DNA of 64,000 nt from Umbilicaria muhlenbergii. Lineage: Eukaryota > Ascomycota > Lecanoromycetes > Umbilicariales > Umbilicariaceae. Made by a program: the position numbers and the translations under genes. Location of the stretch: positions 744,001 through 808,000 of the forward strand of contig KK106986.1 in NCBI GenBank assembly GCA_000611775.1, in the 5' to 3' direction. Positions 1 through 64,000 of this stretch are shown here, piece after piece. The stretch's first letter is position 1. Each line of letters starts with the position of its first letter. The notes under the pieces were generated by a model. That model saw only the letters and a program-made list of their open reading frames with translations. It had not been told where the DNA came from and ran no database searches.

Positions 1-1129
1 GCCTTATGGAGTAGGTGTGATCAGTATGCTGGGTGGCACCTCATGAGCGTACCTTGCTTTGCAGTACTTCGTGCGCACGTGCTGCAGGATCGTCTTGAAG
101 ACCTGCATGCGATCAAAGATCTACAGAGTACTCCTGCGCCTGATGACAATGACAGGATGACTATATTATTCTCGCCATATCACGCTGCCGCCGGTCCGCA
201 GTATTGACTCTCCGCGAGTCAAGACTCCGTGGAATTGGTAGAGTCAAGCATTGCAAGCAGTGCTTCTACAACACCAAGCCTCCCGTGTTCTCGACGGATC
301 GGCCTAAGAGTTGGGTGCATGTGCTTCCACATCACCAAGCCTCCTTGTTTTCTCGGCACTGTTGGCTAAGAGTTGAGTGCATGTGCTTCTTCAATGCCCA
401 GTCTCAAGCTTGTTCTGGGCAATAATGGCGCTTGCAGAGACGCAAGTATGGCTCAATCTTGGGAAATAGTCTTTTTCCACCACCTGTATGACAAAAAAGT
501 GGCAATCTTCAGCAGGGGGTCCTATCTTACACACAACAACCAAGACAGACTTTGCGAAGTGTTTAGTGCAGAGATGGTAGGAACCGTCAATCTCTACAGT
601 ATTGCAATGGCTTACATGTTTCACTTTCGTTCTTGTATTATCGAGGAGTCCCGACCCATTTGTTTTGTCCATATGCCTGACATCCATACGATCAATGAAG
701 CAAACGTTCCGATCGTTCTGTATCTCAAGACTTACAAGCAGAGAAATGACTGATTTGGGATTTATATTACACGCTTGCTCGAGAGCAATTAGCAGGGTGC
801 TAGTCGGGTGTATAATGTGGATATGAAGCTCGATTGCTCATTCGGCCCTATCCATCACCTACATGTTCGGGTCGACCCGGTAATCTGATTTGTGCAGAGC
901 TGAAAATCGCTGCCATCAACGGCATAACGCTTGGCGCTAGGGTCGACCCGAAATCGAGGGTGTTGGTACAGTTTGCTAACATTCACTACCAAAGCTGGAC
1001 ATACTTATGCAGCATTTAGCAATCACATTCGATGCACTTCTTTTACATGACATCAATAGCGGGACACAAACCACGGACAGGCCTATGGTGTCCTATATCG
1101 TCTAGATACCACATCGAAAAGCTTTCTCG
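1..1129. other. Intergenic, no gene recognised
   Basis: Short overlapping ORFs occur on both strands but none has a recognisable domain or a convincing intron-exon structure. The stretch lies downstream of ECO1, which is on the minus strand. Two copies of the palindrome GGGTCGACCC (869-878, inside a 12-bp palindrome, and 940-949) are the only structured signal I see. Confidence 0.5.
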
Positions 1130-2539
1130 TCATTGAGCCTCAGAATACACAAGCCACCCAGTCGGCTTATCAAACCAATATTCGGCAAGCTGCCCGCCAC
1201 TCTCCGTCGGCTGACTGAAGGCTATCTTATCCTTGGGTACCTCCATACCATAGAAGAAATTCCGCCTCGCCGCGTCCAGTAACGCAGCTGCTATGCCTTT
1301 CCGTCTGTGAGAAGTCGACGTCCATATGCGGGAAATCCCCAGAAGCGCCGCTTCCGCCGTCTCGCTTGTTGAGATCGATGAGCTCCTTGGAAGGGACGCG
1401 ACCTTCTTGGGCAGCTCGTTGTCAGCGCAAAAGTCAACGACTCTGTACGCATGCTCGATCTTCTCCGCCAAACACAACCCAACGCACGTGTCGCGGTCGA
1501 GGTAGAGATAGACCTTGAAGCGGTCCCCGCCCTCGATCAGCGCCGGATTGTTCTTACCGCGCCTACCGGCGGATTTCCGTTTCACAGTCGCCGACACTGA
1601 TGCCAGTCCCCACAGCTCCTTATCCTTAATTCCCACAGCCGACAACTCCGTATTAACAACCTCCAGCACCCTCGTCGCCTCATACCTAACCGAAGCCGAA
1701 CTTCTCCCATCCACCACCACAACAGCCTGACCCTCACCCAACCGCCCTCCCCCCCCATCCCCAACCTCCCTCTTCTTCATCTCCCTCAAACATACTTTCC
1801 GTATCCAGACCCCCCCAACATTCATATCGTGGAATTTCTTATGCAACCCCGCATCCTCCGCATTCGACGGAATATAATCCATCCCGCACGTCTTACACGC
1901 TTTTCGAACCTCCCCCCCCAGATCAATTTGCATCTGCGTCAGCCTCGTCTTCTTCTTCTGCGTCCTTTTCGACCCCGCCTTCTCCGTCGCCGTTCCAATA
2001 TTGTCCGTGATCTCGGCCAGCGGCTCGTTCGCTGCTGCATAAGAACCGGGGCGTTTCCGCTTCAGAAACGCAAACGCGGGTTTTCGGCCCCGGGCGACGG
2101 GAGACGGAAGCCGCGGCAACGGCGGCGAGGAAGGCGGAGTCGTGTCGTGCGGCGCGGAGGAGGAGGAGAAGAGCGCAGCGTCACGCCGCCGTTGTGGAGA
2201 ACTCGATAGCGCCGTCGACGTCGTCGTCGTCGTCGTCGACAATGTGGTTGCGTTTGCGATTTCCTCCCCATCCTTCGCAGCGGTCGAGGCTTTAGTGCTG
2301 GCGATACCGCCCACGGTCTCTTCGACTACATTGCCCGTGTCGTCCATGCGGATTCTCTTGATGGGAATCGCCACGCCGTCGCCATCGTTGTCGTTGTCGT
2401 GGACGCGCTTGAGTGGGCGCGAGTAGGTTTTGAGTGTGCCTCTGTAGATGAGGCGTTGGGGTGTTAGCGCGTGGAGATTGGGTGGGGGTTGGGGTGGATG
2501 GGGACACCTTTTGAATGAGTTGGATATTCCGTACGCCAT
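1130..2539 (-). CDS. ECO1: Sister-chromatid cohesion N-acetyltransferase Eco1
   Basis: This single-exon gene encodes 469 residues, predicted to be the nuclear acetyltransferase that acetylates the cohesin subunit Smc3 during S phase. The first ~200 residues are low-complexity and basic, as usual for the family. A C2H2-type zinc finger follows at about residues 215-240 (CKTCGMDYIPSNAEDAGLHK region, C-x2-C ... H-x3-H). The C-terminal acetyltransferase half contains RIWTSTSHRRKGIAAALLDA, matching the acetyl-CoA binding loop (R/Q-x2-G-x-A/G), and ends in the family tail with FSQPTESGGQLAEYWF and GWLVY. The start is the first ATG of the open frame. The upstream region carries an MluI cell-cycle box. 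Domain order and terminal motifs make the assignment firm; I see nothing disrupted. Confidence 0.93.
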   Translation of the reverse strand: MAYGISNSFKRCPHPPQPPPNLHALTPQRLIYRGTLKTYSRPLKRVHDNDNDGDGVAIPIKRIRMDDTGNVVEETVGGIASTKASTAAKDGEEIANATTLSTTTTTTSTALSSSPQRRRDAALFSSSSAPHDTTPPSSPPLPRLPSPVARGRKPAFAFLKRKRPGSYAAANEPLAEITDNIGTATEKAGSKRTQKKKTRLTQMQIDLGGEVRKACKTCGMDYIPSNAEDAGLHKKFHDMNVGGVWIRKVCLREMKKREVGDGGGGRLGEGQAVVVVDGRSSASVRYEATRVLEVVNTELSAVGIKDKELWGLASVSATVKRKSAGRRGKNNPALIEGGDRFKVYLYLDRDTCVGLCLAEKIEHAYRVVDFCADNELPKKVASLPRSSSISTSETAEAALLGISRIWTSTSHRRKGIAAALLDAARRNFFYGMEVPKDKIAFSQPTESGGQLAEYWFDKPTGWLVYSEAQ

Positions 2540-3018
2540 GATTTTGTCGCTGTGGTTGTGGTTGTTGTAGAGTAGAAAGAATTAAGTGTATGGTTCCTCT
2601 GTGAGTGTTTGCGACGTGACGTGACGTGACAGGTGCGTAGAATGTGACGCGTTTGCGCTAGGCTTGATCAGGCGAGATGATTATCACGCTAGGGTACTTT
2701 GGGAGTTTCAGGTCTTTGAAGTTCCTCGTCGGACGTCGTAGCATAACACCCGTTTTACTGCATTGACACCCCTAGACCTCGGTGTCATAACCGGACAGGG
2801 AAGGGCTCCATTACTCTTCCCCTGCACTGGACTACCTTATGCGCTACACCGATCAAACGGCAGAGAATTTCGTTCTTCTGCTGCACACAGTATCATAGAA
2901 TGTTTGTTGCGTATTCGACACAATCATTATAATATCGTCACAAAGCAAAGGATTTCCCCCCAAACACCATCCAATGCAGCCCAGCCCACCCGTCCAACCC
3001 TAAACCAAGTTCCCGACC
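2540..3018. other. ECO1 promoter and DUF2434 3' region
   Basis: This gap holds the upstream region of ECO1 and the 3' flank of the DUF2434 gene. It includes three tandem CGTGA units at about 2613-2630, an ACGCGT box, and a pyrimidine-rich stretch towards 2950-3018. No gene is visible. Confidence 0.55.
2647..2652. promoter_or_regulatory. Candidate MluI cell-cycle box (MCB) upstream of ECO1
   Basis: The palindrome ACGCGT lies 107 bp upstream of the ECO1 start codon. ACGCGT is the site of the G1/S factor MBF in yeasts, and cohesion establishment is an S-phase job, so the placement makes sense. It is a six-base match, so chance cannot be excluded. Confidence 0.4.
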
Positions 3019-4661
3019 CTATATATCCAACATACTCCTAACCTGCTGCGGTCGACCCGCCACCGTACTCATCGTCCTCTCGCTGACAGCCGTGTCCGAC
3101 CCATCACTATTCGAACCGAACGACATCGGTCTTCTATCCGGCCGCGCCATGGTGGCGTCGCTATCCAAAGTCGGCAACATGAGCCTCTGATTCGAATACG
3201 CCGGGGCCGCCTCATCCGTAAAAGGGTTCTCATCATTCGACCTCGCCGCCGGCATATTACCCATTTCGATCGCCCTCTCCAAATTCCTCGTCGTAGCCCT
3301 CCCGCCACCGATTTCACTAGTCATGTTTTTAAGCCTTTGCTCCGCATTGAGGTAATGATCTCCCGTCATTCTGCTCCACCAATGCGGCTTTTTCTGGATA
3401 CCCAGTTCAGCATCAATTGACCGGCCACGCTCTGCTCTCCTCTTCAGGAGTGCTCGATCTTCGTTCGGATCCAGATAGCCCCAAATCTCGAAGACGACGA
3501 TGATGAGGAAGGTGGGACCATACCCGAGGCCATACATCCATCCGGCATTGGAATTGAACTTCAGGGGGCTAATGGTCCACTCGAAAGAGCTGGCGAGTGC
3601 GTACCCGACGCGGATGAGGAGCAGAGGGATGGTAAGCAGGAATTTTGTGGGGGCGTAGTGGATGAAACCAGTGACGCTATTCCAAGGTCCACGGTTTTTG
3701 GGCTTGTAGTAGTGGATCGAATGCTGGAGAGAGTAGCAAATCATACACCAGGCCAAGAATGCGAGGACTGCAGCGGCTTTGAACCGTGTGTCGGTGCCGG
3801 AGGGCTTCGCTTTGGCGATCTCTTGCTGGGAGGAGCGTTGGAGCTCGATTGCGGTCCAGGATCGTGGAATAGTCATGAAAAAGTTCTAGAACTTGTAAGC
3901 ATATGTGGTCTGTGACACGAGAAGTGCTAGAGTGACCAGCCACGCAAGGAGATAGAAGACTAGCGGCATATAGAATTCTTTCCTGCCTCTCCTGTCATCT
4001 TGCGGAAGCACGAAAGCATCTACGTCATAAATTTGACGCTCCTGCCACGAACCCCTACACCACTATTAGCACGACACCAAAGTTATGCAACAATAGCGAG
4101 TTCTCACCAGTGCCTAACTGCTTCCCATACCACCGCTAGCAACCCTGGCATCATCAGGTAATAGAAGAAGCTCTGTAGCACAATCGCAATACTCTGCAGA
4201 TAATCCCTATCCACGTCAACGCTGGTTATACCGCTGATGATACCGCAAGCAGCCACGAATAACATCCAGTACCAGGGCCAGCGCCGCCCAATCGCCCTGA
4301 ATCTCTTCTCGCTTGGCAGAAAGAGCCGCCCATGTTTCCGCAGGTTGATGAGCGTGAACATTATGGATGCGGCAAACAAGCATGCGAATGTGATGCCCAG
4401 GCTACCCCTCTCTCTAATGCCGTAGTATGGATCATAGCAGGAGGTGCCGTTTATGAATGTGCCGTTCATGAGCATTGTAGGCTGAAAAGCGTCAAAGGTG
4501 AGGTAGCAATTGGAATTGTTGGATAGGGTGCCATTGGAGTAGAGAGTGTAGTTGAAGAAGTTGAGAGCCGTGAGATTGAAATGGACGCCATTGATGAGGA
4601 CATCGGTAGAGTTCTCCCCGGCGGGGTACTGGACGAGATCCCGAACGTCGAAGAGTGGCAT
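3019..4661 (-). CDS. DUF2434 family polytopic membrane protein
   Basis: Three exons (4661-4108, 4054-3937, 3885-3019) join to 512 residues. The N-terminal part is Asn-rich with several N-x-S/T sequons, suggesting an extracytoplasmic face. Hydrophobic segments follow (for example SLGITFACLFAASIMFTLI, WYWMLFVAACGIISGI, FYMPLVFYLLAWL), and the ~130 C-terminal residues are Ser/Asn-rich and probably cytosolic. The second intron (3886-3936, 51 nt, branch GCTTAC) contains an in-frame TAG and is a multiple of three long. Removing it fuses FYLLAWL to NFFMTIPRSW, a continuous membrane helix followed by the conserved segment. The family is fungal and of unknown function. The start MPLFDVRD was chosen over an upstream in-frame ATG at 4868 because the extra 69 residues look like untranslated leader. 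Confidence 0.8.
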
Positions 4662-5470
4662 GATGCCGGCCCCGGAGGAGGGGTTGATCGATCTTGATGA
4701 GGCAGCGTAGATAGTGAGTGACGAGACCAGATGAAGCTGTCGAGAGATGGCAAAAGAGAGAGTCGGCAATCTTAGGGAAGCATAATGCACCTTTCCACGG
4801 CCAGTATGAGGTTTTTCAACAGGTGCTGATTCGGCAGCGACGGAAGGCTGGCGATGGGATAAATGCACAGAGCCACAGCTAGACGGCAGACGAACAAGGA
4901 ATCAGGGGTATAGTGCCTGAAAGGTTAGTGTATGGGATAGGTGTCTTGGTGATCAAATGAAGATGCATTATCAGGGACCAGAACACTTTGAGCCTCACGT
5001 TCCGAGATGCCGGTCATCGCGGGCCGGTGCACGGGCCTCCATGCGAATAGGCAGTCTTCGTAAGGCTGAGGGCAGGCAAGTGCCAGTGGCCTTCCCATGT
5101 GTTTTTTCACTTCTTTTACTATCTCAATCACTGGCACAGGCTATCCGTTCTTTACGCATAGGCTATAGAACCATATTAATTCTCATAGCGATCAGCTTGG
5201 AATTCGAATGTCGTGGTACTACAAATTGCACCATGAAAGTCCCACCATGAAGGTCCCGCTCAGCCAACGAGTAGACGCCCCTCGACGTTGGGCTTTCCTT
5301 GGATGCACGCCTGTGTTTTGTGAACTCCAGATACAAAACTTGTTGCAACACCCAGACCCCGTGCAATCGACACATGACTAGCACCGCGTCCCGTCCGTTG
5401 AAACCCTACAAAGATGCAAAATGGGGGCTCGGCCCAATTGTAAATCGTCAGCTGACTCCTCTCAGAATGC
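4662..5470. other. Intergenic between DUF2434 gene and chitin synthase
   Basis: This is the promoter and leader of the DUF2434 gene and the 3' flank of the chitin synthase gene, both on the minus strand. Nothing coding is recognised beyond a possible short in-frame leader extension up to 4868. Confidence 0.5.
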
Positions 5471-8400
5471 TCATCGTCTGTTGAAACAGCGCATGATGCT
5501 GGATTTGCTCAAGAACCAACAGCACCCAGCAAACCGGACAATGGATAGTAAAGCCGTAGCCCACAGCAAGGCTTGGAAAAAGGTTGCCGTTCTGCCCGAG
5601 GTACCAGACTACCACACATGTCAGTAAGAGGACGGCCGAGCGGAGGCGCAGCGCAACAACTTACGGTAGGGCCAAACTTGTCAAAGTCGCTTTGCGTAAT
5701 GACAACAGCCAGGAGAGAATTGGAGATGATCCAAGCAGTCACCAGCTTGGTTCTGAAGCTCTTGTACGAATCTTCCAGTGTCTTCTTCTCTTCTACCTTC
5801 GGTTCCACATACGGTGTCAACGCCCGCTTGACCGTAATTTCGAACTGCTGGTCGATGTCGGCCTGCGGCTTTTCAATCTCCTCGATGATCGCGGCCTTCC
5901 CATCCGCAGCTCTCGTCGTTTGCGCAGAGGGCAAGGCATCCGCTTTATCGGATCCTTTGGTGCCCCAAGAAACGTCGTGCCAATTGCTGAATGCATACAC
6001 GTTCAGAATGTTGACATAGGACGACATGAGAAATAAGTATTGAGGGAATGAGGTGAACATATGCCACGGATCCAGGTACATGAACGAGGCGACGAAGTAG
6101 AGGCCGAACGTTGCGGCAAGGGCAATGATGATGATGCCAGAGCTACTGCTGGAGAAAAAGGATTTCAAGAAATCATCAACCCCGTCATGCATATCGAGAG
6201 ATTTCTCCGTTGGACTGGTGAACGCCCTGACCACTAGGTAAATTGATAGGACGACCAAATAGGTCTGAATGATTCCGAAGACGGTGAAGGAGACGATGTA
6301 AGTCCATCTCGAGCTATGGTAGCGATTAGTAAGATGTCGACACGTAGGTACTGGAATAACGGTACTTACCCCTTGGGCCGGTTACCAAGAGCTAGTATGA
6401 ACTGCAGGAGTACAAATCCAAGATATATATACTTGAGAAGCGTATTGACTATGGGAGTGGCCGTGCGTCCAAACGGAAAGGCTGTTTGCTGGTTGCTTTG
6501 GGATGGTGTGCCTACAAGGTCCATGATGACAGAAGTTGTGAGCCAAAAGGCCGCTGCAAAAAAAGTTAGCAAGGAATACAGACTACAGGATGAAGAAATG
6601 CTCACCCAAGGAGAACCATGACAGGGTCACCGAGAAGATGTTGTAAAGAAGCTGGACGTGGAAAAAGAACATGCGCACGATATTATGACCGCTCTTGTAC
6701 ATTCGCCCGAAATGCATCAAGGAATAGATGCTGGCCGCGAAGGATCCGTTGAGCCATCTCCGCCGCTGGCCAATGAACTCAGGAGCTCCTTCAGGCACAT
6801 CGGTCTCTCCTTTCGAAGCCTTGACGTATGTCAAGTGCCACTTCGAGCCCGCTTTTGCTACCAGTTCAAAACACAGGATACGATCTTCGGCTAGAAACAT
6901 GTTTTTCTTGAAGATGTTCATACCCTCAATGCCCTTCTTGCCAAGTTTCTTGGAAAGTGTATGATCACCGTGGAAATACTGTTCCAACGGTCGATCCATG
7001 ATTGCACGGTACCTATATGCCGAGAAAGCCCCCGGCAGGACACTGACGTAGCCAAAGGAGCTCTCTAGAGGCTTATCAAGGATGTTGCTGATCTTGTACT
7101 CAAAATTTTGGGCGGCGACAAGAGGATTGAGCAGATTCCTCCACCCTTTACCCAGCATGGCATGAATCTCACCGCAAGCGCCACCAAGGTTCTTGTCGTT
7201 GTAGAATGCTTCCCACAACGCGAGCAGCGACTTCGGACCCGGCTTCGTGCCAGCATCGAGAAGTATACACACCTCGGGGTTCAGAATTCTACCAAAAGCA
7301 TTGAAAAGCCATCGGTGAGAGTTGATTTTCTTGCTGTTCTTCTGCTTGAGGCAGAATATCATCTGAACAGGTGGAAGGGTAGTTGGGCCGTCATCGCGGG
7401 GCCGGATCAGCTGCTGTGACGGTGTTACTGACAGTTGAGTGGTGTATTCGAACTACAGGTCCGTTAGCCCACGATTTATCCCACTTCATCCAACGGATTT
7501 CATGATCTTACTATATGAGCTGTGGTCTCTTTGCCATCCAAGTCCTTTTTCATGACACCGTCTTGATACACTCCGATTGTCGCCAGGACGTCAAGCGTGT
7601 CTTTATCGCACGGATCAATGCCATCAAAAACCAGACATACAACAATCTTCTGCCATGCAGGGCCACCCTTGTTCCAGAACGTGGTCTTCTTCAGATTGAC
7701 AATGTCCCGGATGTTCTGCATGACACCATGCAAAGTACGTGCGGTCAGGACCTTGTCTTCGTTATAGTACGTAATGGCGATGAGTAGCTCGGTGGAACGA
7801 TTGTACATCGCCGGGCGCAGGCTGTATCCATTCCTTATCGTGAAGTCATCGGGATCACATGTTGCAGCAGTATCTGCTTCGTGTAAGCCACTACAAATGT
7901 TACGATTACAGCAGGTGGCCACTTACATCTCATGTGTGTAAATTCTTCACTACCAAGTTCTAGATCACTGCGGTACTTTGCCTGCATAGAGTTTCTGACT
8001 GCACTAGGTACCGGGTAGTCGACGCTCAGGACGGAGGGTTGGGCGAGCTTGACTTTGCGCGTAGGGTAGCGTTTGAGGTTGACGGGTATCTGCCTCTGCC
8101 GCCAAGCTTCCGTCGAGCCAGATTCACTTCCTTCATACGGCGACGGGGTTCGATCATGTCCTGCAAAAGCGGATGGTTCTCCGAGGCTTGCTCCCGTGTA
8201 CCCACCGCTAGGCCCATTGTACGGCTCAGTATACGGAAGAGGAGCTGGACCATGATCATCATCGTAAGATTCGGTCAACGTGTAACGTGACACTGACCGG
8301 GCTGGTGGAGTGCCATGGCGAGATGAAGGATCGTCGAATGGACCATTAAAGGGTGTCCCTTGGGTGTTGTGCAGCAGGGCGGCTTCGGCTTCATCGTCGG

Positions 8401-8566
8401 AGCCTTCGCCGTTTTGCGGTGGCGGCAGATGATATTGCTAGACGTTTGATCAGCGCAGAAAGAAGCGTTGTATAGCTGCACAGACACGTACGTTGCCGGG
8501 TGGTAGATCGTGAAGTCCATGCTCTTCAACGAATTCTCCTCCTTCTCTGGCGCCTTGGTAGGCCAT
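5471..8566 (-). CDS. Class III chitin synthase
   Basis: Seven exons (8566-8492, 8437-7927, 7873-7512, 7452-6606, 6553-6370, 6313-5665, 5608-5471) join to 921 residues, about the normal length for class III enzymes. The protein polymerises UDP-GlcNAc into chitin at the plasma membrane. A disordered Pro/Ser-rich N-terminus precedes the [19 protein letters not shown] segment typical of this class. The GT2 core follows with [20 protein letters not shown], the EDR motif ([13 protein letters not shown]) and the [10 protein letters not shown] motif, which binds and extends the chain. Several membrane helices ([38 protein letters not shown]) lead to the C-terminus [17 protein letters not shown]. All six introns are 52-59 nt with canonical ends. 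The last exon only reads correctly after removing intron 5609-5664; reading through gives an unrelated tail. Confidence 0.93.
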
Positions 8567-11257
8567 GGTATCGTCCGTCAGAATCTCAAGCTTTGGGACG
8601 GACGACTAGTAAGAACCCAATATTGTAGGGCCTTGTGCTTGAGTCGGGAGTCGTTTCGAGATCAAAGAATGTTGAATGTGAAAGCGGTGTGCGGGTTCAA
8701 GGTAAATGCCTACTAGCCGTTGCCGCCTGGGCAGGACAAGGCAGAGAAGATCACTGGTGAAGGGTGCGGAAGACTACCATGCAAAGCCTCAGCAAGAGCA
8801 CTGAGGTCGAAGTACTAGGGATGATTCAGAATGATGCTCGATTTGCAGAGCTTGAGGAGAGCGGATGGACTGGGAAGTTCTGAAACTGAAGTGCTCCTTT
8901 TCTGGCTTGTCGCTTGGCTCGCGGTGCAGCTTCCAGGGCCAGTTTTAGCTTTCCCGGCAAGTCTCAGCTCGAGCTGGCTGATGACAGGACAGACTAAACC
9001 CTGGTGCCAAGGGTCGTAAATAGATCTGGCGTTTGATCTGTCCCGATGCGTATGTAAGAAGTGCACTATCTGGTCGAATGAAGACGGAGAGGGATACGTG
9101 GAGGAACTCGCGCTTACAACAATGGACAACCTAATGATCGATGCTGTCTTTGTTCTTTTAAGGCTGTGGCGTCCCAAAACTTTGGCGGGGTAAGGTACGA
9201 GCCAAAACGACGCCAAAAATAGGATGGATTCTCCACTGGCCACGATTGACTGCTAGCCGCAAGTAGCCTGGCTCGGCGGGCATCGCCGAGTGGTGGGTAC
9301 TGAGGCCACTTTACTCCGTGTTGTTCTCTTTCGTGGTAAAGTTCATAGTAATCATGTTGATGATGCGCTTTGTTGTCGGTGAGGACTACAACTACTCGGT
9401 ACCTTATGTGCTTGTGTAGGTCTTCGTATCTTTGACTTTCAGGGGCTCCTCAGTTGTAGGACAGCACAGGTGACCGACTCCGCTGAAAACGGCCTCTTGA
9501 TGACTCCAGCTGAGAGAGAAAACAGTTTTCTGGGTTGTTGAGAGTGCAGAATGGCACGCGGAAGTGGCCAGGAATTTGTAGGGTTTACAAGTTAGATGTT
9601 GTTCAAGGGCTCTCGATTTGCAGAGTATCACTGAATATCATCGAATGCCGCGTCGCTCGTGACGCTCATGGCTGCCATACATTTTGAGTGGCACGCCTGA
9701 CCCATGAATTGCGGAGGGTTGTCACGGTATATTTGTATGTTGCATACTGTCCTCGTGGACTCTTCCAACCCCGCATTATGCGTTGGTGATCATTGATTGT
9801 GAGGAAGACTGTGCTTCTGTGTCTGCCCCCTGAATTGTATTACAACGAAGAAGCTCTGGTTCTTGTATGTGTGCAAGGCGATGTCGCTCAGGCCCGATCA
9901 AAAGATGACCCGAGAACCTCCAATCAAAGGATTCAACGCGAAAACGCTTTCTATGATTACGAGTACAGAGGGCTTCGACGTAGGCTAGTAGGGCTATTTG
10001 CCGTCTGATGTCTGCTATCATCAGGGTACGTTGGGGGCATTCAGGTACGAGTACGTACACTGTATGCACGAGACGGTCGCATGTGAAAGTGAGGATGGCA
10101 GGAGGGGCAGGGCGAAGGTGGCGAGGGCGAATCAAGGAAGGTCGCGAGAGCGGCAATTTGCGGCACAGCTTGGCATCCAGGCACAGGCACGAACACAGAC
10201 AGATACAGGCACAGGCACGTTCGCGCAGGACCATCCAATTTTCAAGGTCCGACGTCTCGGCGGTGGAAGTGGTCATCGCTCATGCCTATGGTTTCATCTT
10301 TCGTCTGCATGAATATTGCCGTTGAAGGACGGAGTGCGCCGCAGCAAGTGATCAATGCCACGGCGAATACGGAACACGAATGCGAATGAAAGCGGGAGGG
10401 CCCCCGAGCCAGTCATGCACGGCACACCCGAGTCTGCCTGTTCTTCGGGATACTGACGAGGTACTCATGCTCGACAGAGGGACGGTGCACTCGAGTTCTG
10501 AGCACGCCCGTCTCGACTGTCGACTCGGCCATCCCTTCTCGGGGCATCCTTGCTTGTTCGTAGCATGATCTTCTGATACTGGCGCTTTTGGATGATCATG
10601 TAAGGTGCGAGTCTTGGAGGAGAGGGGTGCATGGCCTGCTGATCCATGCACAAACCGATGCTGCACTCGCCAATCGCTAGTGTACAACTAGCCTGGAAGT
10701 ACCTGAGCAGGCCTCAGCCCATCGCCTTGGGCAAATCATCCACACCCCCCTTCAACCTCCCACCCAACACCTCAACGCACCTATTTGGCAATTCTAATAT
10801 AGCAACTCCTCGATAGCAACAGGTATCTCGAGTCCACAGACTTCGCGCGCTCGCGATTGTCATGCATCTTCAATCTTAATTCGCCCATTCACTCGTACTA
10901 CATCCCCCCTTTGCTGCAGAGCGATACAAGATTGCGACCGAGCGCAACGGGAAGCCTCTCAAATCCTCAATCACGATTACTCGACTTTCATCCCAACTGG
11001 TGGAGTCTACTGGTCGTCCAGAGTTAGGATGGTTGATTGTCATTCGTTTCCAAACTGAATTCGACTTTCGAAGGCGTTGTTGATCGAAGGACTTCGAGGT
11101 CCTTTGTCTCCGATCGTTAAAGACCTCCTCACTACCCAGTAACGCTCGAGATTATACGAACGATCCAATCCGTTCTTTTCATCGTCGTGGGTCCTCTGCG
11201 CCTCCCTTCGATTTACATAACTCGTCTACTCTGGAGTGTTCATCTCCATAGTGGAGG
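8567..11257. other. Long gene-poor divergent intergenic region
   Basis: This 2.7-kb stretch separates the divergently transcribed chitin synthase and OPY2 genes. Several ORFs of 60-170 codons overlap each other on both strands (for example around 9776-10276) but look random: no domain, no intron signals, low-complexity runs. The last ~500 bp before OPY2 are pyrimidine-rich, as expected for a long fungal promoter and 5' leader. Confidence 0.5.
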
Positions 11258-11353
11258 GTGTTCCAGCCCGCCCATCGTTTCCCTGGACAGATCTTTGTCG
11301 CTTCGACTGCTGTGTCTACTTCTCCACCATCAGTCGCTATTGAAACATCAATC

Positions 11354-12883
11354 ATGGATTACTTAACAGCGGGTGTGTACTCATCGACCTTGGCTCTTCG
11401 CAATCTTTGCCCTGACTTTGAGTATCTAGACGTTGAATCGAGCATGCGAACGATCTTTCGCCGATGCGTACAATGCCCCGACACAACCCCTTCATGCCCG
11501 GTCTGTGCTGCCGATGAACAATGCTCGGTTTCGACAAAGTCATGTACTTCTTGCGCAGCCTCGTCGTGTGTCAAGATTGGTTCCATCAACCCGTCGCCAA
11601 ATCCCACCCCCGTTCATAAAGCACCAGTTGCAGGTGCCATCGCCGGAGGCGTGATTGGTGGGATTGTGGTCATACTACTCATCACATGGTTGGTCTGGAG
11701 GTTCTGCATCAAGAGGAAGCGGGAAGAATTCGATGAGACGTCATGGCCTGAAGAGAGTTTCGGCCCGGAAAAGGGCGGTGATCAGTTCACATTGCGAAGA
11801 GACCCAAGAGCGTCTACCCATACTGTTGGTTCGGTAGCTTCGACGGTACTCACTCGAGCCTCCAACATCATCCAGATTGCATATATCCCGGGTGTCACCA
11901 ACCGGTCTGTCGAATCATCTCCGGATCTGTTGGTGCCACCGGTCCCTCCCATTCCCGCCGCTTCAAACCAAAGCTCCAACGCATCAACCCCTCATTTTGC
12001 GCAGGACCAACACTTCTTTATACCAAACAATCTAGGAGACTCCGCATTCTCTGATTTTACAGATGATGGTCGTAGCTCCTTCGCTCGATCAAGTATTGCG
12101 CCTAGCATGGCCAGAAGCAGTGTCGCGACAACTATCTACCGTAACAACGCTGTCATCAATCCCGTCCCCGCCCAGACCGTTACCCGCGCCAAAGCTGTTG
12201 CTGTTAGTGTCAATCCGAGTGGAAAGAACAGCCCTACCGACACACCACGTGCCGGGACTCCACCAGTCCCTACGATTGACCAACGGCATGTACAGAGGCC
12301 CTTCAACACTGCCAGCTCAATCGTTGCTCGCTTAGGAACGCCGAAAGCTGTCACTGTTACAAAATCACCTTCGGTGAACACCGGAAACACCAGCACGGGC
12401 CTTGACTTATCCAACAGTGAGCATTCCCGGACACCGTTGGGAAAGCAAGTGTCTGTCCCTGACCCCGGTCGACACACTGGTACTTTTTCGACCTTTGATG
12501 ATGCTTCCAGTGACGAAGAAGCGCCCCATGTGGAAGCCCGCAAGAGTCTTATGGGCCATGGGCGTCTATCACCTGACAATGCCTTGGTCGAAAACGCCCC
12601 TTCGTCCAAGGAATCCCCTTTTAAGACACCCTCTTCTTCGCCTGAGACAAAGCCGTCGCCCCTCAGTTCCGCGTCCTTGTCTCCTCCGAGCGCTGGCCGG
12701 GACGGGCGACAACACAAGCATAAAAAGTCGGGTAGCTTGAACCAGATCATTGAAGAGGCGACGAGAAGAGCAAGTCGCGAACCAAGGCACGGTGGCTTAG
12801 GGAGTGTTGGGGGTACGAGTCCCGGCAATTGGAGGAAAGATGCAGGCCCCTTTTCCGACGCGCATATTGCCAGGACGCCGTAA
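11354..12883 (+). CDS. OPY2: Opy2-like membrane anchor of the HOG MAP-kinase pathway
   Basis: The frame encodes 509 residues from ATG 11354. A short extracellular region is Cys-rich at about residues 38-72 (CVQCPDTTPSCPVCAADEQC, then CTSCAASSC), the signature of the Opy2 domain. One transmembrane helix follows at about residues 92-118 (GAIAGGVIGGIVVILLITWL), then a basic stop-transfer patch RFCIKRKR and a ~390-residue Ser/Thr/Pro-rich cytosolic tail. In yeast, Opy2 recruits the adaptor Ste50 to the membrane in osmosensing. A possible 57-nt intron (11373-11429, branch CTGAC, end CTAG) preserves the frame; splicing it would give MDYLTADVESSMRTIFRRC, so the true protein may be 490 residues. The frame is also open upstream to 11258 but without an ATG. 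Confidence 0.82.
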   Translation: MDYLTAGVYSSTLALRNLCPDFEYLDVESSMRTIFRRCVQCPDTTPSCPVCAADEQCSVSTKSCTSCAASSCVKIGSINPSPNPTPVHKAPVAGAIAGGVIGGIVVILLITWLVWRFCIKRKREEFDETSWPEESFGPEKGGDQFTLRRDPRASTHTVGSVASTVLTRASNIIQIAYIPGVTNRSVESSPDLLVPPVPPIPAASNQSSNASTPHFAQDQHFFIPNNLGDSAFSDFTDDGRSSFARSSIAPSMARSSVATTIYRNNAVINPVPAQTVTRAKAVAVSVNPSGKNSPTDTPRAGTPPVPTIDQRHVQRPFNTASSIVARLGTPKAVTVTKSPSVNTGNTSTGLDLSNSEHSRTPLGKQVSVPDPGRHTGTFSTFDDASSDEEAPHVEARKSLMGHGRLSPDNALVENAPSSKESPFKTPSSSPETKPSPLSSASLSPPSAGRDGRQHKHKKSGSLNQIIEEATRRASREPRHGGLGSVGGTSPGNWRKDAGPFSDAHIARTP

Positions 12884-13231
12884 TTGATCCGCAGGGCTAG
12901 CGGCAATCAAGGATGTTTGGAGGCATAACTACGGGCGTCTATGGCGTATGTATATGGACGGAGTTCTACGGGTCTTTCCTAGGTTTCTTGGTGGTATATT
13001 GGTGACAGTTTCTCATCTTCTTCACATTTTTCGCCTCGCTTTGCAACGTACCACAGCTTAGGCCAGCCTTCTGCTGGCAAGGCAACTTGAAGAGCTTCAA
13101 AATACAATGATGCAGCTTTCTCGTAATACTGAGACCTCAATAGGATTGTGCCGGACATGTAAAAATCACAGATACGAACGTGACCCTCAGAGCTGTCAGT
13201 CCTGCCTTCAAGCTCCTCCCGAATTCAATGC
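12884..13231. other. Convergent 3' region
   Basis: This is the 3' flank of OPY2 and of the small minus-strand gene. No further feature is seen. Confidence 0.5.
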
Positions 13232-13759
13232 TCAACCAAAGCCAACCCTTGCATCGAATACGCCCAGGCACCTACGCCGCTTCACATACGCGATTGGTGG
13301 GCGCCGTGAGAGGTGGGGGGGGTGGTGGTGGTGGTGGTGGTGGTCGGAGCGGAGTGAAGAGCAGCCAGAAGAGAGTGTGAAAGGGTGAAGAGCAGACGTG
13401 CTAGCTAAAAAGTCAATTAGTGAAAGCCACAGCTATGGAATAGGAAGCATTGCATCTTACCTGCCCCTTTTTCGTAGGCTTCTTCATCAACCACGCAGTC
13501 TGACTGCCGTGGTTCAGACTCGGGCTCTGCCACACCGCCGCTGCCGTCATCGTTGGCATTGTCCTCAGAAGGAGACCTTGGTGGCGGAGTCGCTGGCGGA
13601 GATGTTGGGGGTGGACCGGAAGGTTCGGCGGGGATCAGATCCCGATACTCGATTTCTCCGGCGCTGCTCAGCACCGCATTGCGGAGTGCCAGAGTTAATT
13701 TCCTATGCACCATTAGCAATCATCTCACAGCTCAGCAGCACTGATCTCACGCACGTCAT
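13232..13759 (-). CDS. Small uncharacterised protein, three exons
   Basis: Exons 13759-13755, 13702-13461 and 13404-13232 join to 139 residues in a single open frame. The support is the two introns, 52 and 56 nt, each with a good donor (GTGCGT, GTAAGA), branch site (GCTAAT, ACTAAT) and acceptor (ATAG, TTTTTAG). The first coding exon is only 5 nt (ATGAC). The product starts MTKLTLALRNAVLSSAGE, runs into a Pro/Ser/Asp/Glu-rich acidic stretch, and after the second intron contains a run of about eight His residues coded by a CCA/CAC repeat. I recognise no family. The conserved-looking part is residues 1-30; the third exon may be 3' UTR if the real gene stops differently. Confidence 0.4.
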
Positions 13760-14807
13760 GATTGCTTTTCGATCTTAGTAGAAGAAAAATCATCATCGTG
13801 CAGCGTCTTATCGAAACCTGCGCCAACTTTAGTGCCCGCCGCTTAGGGCTTCATGAGCCAGGAATTACTACTTTTTGAACAATACGGAAATAATATTAAG
13901 TGCATGTAACAAACATTTGATTACCTATCTCAATTGTAAATACAAAGTGTCTTTCACCAGCTGCGTCGAGGAAAGCTCATGTCACAGAAAGTTACTTCAA
14001 CCCCTTTTCAAGGAGAGGTCAGAATCAGGCAAGATGTTCAGAGTAAGGTTGCAGTCAACCTGTATATCAGGTCAAATGCAGTCGTCTCACAATCTTGACT
14101 TGAAGATCACATCTGTCATATCAAAGGACAGGATGAGCGGCTTTATTCACGGAAACAGATGTGATATCTGTTATCTTCATGGATGAGTTGAGCAAGCAGG
14201 AATGAGATAAGGTCTCAGCTTGACGCGTGACGAAAAAGTCCCGAGGTGGGTTTGCGTAGTGACAGAAGACCAACTGGACTGATGAGAAGCATGTGCTAGT
14301 CTTGAGCGTCCTTGCACATGGAGCCCACTCCCTCTTGTCTCCAGCACGCGTGATCAGCTCATCTAGTCAGTGATCAATGAGAATGTCTATATCAAAGACC
14401 CCCAGTTTGCAACCATGGAAGGCGACGAGGATGGCCCCGTGCTATTAGCAGACGAGGCTTCTGACGAAGATGAAGGGAAGGAGGCAGTAGTGGTAAAAGA
14501 AGGAGAATTGGGAGAAGCATCTTGAGCGTGTTCATGACACGCTCGTAGCTACACTCACGAATCACCCTTCTGCAACATGATCCAATATTTTTCTTCATCT
14601 ACATATTGTGCTATGCTTTCTTGAGCGACGGCGCATGTTTTGCTTACATAGAGGGATGCGTTACTCAAGTACAGTTAAAGGTTCGACTTGCCTTGCCTGT
14701 TGTAGTATTGACAGTGGTACTACCCAGCCAATCTTGGCATAGACCGTGACCATGTACCTCCGCCCGTTCTACACACTCCAACCAGCGCTTCCCCCCCAAA
14801 AGAAACA
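13760..14807. other. Intergenic, DUG1 promoter
   Basis: This is the divergent region between the small minus-strand gene and DUG1. Short ORFs on both strands (for example 14392-14598 minus) show no domain. No gene is supported. Confidence 0.5.
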
Positions 14808-16550
14808 ATGGCTCCGGAGCTCAATAGCTACTTCGAACAGTATGGATCCGTCCCTCCCATCCCTCTAGCAGTTCCTCCAAGTATGCAGAGTTACCGATGA
14901 AGCTAATACCATGATCGTAAAGGGTAGACAAGCTATCTGAATCATTCATCGAACGTCAGTAATGCGATCCAGCACGCCGACTTCCAGACACAACTACTAA
15001 CTCATCAATCGTCAGGCCTCCGCAAAGCAGTTGCCATTCCCTCAGTCTCCGCCGATGAAGACCGCCGCCAAGATGTCGTCAGAGTCGGTCCCACCCCCCC
15101 TCCTCACTTCCGCCTCCAGCGGCCACTGACCCTATTTAGATGTCCGGATTCCTTGTCTCCGAACTCAAAACCCTAGGCGCACACGTCGAATCCCGACCTC
15201 TAGGGCCCCAACCCGGCAAAGAGCACCTCCAACTCCCCCCCGTAATCGTCGCCCGCTACGGCTCCTCCCCCTCCAAACGCACCATCCTCGTCTACGGCCA
15301 CTACGACGTGCAACCCGCGCTCAAAGATGACGGCTGGGCCACGGAGCCGTTCGAGCTCACCATTGACGACAAGGACCGCATGTACGGTCGCGGCAGCACG
15401 GATGACAAAGGCCCTGTATTGGGCTGGTTGAACTCTATTCAGGCGCACCAGGCGGCGGGCGTCGAATTCCCGGTAAATCTGTTGATGTGTTTCGAGGGTA
15501 TGGAGGAATACGGCAGTGAGGGACTGGACGACTTCATCGAGAAAGAGGCGAAGAAGGGCGGGTTCTTCGAGGCGGCCGACGCGGTCTGCATCAGCGACAA
15601 CTACTGGTTGGGAACCGAGAAGCCTTGTTTGACATACGGACTACGCGGTTGCAATTACTACAGCGTGGAGATCAAAGGGCCCGGGCAGGATTTACACAGC
15701 GGTGTTTTCGGCGGCGCAGCGCACGAGCCCATGACGGACTTGATGAGGATATTGGCCGGGCTGGTGGATACGCAGGGGAAGATCCTCATCCCCGGGATCC
15801 AGGATCTGGTCGCCCCTGTGACGGACGAGGAACAGAGCGTTTACGGCGACATCAGCTACACGATGGCCAACCTATACGACAGCCTAGGTAGCAAAACAGG
15901 CATCTACGACGACAAAGAGCGCACCCTGATGGCGCGATGGCGCTACCCGAGCCTGAGCGTGCACGGCGTCGAAGGGGCCTTTTCGGCACCGGGGGCCAAA
16001 ACCGTGATACCAGCCAAAGTGACGGGGAAATTCTCCATCCGCACCGTGCCGAACATGGAAATCGAGCAGGTCAACAAGCTGGTGTTCGAGCACGTGGAGA
16101 AGGCATTCGAGGAACTGGGCAGTAAGAACTCGATCAAGGTCTGGTGTCAACATGCGGGCAAGTGGTGGGTCGCGAGTCCGAAACACTGGAATTTCACCGC
16201 CGCGGCCAAGGCGGCGGAGAGGGTCTTTGGTGTCAAACCGGACTTGACACGCGAGGGCGGAAGGTTAGTTCCCCCCCTGCATTATTCTTTGCCACCCTTT
16301 CTTGTCTAAGCCCCCGTTCGTGGTTTTCGGTCTCGACTGACCCTTTGCCACACACTGCAGTATCCCTGTTACCATCACGTTTGAGCAGGCGACGGGGAAG
16401 AATGTGCTGCTTCTGCCTATGGGCAGCTCGACTGATGCGGCGCATTCGATTAACGAGAAGTTGGACAAGAGGAATTATATTGAGGGGACGAAGCTGTTGG
16501 GGGCTTATTTGCATTATGTGGCTGAAGAGCCGATGAGCAATGGCGCTTAG
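14808..16550 (+). CDS. DUG1: Cys-Gly metallodipeptidase (M20 family), glutathione turnover
   Basis: Five exons (14808-14839, 14923-14954, 15016-15083, 15140-16263, 16361-16550) join to 481 residues, a normal length for this cytosolic Zn-dependent peptidase, which cleaves Cys-Gly produced in glutathione degradation. Metal-binding motifs are visible: YGHYDVQPA (His-x-Asp), the bridging Asp in [10 protein letters not shown], the EGMEEYGS Glu pair, and the late His in [12 protein letters not shown]. The dimerisation-domain motif [13 protein letters not shown] is also intact. The N-terminus [20 protein letters not shown] is assembled only after splicing three short introns of 83, 61 and 56 nt. The final exon, supplying the last metal ligand, follows a 97-nt intron; reading through it would truncate the enzyme. 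Confidence 0.94.
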
Positions 16551-16978
16551 GGGTAAGTATGGTAGCGGAAATCGAACCATGGCATGAACACTTTTCACCG
16601 TTGTTTACAAGCACTTGCATGCTTCGGCACGGGGAACATGTTCTTCTTGCCGACTCTGCGGGGCCCGTCTCATGGCCAGCCCCTGAACATCAAGTCCTCG
16701 ATACCCGAAAGCCCAAATGAGAAGAGTGCCGAGCTCATGTGTATACGCATATCCAATCCCAACACCGGACTCGAGAAAATGCAGCCAACTGCCAGGCACC
16801 TGCGTGCCCCGACCGCCCGACGCTAATGTAAGCAAACGAATCAACGACATCACCCCGACCAAATGCAAGTATGAAGTATACACGACCCAGCCCCTTCCGC
16901 ACCCCACGCCTGCAGTCCGAACCCCCAAAATTCAATTACCATCATTGCCTGGCTCCCCTCCTCCAAAATAGCTCTCAT
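16551..16978. other. Convergent 3' region between DUG1 and RasGAP
   Basis: Transcription units converge here. The stretch next to 16979 is pyrimidine-rich and merges into the (CCCTCT)n repeat inside the RasGAP 3' coding end. No gene is seen. Confidence 0.5.
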
Positions 16979-19900
16979 CTACCCACCCTCCCTCTCCCTC
17001 TCCCTCTCCCTCTCCCTCTCCCTCGCCTTCCTCCTCAACCCGCCCACAAACTCCGTAAACCTCGCCTTCCCCACCGCCGCCAACCCATCCCTCCCCCCCG
17101 GACTAGTCGGCGGCGCTCCCCCCGCATGGTTCGCCCGATCATGTGGCGCCGACGTATCCAGCGAATAAAGACTCGAGCCCATGGAGCGATTCCCGCCACT
17201 GCCATTGTTGCCCGCACTCCCCGTGACTTCGCCTTCGTTGTCCGAGGCAGAAGCGGAGGCGTAGCGGAGTTTCGAGACGCCGGGGTCCCACACGCTGGAG
17301 GCGGAGCCGGGAGGGGTGATGATGACGGGGGAGGAGACGGAGTGGATGTCGTCGTTGTCGTCGTTGGTGCCATTGTCATCGACGGGGGCGGTGGGCCGGC
17401 GGGTGAGAGTCGAGGGTCGGCGGGCTGCGGCTTGGCGATCGAAATGGCTGTCCCGCAAACTGGTTTGTCGATCAGGTGGCGATGGCCCCGTCGTGGGGGC
17501 GGGCGATGGTGGTGGTAGTGGCTTGTTGGCCGCGCTTCCGTCGTCTGTCGCCCGCAAGCGCGCTTTCTTGTCCATTTGCTCTACCAGCTCTTCCCACTTG
17601 ACCTCGAGGACGCCGCTTGGACGCTCTGCTTGCTCGGCTTGACTGAGGCAGTCACGCGTTCGCTGCATCAGGGTTGTGCACAGCTCGTCAAACCTGGCCA
17701 CTTCTTCGCTCATGCCGGATTGTCTGCCGCCGCCGGTGGTTAGATTGCTGGGAGGATCCTGCTTCCCGTCCAGCCACAAGCCCACAAGCGCGGCACATTC
17801 CCTTGATTGGTCGATCAGATACGGCAGGCTGGGAAAGCCTTCCTTACTCGTAGCTGGTAACCTTCCCAAGATGGTGATGGGTGTTGCGTAAGACGGCGGG
17901 ATGGCAGAAGTGGCGCGGTCGGGAGAAATATCACAGATTATATCAATGAATGTCTTGAACTCGGTGCGGTGAGTGGCAAGGAAAGCGTTCATGGGCTCCA
18001 TCCAAGGCTCTTTGCTGCCGAATGTGGTCATGTTGGCAAGAGTCTGAAGAGATTTCGCAATCAGGGTCAGGGTGCGTTTAGCACGTGATTCAGGTTGGTC
18101 TGGGAGAAGAGATTGTCAGTTCGTCTTTCCATGCCGACTCAAGAACTTCAAGTGTCTATTCTCAGGCAGTGGATTGTGCTTTAAATTGGGGTTGCAGCTT
18201 ACCTTTGAGGAGGCCGAATATCTTAGGGTTCAGAACGGCAGGGCAAAAAAAGCGGAGGAACAAGAAGCCTGAGACGCTACTGTAGGTTACGGTGCGTAGG
18301 AAGTCACCATACCGATCCTCAGCACAGGCCCGTATATGTCGGAAGATCATGCGCAGTTCAGGTGGACACCGAGATGCTGAGGCGTAAATGGACTTCCAGA
18401 TGTTTTCGGTCAGGGCAATTAGATTACGCCAATTGCGTCGTAGATCGTCCGGATTAGGTACGCGGTTCGGGTCTACTTCACAGTCGGGATTACTTTCAGC
18501 AATATCTCTCAATTTCTCCATCAGTGTATCGTCAAGATATTCCTTGCCAACACGCCGCATGTGGAGGTCCAAAGCTTTCGTGAGAAGTGAATTTCCTCGA
18601 AAGAGAAGATTTGCCTCGACCGTTGCTGATTTACCGAGATCTCGCAGAAACAACTCCCTCTCAATACTAGACTCGTATGAGTCGTTTGATGCGATCCTTC
18701 TGCTGTACCGCAATCTGGAGATGTGTGTTTCTTTGTGGAGTCCATCAATCTCGTCCTCGACAAGCGACATGAGCCAATCGCCCGCCTGAGCGGAAACCTG
18801 GAAGATATTAAGTAAAGTCTCGGAAAGCTTTCGTAGGTCCGAAGGAACCATCTGAGAGATTTGCTGGGTTAGACTATTAGAGAATGAGTGAAGGAGTTCC
18901 GTCAGTTGCTGGTATTCGTGAGACATTAGTACCACCAAATCGTCAGCCTGGACCTTCATTAGAATCTCCCCAACAACGTGGTCCTGACCGTCTAGTATTG
19001 GCCACCGCTTTTCAGTATCAATTGCTCGTTGTAGATCGTCGAGTCGGAGGTCGACCTTCCCATAAGTAGTGTCAAGAGGAGAGATCTCGATATCGCCAAG
19101 CACGCTCAATGAGGTCAAATCGCTTTGGTCGAGTGCATAGTCGCCATGCGACACAAGTGTCCAATCCCTTTGTGCGGGATTGTGTACCTTGATAAGTACC
19201 AAAGCACTCGATAGCACGGGCGGTAGATCCACGAATTCGTAGTCTTCTAGCCAGAAAAGGTCGTTGTCTGGCTTCACCGCGGTCTTAGCCCTGAGCTCTC
19301 CGTCCAAGTGAATTTCAGCATGGTAACTGGCCATTGACCCATCCTTCTTGCTACTCATCTGTTGTAGAGACGGTGTGTGCAAGTCCTGAGGGCTATTCTC
19401 GGGGGTAGCGTACAGCCTAGCCTCTACAATACGCATTGAAAAGTGCCTTTCCACCCGAAACATATCAGCCATAAGAGCTTTTTGCAAATCTGTTGGGTTG
19501 GAAGATACGCTCGGATCAGCATTTGACAATGACTGCTCAGGACCGTAAAGCTCTGGTATTGTAAAAGCCCGCAGCAGTACGAACCAGACTTCGAAGAGAA
19601 CGCGACAGTCTAATCCTAGGTATACAGGATGCATCGAGAGGATCGGATCGGATGTAGAAGTATATTGCGGATAGATTGCGATACAATGTTCCTCCCCAAG
19701 AACCGACGAATCTAGCCGTTGTATCGCATACCGCGACAGCTGAGACAGCGGGATAACGGAGACCAGAGAAACATCAGATTCCCTGTAAAGATTCAAATGC
19801 CCATTCTCCTGGAGCGTGCATGATACTTTGCGCCAGGAGCTTGGCATTGGCCTTACTTGCCTGTTGCTAGATGTTCGACCGTAAGGCATTGGCGTTGATG

Positions 19901-21059
19901 CGCCAGATCTGATGTCTTTGTCCCAGTAGAGCATTTTGCCCACTTTGATGATAGCCGCGTCTTTGACCACGCTAGCCACCGAGTTCCGGCGTGGCTCCAC
20001 TGATCGTCGACCGGATATTGTAGCTGTCTGAGGTTTCGTCATCTTGTTCTGTACACCTTTAGGTCGAATGGGCTGCCAACATAGAAGCGCAGCAAGCCAT
20101 GAATCAAACGTTTCTAGCACATGTGGACGCAGATGAATACCTAAGCCTGAAGTATGAGTGCAAAGATCGAGAAAGGTCCCCCCGGTTTCTCTGTCATAGA
20201 GCGTCCGCACTTTACAGCCCCGTAGATCAGGGATCAGAGTCTTGGCATGTGAAACATCTCCTTTCGTCTGATAAATTAGACTGCCACTTGCGACGTTGAT
20301 GGCACAGTACCCCGACGACCATGCCCCTGCGCTCGAAGTCCGAAAAGAGAGGATACCGTGCATTCGTCCACAAGTTGTCTTCATTAACTGTAAGATCTTG
20401 CTAGTATCGCTGGTAGGACTGTGAAGAGGGCTGATACGACTGGTGGCCGAGTGGTTTCCGATAGGAGACAAAGCCCGGGGTGGAGACTTGACGAGCCTCT
20501 GCCGGTGTGCCTGCAACTGGGCCGATTGGTTTGCGGACGGTACCACTGAGGGAAATCCGATAGAGGAATCTTCTTCAGCCTCTTTCAACAGAGGCGCGCT
20601 CGTGCCATGAAGTGAGCCGAGGCGGTTTCGTGTCCTGGCCATCAACGACGTTGGTGATCTATCCCGCGCCTTTTCTTCTAGGGTTCGAGTCCGGGGTCGA
20701 ACAGATCCGTCTTTATAGTTTCCACTGGAGGTGCTGTTGCCATTGGAGCTAGATTGTAGATGCTGCTCACCGCGACGCTCAAAGTTACTCTTCGGGGCAT
20801 CATAGTGCAGAGAGGAGTTGGAAAGAGACAAGCCCGTGGATCCAGACGACGAATCGCTGGATCTAAGCACCAGCGGTGCGTCTGGTGTGACGGCTCGAAT
20901 GGTAGTGTCCACGAAGTCATCCGGATAGATTTGCCCATGCCTATCCTTCGAGGACGTCTTCTTACTAGTCCGCCGTTGCACGAATTGGGCATTGGGTTCA
21001 TGTACAACAGAGTTGCGCTTGTGCCCGTTGCGCTGCCTGCTTTCTAGCCGTTTCTCCAT
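16979..21059 (-). CDS. Ras-family GTPase-activating protein, Bud2/Cla2 type
   Basis: Two exons (21059-18203, 18099-16979) join to 1325 residues. The N-terminus is disordered, followed by PH-like and C2-like regions (around residues 240-680). The RasGAP domain follows with the arginine-finger segment LLFRGNSLLTKALD and the signature FLFLRFFCPAVLNP. Removing the 103-nt intron joins GLLK to DQPESRAKRTLTLIAKSLQT, the conserved end of the GAP domain. The layout resembles the fungal Bud2/Cla2 group, which act on Rsr1/Rap-like GTPases in polarity; neurofibromin/Ira-type GAPs are much larger. The Pro/Ser-rich tail ends in alternating Arg-Glu coded by a hexanucleotide repeat. The start is the first ATG of the large exon. 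An upstream frame with ATG at 21337 (MSERHHPVPSIQRSERIAVH) could supply an extra first exon. Confidence 0.85.
16988..17024. repeat. (CCCTCT)n microsatellite inside RasGAP 3' coding end
   Basis: About six hexamer units encode the Arg-Glu alternating tail of the RasGAP on the minus strand. Unit-number change would alter tail length without shifting the frame. Confidence 0.8.
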
Positions 21060-22119
21060 CTTTTGTGATACCAATGTACCTCAATGAAGTTGTTCTGGGC
21101 TTCTGTAGTGCTACTCTCATGCGATCATCCCAATAGACTAACGCGGCATGCCCTTCTGGGATCAGGCATGAGGTCTGCTTGGTCAGGTACCTTGGTTTCT
21201 TCCTCGTGTTGAAACACTGGATATGTCCACGAAGCAGTAGCAGTTGGAGAAGCCACACCGATCATACGGTCCCAGCCATGCACGGCGATGCGCTCACTGC
21301 GTTGGATGCTGGGGACGGGATGGTGCCTTTCCGACATCCGGATGCTCTGAGAAATGGGGAAATACTGGGCCTAAGCGTGGATCAATTAGCATACAGACTC
21401 ATTGGTCGTTTGCATCTGGTATTCTCATGCGCACCCGATTTACCTGGGTGTTACAGTGGCACCAAGACCCTGCGGCGCATGATATTTGCTCGGTTCTTGT
21501 GCCACGTCAGTAGTTGAAGCGAGTCGCTCCGGGGCAGAACGAGAGACTGCCGTTTAAGTACATGCTTTGGATTGCGTGGTTGGTAGACTACTATTTGGCA
21601 GAGTGTTGTGGAAAGGTCGCTGACGGGAGGGTGCCTGAGGTAGTGCAGGGTGCCGACCAGCCTAGTGCCTTATCGAAGGCATCAAGTTGGTAAGCTCCGA
21701 AGAACCCAACTTCAACACTGATTGGCAGCACCTTTGGATCTAAAAGATACCCCATACGGTAGCCCCATACAGTAGCTTGGAAAGCGGTCGATCCGGTGGA
21801 CACGGGGACAAGGGGATACGCAACCATGCCTATCCCCGCAAATTAAGACTAAGCACTGTAAGGTGCGATATTCTGCAAAGCTAAACTTTACGGTGGGAGA
21901 AGACAAGTTTACGATCGGATTGGTGACCCTCAGTGCTCGGTCGGGCAGATGGCTGTCGTGAGTTTTGTACTTGTGCGGTTACAGTAGACGAAATGCTTCG
22001 TGTGCTATTCATAGGATATAGATAGGATATCGCGGCCGTTAGGAAAGCATCAATAGCTGCGTGCAACAATATCGAACGCCCGTAGAAATCTAAAATTCAC
22101 TGCCAATATGATATGACGC
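21060..22119. other. Upstream region of RasGAP, possible extra first exon
   Basis: This lies between the RasGAP start and the 3' end of the next minus-strand gene. A minus-strand frame at 21125-21337 begins MSERHHPVPSIQRSER and contains GWDRMIGVASPTATASWTYP; it could be a 5' exon of the RasGAP gene, but I found no splice pair that joins it cleanly. Nothing else is seen. Confidence 0.35.
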
Positions 22120-23271
22120 TCATCCAGTGTTCATCATCCCTTTGAACGTATGCTCCGTAGCGCCATCGTCACCACCCACAGCACTGATGGGCTGGCTTCT
22201 GGCACCGCTTAGGTCTCCGCTGCGCGTCTTTCTCAAAGCTTGGCGCATTGTCTCAATTGTCAATTCGCCGCCTGTGGGCGGACTGTGGCCAACGTGAGAG
22301 GTTCCGTTCCCCCGTCCACCCCGGTTCGGAGACGTTTCCTGTCCCTTGAAGGAAGTGGATCCGCTCATGACTGGTGAGCCACCCAAGCTTTGTGAGGGCA
22401 CTGGTGACGGAGAACGAAAAGCCCCCACCGACAAGCCTGTACCTGAACCTCCGGCGAGGTGGCCCGGGTCTCGGCTGGTCGGGTAATCGACATGTTCCGC
22501 ATGTACGACGTCCGCAAAAGAAATAAAGCTAAGCCTGCGGACATCATTCGCGTCCAGTGCACCGTAATTCGATGCGGCATCATCGTTATCTGGATGAGCC
22601 ACAAGGTCATCTTGCCAAGCAGTACCGGTAGCTTCGCTACTGCCTGTCCCCGTCACTGTCACGGCAGCTGGCTGGTGTGCCGAGTGCATGACGATCTCCA
22701 CATTGTCCGGATTGAGATGATCGTCGGTAATTGCCACGGATGAGGCATCCAATACTGGGGGAATATGATTTTCGGTTGTAATGTGCGCTGGAATTGCCGG
22801 CGAGGCTGATGCATAAAGTCCGTCTTCTTGAACATTCCGTTCGAAGATCTGCGAAGATGCCGGCGAATGCATGCGCGGTGACGGAGAGTTCAGGTCGCGC
22901 CCCGGGGAGATAGGAGAGCCATATGGATGCGAAGTGGTATGAGTATGTGGGGGATCGTAAGCGGATTCGAGGGAGTGCAAAGGCGACAGAGGCTTCACCG
23001 CAGCGCTTGAGGCAATATTTGTAGGTGTTCCTGTAACAAGACCAGCATCTTTCTGCTTCTTGAGCTTCTCGTCCTCCTTTTTCTTCCCTAGATTCCAGAA
23101 TCTCCGCTTGCCCAACTTCGGGTCGGCTTCCAATGGTTCGCTGTCTGCACCGATAGTGGAAGCTGACGCGGGCAGCGCTGATTCGGAGAAACCCTCCTGT
23201 AGCAGCGGTACGGATGATGTTCTCGACCCAGGCTCAACATCTCTCGACTCATGGCCTTGTACAGCTGACAT
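22120..23271 (-). CDS. Conserved uncharacterised, largely disordered protein
   Basis: This single-exon gene encodes 383 residues, rich in Ser, Pro, Gly and Asp. Near the N-terminus is a basic patch GKRRFWNLGKKKEDEKLKK. Two blocks look under constraint: NYGALDANDVRRLSFISFAD, continuing with DVVHAEH, and GELTIETMRQALRKTRSGDL near the C-terminus. No catalytic domain, signal peptide or membrane helix is visible. The block pattern resembles fungal-specific proteins of unknown function, so I give no function. It is transcribed divergently from the mL58 gene. Confidence 0.7.
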   Translation of the reverse strand: MSAVQGHESRDVEPGSRTSSVPLLQEGFSESALPASASTIGADSEPLEADPKLGKRRFWNLGKKKEDEKLKKQKDAGLVTGTPTNIASSAAVKPLSPLHSLESAYDPPHTHTTSHPYGSPISPGRDLNSPSPRMHSPASSQIFERNVQEDGLYASASPAIPAHITTENHIPPVLDASSVAITDDHLNPDNVEIVMHSAHQPAAVTVTGTGSSEATGTAWQDDLVAHPDNDDAASNYGALDANDVRRLSFISFADVVHAEHVDYPTSRDPGHLAGGSGTGLSVGAFRSPSPVPSQSLGGSPVMSGSTSFKGQETSPNRGGRGNGTSHVGHSPPTGGELTIETMRQALRKTRSGDLSGARSQPISAVGGDDGATEHTFKGMMNTG

Positions 23272-24249
23272 ATTGCCAATACACCTTGCGTTTCTCTATC
23301 GCATTGGGCGTAGGTGATTCTGAGCCTGCAGTGCCGCTGCCAGATCAGTCAGCCAGATGTCACCGTGACCAAAGTGCGCCTGTACGGGTGGTCGGATGTC
23401 CACAGTGCGCTCTCAAGCATTGGTAGGGAAAAAAGAACGACTAGTGTTTGCAGCGTGGCTATCAGCTCGCAATCACTCCTACTTACGTCGGATACAGTCA
23501 GCACCTCAACGTGCGTTGTCTTGTCCTCCGATACGATGTAAAAGTAAAGGAGAAAGATGCTAGAAGAGAGACATAGCTGGTAGTGGCAAGGAGGCCGCGA
23601 GATGAACGCTCTGACTGAAGCCCACGTTAGAGAGATTGCGGATTGTTTCAAGCGAGGAAGCAGAAGCAGCAGCTGACTTATGAGAGGCACGGATGTGCAA
23701 GATGGTGTTGCAGGCTTGCAGAATCCCTTTTTGCAGTGTCAGAGTGTCAGAGTGTCAAAGGGTTTGGCGTCGCACGCACACAGTCTCCAGGCCAGGCCAG
23801 GACAGGACAGGACAGGACAGGACACACGAACACAACACCTGACACAACACCTGACCCGGCTTAGTGAGGCACGCAGGAGGAGACACGCAGCAGGAAGCAC
23901 GCTGAAGGCACTAGGGACAGTACTCCGCGTAGCTCGGCACCCTTGGCATCCCATGACGCTTGCGACAGGGGTCCCTTGCCCGATCGCGATGCAATGCCAA
24001 GACATGGATGCCAAGCCAGTGCTAAACAGGCGAGAGGCGAAAGGCAAGAGGCGAGAGGCGAGAGGCGCAAGATGAATGGGCTGAGGACGAAAAGGCGTGG
24101 AGGCGATCGCTTGACTACGGCTCGCCACTCCGACCCTTCGCGCAGCAAAGAGGAAAGAGGAAAGAGGAAAGGCGAACTCCCTGCGAGCATCCATCTCAGT
24201 CTGATGCGAGGAGTGCCGCTCATTGATCTCATACCACGCACCACCCGCC
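23272..24249. other. Divergent promoter region with short tandem repeats
   Basis: This region separates the minus-strand disordered-protein gene and the mL58 gene. It contains a GACAG pentamer array at about 23800-23825 followed by two copies of a 12-bp ACACAACACCTG unit (about 23830-23855). Long overlapping ORFs here (for example 23739-24452 minus) are compositional artefacts. Confidence 0.5.
23800..23855. repeat. GACAG pentamer array plus 12-bp direct repeat
   Basis: About five to six GACAG units run in tandem, then ACACAACACCTG is repeated twice. They lie in the shared upstream region of two divergent genes. Confidence 0.75.
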
Positions 24250-24873
24250 ATGCAAGTCATTGTGCCTCGCCGTCCCCTCGCAAACCTCCCCTTCCTCTTC
24301 CCGTCCTTCCTCCCTTCGATACAACAACCGTCCTGCCGACGCCATGAATCCACAGCCCGCCGCACAACGAAACGCCTCCGCGTAAAACCAGACCCTTCCT
24401 CCACTGGCTTCTCTCCGAGCTCCACCCCAACCCAAGACCACATCGTCTTCAACCCTCCATCCTCGACCCCATCAGTCTATCACACACCCGCCATATTCCT
24501 TCCCGCCAGCGATCCACGCCGTCAGCTCCTCACCCAGTCCCTCAACCACGCCAACCCCTACAAAGCACAGAACAAGCCCCTGCCCCCGTGGATCAGCAAA
24601 CCGTATGCGAAATCCTACCATCTCAACGAAGAGCAGATCGAAGAGATCCGCAAACTGAGGTCCAAGGATCCGTTCAAGTGGACGAGAGCGAAGCTGGCGG
24701 AAAAGTTCCAATGTTCGCCCTTTTTCGTCGCGCTGGTGTGTGAGGCGAGCAAGGAAAGGAAGGAGCAGCAGAAAAACGTGTTGGAGAATACGATGGCGAG
24801 GTGGGGGAGGAGGAGGAGATATGCGAGAGAGGACCGGACGAAGAGAAGGGAGTTGTGGGGGAGGGACGAGTAG
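24250..24873 (+). CDS. MRPL20: Mitochondrial large-subunit ribosomal protein mL58 (MRPL20)
   Basis: This intronless gene encodes 207 residues from ATG 24250, chosen because the sequence from there (MQVIVPRRPLANLPFLFPSF) is a basic/hydrophobic mitochondrial presequence. The body has the MRP-L20 family hallmarks: VYHTPAIFLPASDPRR, LPPWISKPYAKSYHLNEEQI, and a segment SKDPFKWTRAKLAEKFQCSP resembling a helix-turn-helix. The C-terminal tail is basic (WGRRRRYAREDRTKRRELWG). The family is a fungal mitoribosome component. An in-frame ATG at 24223 would add nine residues. Confidence 0.88.
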   Translation: MQVIVPRRPLANLPFLFPSFLPSIQQPSCRRHESTARRTTKRLRVKPDPSSTGFSPSSTPTQDHIVFNPPSSTPSVYHTPAIFLPASDPRRQLLTQSLNHANPYKAQNKPLPPWISKPYAKSYHLNEEQIEEIRKLRSKDPFKWTRAKLAEKFQCSPFFVALVCEASKERKEQQKNVLENTMARWGRRRRYAREDRTKRRELWGRDE

Positions 24874-25310
24874 GGTGGACGGGTTCGCGGTGGGAATGTA
24901 CATTAAAGGGACGGGGAAGGCCGCGTTGGATCCGATCAAGGATCTGAAGTTGGTGCTGTATTATGAGGGCGGAATAGCCAGCGAGAGACGGTACATGTCC
25001 GGTCATCCTTTCCAGACTACGCTATGGAAGCCGCGTTTGCCTGGCGTGTCGATCCTATATGGACCGTGTCTTGTGTGGCATCTACGCTTCAAACGCTTCA
25101 AACGCATCAAAGCTTCCTATATCTATGCATGGTCCTTTCACCATTGATACTACGAAAGTAACTTGAATGACCAGTGGCTCCAGAAGCAAAGAACCATGGG
25201 GCGAAATGCATATCTTGGCTTTTGAATCTTGTGATTTCGCTCACTTTTCGCTAACTTCAAAATGCTATTGTCCGTTCTAACCCCGGCTCGAAATGCCAGC
25301 CAGCACACCA
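24874..25310. other. Convergent 3' region
   Basis: This is the 3' flank of mL58 and cyclophilin-40. No gene is seen. Confidence 0.5.
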
Positions 25311-26855
25311 TCAATCAAAGAACTTCTTATAGGCTGCCTTCTCCTTCTTCGCCTGCTCGGCCGCCCTCTTCTTCACCGCTCCAAGCTCCTTGGTGATGGC
25401 TGCATCGCTGGGCGCCAGCTTCAATGCTTCTTCAAGGTCCTTGACCGCTTCCTCATCGTCCCTCAAGCCCGCCCTTGCCAGCGCTCTCCGGTAGTAGGCT
25501 TTGGCTCTGTCTGCGTCCGAAATTCGGCCAAGGTCCAACGCGTTCGACGCACTCTTCTGGGCGTCCTCGAAGGATTTCAGTTTCACCTGTAGTAGGGCTG
25601 AGTTTGAGTGCAGAGTGAAACGGATGCTGGTCAATTGCTTCGCCAACTCAGGGGGATCGTTGTCCGTCGCTTCGGGGTACTCATTCAAATAACGGAGGCC
25701 TTTCTGATACTTATCAAGGCCTAGATGAAGATCACCGCCTTTGAAAGCTTTATTTCCGAACTCCTTAAGCTCGGTGGCAATCTTGATTACTTGGGGTCCA
25801 TCAAGCTGTTTGTCCTGATCTTCGGGGAAGTCTTCGTAGGGGTCACCCGTGCTATCGACGGTCTTCTCGACATTCACGGCTTCGTCTCCAGTAAGTTGGC
25901 CGCAGTCTAATCAAGGTTAGCTGTGACCTTTCGCCGAGTCGTTTTGGGGCCGAATGCCTACCGACGATGGTGACGTCTTGTTGTGGCTTGTCGTTCTGGG
26001 TGCTCAAATTCTCGATCTTTCGGACTATGCTTTTGCCATTCAACACTTCGCCAAAGACGGCATGCTTGCCGTCAAGATGGGGGGTTGGGACGGTGGTTAT
26101 GAAGAACTGCGAGCCGTTCGTGTCTGAAAGTCGGACAATTAGTATTATAAATATAATTGAATGGTTCCAGATGACATACCTTTCCCTGCGTTCGCCATAC
26201 TTAATAGAAATGGTTTTCTAGATCAAAGTGAACCGCATGTTAGAAGCGCAAAAGTAAGCACATGAAAGCAAATAAAGGCCACTAACTCATGCTTGATGTC
26301 GAAGTTTTCGTCCTCGAACTTCTCCCCGTATATGGACTCACCGCCGGTACCGTTGCCCGCCGTGAAATCGCCTCCTTGGATCATAAACGACTTGATAACA
26401 CGGTGAAAGGTTGAGCCTATGCATGAAAGTCTTAGCGACTGCACCACATTGGCGGTTATCGAGGTCGACCAACCTTTGTAGCTCAGCGGGTTGCCGGTCT
26501 TTCCAATGCCCTTCTCGCCAGTGCAAAGGGCTCGAAAGTTCTCGGCAGTTTTCGGTACAACTACGAGGACACTGTGAGAGGAAAGAAATGCCTACAGGTC
26601 TTGTGTTTTGCCCACCATCATCATACTACAATCACTGTTAGCCATCAATATGTGAGAGAGCTGATCGAGTTGAACCCCAGGTAGACAAAGTGCAAGGCCT
26701 CCAAACATACCAGCTCAAAGGCTATTCGGCCTTCTTTCTTGCTACCGATTTGGATGTCGAAGAAAACCCGGCTGCGCGCTGACAGAGAAGTTAGCACCGA
26801 AGTCAAGAGCATGCGGCGATGTTCCTGCTTAATTGAACTCACTGACGGGTGCCAT
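25311..26855 (-). CDS. Cyclophilin-40 type peptidyl-prolyl isomerase (CypD/Cpr6)
   Basis: Eight exons (26855-26843, 26778-26711, 26625-26616, 26560-26474, 26416-26287, 26217-26180, 26123-25962, 25906-25311) join to 367 residues, the usual size of Cyp40. The cyclophilin domain (residues 1-170) shows [34 protein letters not shown] with the catalytic Arg, and [20 protein letters not shown]. The C-terminal half is a TPR domain with three helical repeats that docks Hsp90 ([49 protein letters not shown]). Exon 3 is a 10-nt micro-exon coding YDD plus one base, needed to reach the DVVPKTAEN motif. All introns are 55-85 nt with GT-AG ends. Reading phases agree at every junction. Confidence 0.93.
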
Positions 26856-27551
26856 TGGTCCACCCTGTAAGTCTCTAATGAAACTTGAATCTTTCCCGAG
26901 ATTAAAGAACAGAAGGTGTCAGACAGATACTGGGTCGAGAGGAGAATGCTGATGGGTTTTGTATGGAGTGTTTAGAATAGAGAATGAATTACTGCTGAGG
27001 TACTCGTAAGGTGCCATCATGCCGGCAACCAATAGTCGGTTCCATAAGCGAACCGATTGTTTCTATTGAAGTTGCGGAGTCCTCCGACACTCGACGAATA
27101 TCCTGTCTCGGTCCCGTTGATAAGACAGCCAGCGGCGTGTAAGCTAGTCACTAGACCGATTCAGTTTATGAGAGCCGAGACAAGAACCAGAGCCCGAGTA
27201 TGTTCCAGCTTTCCAAGAGCTGAATAGCGCTTGTCAATTGACAGCTTGTTCCAGCAAATTTCATACATAATTTTTTAATATCAATCATAATCACATCTTC
27301 CTTCACATCAGTTATCAGCACAGCATCATTGATGAGAGGGGCTCTATGGTGGTGTTTAGACCTTCTCTGTGAAGCAATGTTATGAGTCGTATGAAATCTA
27401 AGCTAGGGTACATTGAACCAAACGAGGCGCCCCTCAGCCTGATGAGGCAGACATAAACTGCATACCGCTAGTTGCTGCCTTCTGTTAGTCTGCACGCTGC
27501 TGGCTGCCTTACAGACGGAACCCCTGTCTCCATAGTTTTAACCTTTATCGA
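26856..27551. other. Cyclophilin-40 promoter; left edge of PKS island
   Basis: This is the upstream region of cyclophilin-40 and the 3' flank of the NR-PKS, both on the minus strand. No gene is seen; this is the left boundary of the secondary-metabolite island. Confidence 0.5.
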
Positions 27552-30500
27552 CTACCTGAGGCATTTCTTTATGCTCTGCTCGAGAATCTGTCCCAGGATT
27601 TTTGCCTGAAAGCACAAAGAAATTAGTATCTCATCGGGCCGATAACTTCTGCATGTGCAAGTCAACAACAAGGAGAACCTAGACTCACTTTGGGTGGCAT
27701 AACCATAGAAAAGTGATCAGCGTCGTCTACCACATAACACTCCACATCTCCAACTAGTGTATCCCACCCATTCGGCCCGAAAGCTGATCTCTTTGCATAG
27801 AACCACGACTTCAGCCCGGTCTCACCATCGTCCATGACATTCCCCGAAGACGCCTCATCAACGGACTGCGAGCTTCTAGCACCAAGACTGAGTGGATCAC
27901 GACGTTCAGATTCACTCAACCCTTTATTGGCCCAGATTATGAAGCTGTGATCTGGACGGCGGGAGGGGTCCATGGGTGTAGGCTTGTAATATATGAGCGC
28001 TTTCACGGTGCTAACGAGATGCTGCTTCAACTTCTGCGATGCTGGAGCCTGGGATTGGCCACTGCGATTGATGCCTGTGAACAGACCTGCTGACTGAATC
28101 AAGTCAAGGGTTGGCTCGAGTGCGTCCGGCATGGCCCTTGGGACACGCATGTCAATGAGAATAAGGCCAAGGATCCGTTCATTCTGCTCTAGAAGCTGGC
28201 GCGCGACCTCATAGGCGTATACCGCTCCTGCTGACCAGCCACCCAGAAGGTAAGGGCCTTGCGGTTGAATCTTACGCATTGAGGCGCAATACATACGACA
28301 GACTTCCTCGACACTGCATTTATACTCTTCAGGTGCATGCAGGAATGGTGACTCTAGGGCGTAAATACGATTGCCTGTGGAGAGGGCTGGCAGATGAATG
28401 TATGCTGTTGCGGAACCAGCGCCATCCGTGACGAGGAAAAGCGGATTCACCTTGGACGAAGCACGTCCGCGAACGAGAACGGCATGGCTGGAGCGCTCGA
28501 CGGTGTTTTCTTGCGAGAGACCATGACCGATGTCAGGCATCGACCTACCACCCTCCTCGCGCGGATTTGTGGTGTCTTCTTTGCTAGAAGGAGTTGATTC
28601 CATGGACCGGAGCAACGCGCTAGTGGGTGTAACATCCTCGGCCTTCTGCGGTGTGCCTGGTGTCTCGTCACCACTAAGGCTAGCGGAACCGCTTGATGAA
28701 AAAGACGTAGTTTCATTCATCTCGGGCATGGAGTCAATAACTGCGGAGTCAATAACTGCGGAGTCAATAACCGCCGAGCCAGGCGTATGAGTGGACTTTA
28801 GAGCCGTCCCGAACTCTCCTCTTACATCTGACACCATGGGATGATCGTTGAAAAAGCTTGCTGGAAGTTCCACATTCATCTGTTGCTTGGCCGCTGAGAT
28901 AATTGCAATACTCATGAGAGAGTCTACCCCCATGTCAGAGAATAATGTGGAAGGCTCCATGTCCGTGATGTCATATCCAGACTGTGAAGCGACGATGTTC
29001 AGTAAGATGTCTGCCATGTCTGGCTCTTCACCGTCGCCAGTTGAAGTTTGGGATGAGGTAGCCTTGGTGCTTGTTCCAGAGACCGACGGGCTACTGCTCT
29101 CAGATTTCAGGAGACTCCCGCTCACAAGGTCCGATTGGGTCTGCGAATTGTCCTTCACAGCGGCATTCGTGGATTGTCCCTCCTTCCTTGGCGCGGTCTT
29201 CAAAGGAGCCTGCCCGAAGATAACCTGTAAAACCTTCTTCGTCATCTTACGGAAGTAGATGCCAGAGCATAACGCGACTAGTCTGTCACCTTCAAACACA
29301 TAGACGTCGCCTGAAAAGAGGTCTTTCTTTTCATTACTTTGGATGGAGACGTAATTGATGTAAGACTTCGTTTCCGAGAGCTCTTCGAAGATGTGCAAAG
29401 CTTCAAAGCCAGCAGAGATGTAAGCAACATCGTTTGAGTTGTTGACATTCCCATTCAGCACGAATCCCGCCAGATGGATTATCGAATCAATCCAATAAGG
29501 ATTTTGGGTAAAGGTACCAGCTTCTGCGCTTGGTCTGAGTTTGACGCGAGCAGCAGCATCGCTACATGCGTAGTCTAAGAAGACTTCTTCAAGGCCCTGG
29601 TATTTATCGCTGTAGTCCACCAGACTAGCGAACAATCTGTAAACGATCGGTCGTTGCAAGCGATGGCAAAGCCCAGCAACTGCGGATTTAGTGAGGTCAT
29701 CCATCCTTTTCTTCACAAAGGGCAGTGTGCGAGAGAAACTGGTCTTCCATTCGTCGTTCCTGCCAAACCGAACATCGCAGCCCCCATGCTCATGGCAGGA
29801 GCTTCCCTCCTTAGACGTAAAAGAGATGTGCACTGTGTCGACATCCTTCGAGGACGTGACAGCAGTCACCTCAATCATCTGTTGCGGATTGCGTTGAGAA
29901 ACTACTAGTGGGTGCGTGATTTCCAGGGCACAAAGCGACATTTCAGGCACCTGCTTACCACCTTTTGCCTCCACGAAAACGTACCTTGCCGCGGTGAATG
30001 CCATGTCGCAGAACACGCTGGCAGGACAGATTGCAGTATTGTCAACTGAATGGCCCTGAATTGCGTCGAATAACTTTGGCTCCGATGTGAGGGATGAGAA
30101 GGTGACTTTAACTTTGTTATCTTCGAACATCTCTTTCTCAACATACTGAAGACAAGTGGTCGCCAGGGGTTTCTTCTCAGGTGTTGTTACAGGCGTATAA
30201 GTGACCTGGTTGGCTCCTGGAGCTATCAAGTCTTGTCTGTATGATGACCAGTAATCCTTGAGGTCGAAGGCATACGTGGGTAGTTGGAGAAGTGTAAGGC
30301 AGTTGACGTACTCCCGATGATACTCGGTCCACGCGATCGGGACCTTTGACATGTATGCTGTGGCAGCCGCAGAGGAGATCGTTTTCCAATTGTCCTCCCC
30401 CGATTTGATGGTTGGGATTAGCCTCGCGGATGAGACTTCGATGCTCGATCGAACCATGCCCATGCATACCGGGTCAGGCCCAATCTCGATCCACAGGGTC

Positions 30501-33500
30501 TGCTCGTCCACAGAGCCTCGTGATATGCAAGCCTGTAGAGCGCCGACAAAATTAACTCGCTCCCGAGCCTGCCGTGCCAAATATTTGGGCGTGAAGATTC
30601 CTGCATTGTCCACGATATCGCCAGTGAGAGTTGAAGCTATGGGAACGAGGGGTCTGGCAAAATGAATACCTCTGGCACTGGCTTCTAGATCTTCCAGAAG
30701 AGGATTCATCTGAGAGGAATGAAAGGCGTAGGGAACTTCCAGGAATTTCGTCTTGATTCTGATGGCCTGCAAGACCCCCTGGAGATTGATGAGGTCTTCA
30801 AGTGTTCCACTGACGACTGACATATCTGGGGCGTTCCTGCATGAGATCTCACAAGAGACAAAGCTCTGTGTGCTCATGATTTCTTCGATGGTTTCAACGG
30901 ATGCTCCTACCGCAAGCATTGCGTGGGATCCTGCAGTGCATTTTTCGTCCATCATCGATGCCCGTCTTCCGACAAGATACAGCGTGTCACTGACGGACAG
31001 TACTCCGGATACGCAAAGAGCAGCGTACTCCCCAAGGCTATGCCCTATGAGTAGATCCGGCTGCACGCCCCATGATTTCCAAAGCTCCGCAAGCGCAATT
31101 TCAAGGAATACTATGGCCAACTGAAGCTGAACAACAGTCTTCGCCTTCGTATCCGCATTGCCATCTGCGATCAGATCTACAACTAGAGGAAGGCCTTGAG
31201 AGTCGCATATTTTCTGGCAGGAGAGAATGCTTTCCCTAAACCTGGGGCAGGTCTCGAAAAGCTGTTTTCCCATGCCTGGGTAGAGTGAGCCTTGTCCTGT
31301 GAAAGCGAAGACAACATTACTGCGACCGCGTACTGACTTGGCCCGAGCTTTGGTGGATTCCTCAAGGTCCCTGGTGAGGAGACGAGTGAGATCTTGAGAC
31401 GTACGCGCGACGTATGAAGATCTGAAGACGTCATGCATACGCCGAGCAGTTGTGGTGTAAGCTATATCCGAGACTTTGGATTCAGGATGAGCGCTCAAGT
31501 ATTGCAGTAGCCGCTGCTGATTCTCCTTCAGTGAGTAAGAAGTGCGCGCAGAGCATACCACTACATGATGCGTTCGCGGATCCTGCCCTTTCTGCGGTCG
31601 ATGAGGAGGATCTTCGAGGATCAGGCATGTATTGCCTCCCTGTTGAAAAGTCAGGACGGTTATATTACTGCCATTTGGAGAGATATTTTGGGACGTCAAT
31701 CTTACAGCGGCATCAAAGTTGTTCAGAAGAAGCTTCTTCTTTCCATCACCCGATGGACGAGCTTTGAAGGACGTCTTACCCGCCGCTACCTTGATGTGCA
31801 TCCTGTCCAACGGTGGAAACTTGGAATTCAGTTGGAAGGGCATTCCGGGCTGAGGCGGGATTAGGCCCTCTTGAAGAACCATTACTGATTTGATCAGGGA
31901 GGTGATACCAGCTACCTACAAGATAGGTTAGTGATAAGCTCATCTGCAAGTAGTATTCTTGGATGCTGACGGCTTCCCCATGTCCAACGTTTGCCTTTAC
32001 GGCCCCGACAACGAGAGGGTTGTCTTTGGTACGCCCCGCACCGAAGGCGCCTATGACCGATTGCATTTCAGTAAAATCTCCATGTTGTGTTCCGGTCCCG
32101 TGCATCTCGATGTAGCCTATATCAACAGGATTTAAGCTCGCTTGATGCAGGACCCGCTTGTATAGCTTGATCTGCGTTTCTGCATGAGGTTGAGTGATCG
32201 AAGCAGCATCTGCAGAGTAAGTACGTGCAGAGGTGTTTATGACCGCTTGGATATTGTCGTTGTCCGCGATTGCATCTTCCAGGCGTTTCAGAACGACAAC
32301 AGCAACTCCCTCACCACGGCAGTAGCCATCTGCGTCGTCCCGAAATGTTTTGCAGCCGCCTGTAGGAGATAGAAATCCTCCTCGGCTTAGGCCTGCGTAA
32401 ATTCCCGGTGCAGTCATAATTGATCCGCCGCCTGCAAGCGCAGTGTCGCACTCGCGAGCTATCAAGGCAGAGCAAGCGAGATTGACAGCGGTGGTGCCTC
32501 CAGCACAAGCGGCGTCTATGCTATGTGATGCTCCTTCCCACTTGAAGTGGTAATTCAGTCGGCCTGGAGTGAATGCGCGTGCTACACCAGGAATGTAGTA
32601 TATATCAACTCCTTGGCACTCGTTGATAGTCCGCCAATCGTCAGTGGCTTGGGCAATGTATGTCGCAATGCGTTTGGAATCTGTGGAAAGACTACCATCC
32701 TGTGTGTAGCCTGCCGTTTCCATAGCTTCATAGCTCGTCATTAACAGCAGGCGCTGCAGAGGATCCATTTGAGCGGCTTCCCGCGGTGACACGTTGAAAA
32801 GGCGGCTATCGAATAGGCCGGGATGTTCGAGAAAGCAGCCATATTGAGTTGTCATACTGTTCTTCAGGGTCCCATGGGGATCAAAGTGCGCCTCAACATC
32901 AAATCGGGATTTAGGGATCTTCGAAATGGGTCAATATAACCCGAACCCTTTATTTCTGACACATTTAGTCTCACTCACCTTCTTGTGAAAGTCCCGACCA
33001 TTCTGGAGCGTGTCCCAGAACTCCTCAACGCTGTCACTTCCCGGGAATCTTCCAGACATACCAACGATAGCAACGAGATCAGACCCCCCTCGAAGTTCAC
33101 GCACAGGCGTCAAAGCCTCTGCATGTAGAATCAAATTCACCTTGATGTTTGCATCCTGCAAGGTGCCTTGCACCAACTTTGTATGCGCTGTCGGCCCGAC
33201 AACAATCAAGTCCACGTCTCCTTTTCCCCTGAGGTCCGAAATGATGGATTGAACCGTATCGGTAAGGCGTAAGGTGTTCTGGGTGATGTCCGGGATCATC
33301 CGATGCAGCAGAGCACCCAGGTCGTTGGCCACGTATGGCAGAACGGTGCTGGACGAAATGATTCGAGCTTTTGCAGAAACTGGCGTCTTCAATAAAATAG
33401 ACTGCCCAATGATGTTCTCCATGTCTAGCATTGGGAGATGGGCTGCATGAACTGCTGCGTTGGCGGCAAGTTTAAGCTTTGGGGCCAATCCCAGCTCGGG

Positions 33501-34272
33501 GGAATAAGACCAGAGCTCTGTGAGGACGGACGGTGGCCCAAAAACTGTTGTCCAGGTATGCGATGAGACAGCCACAAAGACGTGCCTGTGCTCAGGGACA
33601 TGCTAATCTGGTAAGCTGTTTATCTCACATTAATCAGACAAGAAGATACCTGGTTTTGATGGAACCGATCAATGATTGCCTGTGTTTCTTCGGCGTTCGC
33701 CCCAACTATCGTATAAGCCCAAGATCCAGGAGCTTCTTCAATCCTTTTCGACCGAGCGGTGATTCCTGCTGCGAGACGGACGGCGATAGCGACAACTTCG
33801 ATGCCATATTTGAGTAACTCGTCAGTGTTCTTTGCTACAGCCGCTACTGCTGCAGGAAGAAGGCCTGTGCAAAGACCTAGCATGTGCACCACCGAGTCCG
33901 AAGGGTCCAGGATACTCGGATCATTCTCGGCGTAACTGCGATATTATCAGCGAGCGATGTAGACTAAGTGTGAGCCACCACTAACATCAGGAGTTGACCC
34001 AGTCGTACAATGCACATCAAAGTCGTCCCAACTACCTCATCCGCATCTTGCTTCGCATTCTCTTCCGCTAACGAGAGAAAGCTGTCAAAGGCCACAAATG
34101 CTTTGCGAGTTTCAAGGCTCAACTTCGCGACCTCTGTCTGAACGACGTCTGTAGCGTCTCGAAGGAATCTCCGAAGCAGCGGAGAATTCCTGGAGATACG
34201 GACAAGGTCTTGAACTGAAGGAAGCTTTTCGACTGTTTGATCGCCAAATAGGAGAAGACGATGAGGTGCCAT
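27552..34272 (-). CDS. Non-reducing polyketide synthase, SAT-KS-AT-PT-ACP-TE
   Basis: Seven exons (34272-33986, 33935-33650, 33602-32979, 32918-31971, 31915-31706, 31639-27689, 27605-27552) join to 2119 residues. In order: SAT with GLCTG (Cys118); KS with active Cys537 in DAACAGG and later HGTGT and NVGHGEA; malonyl-AT with GHSLGE (Ser986); product-template domain with His1315 (IQGHSV) and Asp1504 (YWIDSI); one ACP with GVDSL (Ser1692); thioesterase with GGWSAG (Ser1921), Asp1948 and His2094. All catalytic residues are present. The SAT should accept an acyl starter from the divergent HR-PKS, and the enzyme then forms an aromatic (resorcylate-type) ring released by the TE. Intron 31640-31705 is in frame and open, so naive models insert 22 false residues. 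The last 17 residues come from a 54-nt final exon. Lactonisation, hydrolysis or Claisen release by the TE cannot be told from sequence. Confidence 0.93.
28731..28775. repeat. Three 15-bp tandem repeats in the ACP-TE linker
   Basis: Three copies of a 15-bp unit (plus strand GAGTCAATAACTGCG, last copy with two changes) encode SAVID-SAVID-SAVID at residues 1741-1755 of the NR-PKS. Being a multiple of three, copy changes keep the frame and only alter linker length. Confidence 0.9.
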
Positions 34273-34827
34273 TGTTATCTAAAGGGTATAAGTTCATGCA
34301 AGTTCCCAAACACAAAGAAGATGGCTAAAGAGTCAGCCAGAGATGAACCTTAAGTATTGGGGAATCTCAAGAAATGCTAAGCTTTTCTAATCGTAGAACG
34401 ACGTTTAGGATAGAGGGCAATAGAAGTGTTGAGACCTGACACAGTAGCTCTCATCACTGACTTTGTACTGGTTGCAAAGAACAGATGCAGGTGGAAGCGC
34501 AACAAAGAACTTTTGTGTCAGCACAGTGACCGTCGGAGCTTGAACTTGAGCTTGTCCATCTCCACAATGTCTGATTTAAAGAGTCGGGCATGACCGGATG
34601 ACAAGAGCACGTGGGAAATCGCTGCATGTGATGAGTCAAGAGCATCCTCCTCAAGAGCATCAACTTGCCCTAATGCAGTGAGGCCTGGGATCTTGTCAGC
34701 TTTTCGGAAGGACTTCGGACCTACTGGACTTCACTAAGCGCTTGAGCGAATGCTTGCTCACTATCCAGTAGTTTGCGCAGATCTTTGTCGTGGTCTCGGA
34801 GAACGCGCGATAGCTGAGTAAGAAGGC

Positions 34828-34853
34828 ACTTTCAGGATGAACTTTCAGGATGA
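34828..34853. repeat. 13-bp tandem repeat in the PKS intergenic region
   Basis: ACTTTCAGGATGA occurs twice back to back. It lies about 560 bp upstream of the NR-PKS start codon. Function unknown. Confidence 0.8.
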
Positions 34854-35488
34854 AACACTAGGTAGGTCATTACTAATCACCATCTGTGCGTCATCTCAAA
34901 GTCAAAACCAGACTCAAAATCTAAGAATGGTTCAGGGCGTGCCTAAGGGATTGGCGGTGAGGTTGTAGATGCTCTCGCCAGGGTTCACAGCAGACTTGTG
35001 ATACCTTACTTTAAATACTATATAATACAATACCAAGCACGTCAATCCTGCCTTACAGGGTATCGCGTAATATACTACTGCACTGAAGTCCTTCGTGACC
35101 GGATGCAACGTGGGAGAAGCGCAAGGATTCCCCGTACGCACGGTCCAACAGCTATCAACCAGGCACGTGCCAGATAAGGCGCGCTGTGTCTCTTTAGTCA
35201 TGCAAGCCACCAAACCTGGAACCAGGGATCATTCTGGCATATCTTCAGCCTCATGAAATCCACTTCACACCGCTTGTTGTAGGGGATTCTCCACACAACG
35301 TTCAATTCGCTATGCTTGATACCATTGTATGATAAGCACTCTGGCAGCAAGGGTTCGTCCCCTACTGCTACTCACATGCAGGGTGACCACGCGGCGAACA
35401 GCTACCTTCCCTGTCTTGCAGTAGCTTCATATTGCACGGAAAATCGGCATAGTTCGGACCAAAGCTAGCAGTCCGCTGTGCGGATACT

Positions 35489-35500
35489 CGGTACACTCCG
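35489..35500. promoter_or_regulatory. Candidate Zn2Cys6 factor site CGG-N6-CCG
   Basis: CGGTACACTCCG is an inverted CGG pair with six-base spacing, the layout bound by some Zn2Cys6 regulators. It sits about 515 bp upstream of the HR-PKS start. No such regulator gene is in the window, so any cognate factor would be encoded elsewhere. Confidence 0.35.
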
Positions 35501-36015
35501 CGACAAAGAACAGATTCCGGACTTTTCAGTAACGGCAGAAGATGAAGGTGCTTCGTTGGAGCGTGTCAGCTGAAGAATCTGACTGCATGTTGATGGCTTC
35601 TATGCTTCTCACAATCCATTCCTTTGCGAGCATGTCATCAAGTGGTGCGCCATTGGACAATCCACCTCGTATCCAGGAGATAATCCGTTCACGTGGAAGC
35701 TTCTCTCAATGTGCAGATCTGGCCGTACTCTACCCTGAAATAGTGTTGGGAAGTAACGGCCTGGGGGCTTTTCAGTGTCAGCACTACCTCTATCTTACTT
35801 ACTTCTGGTTCCTTGTCCTGTCTGCTGTTTCCTCCGGATTCTGTGACTTAAGTATCCGTGGCTATACCGTCTTCAGTTGATATTTGTCGCGTGCAAGCAT
35901 TGTTTAGCCTCAACAACAGCTCGCTAGCAAGCGTTATGGTATTGTTGATCTAACATAATTTTCTGGTACTAATTCTGGAACTTGTTGCGACCGGTTCACA
36001 GACTGCAGCTTCATC

Positions 36016-39000
36016 ATGAAATATTCACAGAGACCTGAGGTATCAAGCTCAGTTGCGGATGAGTTGAATTCAGTGGCCGTCATTGGACTTGCGTGTCGGT
36101 TTCCTGGTGACGCATCAAATCCGGCAGAGTTCTGGGAGCTTCTTCGCAATGCCCGATGTTTGTGATACTTGTCTCATATGGCCTTTAAGGTCTGCCAATG
36201 CTGTGCTGACTATATCTCCTCCAGCTGCCTATTCAGAGCCGGATCGGTTCAACATGGACGGTTTCCATAGTGCCACCAAAGGCAGATTAAACACCAGTAC
36301 ACCAAGAGGAGCTCACTTCCTTCGCCAAGATGTTGCCGCGTTCGACGCGAATTTTTTCAGTATCAGCCAGAATGAAGCCATGGCCATGGATCCACAGCAA
36401 CGTCTTATGCTGGAGGTTGCATACGAGGCTTTTGAGAGTGCAGGTTTGCCTCTCGAAGCCATTGCGGGAACCGATACATCTTGCTACATCGGAAACTTCA
36501 CCACCGACTACAGGGAAATGCTATTCCGTGATCCAGATTCAGCACCGCTGTACGGCATGAGTGGGACGGGCTCGGAGCTGCTCTCGAATCGTGTCTCCTG
36601 GTTCTATGATTTGAGGGGTCCTAGCTTTACCCTCGGCACTGCTTGCTCATCAACTTTGGTAGCCCTCCACCAAGGCTGTCAGAGCCTTCGAACGGGCGAG
36701 TCAAATATGGCTATTGTCGGCGGCTCGAACCTCCTGCTGAACCCTGATATGTTTATGGCTCTGTCGAATCAAAAATTCCTGTCCCAGGGTGGACGTTGTC
36801 GGAGCTTCGACGCTGGGGGTGATGGTTATGGTCGCGCTGAAGGCTTTGCCGCCGTGGTATTGAAAAGGGTCAGCGAGGCCGTCCGAGACGGTGATCCCAT
36901 TCGAGCCGTGATTCGTGCTACCGCAGTCAATCAGGACGGGAAAACAAAGGCAATCACAGTTCCAAGCGCCGAGGCCCAGGCAGATTTGATTCGCTTGACA
37001 TATCGTTTGGCCGGGCTTGAATTCAAAGACACACACTACTTCGAAGCTCATGTTGGTTGCGGTGTGCATAGCTCCAGTAGATACAAAAGCTTACTGAGTC
37101 ATAGGGTACCGGGACCAAAGCAGGCGATCCGTTAGAATTGGAGGGAATCTCATCAACCTTAGGTGCAGCGCGCGAGCCTGGCAACAACATCATCGTCGGT
37201 TCTGTCAAATCAAACGTGCGAAGGGACCCCTCGTTCCCTGGTCGGAAACATTGAAACTGACAAAATCCCAGATCGGACACCTGGAATCAGTTGCTGGCCT
37301 GGCCGCTCTTATCAAAGGAATTTACATTCTTGAGAATGCTATAATCCCACCAAACCTCAACTTCCAGCAGCCCAATCCGAAGGTCCCATTCGCGAAGTGG
37401 AACATCAAAGTCCCTACCGAGTTAACCCCGTGGCCTCGTGAGGGACTTCGACGATTAAGTGTAAGCTGAAGCTGCCTCCACCCTTGTATCAATCATTTTA
37501 CTTATGCGGGTATTGATACTAATATTCTAATCGTTACATAGATTCAATCATTCGGCTATGGTGGTAAGAAATGGAAACCGGATCATTCTATCTGTCTATA
37601 TTTTGCCCAGACTAACGTAATCAGGTACAAATGCACACGCTATTGTCGATGACGCCTTTCACTATCTAATGGAGAGAAATCTCAAAGGTGTTCACTTCAC
37701 CAAGCCATCCAGGGGGCCCCATACCTACAGCATACCCATACTCGCTCAAGAAGATCCTTCCATGCTCATCGGCCCCACGAAAGATGCGCGGAAGCTTAAA
37801 GCGGCCAAGTCGCAGAAGAAGCTCAGATTGTTCGCTTTCAGCGCTCAAGATAAAGATGGTCTAGCACGACAAAGAGACACTTTTGCCGGTTATCTAAAGA
37901 ACCACCGGCTCCAACTTACTGCAGGTGCGCAAACAGAGAATCTCCACCTTCGAGATTTAGCCTTCACCCTCAGCGAAAAACGCTCTCGGTTGGCATGGAA
38001 AACGTTTGTGGCTGCCTCGTCTACGGATGAGCTCGTTCGCAGCTTGGCGAACAATACTGCCGATATACCCGCTATCAGGTCAACCGGCGAGCCCCGCGTG
38101 GGCTTCATTTTCACCGGACAGGGCGCTCAATGGGCCAAGATGGGTATGGAGCTTCTCGATTATCGAATATTCCGCGAGAGCATTGAGCGAGCAGATGAAT
38201 ACCTCCGCAGCGCTCTTGGTTGCCCTTGGTCAGCCGTGGAGGAAATGTGCCGCGACGAAGCTTCATCAAATATCAACCTTCCTGCTTACAGCCAGCCTCT
38301 TTGCACAATACTTCAGATTGCTCTAGTTGATCTACTAGAATCTTGGAATATTGTACCTTCTGTGATAGCTGGACATTCGAGTGGCGAGATTGCTGGAGCA
38401 TATTGCTTAGGGGCACTGACTAGAGAAGATGCTCTGAAGGTCGCTTACTTCAGAGGACTCCTGTCGTCTCAGATGAAAAAGCTTTCGCCGCCACTGTACG
38501 GTTCAATGTTAGCAGTTGGTGCTTCTGAAGAAGAGGCTCAAAGCTGGATATCTCAACACGCTGCTGGAACGGTGGTTGTGGCCTGTGTCAATTCGCCGTC
38601 CAGCGTCACCTTGTCTGGAGACGCGTCCGGAATTGAAGAGATGCATGCCTTGCTTCAGGAGGCAGGGGTTTTCGCCCGAAAACTGAAGGTAGATACTGCT
38701 TATCACTCACCGCACATGGAAGTCATATCGGTACCTTACCTGGAAGCGATGAGGGACATCCAGACACGGCCAGCACGAGATTCCCGGAAGATGTACTCAG
38801 CTGTTTCCGGACTACTTGCAGAGCCCGACGAGCTTGGTGCTATGAACTGGGTGCGGAACCTAACGTCTCCCGTCTTGTTTTACGATGCCGTGCTTGAACT
38901 TCTGCTGCCAATGCAAGCTGAGACGCAGAATACAGAGCCTGCTGTGGATCTACTCCTTGAGATTGGTCCACATTCTGCGCTCCGAGGTCCAATCAACCAA

Positions 39001-42000
39001 ATCATGAAGCGACACGGTATCAAAGGTGTCGATTGCCAATCTGTCATCTCTCGCGGGCAGAGCGGGATTAGCACAGCTCTAGCTACTGCTGGGGTATTGT
39101 TCGCCCAAGGCGTACGTGTGGATATTTCTCAGGTCAACAACGATAAGGACAATGCTTTCATGGGCCCACCTCGACCACTGGTCGACCTTCCACCATACTG
39201 CTGGAATCATTCGCGCACCTTTTGGGCTGAATCCCGCATCTCGAAACAGTATCGTTTTCGCAAACACCCCCCACGCAGTCTACTTGGCGCACCTTACCCA
39301 GATCATGCCGAAACAGAACGGCTCTGGAGGGGATTCCTACGTATCTCTGAAGAGCCTTGGGTTCGCGACCATCAAATTCAATCGTCGATCTTATACCCAG
39401 CTGCGGGCTACATAGCTATGGCCATTGAGGCAGCCCATGAGACGGCAGCCCCAGGCCAGACTATTAGAGACTTTAAGATGAGGGATATTCGTTTGATTGC
39501 GCCTGCCGTAATAACAGAGGAATCTAATTTAGAGTGCATAGTACAGCTTCGCCCTCATTTGACCGGCACTCGGGATGAATCTTACGCGTGGCTAGAGTTC
39601 ACCGTTTCGACATGCGACAATGGACAGGATTTGCGAAAGAACTGCTATGGCTTGCTTCAGATTGAGTATCAATCCGCGGAAGAAACGAGAATGAGCCTCG
39701 AGAAGGACCTGGAAGATCATGAATTCAAAGAGCGGTATATTGAAGCTGAGAGACTTTGTCGGACCCCGGAAGACCCAAAAGATTTCTACCGAGATCTTGC
39801 ATCTGTAGGTCTCAACTATGGACCTACGTTCCAAAATGTCACACAGATCCGCAGGCGCAACGGTCAAAGCTGTTGTGCTGTTACCATTTCAGATCCAGGA
39901 TCCCAAGAGATGTACGAGAAGATGGAAAGACCCCATATTATCCATCCGTCGAATCTCGATGCTATGTTTCACGCAGTGTTTGCTGCATTCAAGCACCAGG
40001 AAGAACGAATGAAAGAGGCCATGGTTCCTAAGTCCATTGACGAAATCACGATCTCCGCCAGTATTCCATTCAACATTGGAACACAGTTCAGAGGATACTC
40101 TAATGCTTCCAAGCACGGCTTTCGTGAACTCATGGCAGATCTGATTATGTTGGATGAGAGTCTGATCAGACCAGTCGTGATAGTTAAGGGCTTCTGCTGC
40201 GCAGCGATATCTGGGACGGGTGAGACCGAGGATGCAGGACTACAGTCCAACGCTGGGAGATTATACAGTGAATTGATCTGGAAGCCAGCGATCGATCTTT
40301 GCTCCCCAGAGGAAAGACGATCTATAACAAATGCGATTTCTCCAGGGGTTATGTCGTCTGAGTCATCGAAGCTGCTCGCCAAATCGGAGGCTCTTGCTCT
40401 TTTCTACATTCGCCGCAGCATAGAGCAGCTGACGGTTGGCGTGATTCCTACATCACACCTTCAAGACTTGTACAACTGGATGAAAAAGCAGCTGACTACA
40501 GATCATACGCGCAAAAACCCCACTCCAGTCTTGAAGCAGGGTTATCGAGGGGTGGACGAGAATGAGGCAGAGTATCTCCAAGCGGAGGTTAGGGCAGGTA
40601 GCATCGAGGGACAAGCTCTTTGCCACATCGGGAAAAACATTGAGCAAATTGTCCTCGGTAAAGTCGATGCAGCAGAATTGTTGCGCGAAAATGATCTTTT
40701 GGACCCCCTTTTGGCGGAGCCAAGAGGCATGAATGAGTGCCTCAAAAAGATGAGCGAGGTGTGTTTTATGGTTTTGACCAGCTTTGAAATGACAGAGCTG
40801 ACTACCGTAGTTCCTGAATCTTATGACACATGCTAATCCCGATGTTTCAATTCTGGAACTGGGCTCATCAGCAGGAGGGACTGCTTCATCGATTTTCTCA
40901 TCATCGACGGCCCATAACAGCGTTCCTCAACCATTTGGCTATGTCTTCACGAGCCCAAACGGCAGCGCTTTGAGAAAGGCAGAGGAACACCTACAGCTCT
41001 GGAAAGACCGCATGGAGTTCAAAACACTAGCAATCGATAGAGACCTTAGTAGTCAAGGATTTGAGAACGCAGCGTTTGACGTGATCGTGGTTTCTAATCT
41101 CCTGACAGGCGCGGAGAATCCTAGTGAAGTTCTAGCAAGATTGCGGAAGCTTCTCAAGCCCGGGGGAAAGCTCTGTCTTGTGCATCTCACAAATCCCAGC
41201 ATGGGACTTTCACTAGTGCTTCGTTGTTTGTCCAGCTTGAACAGGTAAGAGAAGTATCGCTGTCAATTATAACCTTGCTAATATGAAACAGCCAGGAGAA
41301 GCAGGGTCATCACCTTGGTTTGATGGGCAGTGAGCCCTTAGAAGCTTTGCTGAAACATAATGGCTTTACCCCTGATTTCTGCGTTGCAGATTTTGAAGAC
41401 AATCTACACCAGCAGCTGAGTGTAACGGTCGCAACAACTGGCGTGGGCCTCGAGAGTAGGACGCCAGAGCATGAGATTACCATTTTAGAGGCTCCGAAAC
41501 CCTCCATGGCGTCCCAGACTCTAGCCTCTAAGCTCGCCATCGAGCTTGAAAAGCAGGCGATCAAGGTTAAAAGAACGAAATGGGGTCCGGACATTGCGGC
41601 GTTGAAGATCAAGGAATGCATTTCACTTCTGGAGCTAGATATGCCATTTCTTCTCAGCTTGGGCAATGATGACTTTACCTCACTGCAACAGGTGGTTATA
41701 CAATGTTCAAGCCTCTTATGGATCACCGCCCTAGACGATCCCGCCGCAAACCTGGCACCTGGAATGGCTCGAAGCATACGGAACGAAATGCCGGGCAGAC
41801 GATTTCGTACCCTGTCACTCCGATCAAAATCGTTGGATTCGCCAAATGAGTTAGCTCAACTTGTGAGGAGGCTTGCTACGACAACGACGACTGAAGATGA
41901 ATTTCGAGAAGAAGCCGGCCTACTCAACATAAGTCGCGTTGTTAACAGCATATCGATGAATGAAGACATGTCGCGCTTACTCACTCCTGAAAAAGATAAC

Positions 42001-44251
42001 ATTGACCTCATGCCATTAGAGCAAGCAGATGGGCCGCAGAAACTAGCCATCAGGGCACAGGGCATGCTCGACACAATATGTGTAGAAGCGGATGTCATGA
42101 GCACAAGCGATCTTGGAAATGACGAACTCGAGATTGAGGTCAAGGCAACAGGACTAAAGTAAGTTGAAAGTCCTCGGGCTATAATTCCATGAGCTCACGC
42201 GATCCAGTTTTCGAGATATCATGGTCGCAATGGGACAGATTCCGGACAATCTACTGGGCTTTGAAGCTAGTGGGATCGTCAGTCGTGTTGGGAAGGACGT
42301 CACGCGATTCAACGCTGGCGACAAAGTCTGTACCTTAGGTCATGGCGCACACAGAACTCTTTTCCGGAACAAAGCCCAATTCTGTCAACCCATCCCTGTC
42401 GGCCTCTCGTTTGAGGAAGCAGCGACACTGCCCCTCGTTCACTGCACAGCATTCTATTCGCTCGTGCATGTCGCGCGTGTGCGGCGGGGGCAAACGATCT
42501 TGATCCACGCGGCAGCTGGGGGTGTAGGGCAGGCTGCGATCCAGCTTGCTAGATACTTCGGCTTGGAGATTTTCGCGACAGTCGGGTCAGAAGATAAAAG
42601 ACAGCTAATTGAGGAAATGTACGGAATCGAACCTGATCACATCTTCAACTCTCGCGATCTCAGTTTCGCAAAAGGAGTCATGCGAATGACGAAGGGACGA
42701 GGCGTAGACTGCGTCATCAACTCCTTGTCTGGAGAGGCACTCCGCCAGAGCTGGCAGTGCATCGCGGCCTTCGGGAGCTTCGTCGAGATCGGCATGAAAG
42801 ATATCTTGAGTAATACTGGTCTCGAAATGCGTCCATTTCTTCAAGATGCTAGCTTCACTTTTTTCAACTTGAAGCACGTCTTGAATGACAATCCAAACTT
42901 GATGGCTGAGATTATAGAGGGCACGTTCGACTTCTTGCGCCGTGGGATCATCAAGCCAGTGTCACCGGTGACAGTGTATCCAATCTCAGAGGCCGAAAAC
43001 GCATTCCGATTAATGCAGACAGGCAAGCACCGAGGAAAGGTGGCTTTGAAATGGGCTGGAACAGACGTAGTGCCGGTGCTACACCGTATCAAAAGCTCGC
43101 TCAGATTGGACCAAAACGCCACATACCTACTGGTAGGAGGACTGGGCGGAATAGGTCGAAGCCTAGCAAATCTCCTCGTCGACCTCGGGGCACGCCACCT
43201 GTGCTTCGTATCTAGGTCCGGCAATGCATCAGAATTAGCGCAGAGACTGATCCATGATCTCGAGAGTCGAAAGGTCCAAATCAAAGTCTACAGCTGTGAC
43301 GTCGCCAACAAGGAAAGCCTCTCACAGACGCTCCGCCAGTGCTCCGGAACCATGCCGGCCATAAAAGGCGTGTTCCAATGCGCAATGGTACTCCGCGACA
43401 GCCTCTTCGAAAGAATGAACTACGAACAATGGACATCGTCCCTGCGCCCTAAAGTCCAAGGAAGTTGGAACCTCCACACCCTCCTCCCCCGCGACCTAGA
43501 CTTCCACATCACACTCAGCTCCTTCGCCGGCATCTTTGGCAACCGGAGCCAAAGTAACTACGCCGCCGCAGGCGCATATCAAGATGCACTCGCCCACCAT
43601 CGTCGGGCGCAGGGACTCAAAGCCGTGACTGTCGATCTAGGCATCATGCGCGATGTAGGGGTTATTGCGGAAAAGGGGGCGACCGACTACCTCCAAGAAT
43701 GGGAAGTACCGTTTGGAATGCGAGAGGGCGAGCTGCACGTGCTCATGAAGAAGATTATCGCCAGTGAGATGAATGGCGAGGGTGGAGTGCCGGCACAGAT
43801 CATCAACGGCTTGGCCACACGTGAAGCTGCTCTCGTAGCCGAGGTCCGACGACCGTTCTATTTCGACGACCCACGCTTTTCGATCCTGGCCAACACGGGC
43901 GCATCGACGCGGCAAGATGCGTCGGCGGGGGTTAACGGGACGGCGACTCTACGGGAGCAGCTGGAACATGTAGACTCCTTGGCGAGCGCGGGGAGGGCGG
44001 TCACGGATGCGTTGGTGGCTAGGGTAGCGAAGTCGCTGCAGACGGAACGCTCCGAGATCGACGAAGGCAGACCGCTGCATTCGTATGGGATCGACTCGTT
44101 GGTCGGGGTGGAGATTGCGAACTGGGTGTTCAAGGAGACAAAGGTGGCGGTGTCTGTGTTTGATATTCTGGCTACGCAGTCGATCACTACTTTCGCCAGT
44201 CATGTGGCCGAAAAGTGTCCCTTCCTCCCTGCGGATATTGAAGGGAAGTAA
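36016..44251 (+). CDS. Highly reducing polyketide synthase, KS-AT-DH-(MT)-ER-KR-ACP
   Basis: Nine exons (36016-36157, 36225-37051, 37105-37215, 37272-37460, 37542-37563, 37625-40758, 40811-41244, 41292-42158, 42208-44251) join to 2589 residues with consistent phase. KS: Cys188 in GTACSST, then EAHGTGT and NIGHLES, the last two restored only by splicing. AT: GHSSGE (Ser682). DH: His1013 in VRDHQI and Asp1209 in [11 protein letters not shown] methyltransferase-like region at about 1476-1760 has [10 protein letters not shown] where active C-MeT domains have a GxGxGG loop, so it is probably inactive. [13 protein letters not shown] (2009-2019). KR: GGLGGIG (2219-2225) and Tyr2360. ACP: GIDSL (Ser2539). 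No release domain, as expected if the chain passes to the SAT of the divergent NR-PKS. A fully reducing set (KR, DH, ER) is present, so saturated stretches are possible. Confidence 0.93.
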
Positions 44252-45004
44252 GGTTTTGTGCCTGAAGCATTGGGATTATGGGATGATGCGGTGGAAAAGA
44301 GGGGGATAGACTGATAACTTTACGAATAATGACCCTATTCGGCTGCGTGATTGCGGAATCATAGAATTTTGAAATACAGTAAGATGTTGAGTTGACCCAG
44401 AACTGAAAGCGGCTGATATTGAATGTGATTCATTGTGAATCTTCGTACCGGAAATGGATGCCCACATTGACAACTGGAAGAGCACAGAACAAAGGCATGC
44501 CAGTAGGGTCATAGAAGATGGGCGGGCTCCATTGAACCGTTCATTGGTCGAGCGGTCTTATATTTGGAGTCTATGGAATTATGATACGTAAGGGTCCATA
44601 CAGCCGAGGGCAGCAAGCAAGCTTCAGCTCACATTCTCAAAGTCATGATAATACTTCTGCCTTTTAGAAGAGCTTGTAGAGCTGTAGTGATCAAGTAAGT
44701 GTTGGTCACCCACGTGAGACTATAACAGTAATTAGAGTACCCGTACCCTCGGAATAACAGTATGACTAACATCCCCCAAATACCCCTTTTTTCCGGGCTT
44801 TCAAGGGAATAACACCGCCCCCTCCCCCCTCCCACCTTCTTTCCCCTTTCCCTAGAAAGAATACATCAAGAACGTATCCCCTCCCATAAATGTAACCCCG
44901 TAGCCCATAAAGCCTACGCTCAATAGACTCCAATTTCCATTTATCCCAGCACGGAACCATACGTCAAGAGATAGTATAGTTGCCTAAGAGAATACAGTTA
45001 TGAT
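44252..45004. other. 3' flank of HR-PKS
   Basis: No gene recognised. A C-rich tract lies near 44,815-44,835. Confidence 0.5.
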
Positions 45005-45660
45005 TTACGATCGGAAATTTTCAATGCCAAAGTCCTCCGTTTGATTCTTACGGGCTATGGCAAGAGCACCGAGAACCAGTGGGATAGGCAAGATGGCTAC
45101 CGTCGCCAAAACATGTAACTCCGTGAACCTCTACATCTCTTGAAGTGTGAAGTTTGCCCGAATCCAATGTGCAGAAAGACGCCACGATGAAATCAACCGC
45201 GAGAAATACGCGTTTCACAATCAGGGAGTAGATAATGATGAAGGTACTTTTGAGACCTGGATACCAGCCCGCCTTGGGGTGCAGAGGCCTGAGTATTCGT
45301 TGTGCCAAATTGAGGTTGACGACGAAGCCCACCACATTCCCTATGGAAACAAGGAGTGAGGCGGCTATAGTGACGGAAACGCTTTGTGATTTAGCTCTTC
45401 GTACGATTTTCAATATACAAGCTGTGATGGGAGCCATGCAAAAGCCAATCATGGTGCCAGACATGATAAATATAGGACAACGTTTGTGAATGATTCAGAA
45501 AACAGACATGGCCAATGGCGTGGAGAAGAAAGAGAGAAAGAAAGACTGAGGTGACCGGCACATCGAGTGAGAAAGTTGGCAAGCCTCGGGGCACTGATGC
45601 GCAGGGAGATCATTGTGGTGAGAGAGATCGCTCTTGCGTCTGCCATAAAATCAACTGTCA
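45005..45660 (-). pseudogene. Broken membrane-protein gene, DUF3112-like
   Basis: Fragments of one polytopic membrane protein lie in order on the minus strand but in different frames. They are LPTFSLDVPVTSVFLSLFLL and following, then MSGTMIGFCMAPITACILKI through NLAQRILRPLHPKAGWYPGL to FIVASFCTLD, then LATVAILPIPLVLGALAIAR to a stop at 45005. At least two frame changes separate them (near 45,490 and 45,105), and the 5' end is unclear. Hydrophobic segments and the AQRILR...HPxxGW motif resemble fungal DUF3112 proteins; RTA1-like exporters are a second possibility. No splice sites explain the shifts. It sits inside the PKS island and may once have served it. Confidence 0.62.
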
Positions 45661-45801
45661 TTCCTTCGTGCAGGGGTTTGGATGAGGAATCAAAGGATTC
45701 TCTGCGGCGAGGGAGATCGCTCTTGCGTCTGCCATAAAATCAATTGTCATTCCTTCGTGCAGGGCTTTGGATGAATAAACAAAGGATTCTCTCCCCCGAA
45801 G
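45624..45801. repeat. Imperfect 89-bp tandem duplication
   Basis: A segment starting GAGATCGCTCTTGCGTCTGC at 45624 recurs at 45713 with a few substitutions, giving two adjacent copies with an 89-bp period. The duplication overlaps the 5' end of the broken membrane-protein gene and may mark the event that disrupted it. Confidence 0.85.
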
Positions 45802-47184
45802 ACCTGCTGGAGAGGATAAGGACATTTGTGGACGACTAAAGCTGAGCGTCCTGTCAGCAATTATCTGTCTCGGTTGAATGGGTCCGGAGAGCTTGGAGCT
45901 GGGATCTTGGAGGGAGGCAATCCTACGCTGTCACGGCTGTGTCCGAAGAGTCCGAGAAGCAAAAGTTCAGCTAAACTGGAGAAAGGTTGGCGTAAGCTCA
46001 TTGCTTATAATGGTATTCCGGCGTGGAGGCAGATCGGGCGATGTCATGGTGAGAGGGCAGGACGTTAAGATGGCAGGGATAAGTGGCGCTGCAGGCCCTT
46101 CTCCGTCGGATCCTCAGCCGGGTCTGAGGAGATGACTGCGTGGTGAAAAGATAGGGTCGGGATCAGTGTCGAAACACGATGATTGTTCGTTGCTGACTCC
46201 TGTCAGCTGACCTGAATCAGCCGCCATTGCATCGGCGCATAGACTGGCCGATGGTCGGGCTCGGGCCGGAATGGCTTGGCATTGGCAGCCTCGGCACTGG
46301 CAACCTTAGCGATGTCACACCGTAACGTCGTGGCAGACTCAGCCACGTGTCAGGGTCAGCCCACAGTGACATCTGCATGAACGACAGGTACCTTCGGTTA
46401 CCTAAGGTAAGCTAGCTTATCTTACGATCTGCAGGGTCCTATGGCCTGCATATCAGCATCAACCGTCAACGAATGCCCTATCGACCCACTCTCGTGCCAC
46501 TCTACCTTACCTGACCCGTAATATCTGACTGCAACGTTATGAAGGTCACCTCGGTTTGACTGCACAACAAATCCTCATGGCTTTGCTCCTCCGATGATCA
46601 TCAACGCAGATGCCGGCATGGACAGGAAAAGCCCGATGGAATGATGACTGCAGAATGCGCAATATGCATCTGTTTTGCCCGTCACAGTAATACATGTATA
46701 CGTGTATCAAAACGAATCTGACCGTTGTACGGAACATACAGTACGGAGTACAGAATACCGGATGCCGAATGCAGGGAACTACCTTACCATAAGGGAATAC
46801 AAATTTTCGGGTCGCATCCGCTGACAAATGCCGCATCATGAGCCCGTGCATTCGCCTTTATCCACCCACTTACGTTGTACACCCATCACCTTGTACGGTA
46901 AAGACCGGGTCAAGAGCAGTCCCCAATCTCTATCTTCCGCAAGTCGATCTGCGCGGCTGAGCTTGTGACTGTTATCGCGACTTCGCTGCAGAGTTTCGAG
47001 CTGGCTTCGCCCTCTCGCACTAGAGGGCATCACGGAGACTCGAGCAGAGTTTCTCTACGCGCAGCCGACGAAGTAGCTGCTGTATGCCGCTGTTGTGCCC
47101 TTCAACCCCCATACTGCCCCATTATCACTTCGTACAGCGTCACTCCTCACCTCCCTGAAATCAACAGTGCTACAAAGGCCCTTC
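45802..47184. other. Intergenic within PKS island
   Basis: No gene recognised; short ORFs only. It may contain decayed sequence beyond recognition, since decayed genes lie on both sides. Confidence 0.4.
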
Positions 47185-48178
47185 ATGATGGCAGGTGAAG
47201 AAAAGGAAGACGGGTCTAAGAGAGCGTTGGCAGCGGCCAAGAACTTGACAGCTACATTAGAGAACTCAGTGAAGTCTATCTTTCAACACACTTTCAGTGT
47301 AGGTGCTCTTCCACTCCAAAAGCACCAGATCAATACGTGCTCAGCACTAGTCTAACCAGCAATTCAAAGGAGCCTGAACATGCCCGCGTACGAATCGCAA
47401 CCAGCCTTTGTCTTTTTCATTTATTGATATGAAGAGAAGAGCCTGTAGGTGCTGCAGTGTTTGCTACCATCTTCGGGGCAGAATATCTATTCATTGGTGA
47501 GTGATCACAAATCCACACCCAGGACGCTCATTGCAAACGACTAAACTCTAGCCGCATGTAATTCATTTCATGCGAGTCTTTATTATCATGAAAGTTGGAG
47601 GTGAAGCTGACGTGGAGACCTATATCGCTACTCCTCTCAGCAAATTGGTGATCATTCCCCCAATCAAAGCCGCCCTGAACCACACGATAGTCTACAAAAG
47701 CACCTATAACATAGTAATTCAACCAATTAGCTCTTCAGATTCAATCACAATTTCTAATTCTTTCCCAAAATACTCTCCTGTTTCGAGAGGAACGGCTATA
47801 ATGCCCAGCTAACCCCAGGAATGGATCATTCCAATTCACGCTCAATACTGAGCTCGGCTTCTTCGACTACCTGGGAGAAAATGCCAAAGATCTCGAAGAC
47901 TTCAACACATTCATGACAGACAGTTGACGCAATCTGCCTATCTTCACAGAATGGTTCTCGGTTGAGGAGCAAATTTTCAATGGGTTTGCAGGAGAAGAGG
48001 AGAAGAGGAGAAGATGAGCAATAATGATGTTCTCTTAATTGACGTAGGCGGAGGTCGAGGACAAGATGTGGAGGTGTTTGAGAAGAAATTCCCTCAAGCA
48101 TCAGGCCGCATGATCTTGCTAGATCTAGAACGCACCATTGCGGAGGCAAAGCTGAATGAGATTATAAAGCTTGATTAA
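47185..48178 (+). pseudogene. Decayed O-methyltransferase
   Basis: In order on the plus strand are remnants of a fungal SAM-dependent O-methyltransferase. The N-terminal helix reads AAAKNLTATLENSVKSIFQH. Then comes HARVRIATSLCLFHLLI, immediately followed by a TGA (47430-47432) and REEPVGAAVFATIFGAEYLF. Next are DVETYIATPLSKLVI, ELGFFDYLGENAKDLEDF, VEEQIFNGFAGEEE, and the SAM-binding stretch LLIDVGGGRGQDVEVFEKKF. The pieces are in different frames, a GA-rich expansion near 48,000 precedes the SAM motif, and the gene stops at 48178 before the rest of the catalytic half. It is therefore truncated and interrupted. By position it is a former tailoring gene of the PKS pair. Confidence 0.72.
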
Positions 48179-48407
48179 CTTTCTCTTTTTGTAGCTGAAA
48201 GTTTCTTTCCATATCCAAATACGCACAAGTCTTCTTCATCTTCCATACTGAGAGTGCAAGATCTGTCTCAGAGCTATCACTTTCGGCAAGTCAAAGAGAA
48301 AAGATGCATTTCTTCAGACTATCATTTGCTCAGCTAGAAAGCCAAGCACTGCAGAATCAACAACATCAACATCAGACAGTTGCTAACGCTGTCTTCATAT
48401 CGTTCCT

Positions 48408-50204
48408 TCAGTAGGCTCTTTCCGTCAACTTGACCATCAAAGGCTTAGGCTCATAACCAAGGTAAGCACGCTGGTTAGGCCAATCCCGGTCCGCCTTGTC
48501 GACTAACTCTAAATCAAAGGCCCAGACGACCCTGGAAAGAACGACTCTTAGTAGTGCGAGCGCAAGTCTGATCCGTGAATCTCTGTCAGCATTACCTCAA
48601 AGCATTTGAGTCGTGGGATGTTGATTTCGGCCAGAACAAATGTGAGCGGGAAACAAGATGGGAATGGGGTGGGAGAGTGGAACGTACTTCTGTCCCATAC
48701 AATTCCTAGACCCTATTGAAAAAGGGTGGAAAGCATCCTTGTCGTCTTTCTCGAAACGAGCATCGTATCGAGGATGAGTCTTCGGCAACCAGCGTTCCGG
48801 GTGAAACGTATCGGGGTCAACGAAGTTGCTGGGCGAATGAAATGTTGCGTGTGCCGGGACTCCGATGACGGTCTGTAAAGACGTTATCAGCCAAGCTTGC
48901 AAAGGAGCTGCTCTTTGAGTGAACTGTTGGGTTGGAAGAACCTACTCCTCCGGGGATCCAGTATCCATCGACACGCTGGCCACCGGAAGCGACTAAGCGG
49001 GGTTTGGGATCAGAAGGAGTTGGATGGTGAATCCGAAAGGCTTCCATGATGACGGCTTCCAGGTACGGCAACTCCTGCAATGACGCAACATTGATATCAT
49101 TCTCACTTTCAAACCTTGTCCGAATCTCATGACTGAGAGCATTGATGGTTTCGGGATAGAGAGCCAGGTAATAAGTAGCAGCAGCGGCGGCCGCAGTAGA
49201 TAACTGGCACCCGGCGAGTAGCATTGATATAACATTTATATTGAGCTCAGCCCGTGTAATGCCTTTCTTATGCTCCTCATCCAATCGCCCAATGATTGGG
49301 CTGATAAGGTCGGATTTGCCGGGCCCCAGGTCTCCAATCCCAAGCCGCCGAGTAATCATGTCGGTTCCGATCTTCAAGTTCCTCTGCCTGATCCTTGACG
49401 TCAGTCGCAGAAAGACATAGCCGACAATGTAGTCCAAAGGATAGAAACGACTCAAGCTAGTCCTAATAGAGCCGAACTTCACGCCCAGAAAAAAACCCAG
49501 GACCCAAGAATGCTCACGATCAGGGTCTAGACTTTGAAAAGAATCACCCAGTGCGAGCTCGCCCATTATGTCGAGAGTGGTGTAACCATAGTACTTTGCG
49601 AGGTCGACTTTGCGTTGGTCACCTTTGACAATGTCATTGCGTAGTCTCAGAATCAAGCGACTGGCATAAGATTCGATTACAGGCGACTGTTCCCGCAACG
49701 CCTTGTCCGAAAAGGCGTTGGCGAAGTTACGTCGGAGGCGAGCGTGTGTCTCTGCTTCTGCCGAGAAAAGAGTTTCTGCTCCATTTGGTGGCGGCGTTCG
49801 GGTGTAAGGGTCTTTAGGGAGCCCGGGACGTTTCTGATATATGTCTCTCCATCCTCCAGATGTAGCTATGGTAAGCTCGTCCGGAGCGGTACGTACAATC
49901 GGGCCATATTCGGCGTGGATTTTGCAGATGTACTCGTGTGATTTACCTCGAAAATGGGCGCGAACGAAGGGGAGGCGCGAGATAGCTGAGGTTTTCGGGC
50001 CAGGGAATTTCGCTAGGGGGTGGAAGTAGATGTTGTAGATAGCAGAAATAACGTAATACTAAAGAAGTGCGTAGGTGATTAACATGGTTGTTGATTTCGG
50101 TTGGGAGAGGAAGATCTCACCAAAACGAACACAGCCAGCACCGTTGCAACTGAGGCACTGAAAGTAGGAAGAGAGATCTGCCAGAGGGCGCCGAGGGTGT
50201 TCAT
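48408..50204 (-). CDS. Cytochrome P450 monooxygenase
   Basis: Four exons (50204-50121, 50058-48946, 48872-48688, 48582-48408) join to 518 residues, a full P450 length. An N-terminal membrane anchor precedes the hinge YFHPLAKFPGPK. The K-helix has EAFR (367-370), the PERW motif is present, and the haem loop is FSIGSRNCMGQ with ligand Cys457. The I-helix is unusual: LAGCQLSTAA at about 309-318 replaces the usual AGxET-T, so the acid-alcohol pair for oxygen activation is missing. The last intron (48583-48687, 105 nt) is longer than the others, and the residues right after the haem loop (KDSRIRLALALL) fit the family loosely, so the 3' model is less sure. It is the only tailoring gene of the island that can be read intact; the substrate is presumably the PKS product. 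Confidence 0.78.
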
Positions 50205-51163
50205 GATGAAAGACCTTCTCTGCAAGCACGCACTGCAGCGTGTGGGAGGACTATCTAGACAACACGATGTAGACGTTCAAACCAAGTCCTTCAAGGTGAT
50301 GACCTTTTCGGGAGCAGTAATGGGCGAGGTGCAATAGGGATATAGGTTTGATGCATTTTCCCGCACAGCAAAGAACGAGCTTGTGCGGGTTGGACCATAG
50401 TGCAAGAGCAAGGCCCACATGGGTCCAGCAGGAAAAGATCATGTCCAACATGTTGCATGGTCAGGTATGATGCTGCATGTAAGATGCTGCATGGGATGAT
50501 GGTGCATGGGATGATCCTGCGATTCGGGAACTGTCCGCCTCCGCCTCCGACTCCGGTGAGGTGGGAGACGAGGTAGGGGTGAAGGCGGGGCACAGCGAAG
50601 CTTAGCCTGGAGTACGCGATGGATGGCTACGGAATACTCGCATGCCCTATGCCTTCTCCCCACCGTGGGCTGCGATGCTTGCGTATCGCATATCGCATAC
50701 CGGTATCGCAGATTTCGACCTGAAGGTATACCCGAGGTAGTGCGTAATACCTCACCGACTCTGAGTGCATTGCACCTTGCATCGACCGCGTGGCATCAGT
50801 GTGCCAGTCTGCCTGGTGCCAGTCTGCCTGCTGCTTCCTTCCGGCGGCCGTCCTCGGATACCGGTCCCCGGATACCGGTCCGCTCCGTCCCTTACCACGT
50901 GATCCATCCACTGAGCCCGCCCTACCACAACCCTACCACAACCCTACCACAACCCTACCACAACCCTGCCGCAACCGTCCCAGCCGTTATCTTCATGTCC
51001 TCCCTTTTCCAAATCTATTTGCTGTTTTGGCACTGCCTGCACTAGTCTGGATTGACGCGCTTCAGACGATGATGCAGTGAGTCGTATCTTGACAGCTGTA
51101 TCTTGACAGCTGGACCGTTTATCTTGCAGCACCACAACGAGTTAGTACAGCCTTCACAGAGCT
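50205..51163. other. Divergent intergenic region between two P450 loci
   Basis: This is the shared upstream region of the intact P450 (-) and the decayed P450 (+). It contains an 11-bp tandem array. No gene is seen. Confidence 0.5.
50921..50975. repeat. Five-copy 11-bp tandem repeat
   Basis: The unit CCTACCACAAC is repeated four times exactly and once with two changes, about 190 bp upstream of the decayed P450. Confidence 0.92.
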
Positions 51164-52687
51164 ATGGTTCTCTCGACCACACCCCTCGGATGGCTCGGCC
51201 GCATTGTGATTATGGTAAGTCAAAACCTTCATGTAATGATGTTCTGCTCGTTGATAGGCCTCAGGCCGCGGTTATGACACTCGCCAAGGTCCTCAGTTTG
51301 ATTATCTACAATCTTTACTTCCATCCTCTTCGTACGTTTCCGGGGCCCAAGCCGCAGCAGGTACACCTATTCCTATTGCATGGCGCATGTTGAGTGGTAA
51401 CATGATCTGGGGACAACCTCACTTCATGAACAATACGGTGACGTGGCTCGTATGCACCCAGACGAATTATCCTTTGTCGGGTCAAGTGCCTGCCAGGACA
51501 GCTACAACTCCCGTCCACGATTTCCAAAATCGGAACTGGGGACAAAGGTATCCCCACATGGAGTGCGTCCCCTACCTACAATCACGAACATAGAGGACCA
51601 CAACCGGCAGCGACGTATACTTAGTCATGCCTTCTCTGACCGCGCCTTAAGAGAGCAAGGATATCTTCTGCAGAAGTACAGTGATCTTCTGGTTGGCCGC
51701 TTACATAACCAGGTAGAACAAGGGCACAGCACTGTCGATATCTGCGCATGGTACAATTTTGCTACTTTTGGTATCATTGGTGATATATGTTTTGGCGAGT
51801 CCTTCCATCGCCTCGAGACCGCGGAAAGTCATCCTTGGATAGCCTTCATTTATAGGTTTCCGAAGTTCGGCAAGATGCTCACTGCTTTCCAGCATTTTCC
51901 ACCGAAGATAAAGTCATACGGTGGGCTCTCCTTTGATTTCTTCTGGATAGGGTTTGGCAGATTTTCGATTGGACTTAGGAGAAGATTATGAAGTCCATTG
52001 AACGGAAGTCTGAGAGACCGGACTTTATGGTACGTTCTGGAGAACAACCATAAGCAGGGGATGACGAGGGATGAGATCGACTCGACAATCTCCATTCTGG
52101 TGCTCGCGGATAGCGGTGTTACAACGTCCACAGCTTTAGTGTCTACAGCCTACTTTATTCTTAAAACCGCCAGGGTGATGAGTCGGCTGCAGAAGGAGAT
52201 CAGAGACGCTATGCGAAACGACCCGAAAAACATCACATCCGCAGCCCTATCAAGCCTCCCATTTTTGCACGTGGTTCTGCTAGAAGCCATGCGAATGCAC
52301 CCCCCAATCCCCATTGATGTTCCCAGAGTGGTGGGCAGGCCAGGAGTTGAAATTTGCGGTATGCCGGTTGCCCAAGGATACCGGGTTGGCAAAGACAGCT
52401 TATCCGCTCCCGACCAAGTGGGTTGACTCTTATGAGTTCCTTCCAGAACGGTGGCTCTCGGATGCCGATCCGCGTTATGCCAATGATGCCAAAGCGATCT
52501 GCGAGCCTTTCCGGGTAGGGCCTAGAAATTGCTTCGGAAGAAACCTTGCGTGGGCTCAGATGAAATTGATATGGTCCTTCATCTGGAGCACTCGGAGAGT
52601 AATCAAGAAGGGGACTGGACCGACCAGAAAGTGTACCTCCTGAATGAGAAATTGCAAGTGTATGTCAAGCTTCTGTCAAGGTCATAA
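51164..52687 (+). pseudogene. Decayed cytochrome P450
   Basis: A P450 can be followed from end to end but only by changing frame repeatedly. It starts MVLSTTPLGWLG, a 50-nt intron (51215-51264) follows, then IIYNLYFHPLRTFPGPK. Breaks follow: a frame change near 51350 before TPIPIAWRMLSGNMI; another near 51433 before VARMHPDELSFVG; TGA at 51934 and TAG at 51976 in the frame reading FLLDRVWQIFDWT then EKIMKSIERKSERPDFM; a change near 52029 before YVLENNHKQGMTRDEI; another near 52388 before TAYPLPTKWVDSYEF; and a last one near 52570 before GDWTDQKVYLLNEKL. The haem loop FRVGPRNCFG and PERW are still recognisable. Neighbouring synthases are clean over many kilobases, so sequencing error is unlikely. 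Confidence 0.85.
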
Positions 52688-53692
52688 TTCACAGTGGGCA
52701 TGCTGCTTAGGAGTCACGCTTTCTTCTACGTAAAAGGAGGCCGTAGCTTAGGGTTAGAAATGGTCGTTGCATCAAGCTTCAGAGGAACGGCTGTAAATGA
52801 AGCTTTGCTAAGAGTGACCTCTGGAATCAAGTGACTGCTATTTCGATCGAAAGTGGTGCTTCTCTTTAAGGGCGACAACGATCGCTGATCCCTGGATGAA
52901 AAGAGGGGGTCCAACCAGCGTCAATGATGTAAGCTACCCCCTCGAACCTCTCCACGACGATGGCTATGGCGGTTCCCGTAGGTTGTAAGAGTATCGGACA
53001 TAAGCCTTGAATAGAGGGAGAACAGCCAGCAGGCATATGTACTCCGTACAAAGTAAGTGGCAGTCCTCAGCTGGAGGTCTCTTCAACTACTAGCAGGCGT
53101 CGAGGAGCCATTAGTTCACTTCAAGGATTCAGATACGTCGTTGGCTGCCTTTATATTATTGAAAGGGGCCCCATCTGGAGACTGCCACTTATTTTGTCCT
53201 TACGCCTGCTGGGTGTTTTCCCTCTGTTCATGACTTATGTTCGGTACTCTTACTGGAAAGCAGAGATTTACGAAGCTCCTTTGCTTGAGCACGGCGGGCT
53301 GTACTACGAGCAAACATAGCAAAAACCCGCCAAAAATGGATTTTCCTTCTAAACCCTCACTATTCGACGTGTAGAGCGTTTCGACAATCTTCAGGATGGG
53401 AGACCGTATTGGGAATTGATGACTCAGATCGGGTGTACCTATACTATATACAGTGACGCTGAATGGACTTTGCTACTCTAAAAGAGAAGCTGGTAATACC
53501 TCAGCGGCATTCTTTTCTTGCCTCTTCGTTAACCCCTGACTTTTCTCCTTGACCTTCGCAGAGTTGGTCTCGATCTCTAATGTGACCTATATACTCAGGT
53601 CTGTTAGCTGCCTTGAAATCCGACAGTCATGGTATCACTCAAGGACTTGCCGCGCCATCAACACTGCGATAATCTAGGTGGATGGGGGTTTC
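52688..53692. other. Right edge of PKS island
   Basis: No gene recognised. It lies between the decayed P450 and DTD1 and is the right boundary of the island. Confidence 0.5.
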
Positions 53693-54361
53693 CTAGTCCG
53701 TCAACACCGAACAACAAACGGGAGTATGACATGGTGAAGTCGCCCTCTGAAGAGGGGAAAAGACAGAAGGACTACCCACCGGGCCGTCGTTCACCAATCC
53801 TACTTCCATGAAAGCTTGGAAGACACCATTTTTCACCTTCTCTGGGTCATATAATTCTTGAACCCTAGAAACAAAACGATCGTAAAGCTCCCTGGCCTGA
53901 TCACCTCCAGCGGCTCCATGGAAGTCAGGCTTAGAACCTTTCTTAGTTGATGCGAGCAGGGTGAATTGTGAGACTGGTATTAGAGGTTCAGATAGTTGAA
54001 GCGCCCCGCAGCATCGTACTCACCACACAGTACTTCGCCATTTATGTCCTGGACGCTTTGTTTCCACTTGACAAAGTTGGTGTTAGCTCTCAGTAACATT
54101 GGAGAGTGTGTAGGCTATGGATTATACCGTCCCACCAGCTTCGTCTGGCCACATTTTCAGCTTAAGTACCTTCGCTGCCATTGACTCCACCTCCTTGGGC
54201 GTGTCATCAGGCGCGACAGCGGCGAACACCAGTATGCCCTTTCCAATTGAGGAGACTAATTGCTTATCAACACTGACCGAAGCCGACGCAACCCGTTGAA
54301 GTATAGCTATCAAAGTCAGTGTAGGGTCGCCATACAGGGCCAAGAGCGGGTAACCTTTCAT
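53693..54361 (-). CDS. DTD1: D-aminoacyl-tRNA deacylase
   Basis: Four exons (54361-54355, 54306-54128, 54066-54024, 53973-53693) join to 169 residues. The cytosolic homodimer hydrolyses D-amino acids mischarged on tRNA. Visible family features: start MKAILQRVASASVSVD, SIGKGILVFAAVAPDDT, KVLKLKMWPDE, the SQFTLLA motif containing the catalytic Ser-x-Gln, and GLVNDGPV, close to the usual Gly-cisPro motif region. The first coding exon is 7 nt. After GLVNDGPV the frame continues for about 30 residues unlike the family (SPSVFSPLQRATSPC), where homologues have a short beta-strand ending. A different frame carries SSEGDFTMSYS, so the 3' end may contain a small frameshift or an intron I could not place. 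Confidence 0.85.
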
Positions 54362-55043
54362 AACTCTGTGACGTTCACCAGAAGCCAGTAGATTCAATAA
54401 CAAAAATAGTAGCAACCACGGTGCAAAAGTCTGGCTTGAACGGAACGCCTGGGGCCAGTCAAATGGCTAAATATGATGGTACAAACGAGCGTGAGAAAGA
54501 ATACGTTGTGACTGTGCTCCTACTCCGTGATGACGTTTTAGTCGTTTCCTGCCTTTGGAGGTCCTTCCAGTTGGCTGGAAAATCAACACGGTCGCGGAGT
54601 GTACATCTCTAATCCTGTCATCAAGATGTATCGATCTCTGGAAGACAGTTTCGACTGGTATAAGATAAGTCAAATAATCAAGATGCGTTACTCGCATGGG
54701 TAAGGTGGCACGTGGGCGGCCAGGCATGCTCGAAAGTGGTACGCTACGCTTCGAGGGATCGCCCGCGCTACTACGGAAAACGGTAGGCGAGCCGCAGCAC
54801 GTATCACAAGGCTTAGCATCGCGACACTCCAAAGTGGTTCCCCATACATACCTTGGACACTCAGGACGACAACCCTTACTGTTGCTTCATGTGTACCTCG
54901 AGGTCACCATCGCCGTGGGACTATACGTACTGCTGCCCTCATCACAAAACTCTCAGTCGGCTCTGGAATAGCCCAGCCCACCCCTCCCACCTACAGTCCG
55001 ACAGAGCAACTACGCTCACAATTGCATCCCCACGTCTTGCACC
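54362..55043. other. Divergent promoter of DTD1 and NOT3/5
   Basis: No gene is visible between the two divergent start codons. Confidence 0.5.
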
Positions 55044-57106
55044 ATGGCGCAGCGAAAACTACAGCAGGAGATCGACAAGACGTTCAAGAAAGTCTCAGAA
55101 GGCATACAAGCATTTGAGGGTATTTTCGACAAGATAAATCAAACAACAAATGCCTCCCAGAAGGAGAAACTCGAAGACGCTCTGAAGCGAGAGATAAAGA
55201 AGCTACAGCGGCATCGAGATCAGATCAAGACGTGGGCCGCAGGGAACGAGATCAAGGACAAGAAGCCGCTCATGGAACAGCGCAAAGCCATCGAAAATGT
55301 ATGTGCTGCTTAAGGACGTGGTGTTTACCAAATCATGGCTGATCACAGGCGTGGATGTAGCAAATGGAGAAGTTCAAGGCCGTAGAGAAAGAGATGAAGA
55401 CGAAAGCTTTCTCAAAAGAAGGACTGTCAGCTGCTGCTAAACTCGATCCCAAGGAAAAAGAAAAGTTGGAGGCTTGCCAATTCCTTTCGAACATGGTAGA
55501 GGAGCTGGAGCGGCAGATTGAGACATTCGAGGCGGAGGAGGAGACACTTCAAGCCACTGTGAAGAAGGGCAAGAAAGACACGTCAAAAGCGGACAGGCTG
55601 GGCGAGATAGCGCGGCTGACAGAACGACATAAGTGGCATCAGGGGAAGCTGGAATTACTGCTACGATCGTTGGAAAATGGGAATGTCGACACGGATCAGG
55701 TTAACGGCTTGGAAGAAAGCATCAAATACTACGTTGAGGAGAATCAGACAGTGGAATTCATGGAGGATGACACGATATACGATGATCTAAACCTTGAGGA
55801 GGATGAGGGGGTGTTTGGCATGAACAATGACAATGACCGAGTATCGTCGCAAGATACGCAGTCGGTGCAAGATGATATGCCAGAAACAGCAGACGGCCGA
55901 GGGAATACGATAGGCAACGGAAAACCAAAGTCCTCATCAATATCAGAACCACAAACGGCAGCCGCTCGAAGACCTTCTAACCAACTCAAATCACCTCTAC
56001 CAGCTTTGGCCACTCTACATACTCCTTTAGCCAACAGCTCCAACGGTGTCACAAACAACACAATGAAACCGGCTCCATTACCGACGAGGGCACCCGGTGA
56101 AACACTAAAATATGCTTCTGCAGCAGCAGCTGCAGCGGCAAGCGATAAAAATGCTTTGGGTATAGCACCCTTACCGCCTCCGCCAGGGGCGGCAGTATCG
56201 GCGTCAAATGCGAGCGCCGCACTCGCACCCCTCCCATCTGCTCCTGTACCCAGAAGTAGCGCTACAACATCTCCTAGTGCTATACCCTCATTACCAACTA
56301 GTGTCGGACATACTCCGGCGCAAAAAGCTGCTGTACCGGTGACAGTAAGCACGGAGGGATCTTCTAGTAATCACGCACCATCAAAATCTCCCACGCTGAG
56401 CCAATCAAGTGCTCCTGCCGCAGCCAGTGTTCCTAGCAGTGTGCCGCCAACGCCAGCTCTTGATAAGACAGAGGTTGTCTCCCACACTGCATCGAAGATG
56501 CCGCTCCCAGCTCAGGCTCTTGCAAAAGAAGAAAAGCAACATACACCACTCGTACCAGACCGACCTCAGGCTTCTTCACCGCTGGCTACGCAAACCCCTA
56601 TAGGACATACGAATGGTGACTCTCAGCCGGAACCAGGAGATGACGAGTCGATCTACCACCTACCCCCCGGTCTCCAAGACCTAATTCAGTCATTCGAGGT
56701 CACCAAGAGCCGTGTGCCAGCGGCTTCCTCGCCATCTGTGCAAAGGCTGCTTGGTGCTTCACATGCTACCTCTCCCGATTATATGGATGCAGAGAGGCCA
56801 CGCCATTACAGACCACAGACGAAATACAATACGCCTCGCTATTACCCCCAGGAGCCATTTACTGTAATCGACGATCCCAATCTCTATGGAAGAATAGATA
56901 CGGATACCCTGTTTTACATTTTCTATTATCGGCAAGGCACTTACCAGCAATACCTTGCGGCCAAATCGCTCAAAAACCAGAGCTGGCGTTTCCACAAACA
57001 GTACCAAACCTGGTTTCAGCGACACGAAGAGCCCAAAACGATAACCGAAGAGTACGAGCAGGGGACGTATCGATTTTTCGATTACGAGAGTACATGGTAC
57101 GTGTAA
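55044..57106 (+). CDS. CCR4-NOT complex subunit NOT3/NOT5
   Basis: Two exons (55044-55298, 55361-57106) join to 666 residues. The N-terminal coiled-coil NOT domain spans about residues 1-230, starting [20 protein letters not shown], with [20 protein letters not shown] and [21 protein letters not shown] long Ala/Ser/Pro-rich linker follows. The C-terminal NOT box (about residues 585-666) contains [42 protein letters not shown] and the closing [12 protein letters not shown]. The subunit acts in cytoplasmic mRNA deadenylation and in transcription control. The 62-nt intron joins AIEN to [12 protein letters not shown]. Fungi usually have a single NOT3/5-like protein of this size outside budding yeast, so I do not choose between the names. 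Confidence 0.93.
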
Positions 57107-59823
57107 CATCCACCACCCACAAATGTTGTGAAGATTACGCAAAGTTCATCCTCATAGACGGAGCATTCACTAACGCTTGCCGGCACTGCCTAGGATGAAT
57201 CGTCGGAAAGCGGACTTCAAGTTTGCTTATAAATTCCTGGAAGATGACCTATGATGAGGTAGCGAGGTGTCTGAGGAGCTTTTGGCATAGGTAGTATACG
57301 GTGGGCTCTGTAGGGCCTTGGAACCCCTCTAGAGCTTTTCGCTGCTAGCATAGGTACCATCAATAGCAGTCGTGGACTGACTTGCCAACGAACCCTGATC
57401 GAAAACGTCTGCTACTTCAATGCTGTTGAGATGGCTCCGCAAAACATACTGAAATTACTGATGTCTAACATGCACAGCCTCAACATCTTTAGAGCCATCT
57501 TCCAAAGAGAGCAGTTCGGGTGGAAAAGCTGCTACCATAACGTGATCTCGGCTCGTTCGAAGCCGGCGCTTGCAACACCCATCGAGGAGGGAGTGAGCCA
57601 ATAATATGGTGATTCTGCAATACAAAAGACTTGCCATCTTTATTAACCAGAAGTGTACTGGAAGACGAGCTATCTCGTGCCCTCAGAAGCCTGATGAATT
57701 GGGCGTAGCTTGGGCTTTATGGGCCCTAATAGACAATGAGCATTGATGGTGTATAATTGCTAACACTTCCCTTTGCGCATGTGTTCGGGATTGTTCTTGC
57801 TGGAGGCTTCCGCTGCATTTGTTAGTGATCCATCCTTTACAGTACGAGAGATGCACGTTAGAGGTTTCTTTAATCCTGCTCTTACGTTTCATCACCGTTG
57901 CGGTGCACGTTTAGAACCGGCTATGGTCGGTGTCTTATTTCCGGCTGAATCTTCCCCAGATGGTTGCGCAATATCGGAGCTCGATGGCATCGTGCACCAA
58001 AAGGAGTCATCAATCACTTGCTAGTACAACCAGGTAGGCAGTACATGCCACCTGCGCCACATTCTGCAAACGCGTATGCAATGCGATGTTATGCTGCGGC
58101 ACCGTTGTGCATGTTTCCTCGGTCCTTCGTGAGTAAGCCTTGTTCGAGCCTCAAATACTTTAGTTAGCGGTCCCGTGACTTCGCAAGCCTCATCATGGTA
58201 TGGAATTTAGGCAATCAGGCGGCGACGCTAACAATCCAAGGTGCCACCGGCAGCCTCGCGGCTCCACATCGCATTGGCAAATCACATCACGACAACAAAC
58301 TCTGCATATCCTGGGTCTGAGCGTCGATAAGAAGCTTGTGTGCCCCGCCGTTGCCTTTTCGCTCTGGGAGGCGTAGGCAACAGTTTCAAACTGCGCACTG
58401 CGAGAGGCATCGACTCATCTACCATGAGCGTGGATGAAACTGACTATGGGATGAGATTGGGTCATCGGTATGTCACCTTGCGGCAGTGGCATTCTTGTTG
58501 ATATGTACTGACTTCTTTTTGAAAGGAGTATCGTGGCGGCGGGTCTTACTGCGCCCCGGCTGACAAGATCCAAGACTCCTTGCTTCTCAGAAATTTTCAC
58601 ACGGAAAGACACTAGCGAATGGCTGAGTTCAGATGACAAGCATAGCCTCAGAAAAGAGTCAAGATGTCTGGTCGCAAGGACTTGTTGCAAGTTCTCTTAC
58701 AGCCAATGGTGGTAGCGAAACGAGGCTGCCACTGAAAAGATGGGACGAAATTCCCCAAAAGAGCGCAAGCCGGTCCGCGTCAGCCTCGCAAGTCGCCTTG
58801 GTACTTTCGGGATGAAGGTCTCCACCAAAGAGCTACACAGCATACTCTCCGGTATGGATGGCCACCCGCAGTTGTGCCACTCCAAGCTCGACTAAACCGC
58901 TTCACGGCGCGAATTCATGAAATAGTCTTCAAGGCTGCCACCTTGGCTATTGCACGTCTGCCTAATGTCTCTGTTGATAGCCGGGTTTAGTGTGTGTACT
59001 GCCTACACACTACCGGCAGTACGTGTTTTGTTAGTGGCGCTGCCTCCTTCAATTTCATCTACTATTCAATTTGCCTTCCAAGTTCATCTCAAGTTCGTCG
59101 CCATTTGCACTGACGAGGGCCATCGTTCCTGGAGCCTTGTCAAAAAAAGAGGATTCTGCCTGGTATCGTGGCTGATACTACCATCTAGAGGTCATAAAAC
59201 ACATCGTGGATGGTTTTCGCTCTACGGGCCGTCCCAATAGCTTGGGGCAGCCAATAAGAATTCTCAAGTAGAGTATATCTAGACCTACGGTCACTGAAAC
59301 TCTCCGGCATTGGCAGCCCAGATTCACCGCAGGTCCACAGGCTATATCTCTCTGTGAGGCGAGGGGGTCGTGGTCTCTGCTCTGACTTGACAGAGACTCT
59401 TGGTGAGGGTTATGGCCTTGCTTTTACCCTTCCCGTTGCCCTGTTCAGACCGGCGTGGTTTTATCTCTCAAGCATTTCACAATACCCTCGTCTCGCCCCA
59501 CGTGTGATTATTCTCTAACCAGGACCAGGCATCGCATACTCGATACACGAACGGGTCAGGCCAAACCCGTGATTCTAAGGAGCCTCTGCCTTGTAAACAT
59601 GCCAACATCATTGAGACTATAAAGTTCCGCCATTCTCTTCAGAACTCAATTCACTCAACAAGCATAGCCTTCTCTCGTAGTACTGCTGGTCCTGCTACTG
59701 TTTCATGATATTCCTGGCCACTTTTTGCTTTTCACTTCTTCCAAGGTTCCAAAAACAGTGGGTGTTTCACGACATCAACTTCCGTCCTATCATTAGAGCA
59801 AAGGATCTGATACACCGCCGAAG
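57107..59823. other. Long gene-poor region
   Basis: This 2.7-kb stretch lies between NOT3/5 and the zinc-finger gene, both on the plus strand. ORFs of 60-96 codons occur but none has a domain or supporting introns. A pyrimidine-rich stretch and a TATAAAG-like motif (about 59618) near the 3' end fit the promoter and leader of the zinc-finger gene. Confidence 0.5.
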
Positions 59824-60592
59824 ATGTCTTATTCCGCCCAACAACCCACCGTGAGCATTCCCGTCCCGGCGGTGAAGGGCAAAACTGACTAATGCTGGCT
59901 GGCTTAGTACTACTACGACCCCAACCAGAATTACTACAACCAATCATCCCAAGCTGGACCCTTCTACGGCCCCAACCATGCTTTTAGCGATGCTTCTATG
60001 AACAGAGGATATTCCACGCAGAGCAGCACTTCACACAGCTCCGGTACCTCAGCTTCAAGCCCGGACTGTTACGGCCCATATCATTCACCAAGGCAGCTTC
60101 CCTACAGTCCCACCTACCCAGATAGTTATGACAGCACTCAACAATACCCCATCACTGCTCCATATCCATCTCAGCGACAGAAGCCTAGCAGGGCGGAAGC
60201 CAAGCCGACCAAGTAAGTTCTTCCTTCCCAACAATCTTTCGCCAGCCCACTTTCTTGTACACATGGTACACGTACGCTTCTTCTCTGCGCAGTCGTTCTC
60301 TTGTTTCCACTCATACCTTGAACGCTCCATACTGACACATCCTCTCTCTAGGATCTCAAAGTCGTACCCATGCCTCCACCCCGGGTGCACATCTCGGGCC
60401 CAATTCACCCGTGCGGCTGACTTGGAACGTCACCACAAGACCGTGCACTTTGTGGAAAAGAAGCTTGATTGCCCTGAGCGGTGGTGTGGGCGCGTGGGCG
60501 AGTACGGCTTCACCAGGAGGGATCATCTGATCGAACATCAACGAACCTTCCACATGCAGGATTTGCCGAAGAAGAAGCCCAGACACTCCTGA
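59824..60592 (+). CDS. Small C2H2 zinc-finger protein
   Basis: Three exons (59824-59850, 59908-60212, 60352-60592) join to 190 residues. The N-terminal two thirds are low-complexity, rich in Tyr, Ser, Pro and Gln (MSYSAQQPTYYYDPNQNYYN). Exon 3 encodes a C2H2 pair: YPCLHPGCTSRAQFTRAADL followed by ERHHKTVH, and then CPERWCGRVGEYGFTRRDHL with EHQRTFH. A basic tail KKKPRH could be a nuclear signal. The layout suggests a sequence-specific nuclear DNA-binding protein; targets are unknown. The second intron is 139 nt, longer than usual here, but its ends (GTAAGT, CTCTAG) are good. Confidence 0.82.
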
Positions 60593-61952
60593 TGCAGTCC
60601 TTTCCTATGGTATCGACCAACTGTGACGGAGGCCTCCAGGATTTGGGCGTTGGCGAATGGCGTCGGGAGTAACGGATCTGTATCTTGCGTAGCTTCGGGG
60701 TTGTGGGTGAATGTCTTGGGGTCTAGATGGATTTCCCTGGTTCTTAACGGCAGTCTCTCTCCTTGAAGCCGGTTGCTTTCGGGGACACAGCACAAGGGAC
60801 GTATTCCGTCTTTTATGATTTTCACGGACGGCTAGACTCGCTGTTTGGGTACGGACGGCGCAAAGCTCTGGCAAACAGGACATGGTGCATTTGCGTTTGG
60901 ACGACTGATAGAGTGTATCATTATTGTACTCGGCGGGACGATCGGCTGGTTGGGCAGCGCCGCAGCTTTTCGGGGTTTTCCGTCGATTCATGTCGAGTAG
61001 CTTTATGTATTACAATACTTTCCCATTGGTGGCGGTAGAAATGGTCTTGAGATGACGTTTTCTTTCTGCTTTGTTATGGCTATTATGTTGAGGACTCTGT
61101 AACGTTTATGTCTACTTGTAGGGTCTCGTTGTCTTTCTACTATTCCCCCTATGGTGTAGATTATATGAAGGCAATTATGCCCTCTTCAACCCCGTGTAAC
61201 TCCGCGACTGAAACAATATCTCGATCGAGAAGGTTTGATTAAGGTCAGCAACCCGATATATCGACCAGCTTGATACGTATGTTTCGGTATATGTTAACTC
61301 AACCTCCTTCTTGGGTCCATGATCTTGCTAGGCGTGCTAAGCTACAGTTCGAGTGACTCGCCAAATCCACAACAAGTCTTCTCGACAAACCTTACGAACG
61401 CTCCTCCACCAGTATAAGCTCTCAAGATGCCCTCCCAAGTCAACTACTTCAGACTAGTTGAACAGCTGTATATGCGGCCTAAGGACAATGCTAGCACGGC
61501 GCAGTATACTATTCACTCACAGAGGAGTGCGGAGGGGAGGGATAAAAGCAATATTGCACCTGCGAAGCTGGGAACAGATATGGGGGTCCGATGGTTTAGG
61601 GTGGGATCAAGCAGCGGGCCCGAAGTGGAGGATTGAGTAAGGGATGGCTCACACATCAATGGGTTGTTTGGCACAAAGAGCGATGGCGCTGGGCCAACAG
61701 CATCTGACGATTGATACGGCTGATTTACTATACCTAGTTAATTGAGAACCATCTCGTGGTCTATACGGTCACATGTTCATCTTCTGAATCAAGCACAGGT
61801 GCCAATGAAAATTTGCTCATGATATTACATAATTCTAAGTGAATCTCACTCTAGTCTATCAACCTTTCGGATCAGAATCTCAATGGTGAGACTTTGGACT
61901 GTCTTGTCCTCAGCCGCTCCGGGTGGTCTACCTGAGACGTGGTCACGTCAGA
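60593..61952. other. Convergent 3' region
   Basis: This lies between the zinc-finger gene and the next minus-strand gene. The ORF at 61427-61636 has no recognisable domain. Nothing is supported. Confidence 0.5.
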
Positions 61953-62882
61953 TCAATCTTCCCCGACATAGCGGTCAATGGAGTCATGGAACCTACCTAC
62001 AACGTCTGTTGCGAATGGTAGATCGAACCAGCCACGAGCCTGGAGGAATTCCATCGTGTGATTAACAAAGAGGTAGAAGTCATCTCCTGGCTCCCTCAGA
62101 GGCTGAAGGTAGGAAAGATACTCTGTGTTCCGATTGAAAAACGCCACACGAGCTGACTCGGGTGTCTCGTCATCGTCAAGCATTTGCAATTCGAACGGAA
62201 GCCATTCTGCGAACTTCACAGTGAGATGGGTCAGGAATTGCGGGAGGGCTTCCAAGTCTGAATCCATCCGCCGATAGCGGTGTTGGCGCGACGACCTTCG
62301 CCGATTGGGTCGCTGATTGGAGCCATACATAATGATGACCTCTGTGGCCTGGTCACCAATGTAGAGTCCCGAGCTACGAATGCCGTAGGTGGTCGCGGCG
62401 TGGGAGATGAGCATCTTGGAGACCCAAGAGGAGAGAGTAAGCCGGGGCGGAAGGCTGCGGAGCAACCGGCGCAAGAGAGTAATCGGGGGTGACGGGATGT
62501 CCTTGGTTTCCATGTCCTTGAATTGGGGACTAGCGAGGTGGAAGAAGTAGTTTTGAAGATCCTGCTCCAACTCACGTGAAGGACGCCGAGAGGTGCTGTT
62601 GATGGGGAGTAGTGCTTCGATTTCCCAACGGCGCAAGGTATCCGGTTCCATGCCGACGGTCGCGCTGTTGAGGATCATGAAAGCCGGTGGAAGATTGTCA
62701 GGCATGTGGTCGCCTGTGTTGGAAAGGAAGGTGAGATCGTCCTCGATGAGGGCAATGGCGCGGTCCTGCTGTCTGAGTGGGGCTTCTTCGGGGTAGCACA
62801 TACTGGCAACGTTCGGCTTGGAGACTTCTGGCTGGAGGTGATGAAATGATGGGAAAGAATGCAGAAGCAACGACGACAGCAT
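61953..62882 (-). CDS. Uncharacterised protein
   Basis: This open frame gives 309 residues from the first ATG (62882); the frame is open upstream to 62930 without an ATG, and another ATG (MCYPEEAPLRQQ) lies at 62801. The N-terminus is hydrophobic (MLSSLLLHSFPSFHH) but the rest is soluble-looking and mixed-charge. It contains LPPAFMILNSATVGMEPDTL, a Leu/Pro-rich stretch PPITLLRRLLRSLPP, an Arg-rich patch RPNRRRSSRQHRYRR, and a C-terminal part GDDFYLFVNHTMEFLQARGW. I recognise no domain. Length and coherent amino-acid composition argue for a real gene, probably lineage-restricted. Confidence 0.55.
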   Translation of the reverse strand: MLSSLLLHSFPSFHHLQPEVSKPNVASMCYPEEAPLRQQDRAIALIEDDLTFLSNTGDHMPDNLPPAFMILNSATVGMEPDTLRRWEIEALLPINSTSRRPSRELEQDLQNYFFHLASPQFKDMETKDIPSPPITLLRRLLRSLPPRLTLSSWVSKMLISHAATTYGIRSSGLYIGDQATEVIIMYGSNQRPNRRRSSRQHRYRRMDSDLEALPQFLTHLTVKFAEWLPFELQMLDDDETPESARVAFFNRNTEYLSYLQPLREPGDDFYLFVNHTMEFLQARGWFDLPFATDVVGRFHDSIDRYVGED

Positions 62883-64000
62883 TCCCACGGCAGTGGTACT
62901 CGCTATTTTGTACAGGATGATGCCGAACAATGCCTTTGTCGAAGCCCTATGAACAAAGCCCTACACAAAGCCCTGTAAACGTTCTTGACACAAAATTCTT
63001 TGAACAAAGCACTACGAAAGGGCTTTTGGACAAAGCCTTATCATGAAAGTGCGTTAATCCCCTTTGATGAAGAGTAACCCAGGGGCCAGGGCTGGACGGA
63101 GTGAGCTATCAACCTGTGCTGTAATGAAATACGAAGAGAGCATACTCATATGTGATCGACCAGGAAAACCATCGCCGCCAGGCCTGGAAATCAAATAGAC
63201 CAGACCGAAAGTCACAACTGCTGGCGTTTGCATTGACGACTCCACTCTGTCCTCAGCTTAACCTTTCACTTTCGTTGTGCGAGCTAGAGGACTGCGGGCG
63301 TGGTATATTTTATGCTCGTTCCTTTGCTTCATCGCTCCTATTGCTCGGTGTTCTGCATTCCATTTAAGCACCACTACTCCATTTAACATGATCAGTGAGA
63401 TTTTAGTAATATAGATTAGATGTAGAAAGTGTTCGTGCAGGCTTCGGAAGGAGGCCGCGCATCTGAAGTCGGCTTCAAAATGGATAAGTTGTTCTCTTGC
63501 CGGACACGTGGTGAACGGATTCTATGGTAGGTAAAGTGTGACGAGCGCCATGAAGTAAACGGTGGTGCTGGCACGGTACGTAGCACTGGCTTGCTGGCTG
63601 CTGGCTAGTTAAGTACCTTACGTGCTTACTTGAACGGAGATAATCTGGGGTGGATGGCGCTACTGCAGTCAACGATGTCCCTGCACCCCCACTATCACAA
63701 CAAGGTCGACGACCAATGAGAATACTCGGCAACAGGGGCTCTGCCGCACGCGCTGCGCCATCCTGTTTTGCTCTGTGGCAACTGGCAACGGTCGTTGTGA
63801 TTGTCGTGGTGATTGCGGTCGTGTATCGTGATCGTGCTTCTTCACGCCAGACTGCAACGGTATTGGCGACAGGCTGCTCAGGCTAACAATGATTGTACCC
63901 ACTGCACTCACTACTTTTAAGAACCGTAATCTCTCAGCCTCATGAGTGGAATTGCACGACCCGACAACTCGGTGTGCCGTTTGTAATAGATGGTAGTGGG
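62883..64000. other. Right-end non-coding region
   Basis: This is the upstream region of the uncharacterised gene, running to the window edge. Repeated AACAAAGCC-type words occur at 62941-62975 and 63002-63039. The ORF at 63650-63886 has a hydrophobic stretch but no other support. Confidence 0.45.
62941..63039. repeat. Clustered CAAAGCC words
   Basis: Variants of ACAAAGCCCT recur about five times within 100 bp, with one inverted copy, just upstream of the uncharacterised minus-strand gene. They could be factor sites or a degraded tandem array. Confidence 0.55.

What the first reader, a model, noticed from the sequence alone, without database searches (positions are those of the whole stretch)
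27552..44251. Divergent HR-PKS / NR-PKS pair, both intact, with no described product assignable
Seen: full SAT-KS-AT-PT-ACP-TE and KS-AT-DH-ER-KR-ACP proteins with all main catalytic residues, facing away from a shared 1.74-kb promoter. Established: such pairs make resorcylic acid lactones or alkyl-resorcylates, the reduced chain being loaded by the SAT. Inference: this locus makes a fully reduced-chain aromatic whose identity depends on chain length and TE chemistry.
Basis: partly seen in the sequence, partly recalled or inferred. Interest (0 to 1): 0.75.

Follow-up and report, generated by a model that had tools for sequence, protein, structure and literature searches.

The report
Lichen fungus paired polyketide synthase genes
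A lichen-forming fungus carries two intact, back-to-back polyketide synthase genes of the kind that elsewhere make resorcylic-lactone-type compounds, while some helper genes beside them have decayed and the product is unknown; it is a good new example of a known kind of gene pair.

Summary
Two divergently transcribed genes are open with GT-AG introns: a 2,119-aa NR-PKS (SAT-KS-AT-PT-ACP-TE, minus strand, 34272..27552) and a 2,589-aa HR-PKS (plus strand, 36016..44251), 1,743 bp apart. The genome is Umbilicaria muehlenbergii: seven scaffolds, and a published N50 of 7,009,248 that equals contig C2 exactly. Of seven other NR-PKSs in the genome, the closest in all six domains compared is a two-ACP enzyme with the published architecture of the gyrophoric-acid PKS. 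PT residues, TE and this kinship make group I (resorcylic lactones, orsellinic acid) the best fit. No other HR-PKS was seen beside an NR-PKS. Helpers: one P450 that can be modelled open, one broken P450, one O-methyltransferase remnant. Best reading: a benzenediol-lactone-type or acyl-resorcylate pathway, product unassigned. 'Fully reduced chain' is not supported; lactone, ester and acid cannot be told apart. New member of a known kind. No reference lactone-synthase sequence was available, so the decisive phylogeny was not run.

The parts
27552..34272 (-). NR-PKS gene, 7 exons (34272-33986, 33935-33650, 33602-32979, 32918-31971, 31915-31706, 31639-27689, 27605-27552), 2,119 aa, SAT-KS-AT-PT-ACP-TE
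   Evidence: gene model; domains; residues
36016..44251 (+). HR-PKS gene, 9 exons (36016-36157, 36225-37051, 37105-37215, 37272-37460, 37542-37563, 37625-40758, 40811-41244, 41292-42158, 42208-44251), 2,589 aa, KS-AT-DH-MT(degenerate)-ER-KR-ACP
   Evidence: gene model; domains; residues
34273..36015 (.). shared intergenic region of 1,743 bp between the two start codons
40853..41176 (+). methyltransferase domain of the HR-PKS, SAM motif degenerate (ELGSSAGG), probably inactive
   Evidence: PF08242 43.5 bits (45.9); 7 of 7 fetched relatives have intact glycine motifs
29213..30160 (-). product template (PT) domain with H1315 and D1503; V/F/L/V, P and F at the six group-marking sites
   Evidence: TIGR04532; sites
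28826..29008 (-). single ACP of the NR-PKS
   Evidence: PF00550; one motif; the relative L028 has two
27713..28489 (-). TE domain, S1921 (GWSAGA) and H2094
   Evidence: PF00975 at 28444-27992
48440..50204 (-). cytochrome P450 that can be modelled open over its length (ends approximate)
   Evidence: PF00067 in two pieces; open model of about 530-540 aa by trying acceptor sites
51250..52640 (+). second cytochrome P450, broken (pieces in several frames, in-frame stop); remnant
   Evidence: PF00067 in three pieces; frames; 29% identity to the first P450
47830..48180 (+). O-methyltransferase remnant
   Evidence: PF00891, 20.5 bits, E 3.3e-4, just under the cut-off of 22.3; frames

Best explanation
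The two genes form a collaborating benzenediol-lactone-type pair. The HR-PKS builds a partly reduced, probably unbranched acyl chain (its methyltransferase looks dead); the SAT moves that chain onto the NR-PKS, which adds malonate units without reduction; the PT domain closes the aromatic ring, most likely by C2-C7 aldol cyclisation (C3-C8 not excluded); the TE releases the product, as a macrolactone if the chain carries a suitably placed hydroxyl, otherwise as an acid, ester or pyrone; one P450 may oxidise it. Shown: architecture, open frames, active-site residues, divergent adjacency, in-genome kinship. Inferred: partnership, chain features, ring register, release mode and expression.
For: Intact divergent pair with complete domains; no other HR-PKS seen near an NR-PKS in the genome, next nearest about 86 kb; PT sites exclude the C4-C9 group and the TE excludes group V; NR-PKS groups with L028, a two-ACP enzyme of depside-synthase architecture (UFBoot 95 on KS-AT-PT, TE split 100), and shares its KS-region intron places; group I holds the resorcylic lactone synthases; HR/NR tandems are the set-up of benzenediol lactones (PMC12721105).
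Against: No reference lactone-synthase sequence could be compared, so membership of the lactone clades is untested. The nearest relative is probably acetyl-primed. KS elbow DAACAGG and TE GWSAGA are unusual in this genome and, with a broken P450 and an O-methyltransferase remnant, could signal a pathway that is waning. No transcription factor or transporter was recognised between the borders (by eye; Pfam only on selected pieces). No lactone of this kind is listed among the metabolites of this species in the table that I saw (gyrophoric acid only).
Confidence: 0.65

Rival explanations
1. A reduced-starter orcinol-type synthase: the HR-PKS feeds the NR-PKS, but the TE hydrolyses or cross-couples, giving an alkyl- or acyl-resorcylic acid, an isocoumarin or a depside-like ester, not a macrolactone.
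For: Closest relative in the genome has depside-synthase architecture; group I TEs cross-couple as well as macrocyclise (PMC5591372, passages); non-lactone HR/NR products such as cladosporin and cytosporones exist (PMC12721105).
Against: The single ACP differs from the tandem ACP of the depside synthases. Nothing seen here separates the release modes.
Confidence: 0.35
2. A waning or dead pathway: the core genes are still open but no longer make a product, as the decayed tailoring genes suggest.
For: Broken second P450 and O-methyltransferase remnant; unusual KS and TE elbow motifs.
Against: About 4,700 codons open across 16 exons with the catalytic residues kept; one P450 can be modelled open.
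Confidence: 0.2
3. Two independent synthases that happen to be neighbours: the NR-PKS primes with acetyl and makes an orsellinate-type product alone.
For: Nearest relative is probably acetyl-primed; adjacency alone does not prove partnership.
Against: Divergent pair with a shared 1.74-kb intergenic region, the only such adjacency seen in the genome.
Confidence: 0.1

Closest known systems
Fungal benzenediol-lactone HR-PKS/NR-PKS pairs (zearalenone, hypothemycin, radicicol, dehydrocurvularin; related: cladosporin, cytosporones)
   Same: HR-PKS and NR-PKS side by side; NR-PKS with SAT, PT and TE of group I type; expected hand-over through the SAT
   Different: No sequence comparison with any of them was possible; lichen host; decayed tailoring genes; degenerate methyltransferase (whether the known ones share this was not checked)
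Lichen PKS16-type orcinol depside synthases (gyrophoric, grayanic, olivetoric acid candidates)
   Same: L028, the closest of seven in-genome relatives, has their architecture; identical PT residues at six marking sites
   Different: One ACP instead of two; partner HR-PKS; KS elbow DAACAGG; 48% identity in PT, 63% in KS to L028
Hypothemycin-linked singleton cluster in the Cladonia/Stereocaulon network (PMC8262933, Fig. 2 legend)
   Same: A lichen cluster joined by network analysis to a characterised resorcylic acid lactone cluster

Membership tests
Benzenediol-lactone synthase pair | adjacent intact HR-PKS and NR-PKS | tested here: met
Benzenediol-lactone synthase pair | NR-PKS with SAT-KS-AT-PT-ACP-TE and active-site residues | tested here: met
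Benzenediol-lactone synthase pair | HR-PKS inside the macrolactone HR-PKS clade; NR-PKS inside the lactone subclades | not testable with these tools
   no reference lactone-synthase sequences available; among the PDB sequences listed the nearest NR-PKSs are norsolorinic acid synthase and CTB1
Benzenediol-lactone synthase pair | TE closes a macrolactone | not testable with these tools
   needs biochemistry
NR-PKS group I (zearalenone/orsellinic acid) | PT residues not of the C4-C9 type; TE present (not group V) | tested here: met
   six PT sites V/F/L/V, P, F (against PMC5386248); TE
NR-PKS group I (zearalenone/orsellinic acid) | phylogenetic placement in group I rather than II, III, VI, VIII or IX | tested here: inconclusive
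   groups with L028 (UFBoot 95), itself assigned only by architecture; no outside references; absence of a C-methyltransferase does not strictly exclude VI or IX (PMC8262933)
Lichen PKS16-type depside synthase | SAT-KS-AT-PT-ACP-ACP-TE (tandem ACP) | tested here: not met
   one ACP in the window gene; two in L028; architecture from PMC9430680 section 7

The most novel reading that the evidence does not exclude
A lichen-forming fungus uses, or used until recently, a resorcylic-lactone-type two-synthase pathway beside its depside chemistry. Its NR-PKS shares an ancestor with the depside synthase line, lacks the second ACP, has a changed KS nucleophile elbow (DTACSS to DAACAGG) and took on a reduced starter from a partner HR-PKS, giving a compound not known from lichens.
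Probability: 0.2. Interest if true: 0.6.

Novelty: new member of a known kind. Interest (0 to 1): 0.35.

Why it matters
Umbilicaria muehlenbergii is described as amenable to Agrobacterium-mediated transformation (PMC3999499), so this orphan pair could be tested directly in a lichen fungus. It would show whether lichens make lactone-type aromatic polyketides beside depsides, and how starter choice and tandem-ACP number separate the two within one enzyme group.

Tried and rejected
A scan of viral contigs with the KS matched two patterns, neither a relative. A 5.8S rRNA search for taxonomy found nothing and an 18S search ended in a machine error; the species came from the published scaffold N50. 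The fatty acid synthase scored highest against 4v58, next 7q5s; I recall these as Thermomyces and Chaetomium, a weak hint only. GH7 cellulase was not found, but no control genome rang either, so it weighs little. A GC check of 28 kb from seven places gave 52% against a published 47.12%, which disagrees on its face; I suspect, without testing, that gap letters lower the published figure. Group IV (aflatoxin-like PT) was rejected on six PT sites; the PksA numbering was mapped by eye onto the alignment, and all six residues named in the paper fell into place. The script stopped at the SAT tree, so no SAT tree exists; its lost printouts were made again, which also filled the L025 PT sites (overwritten), the L031 KS elbow and the L044 methyltransferase. 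The structure-prediction tools were not used; they would not separate the release chemistries.

No paper assigning a resorcylic-lactone pathway to a lichen fungus by experiment was seen in my searches, which cover only openly licensed papers; I read the listings, and of the 16 papers I opened two (PMC9430680, PMC8262933) for passages. PMC8262933 mentions a hypothemycin-linked lichen cluster in a figure legend.
Full report
Observation. I rebuilt both genes from the DNA. The NR-PKS runs on the minus strand from 34272 to 27552 in seven exons (2,119 aa), the HR-PKS on the plus strand from 36016 to 44251 in nine exons (2,589 aa). All 14 introns are 47-83 bp with GT and AG ends, and neither model has an internal stop. 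The start codons are separated by 1,743 bp. Domain searches and motif positions confirm the architectures. The stop that the genome search saw inside the NR-PKS KS lies in the modelled intron at 32978-32919.

The HR-PKS is KS-AT-DH-MT-ER-KR-ACP. Its methyltransferase domain scores 43.5 bits (45.9 in the genome search), against up to 82.2 elsewhere in the genome. Its SAM motif reads ELGSSAGG and the HAT motif is missing. I fetched the matching stretch of seven other PKS loci: 7 of 7 have GAGTGG, GGGTGG or GAGTGS, and the 5 readable that far have HAT; two run into an apparent intron. The domain is therefore probably inactive, which suggests an unbranched chain (inference). In the NR-PKS the catalytic residues are present, but the KS elbow DAACAGG differs from DTACSS in 7 of 7 other NR-PKSs, and the TE elbow GWSAGA from GWS(A/L)GG in 5 of 5 other TEs (PF00975 found six TE loci). 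What these changes do is unknown to me.

Species. The genome has 34,788,950 bases in seven contigs; contig C2 is 7,009,248 bases long. A published table gives for Umbilicaria muehlenbergii JFDN00000000.1 34.8 Mb, seven scaffolds and N50 7,009,248 (PMC6337363, table passage). The genome announcement gives 34,812,353 bp, seven scaffolds and 20 PKS genes (PMC3999499, part 1 of 2 read). Another paper counts 8 NR-PKSs in this species (PMC9430680, section 6), equal to the 8 SAT-bearing PKS loci; a ninth SAT match, at C1:7336431, lies beside the fatty acid synthase alpha gene. The exact N50 match settles the identity to my satisfaction, although the total length differs by 23,403 bp and my sampled GC is higher than published. 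It is a lichen-forming fungus.

Surroundings. Conserved genes border the locus: a cyclophilin/TPR gene on one side (25.3-26.6 kb; TPR match, cyclophilin part read by eye), and D-Tyr-tRNA deacylase (53.7-54.5 kb) and NOT3 (55.4-57.1 kb) on the other. Between the HR-PKS and the deacylase lie a P450 that can be modelled open, a second P450 in pieces across frames with an in-frame stop and an O-methyltransferase remnant (PF00891, 20.5 bits, just under the cut-off of 22.3). An open stretch at 45.05-45.49 kb has no Pfam match. I recognised no transcription factor or transporter in the interval, by eye and by Pfam on selected pieces only. So the core genes are open while part of the tailoring set has decayed.

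Relatives in the genome. I compared the NR-PKS with the seven other NR-PKS loci (L025-L031). L028 scores highest in all six domains: SAT, KS, AT, PT, ACP and TE. Identities to L028 are SAT 43.6%, KS 62.5%, AT 56.3%, PT 48.3%, TE 47.8%; the next best values are 31.6, 55.5, 45.3, 36.0 and 41.0%. On KS-AT-PT the two group with UFBoot 95, and the TE tree, without the two loci that lack a TE match, separates them from the other four with 100. Breaks in the KS region fall at the same three places in both genes, before IPK, before AGITS and before GGNT; five other loci give the KS in one match and L025 in five pieces. L028 has two ACPs and a TE, the architecture given for the gyrophoric-acid PKS (PMC9430680, section 7); that it is that PKS is inferred. 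Among the KS loci no other HR-PKS lies near an NR-PKS; the next nearest that I see is about 86 kb away on C4. That search scores only its best candidates.

Which group. PMC5386248 (passages) names PT residues that mark C4-C9 enzymes: Gly, Met, Met and Ala at PksA 1491, 1495, 1498 and 1499, and Ala 1397 and Leu 1622, replaced in other groups by bulkier residues, Pro and Phe. Aligned to PksA, ours has Val, Phe, Leu, Val, Pro and Phe; of the seven relatives only L028 is the same at all six. A TE rules out group V. Absence of a C-methyltransferase speaks against groups VI, VII and IX but does not strictly exclude VI or IX (PMC8262933, passages). Single ACP, partner HR-PKS and kinship with L028 favour group I, which holds resorcylic lactone and orsellinic acid synthases. 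[quoted passage not shown]

Mechanism. Most likely the HR-PKS product is handed over by the SAT, extended and cyclised by the NR-PKS, and released by the TE. HR/NR tandems of this kind make resorcylic and dihydroxyphenylacetic lactones and also non-lactones such as cladosporin and cytosporones (PMC12721105: passages and the first parts of sections 3 and 4). PMC9114375 (passages) reports the HR-PKSs of benzenediol lactones in one well-defined subclade. I could not place ours in it, because no reference sequence was available.

Novelty. The pair is a new member of a known kind. Other papers were seen in passages only: PMC5635595, PMC10512267, PMC5591372, PMC11024724, PMC9116485, PMC12115441, PMC12711211; PMC9146135 had no hit for my terms (41). 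Of PMC6337363 I also read section 8. A hypothemycin-linked lichen cluster is already in print in a figure legend (PMC8262933), so a lactone-type cluster in lichens is not without precedent. The value lies in tractability: this species can be transformed (PMC3999499).

Noticed in passing
window 28730-28771: Perfect 15-bp tandem repeat (2.8 copies) in the NR-PKS, coding a repeated VIDSA in the linker between ACP and TE, where the relative L028 has its second ACP.
   Followed up: partly
window 32487-32513: NR-PKS KS nucleophile elbow DAACAGG instead of DTACSS found in 7 of 7 other NR-PKSs of the genome; meaning unknown.
   Followed up: partly
window 45620-45792: Tandem repeat of an 89-bp unit, 1.9 copies, 92% matches, between the HR-PKS and the helper-gene remnants.
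   Followed up: no
window 45051-45494 (-): Open stretch of 148 codons with hydrophobic segments, no Pfam match; perhaps the remnant of a membrane protein.
   Followed up: partly
window 59908-60589 (+): Open stretches that read by eye like a C2H2 zinc-finger protein, beyond the housekeeping border of the cluster.
   Followed up: no
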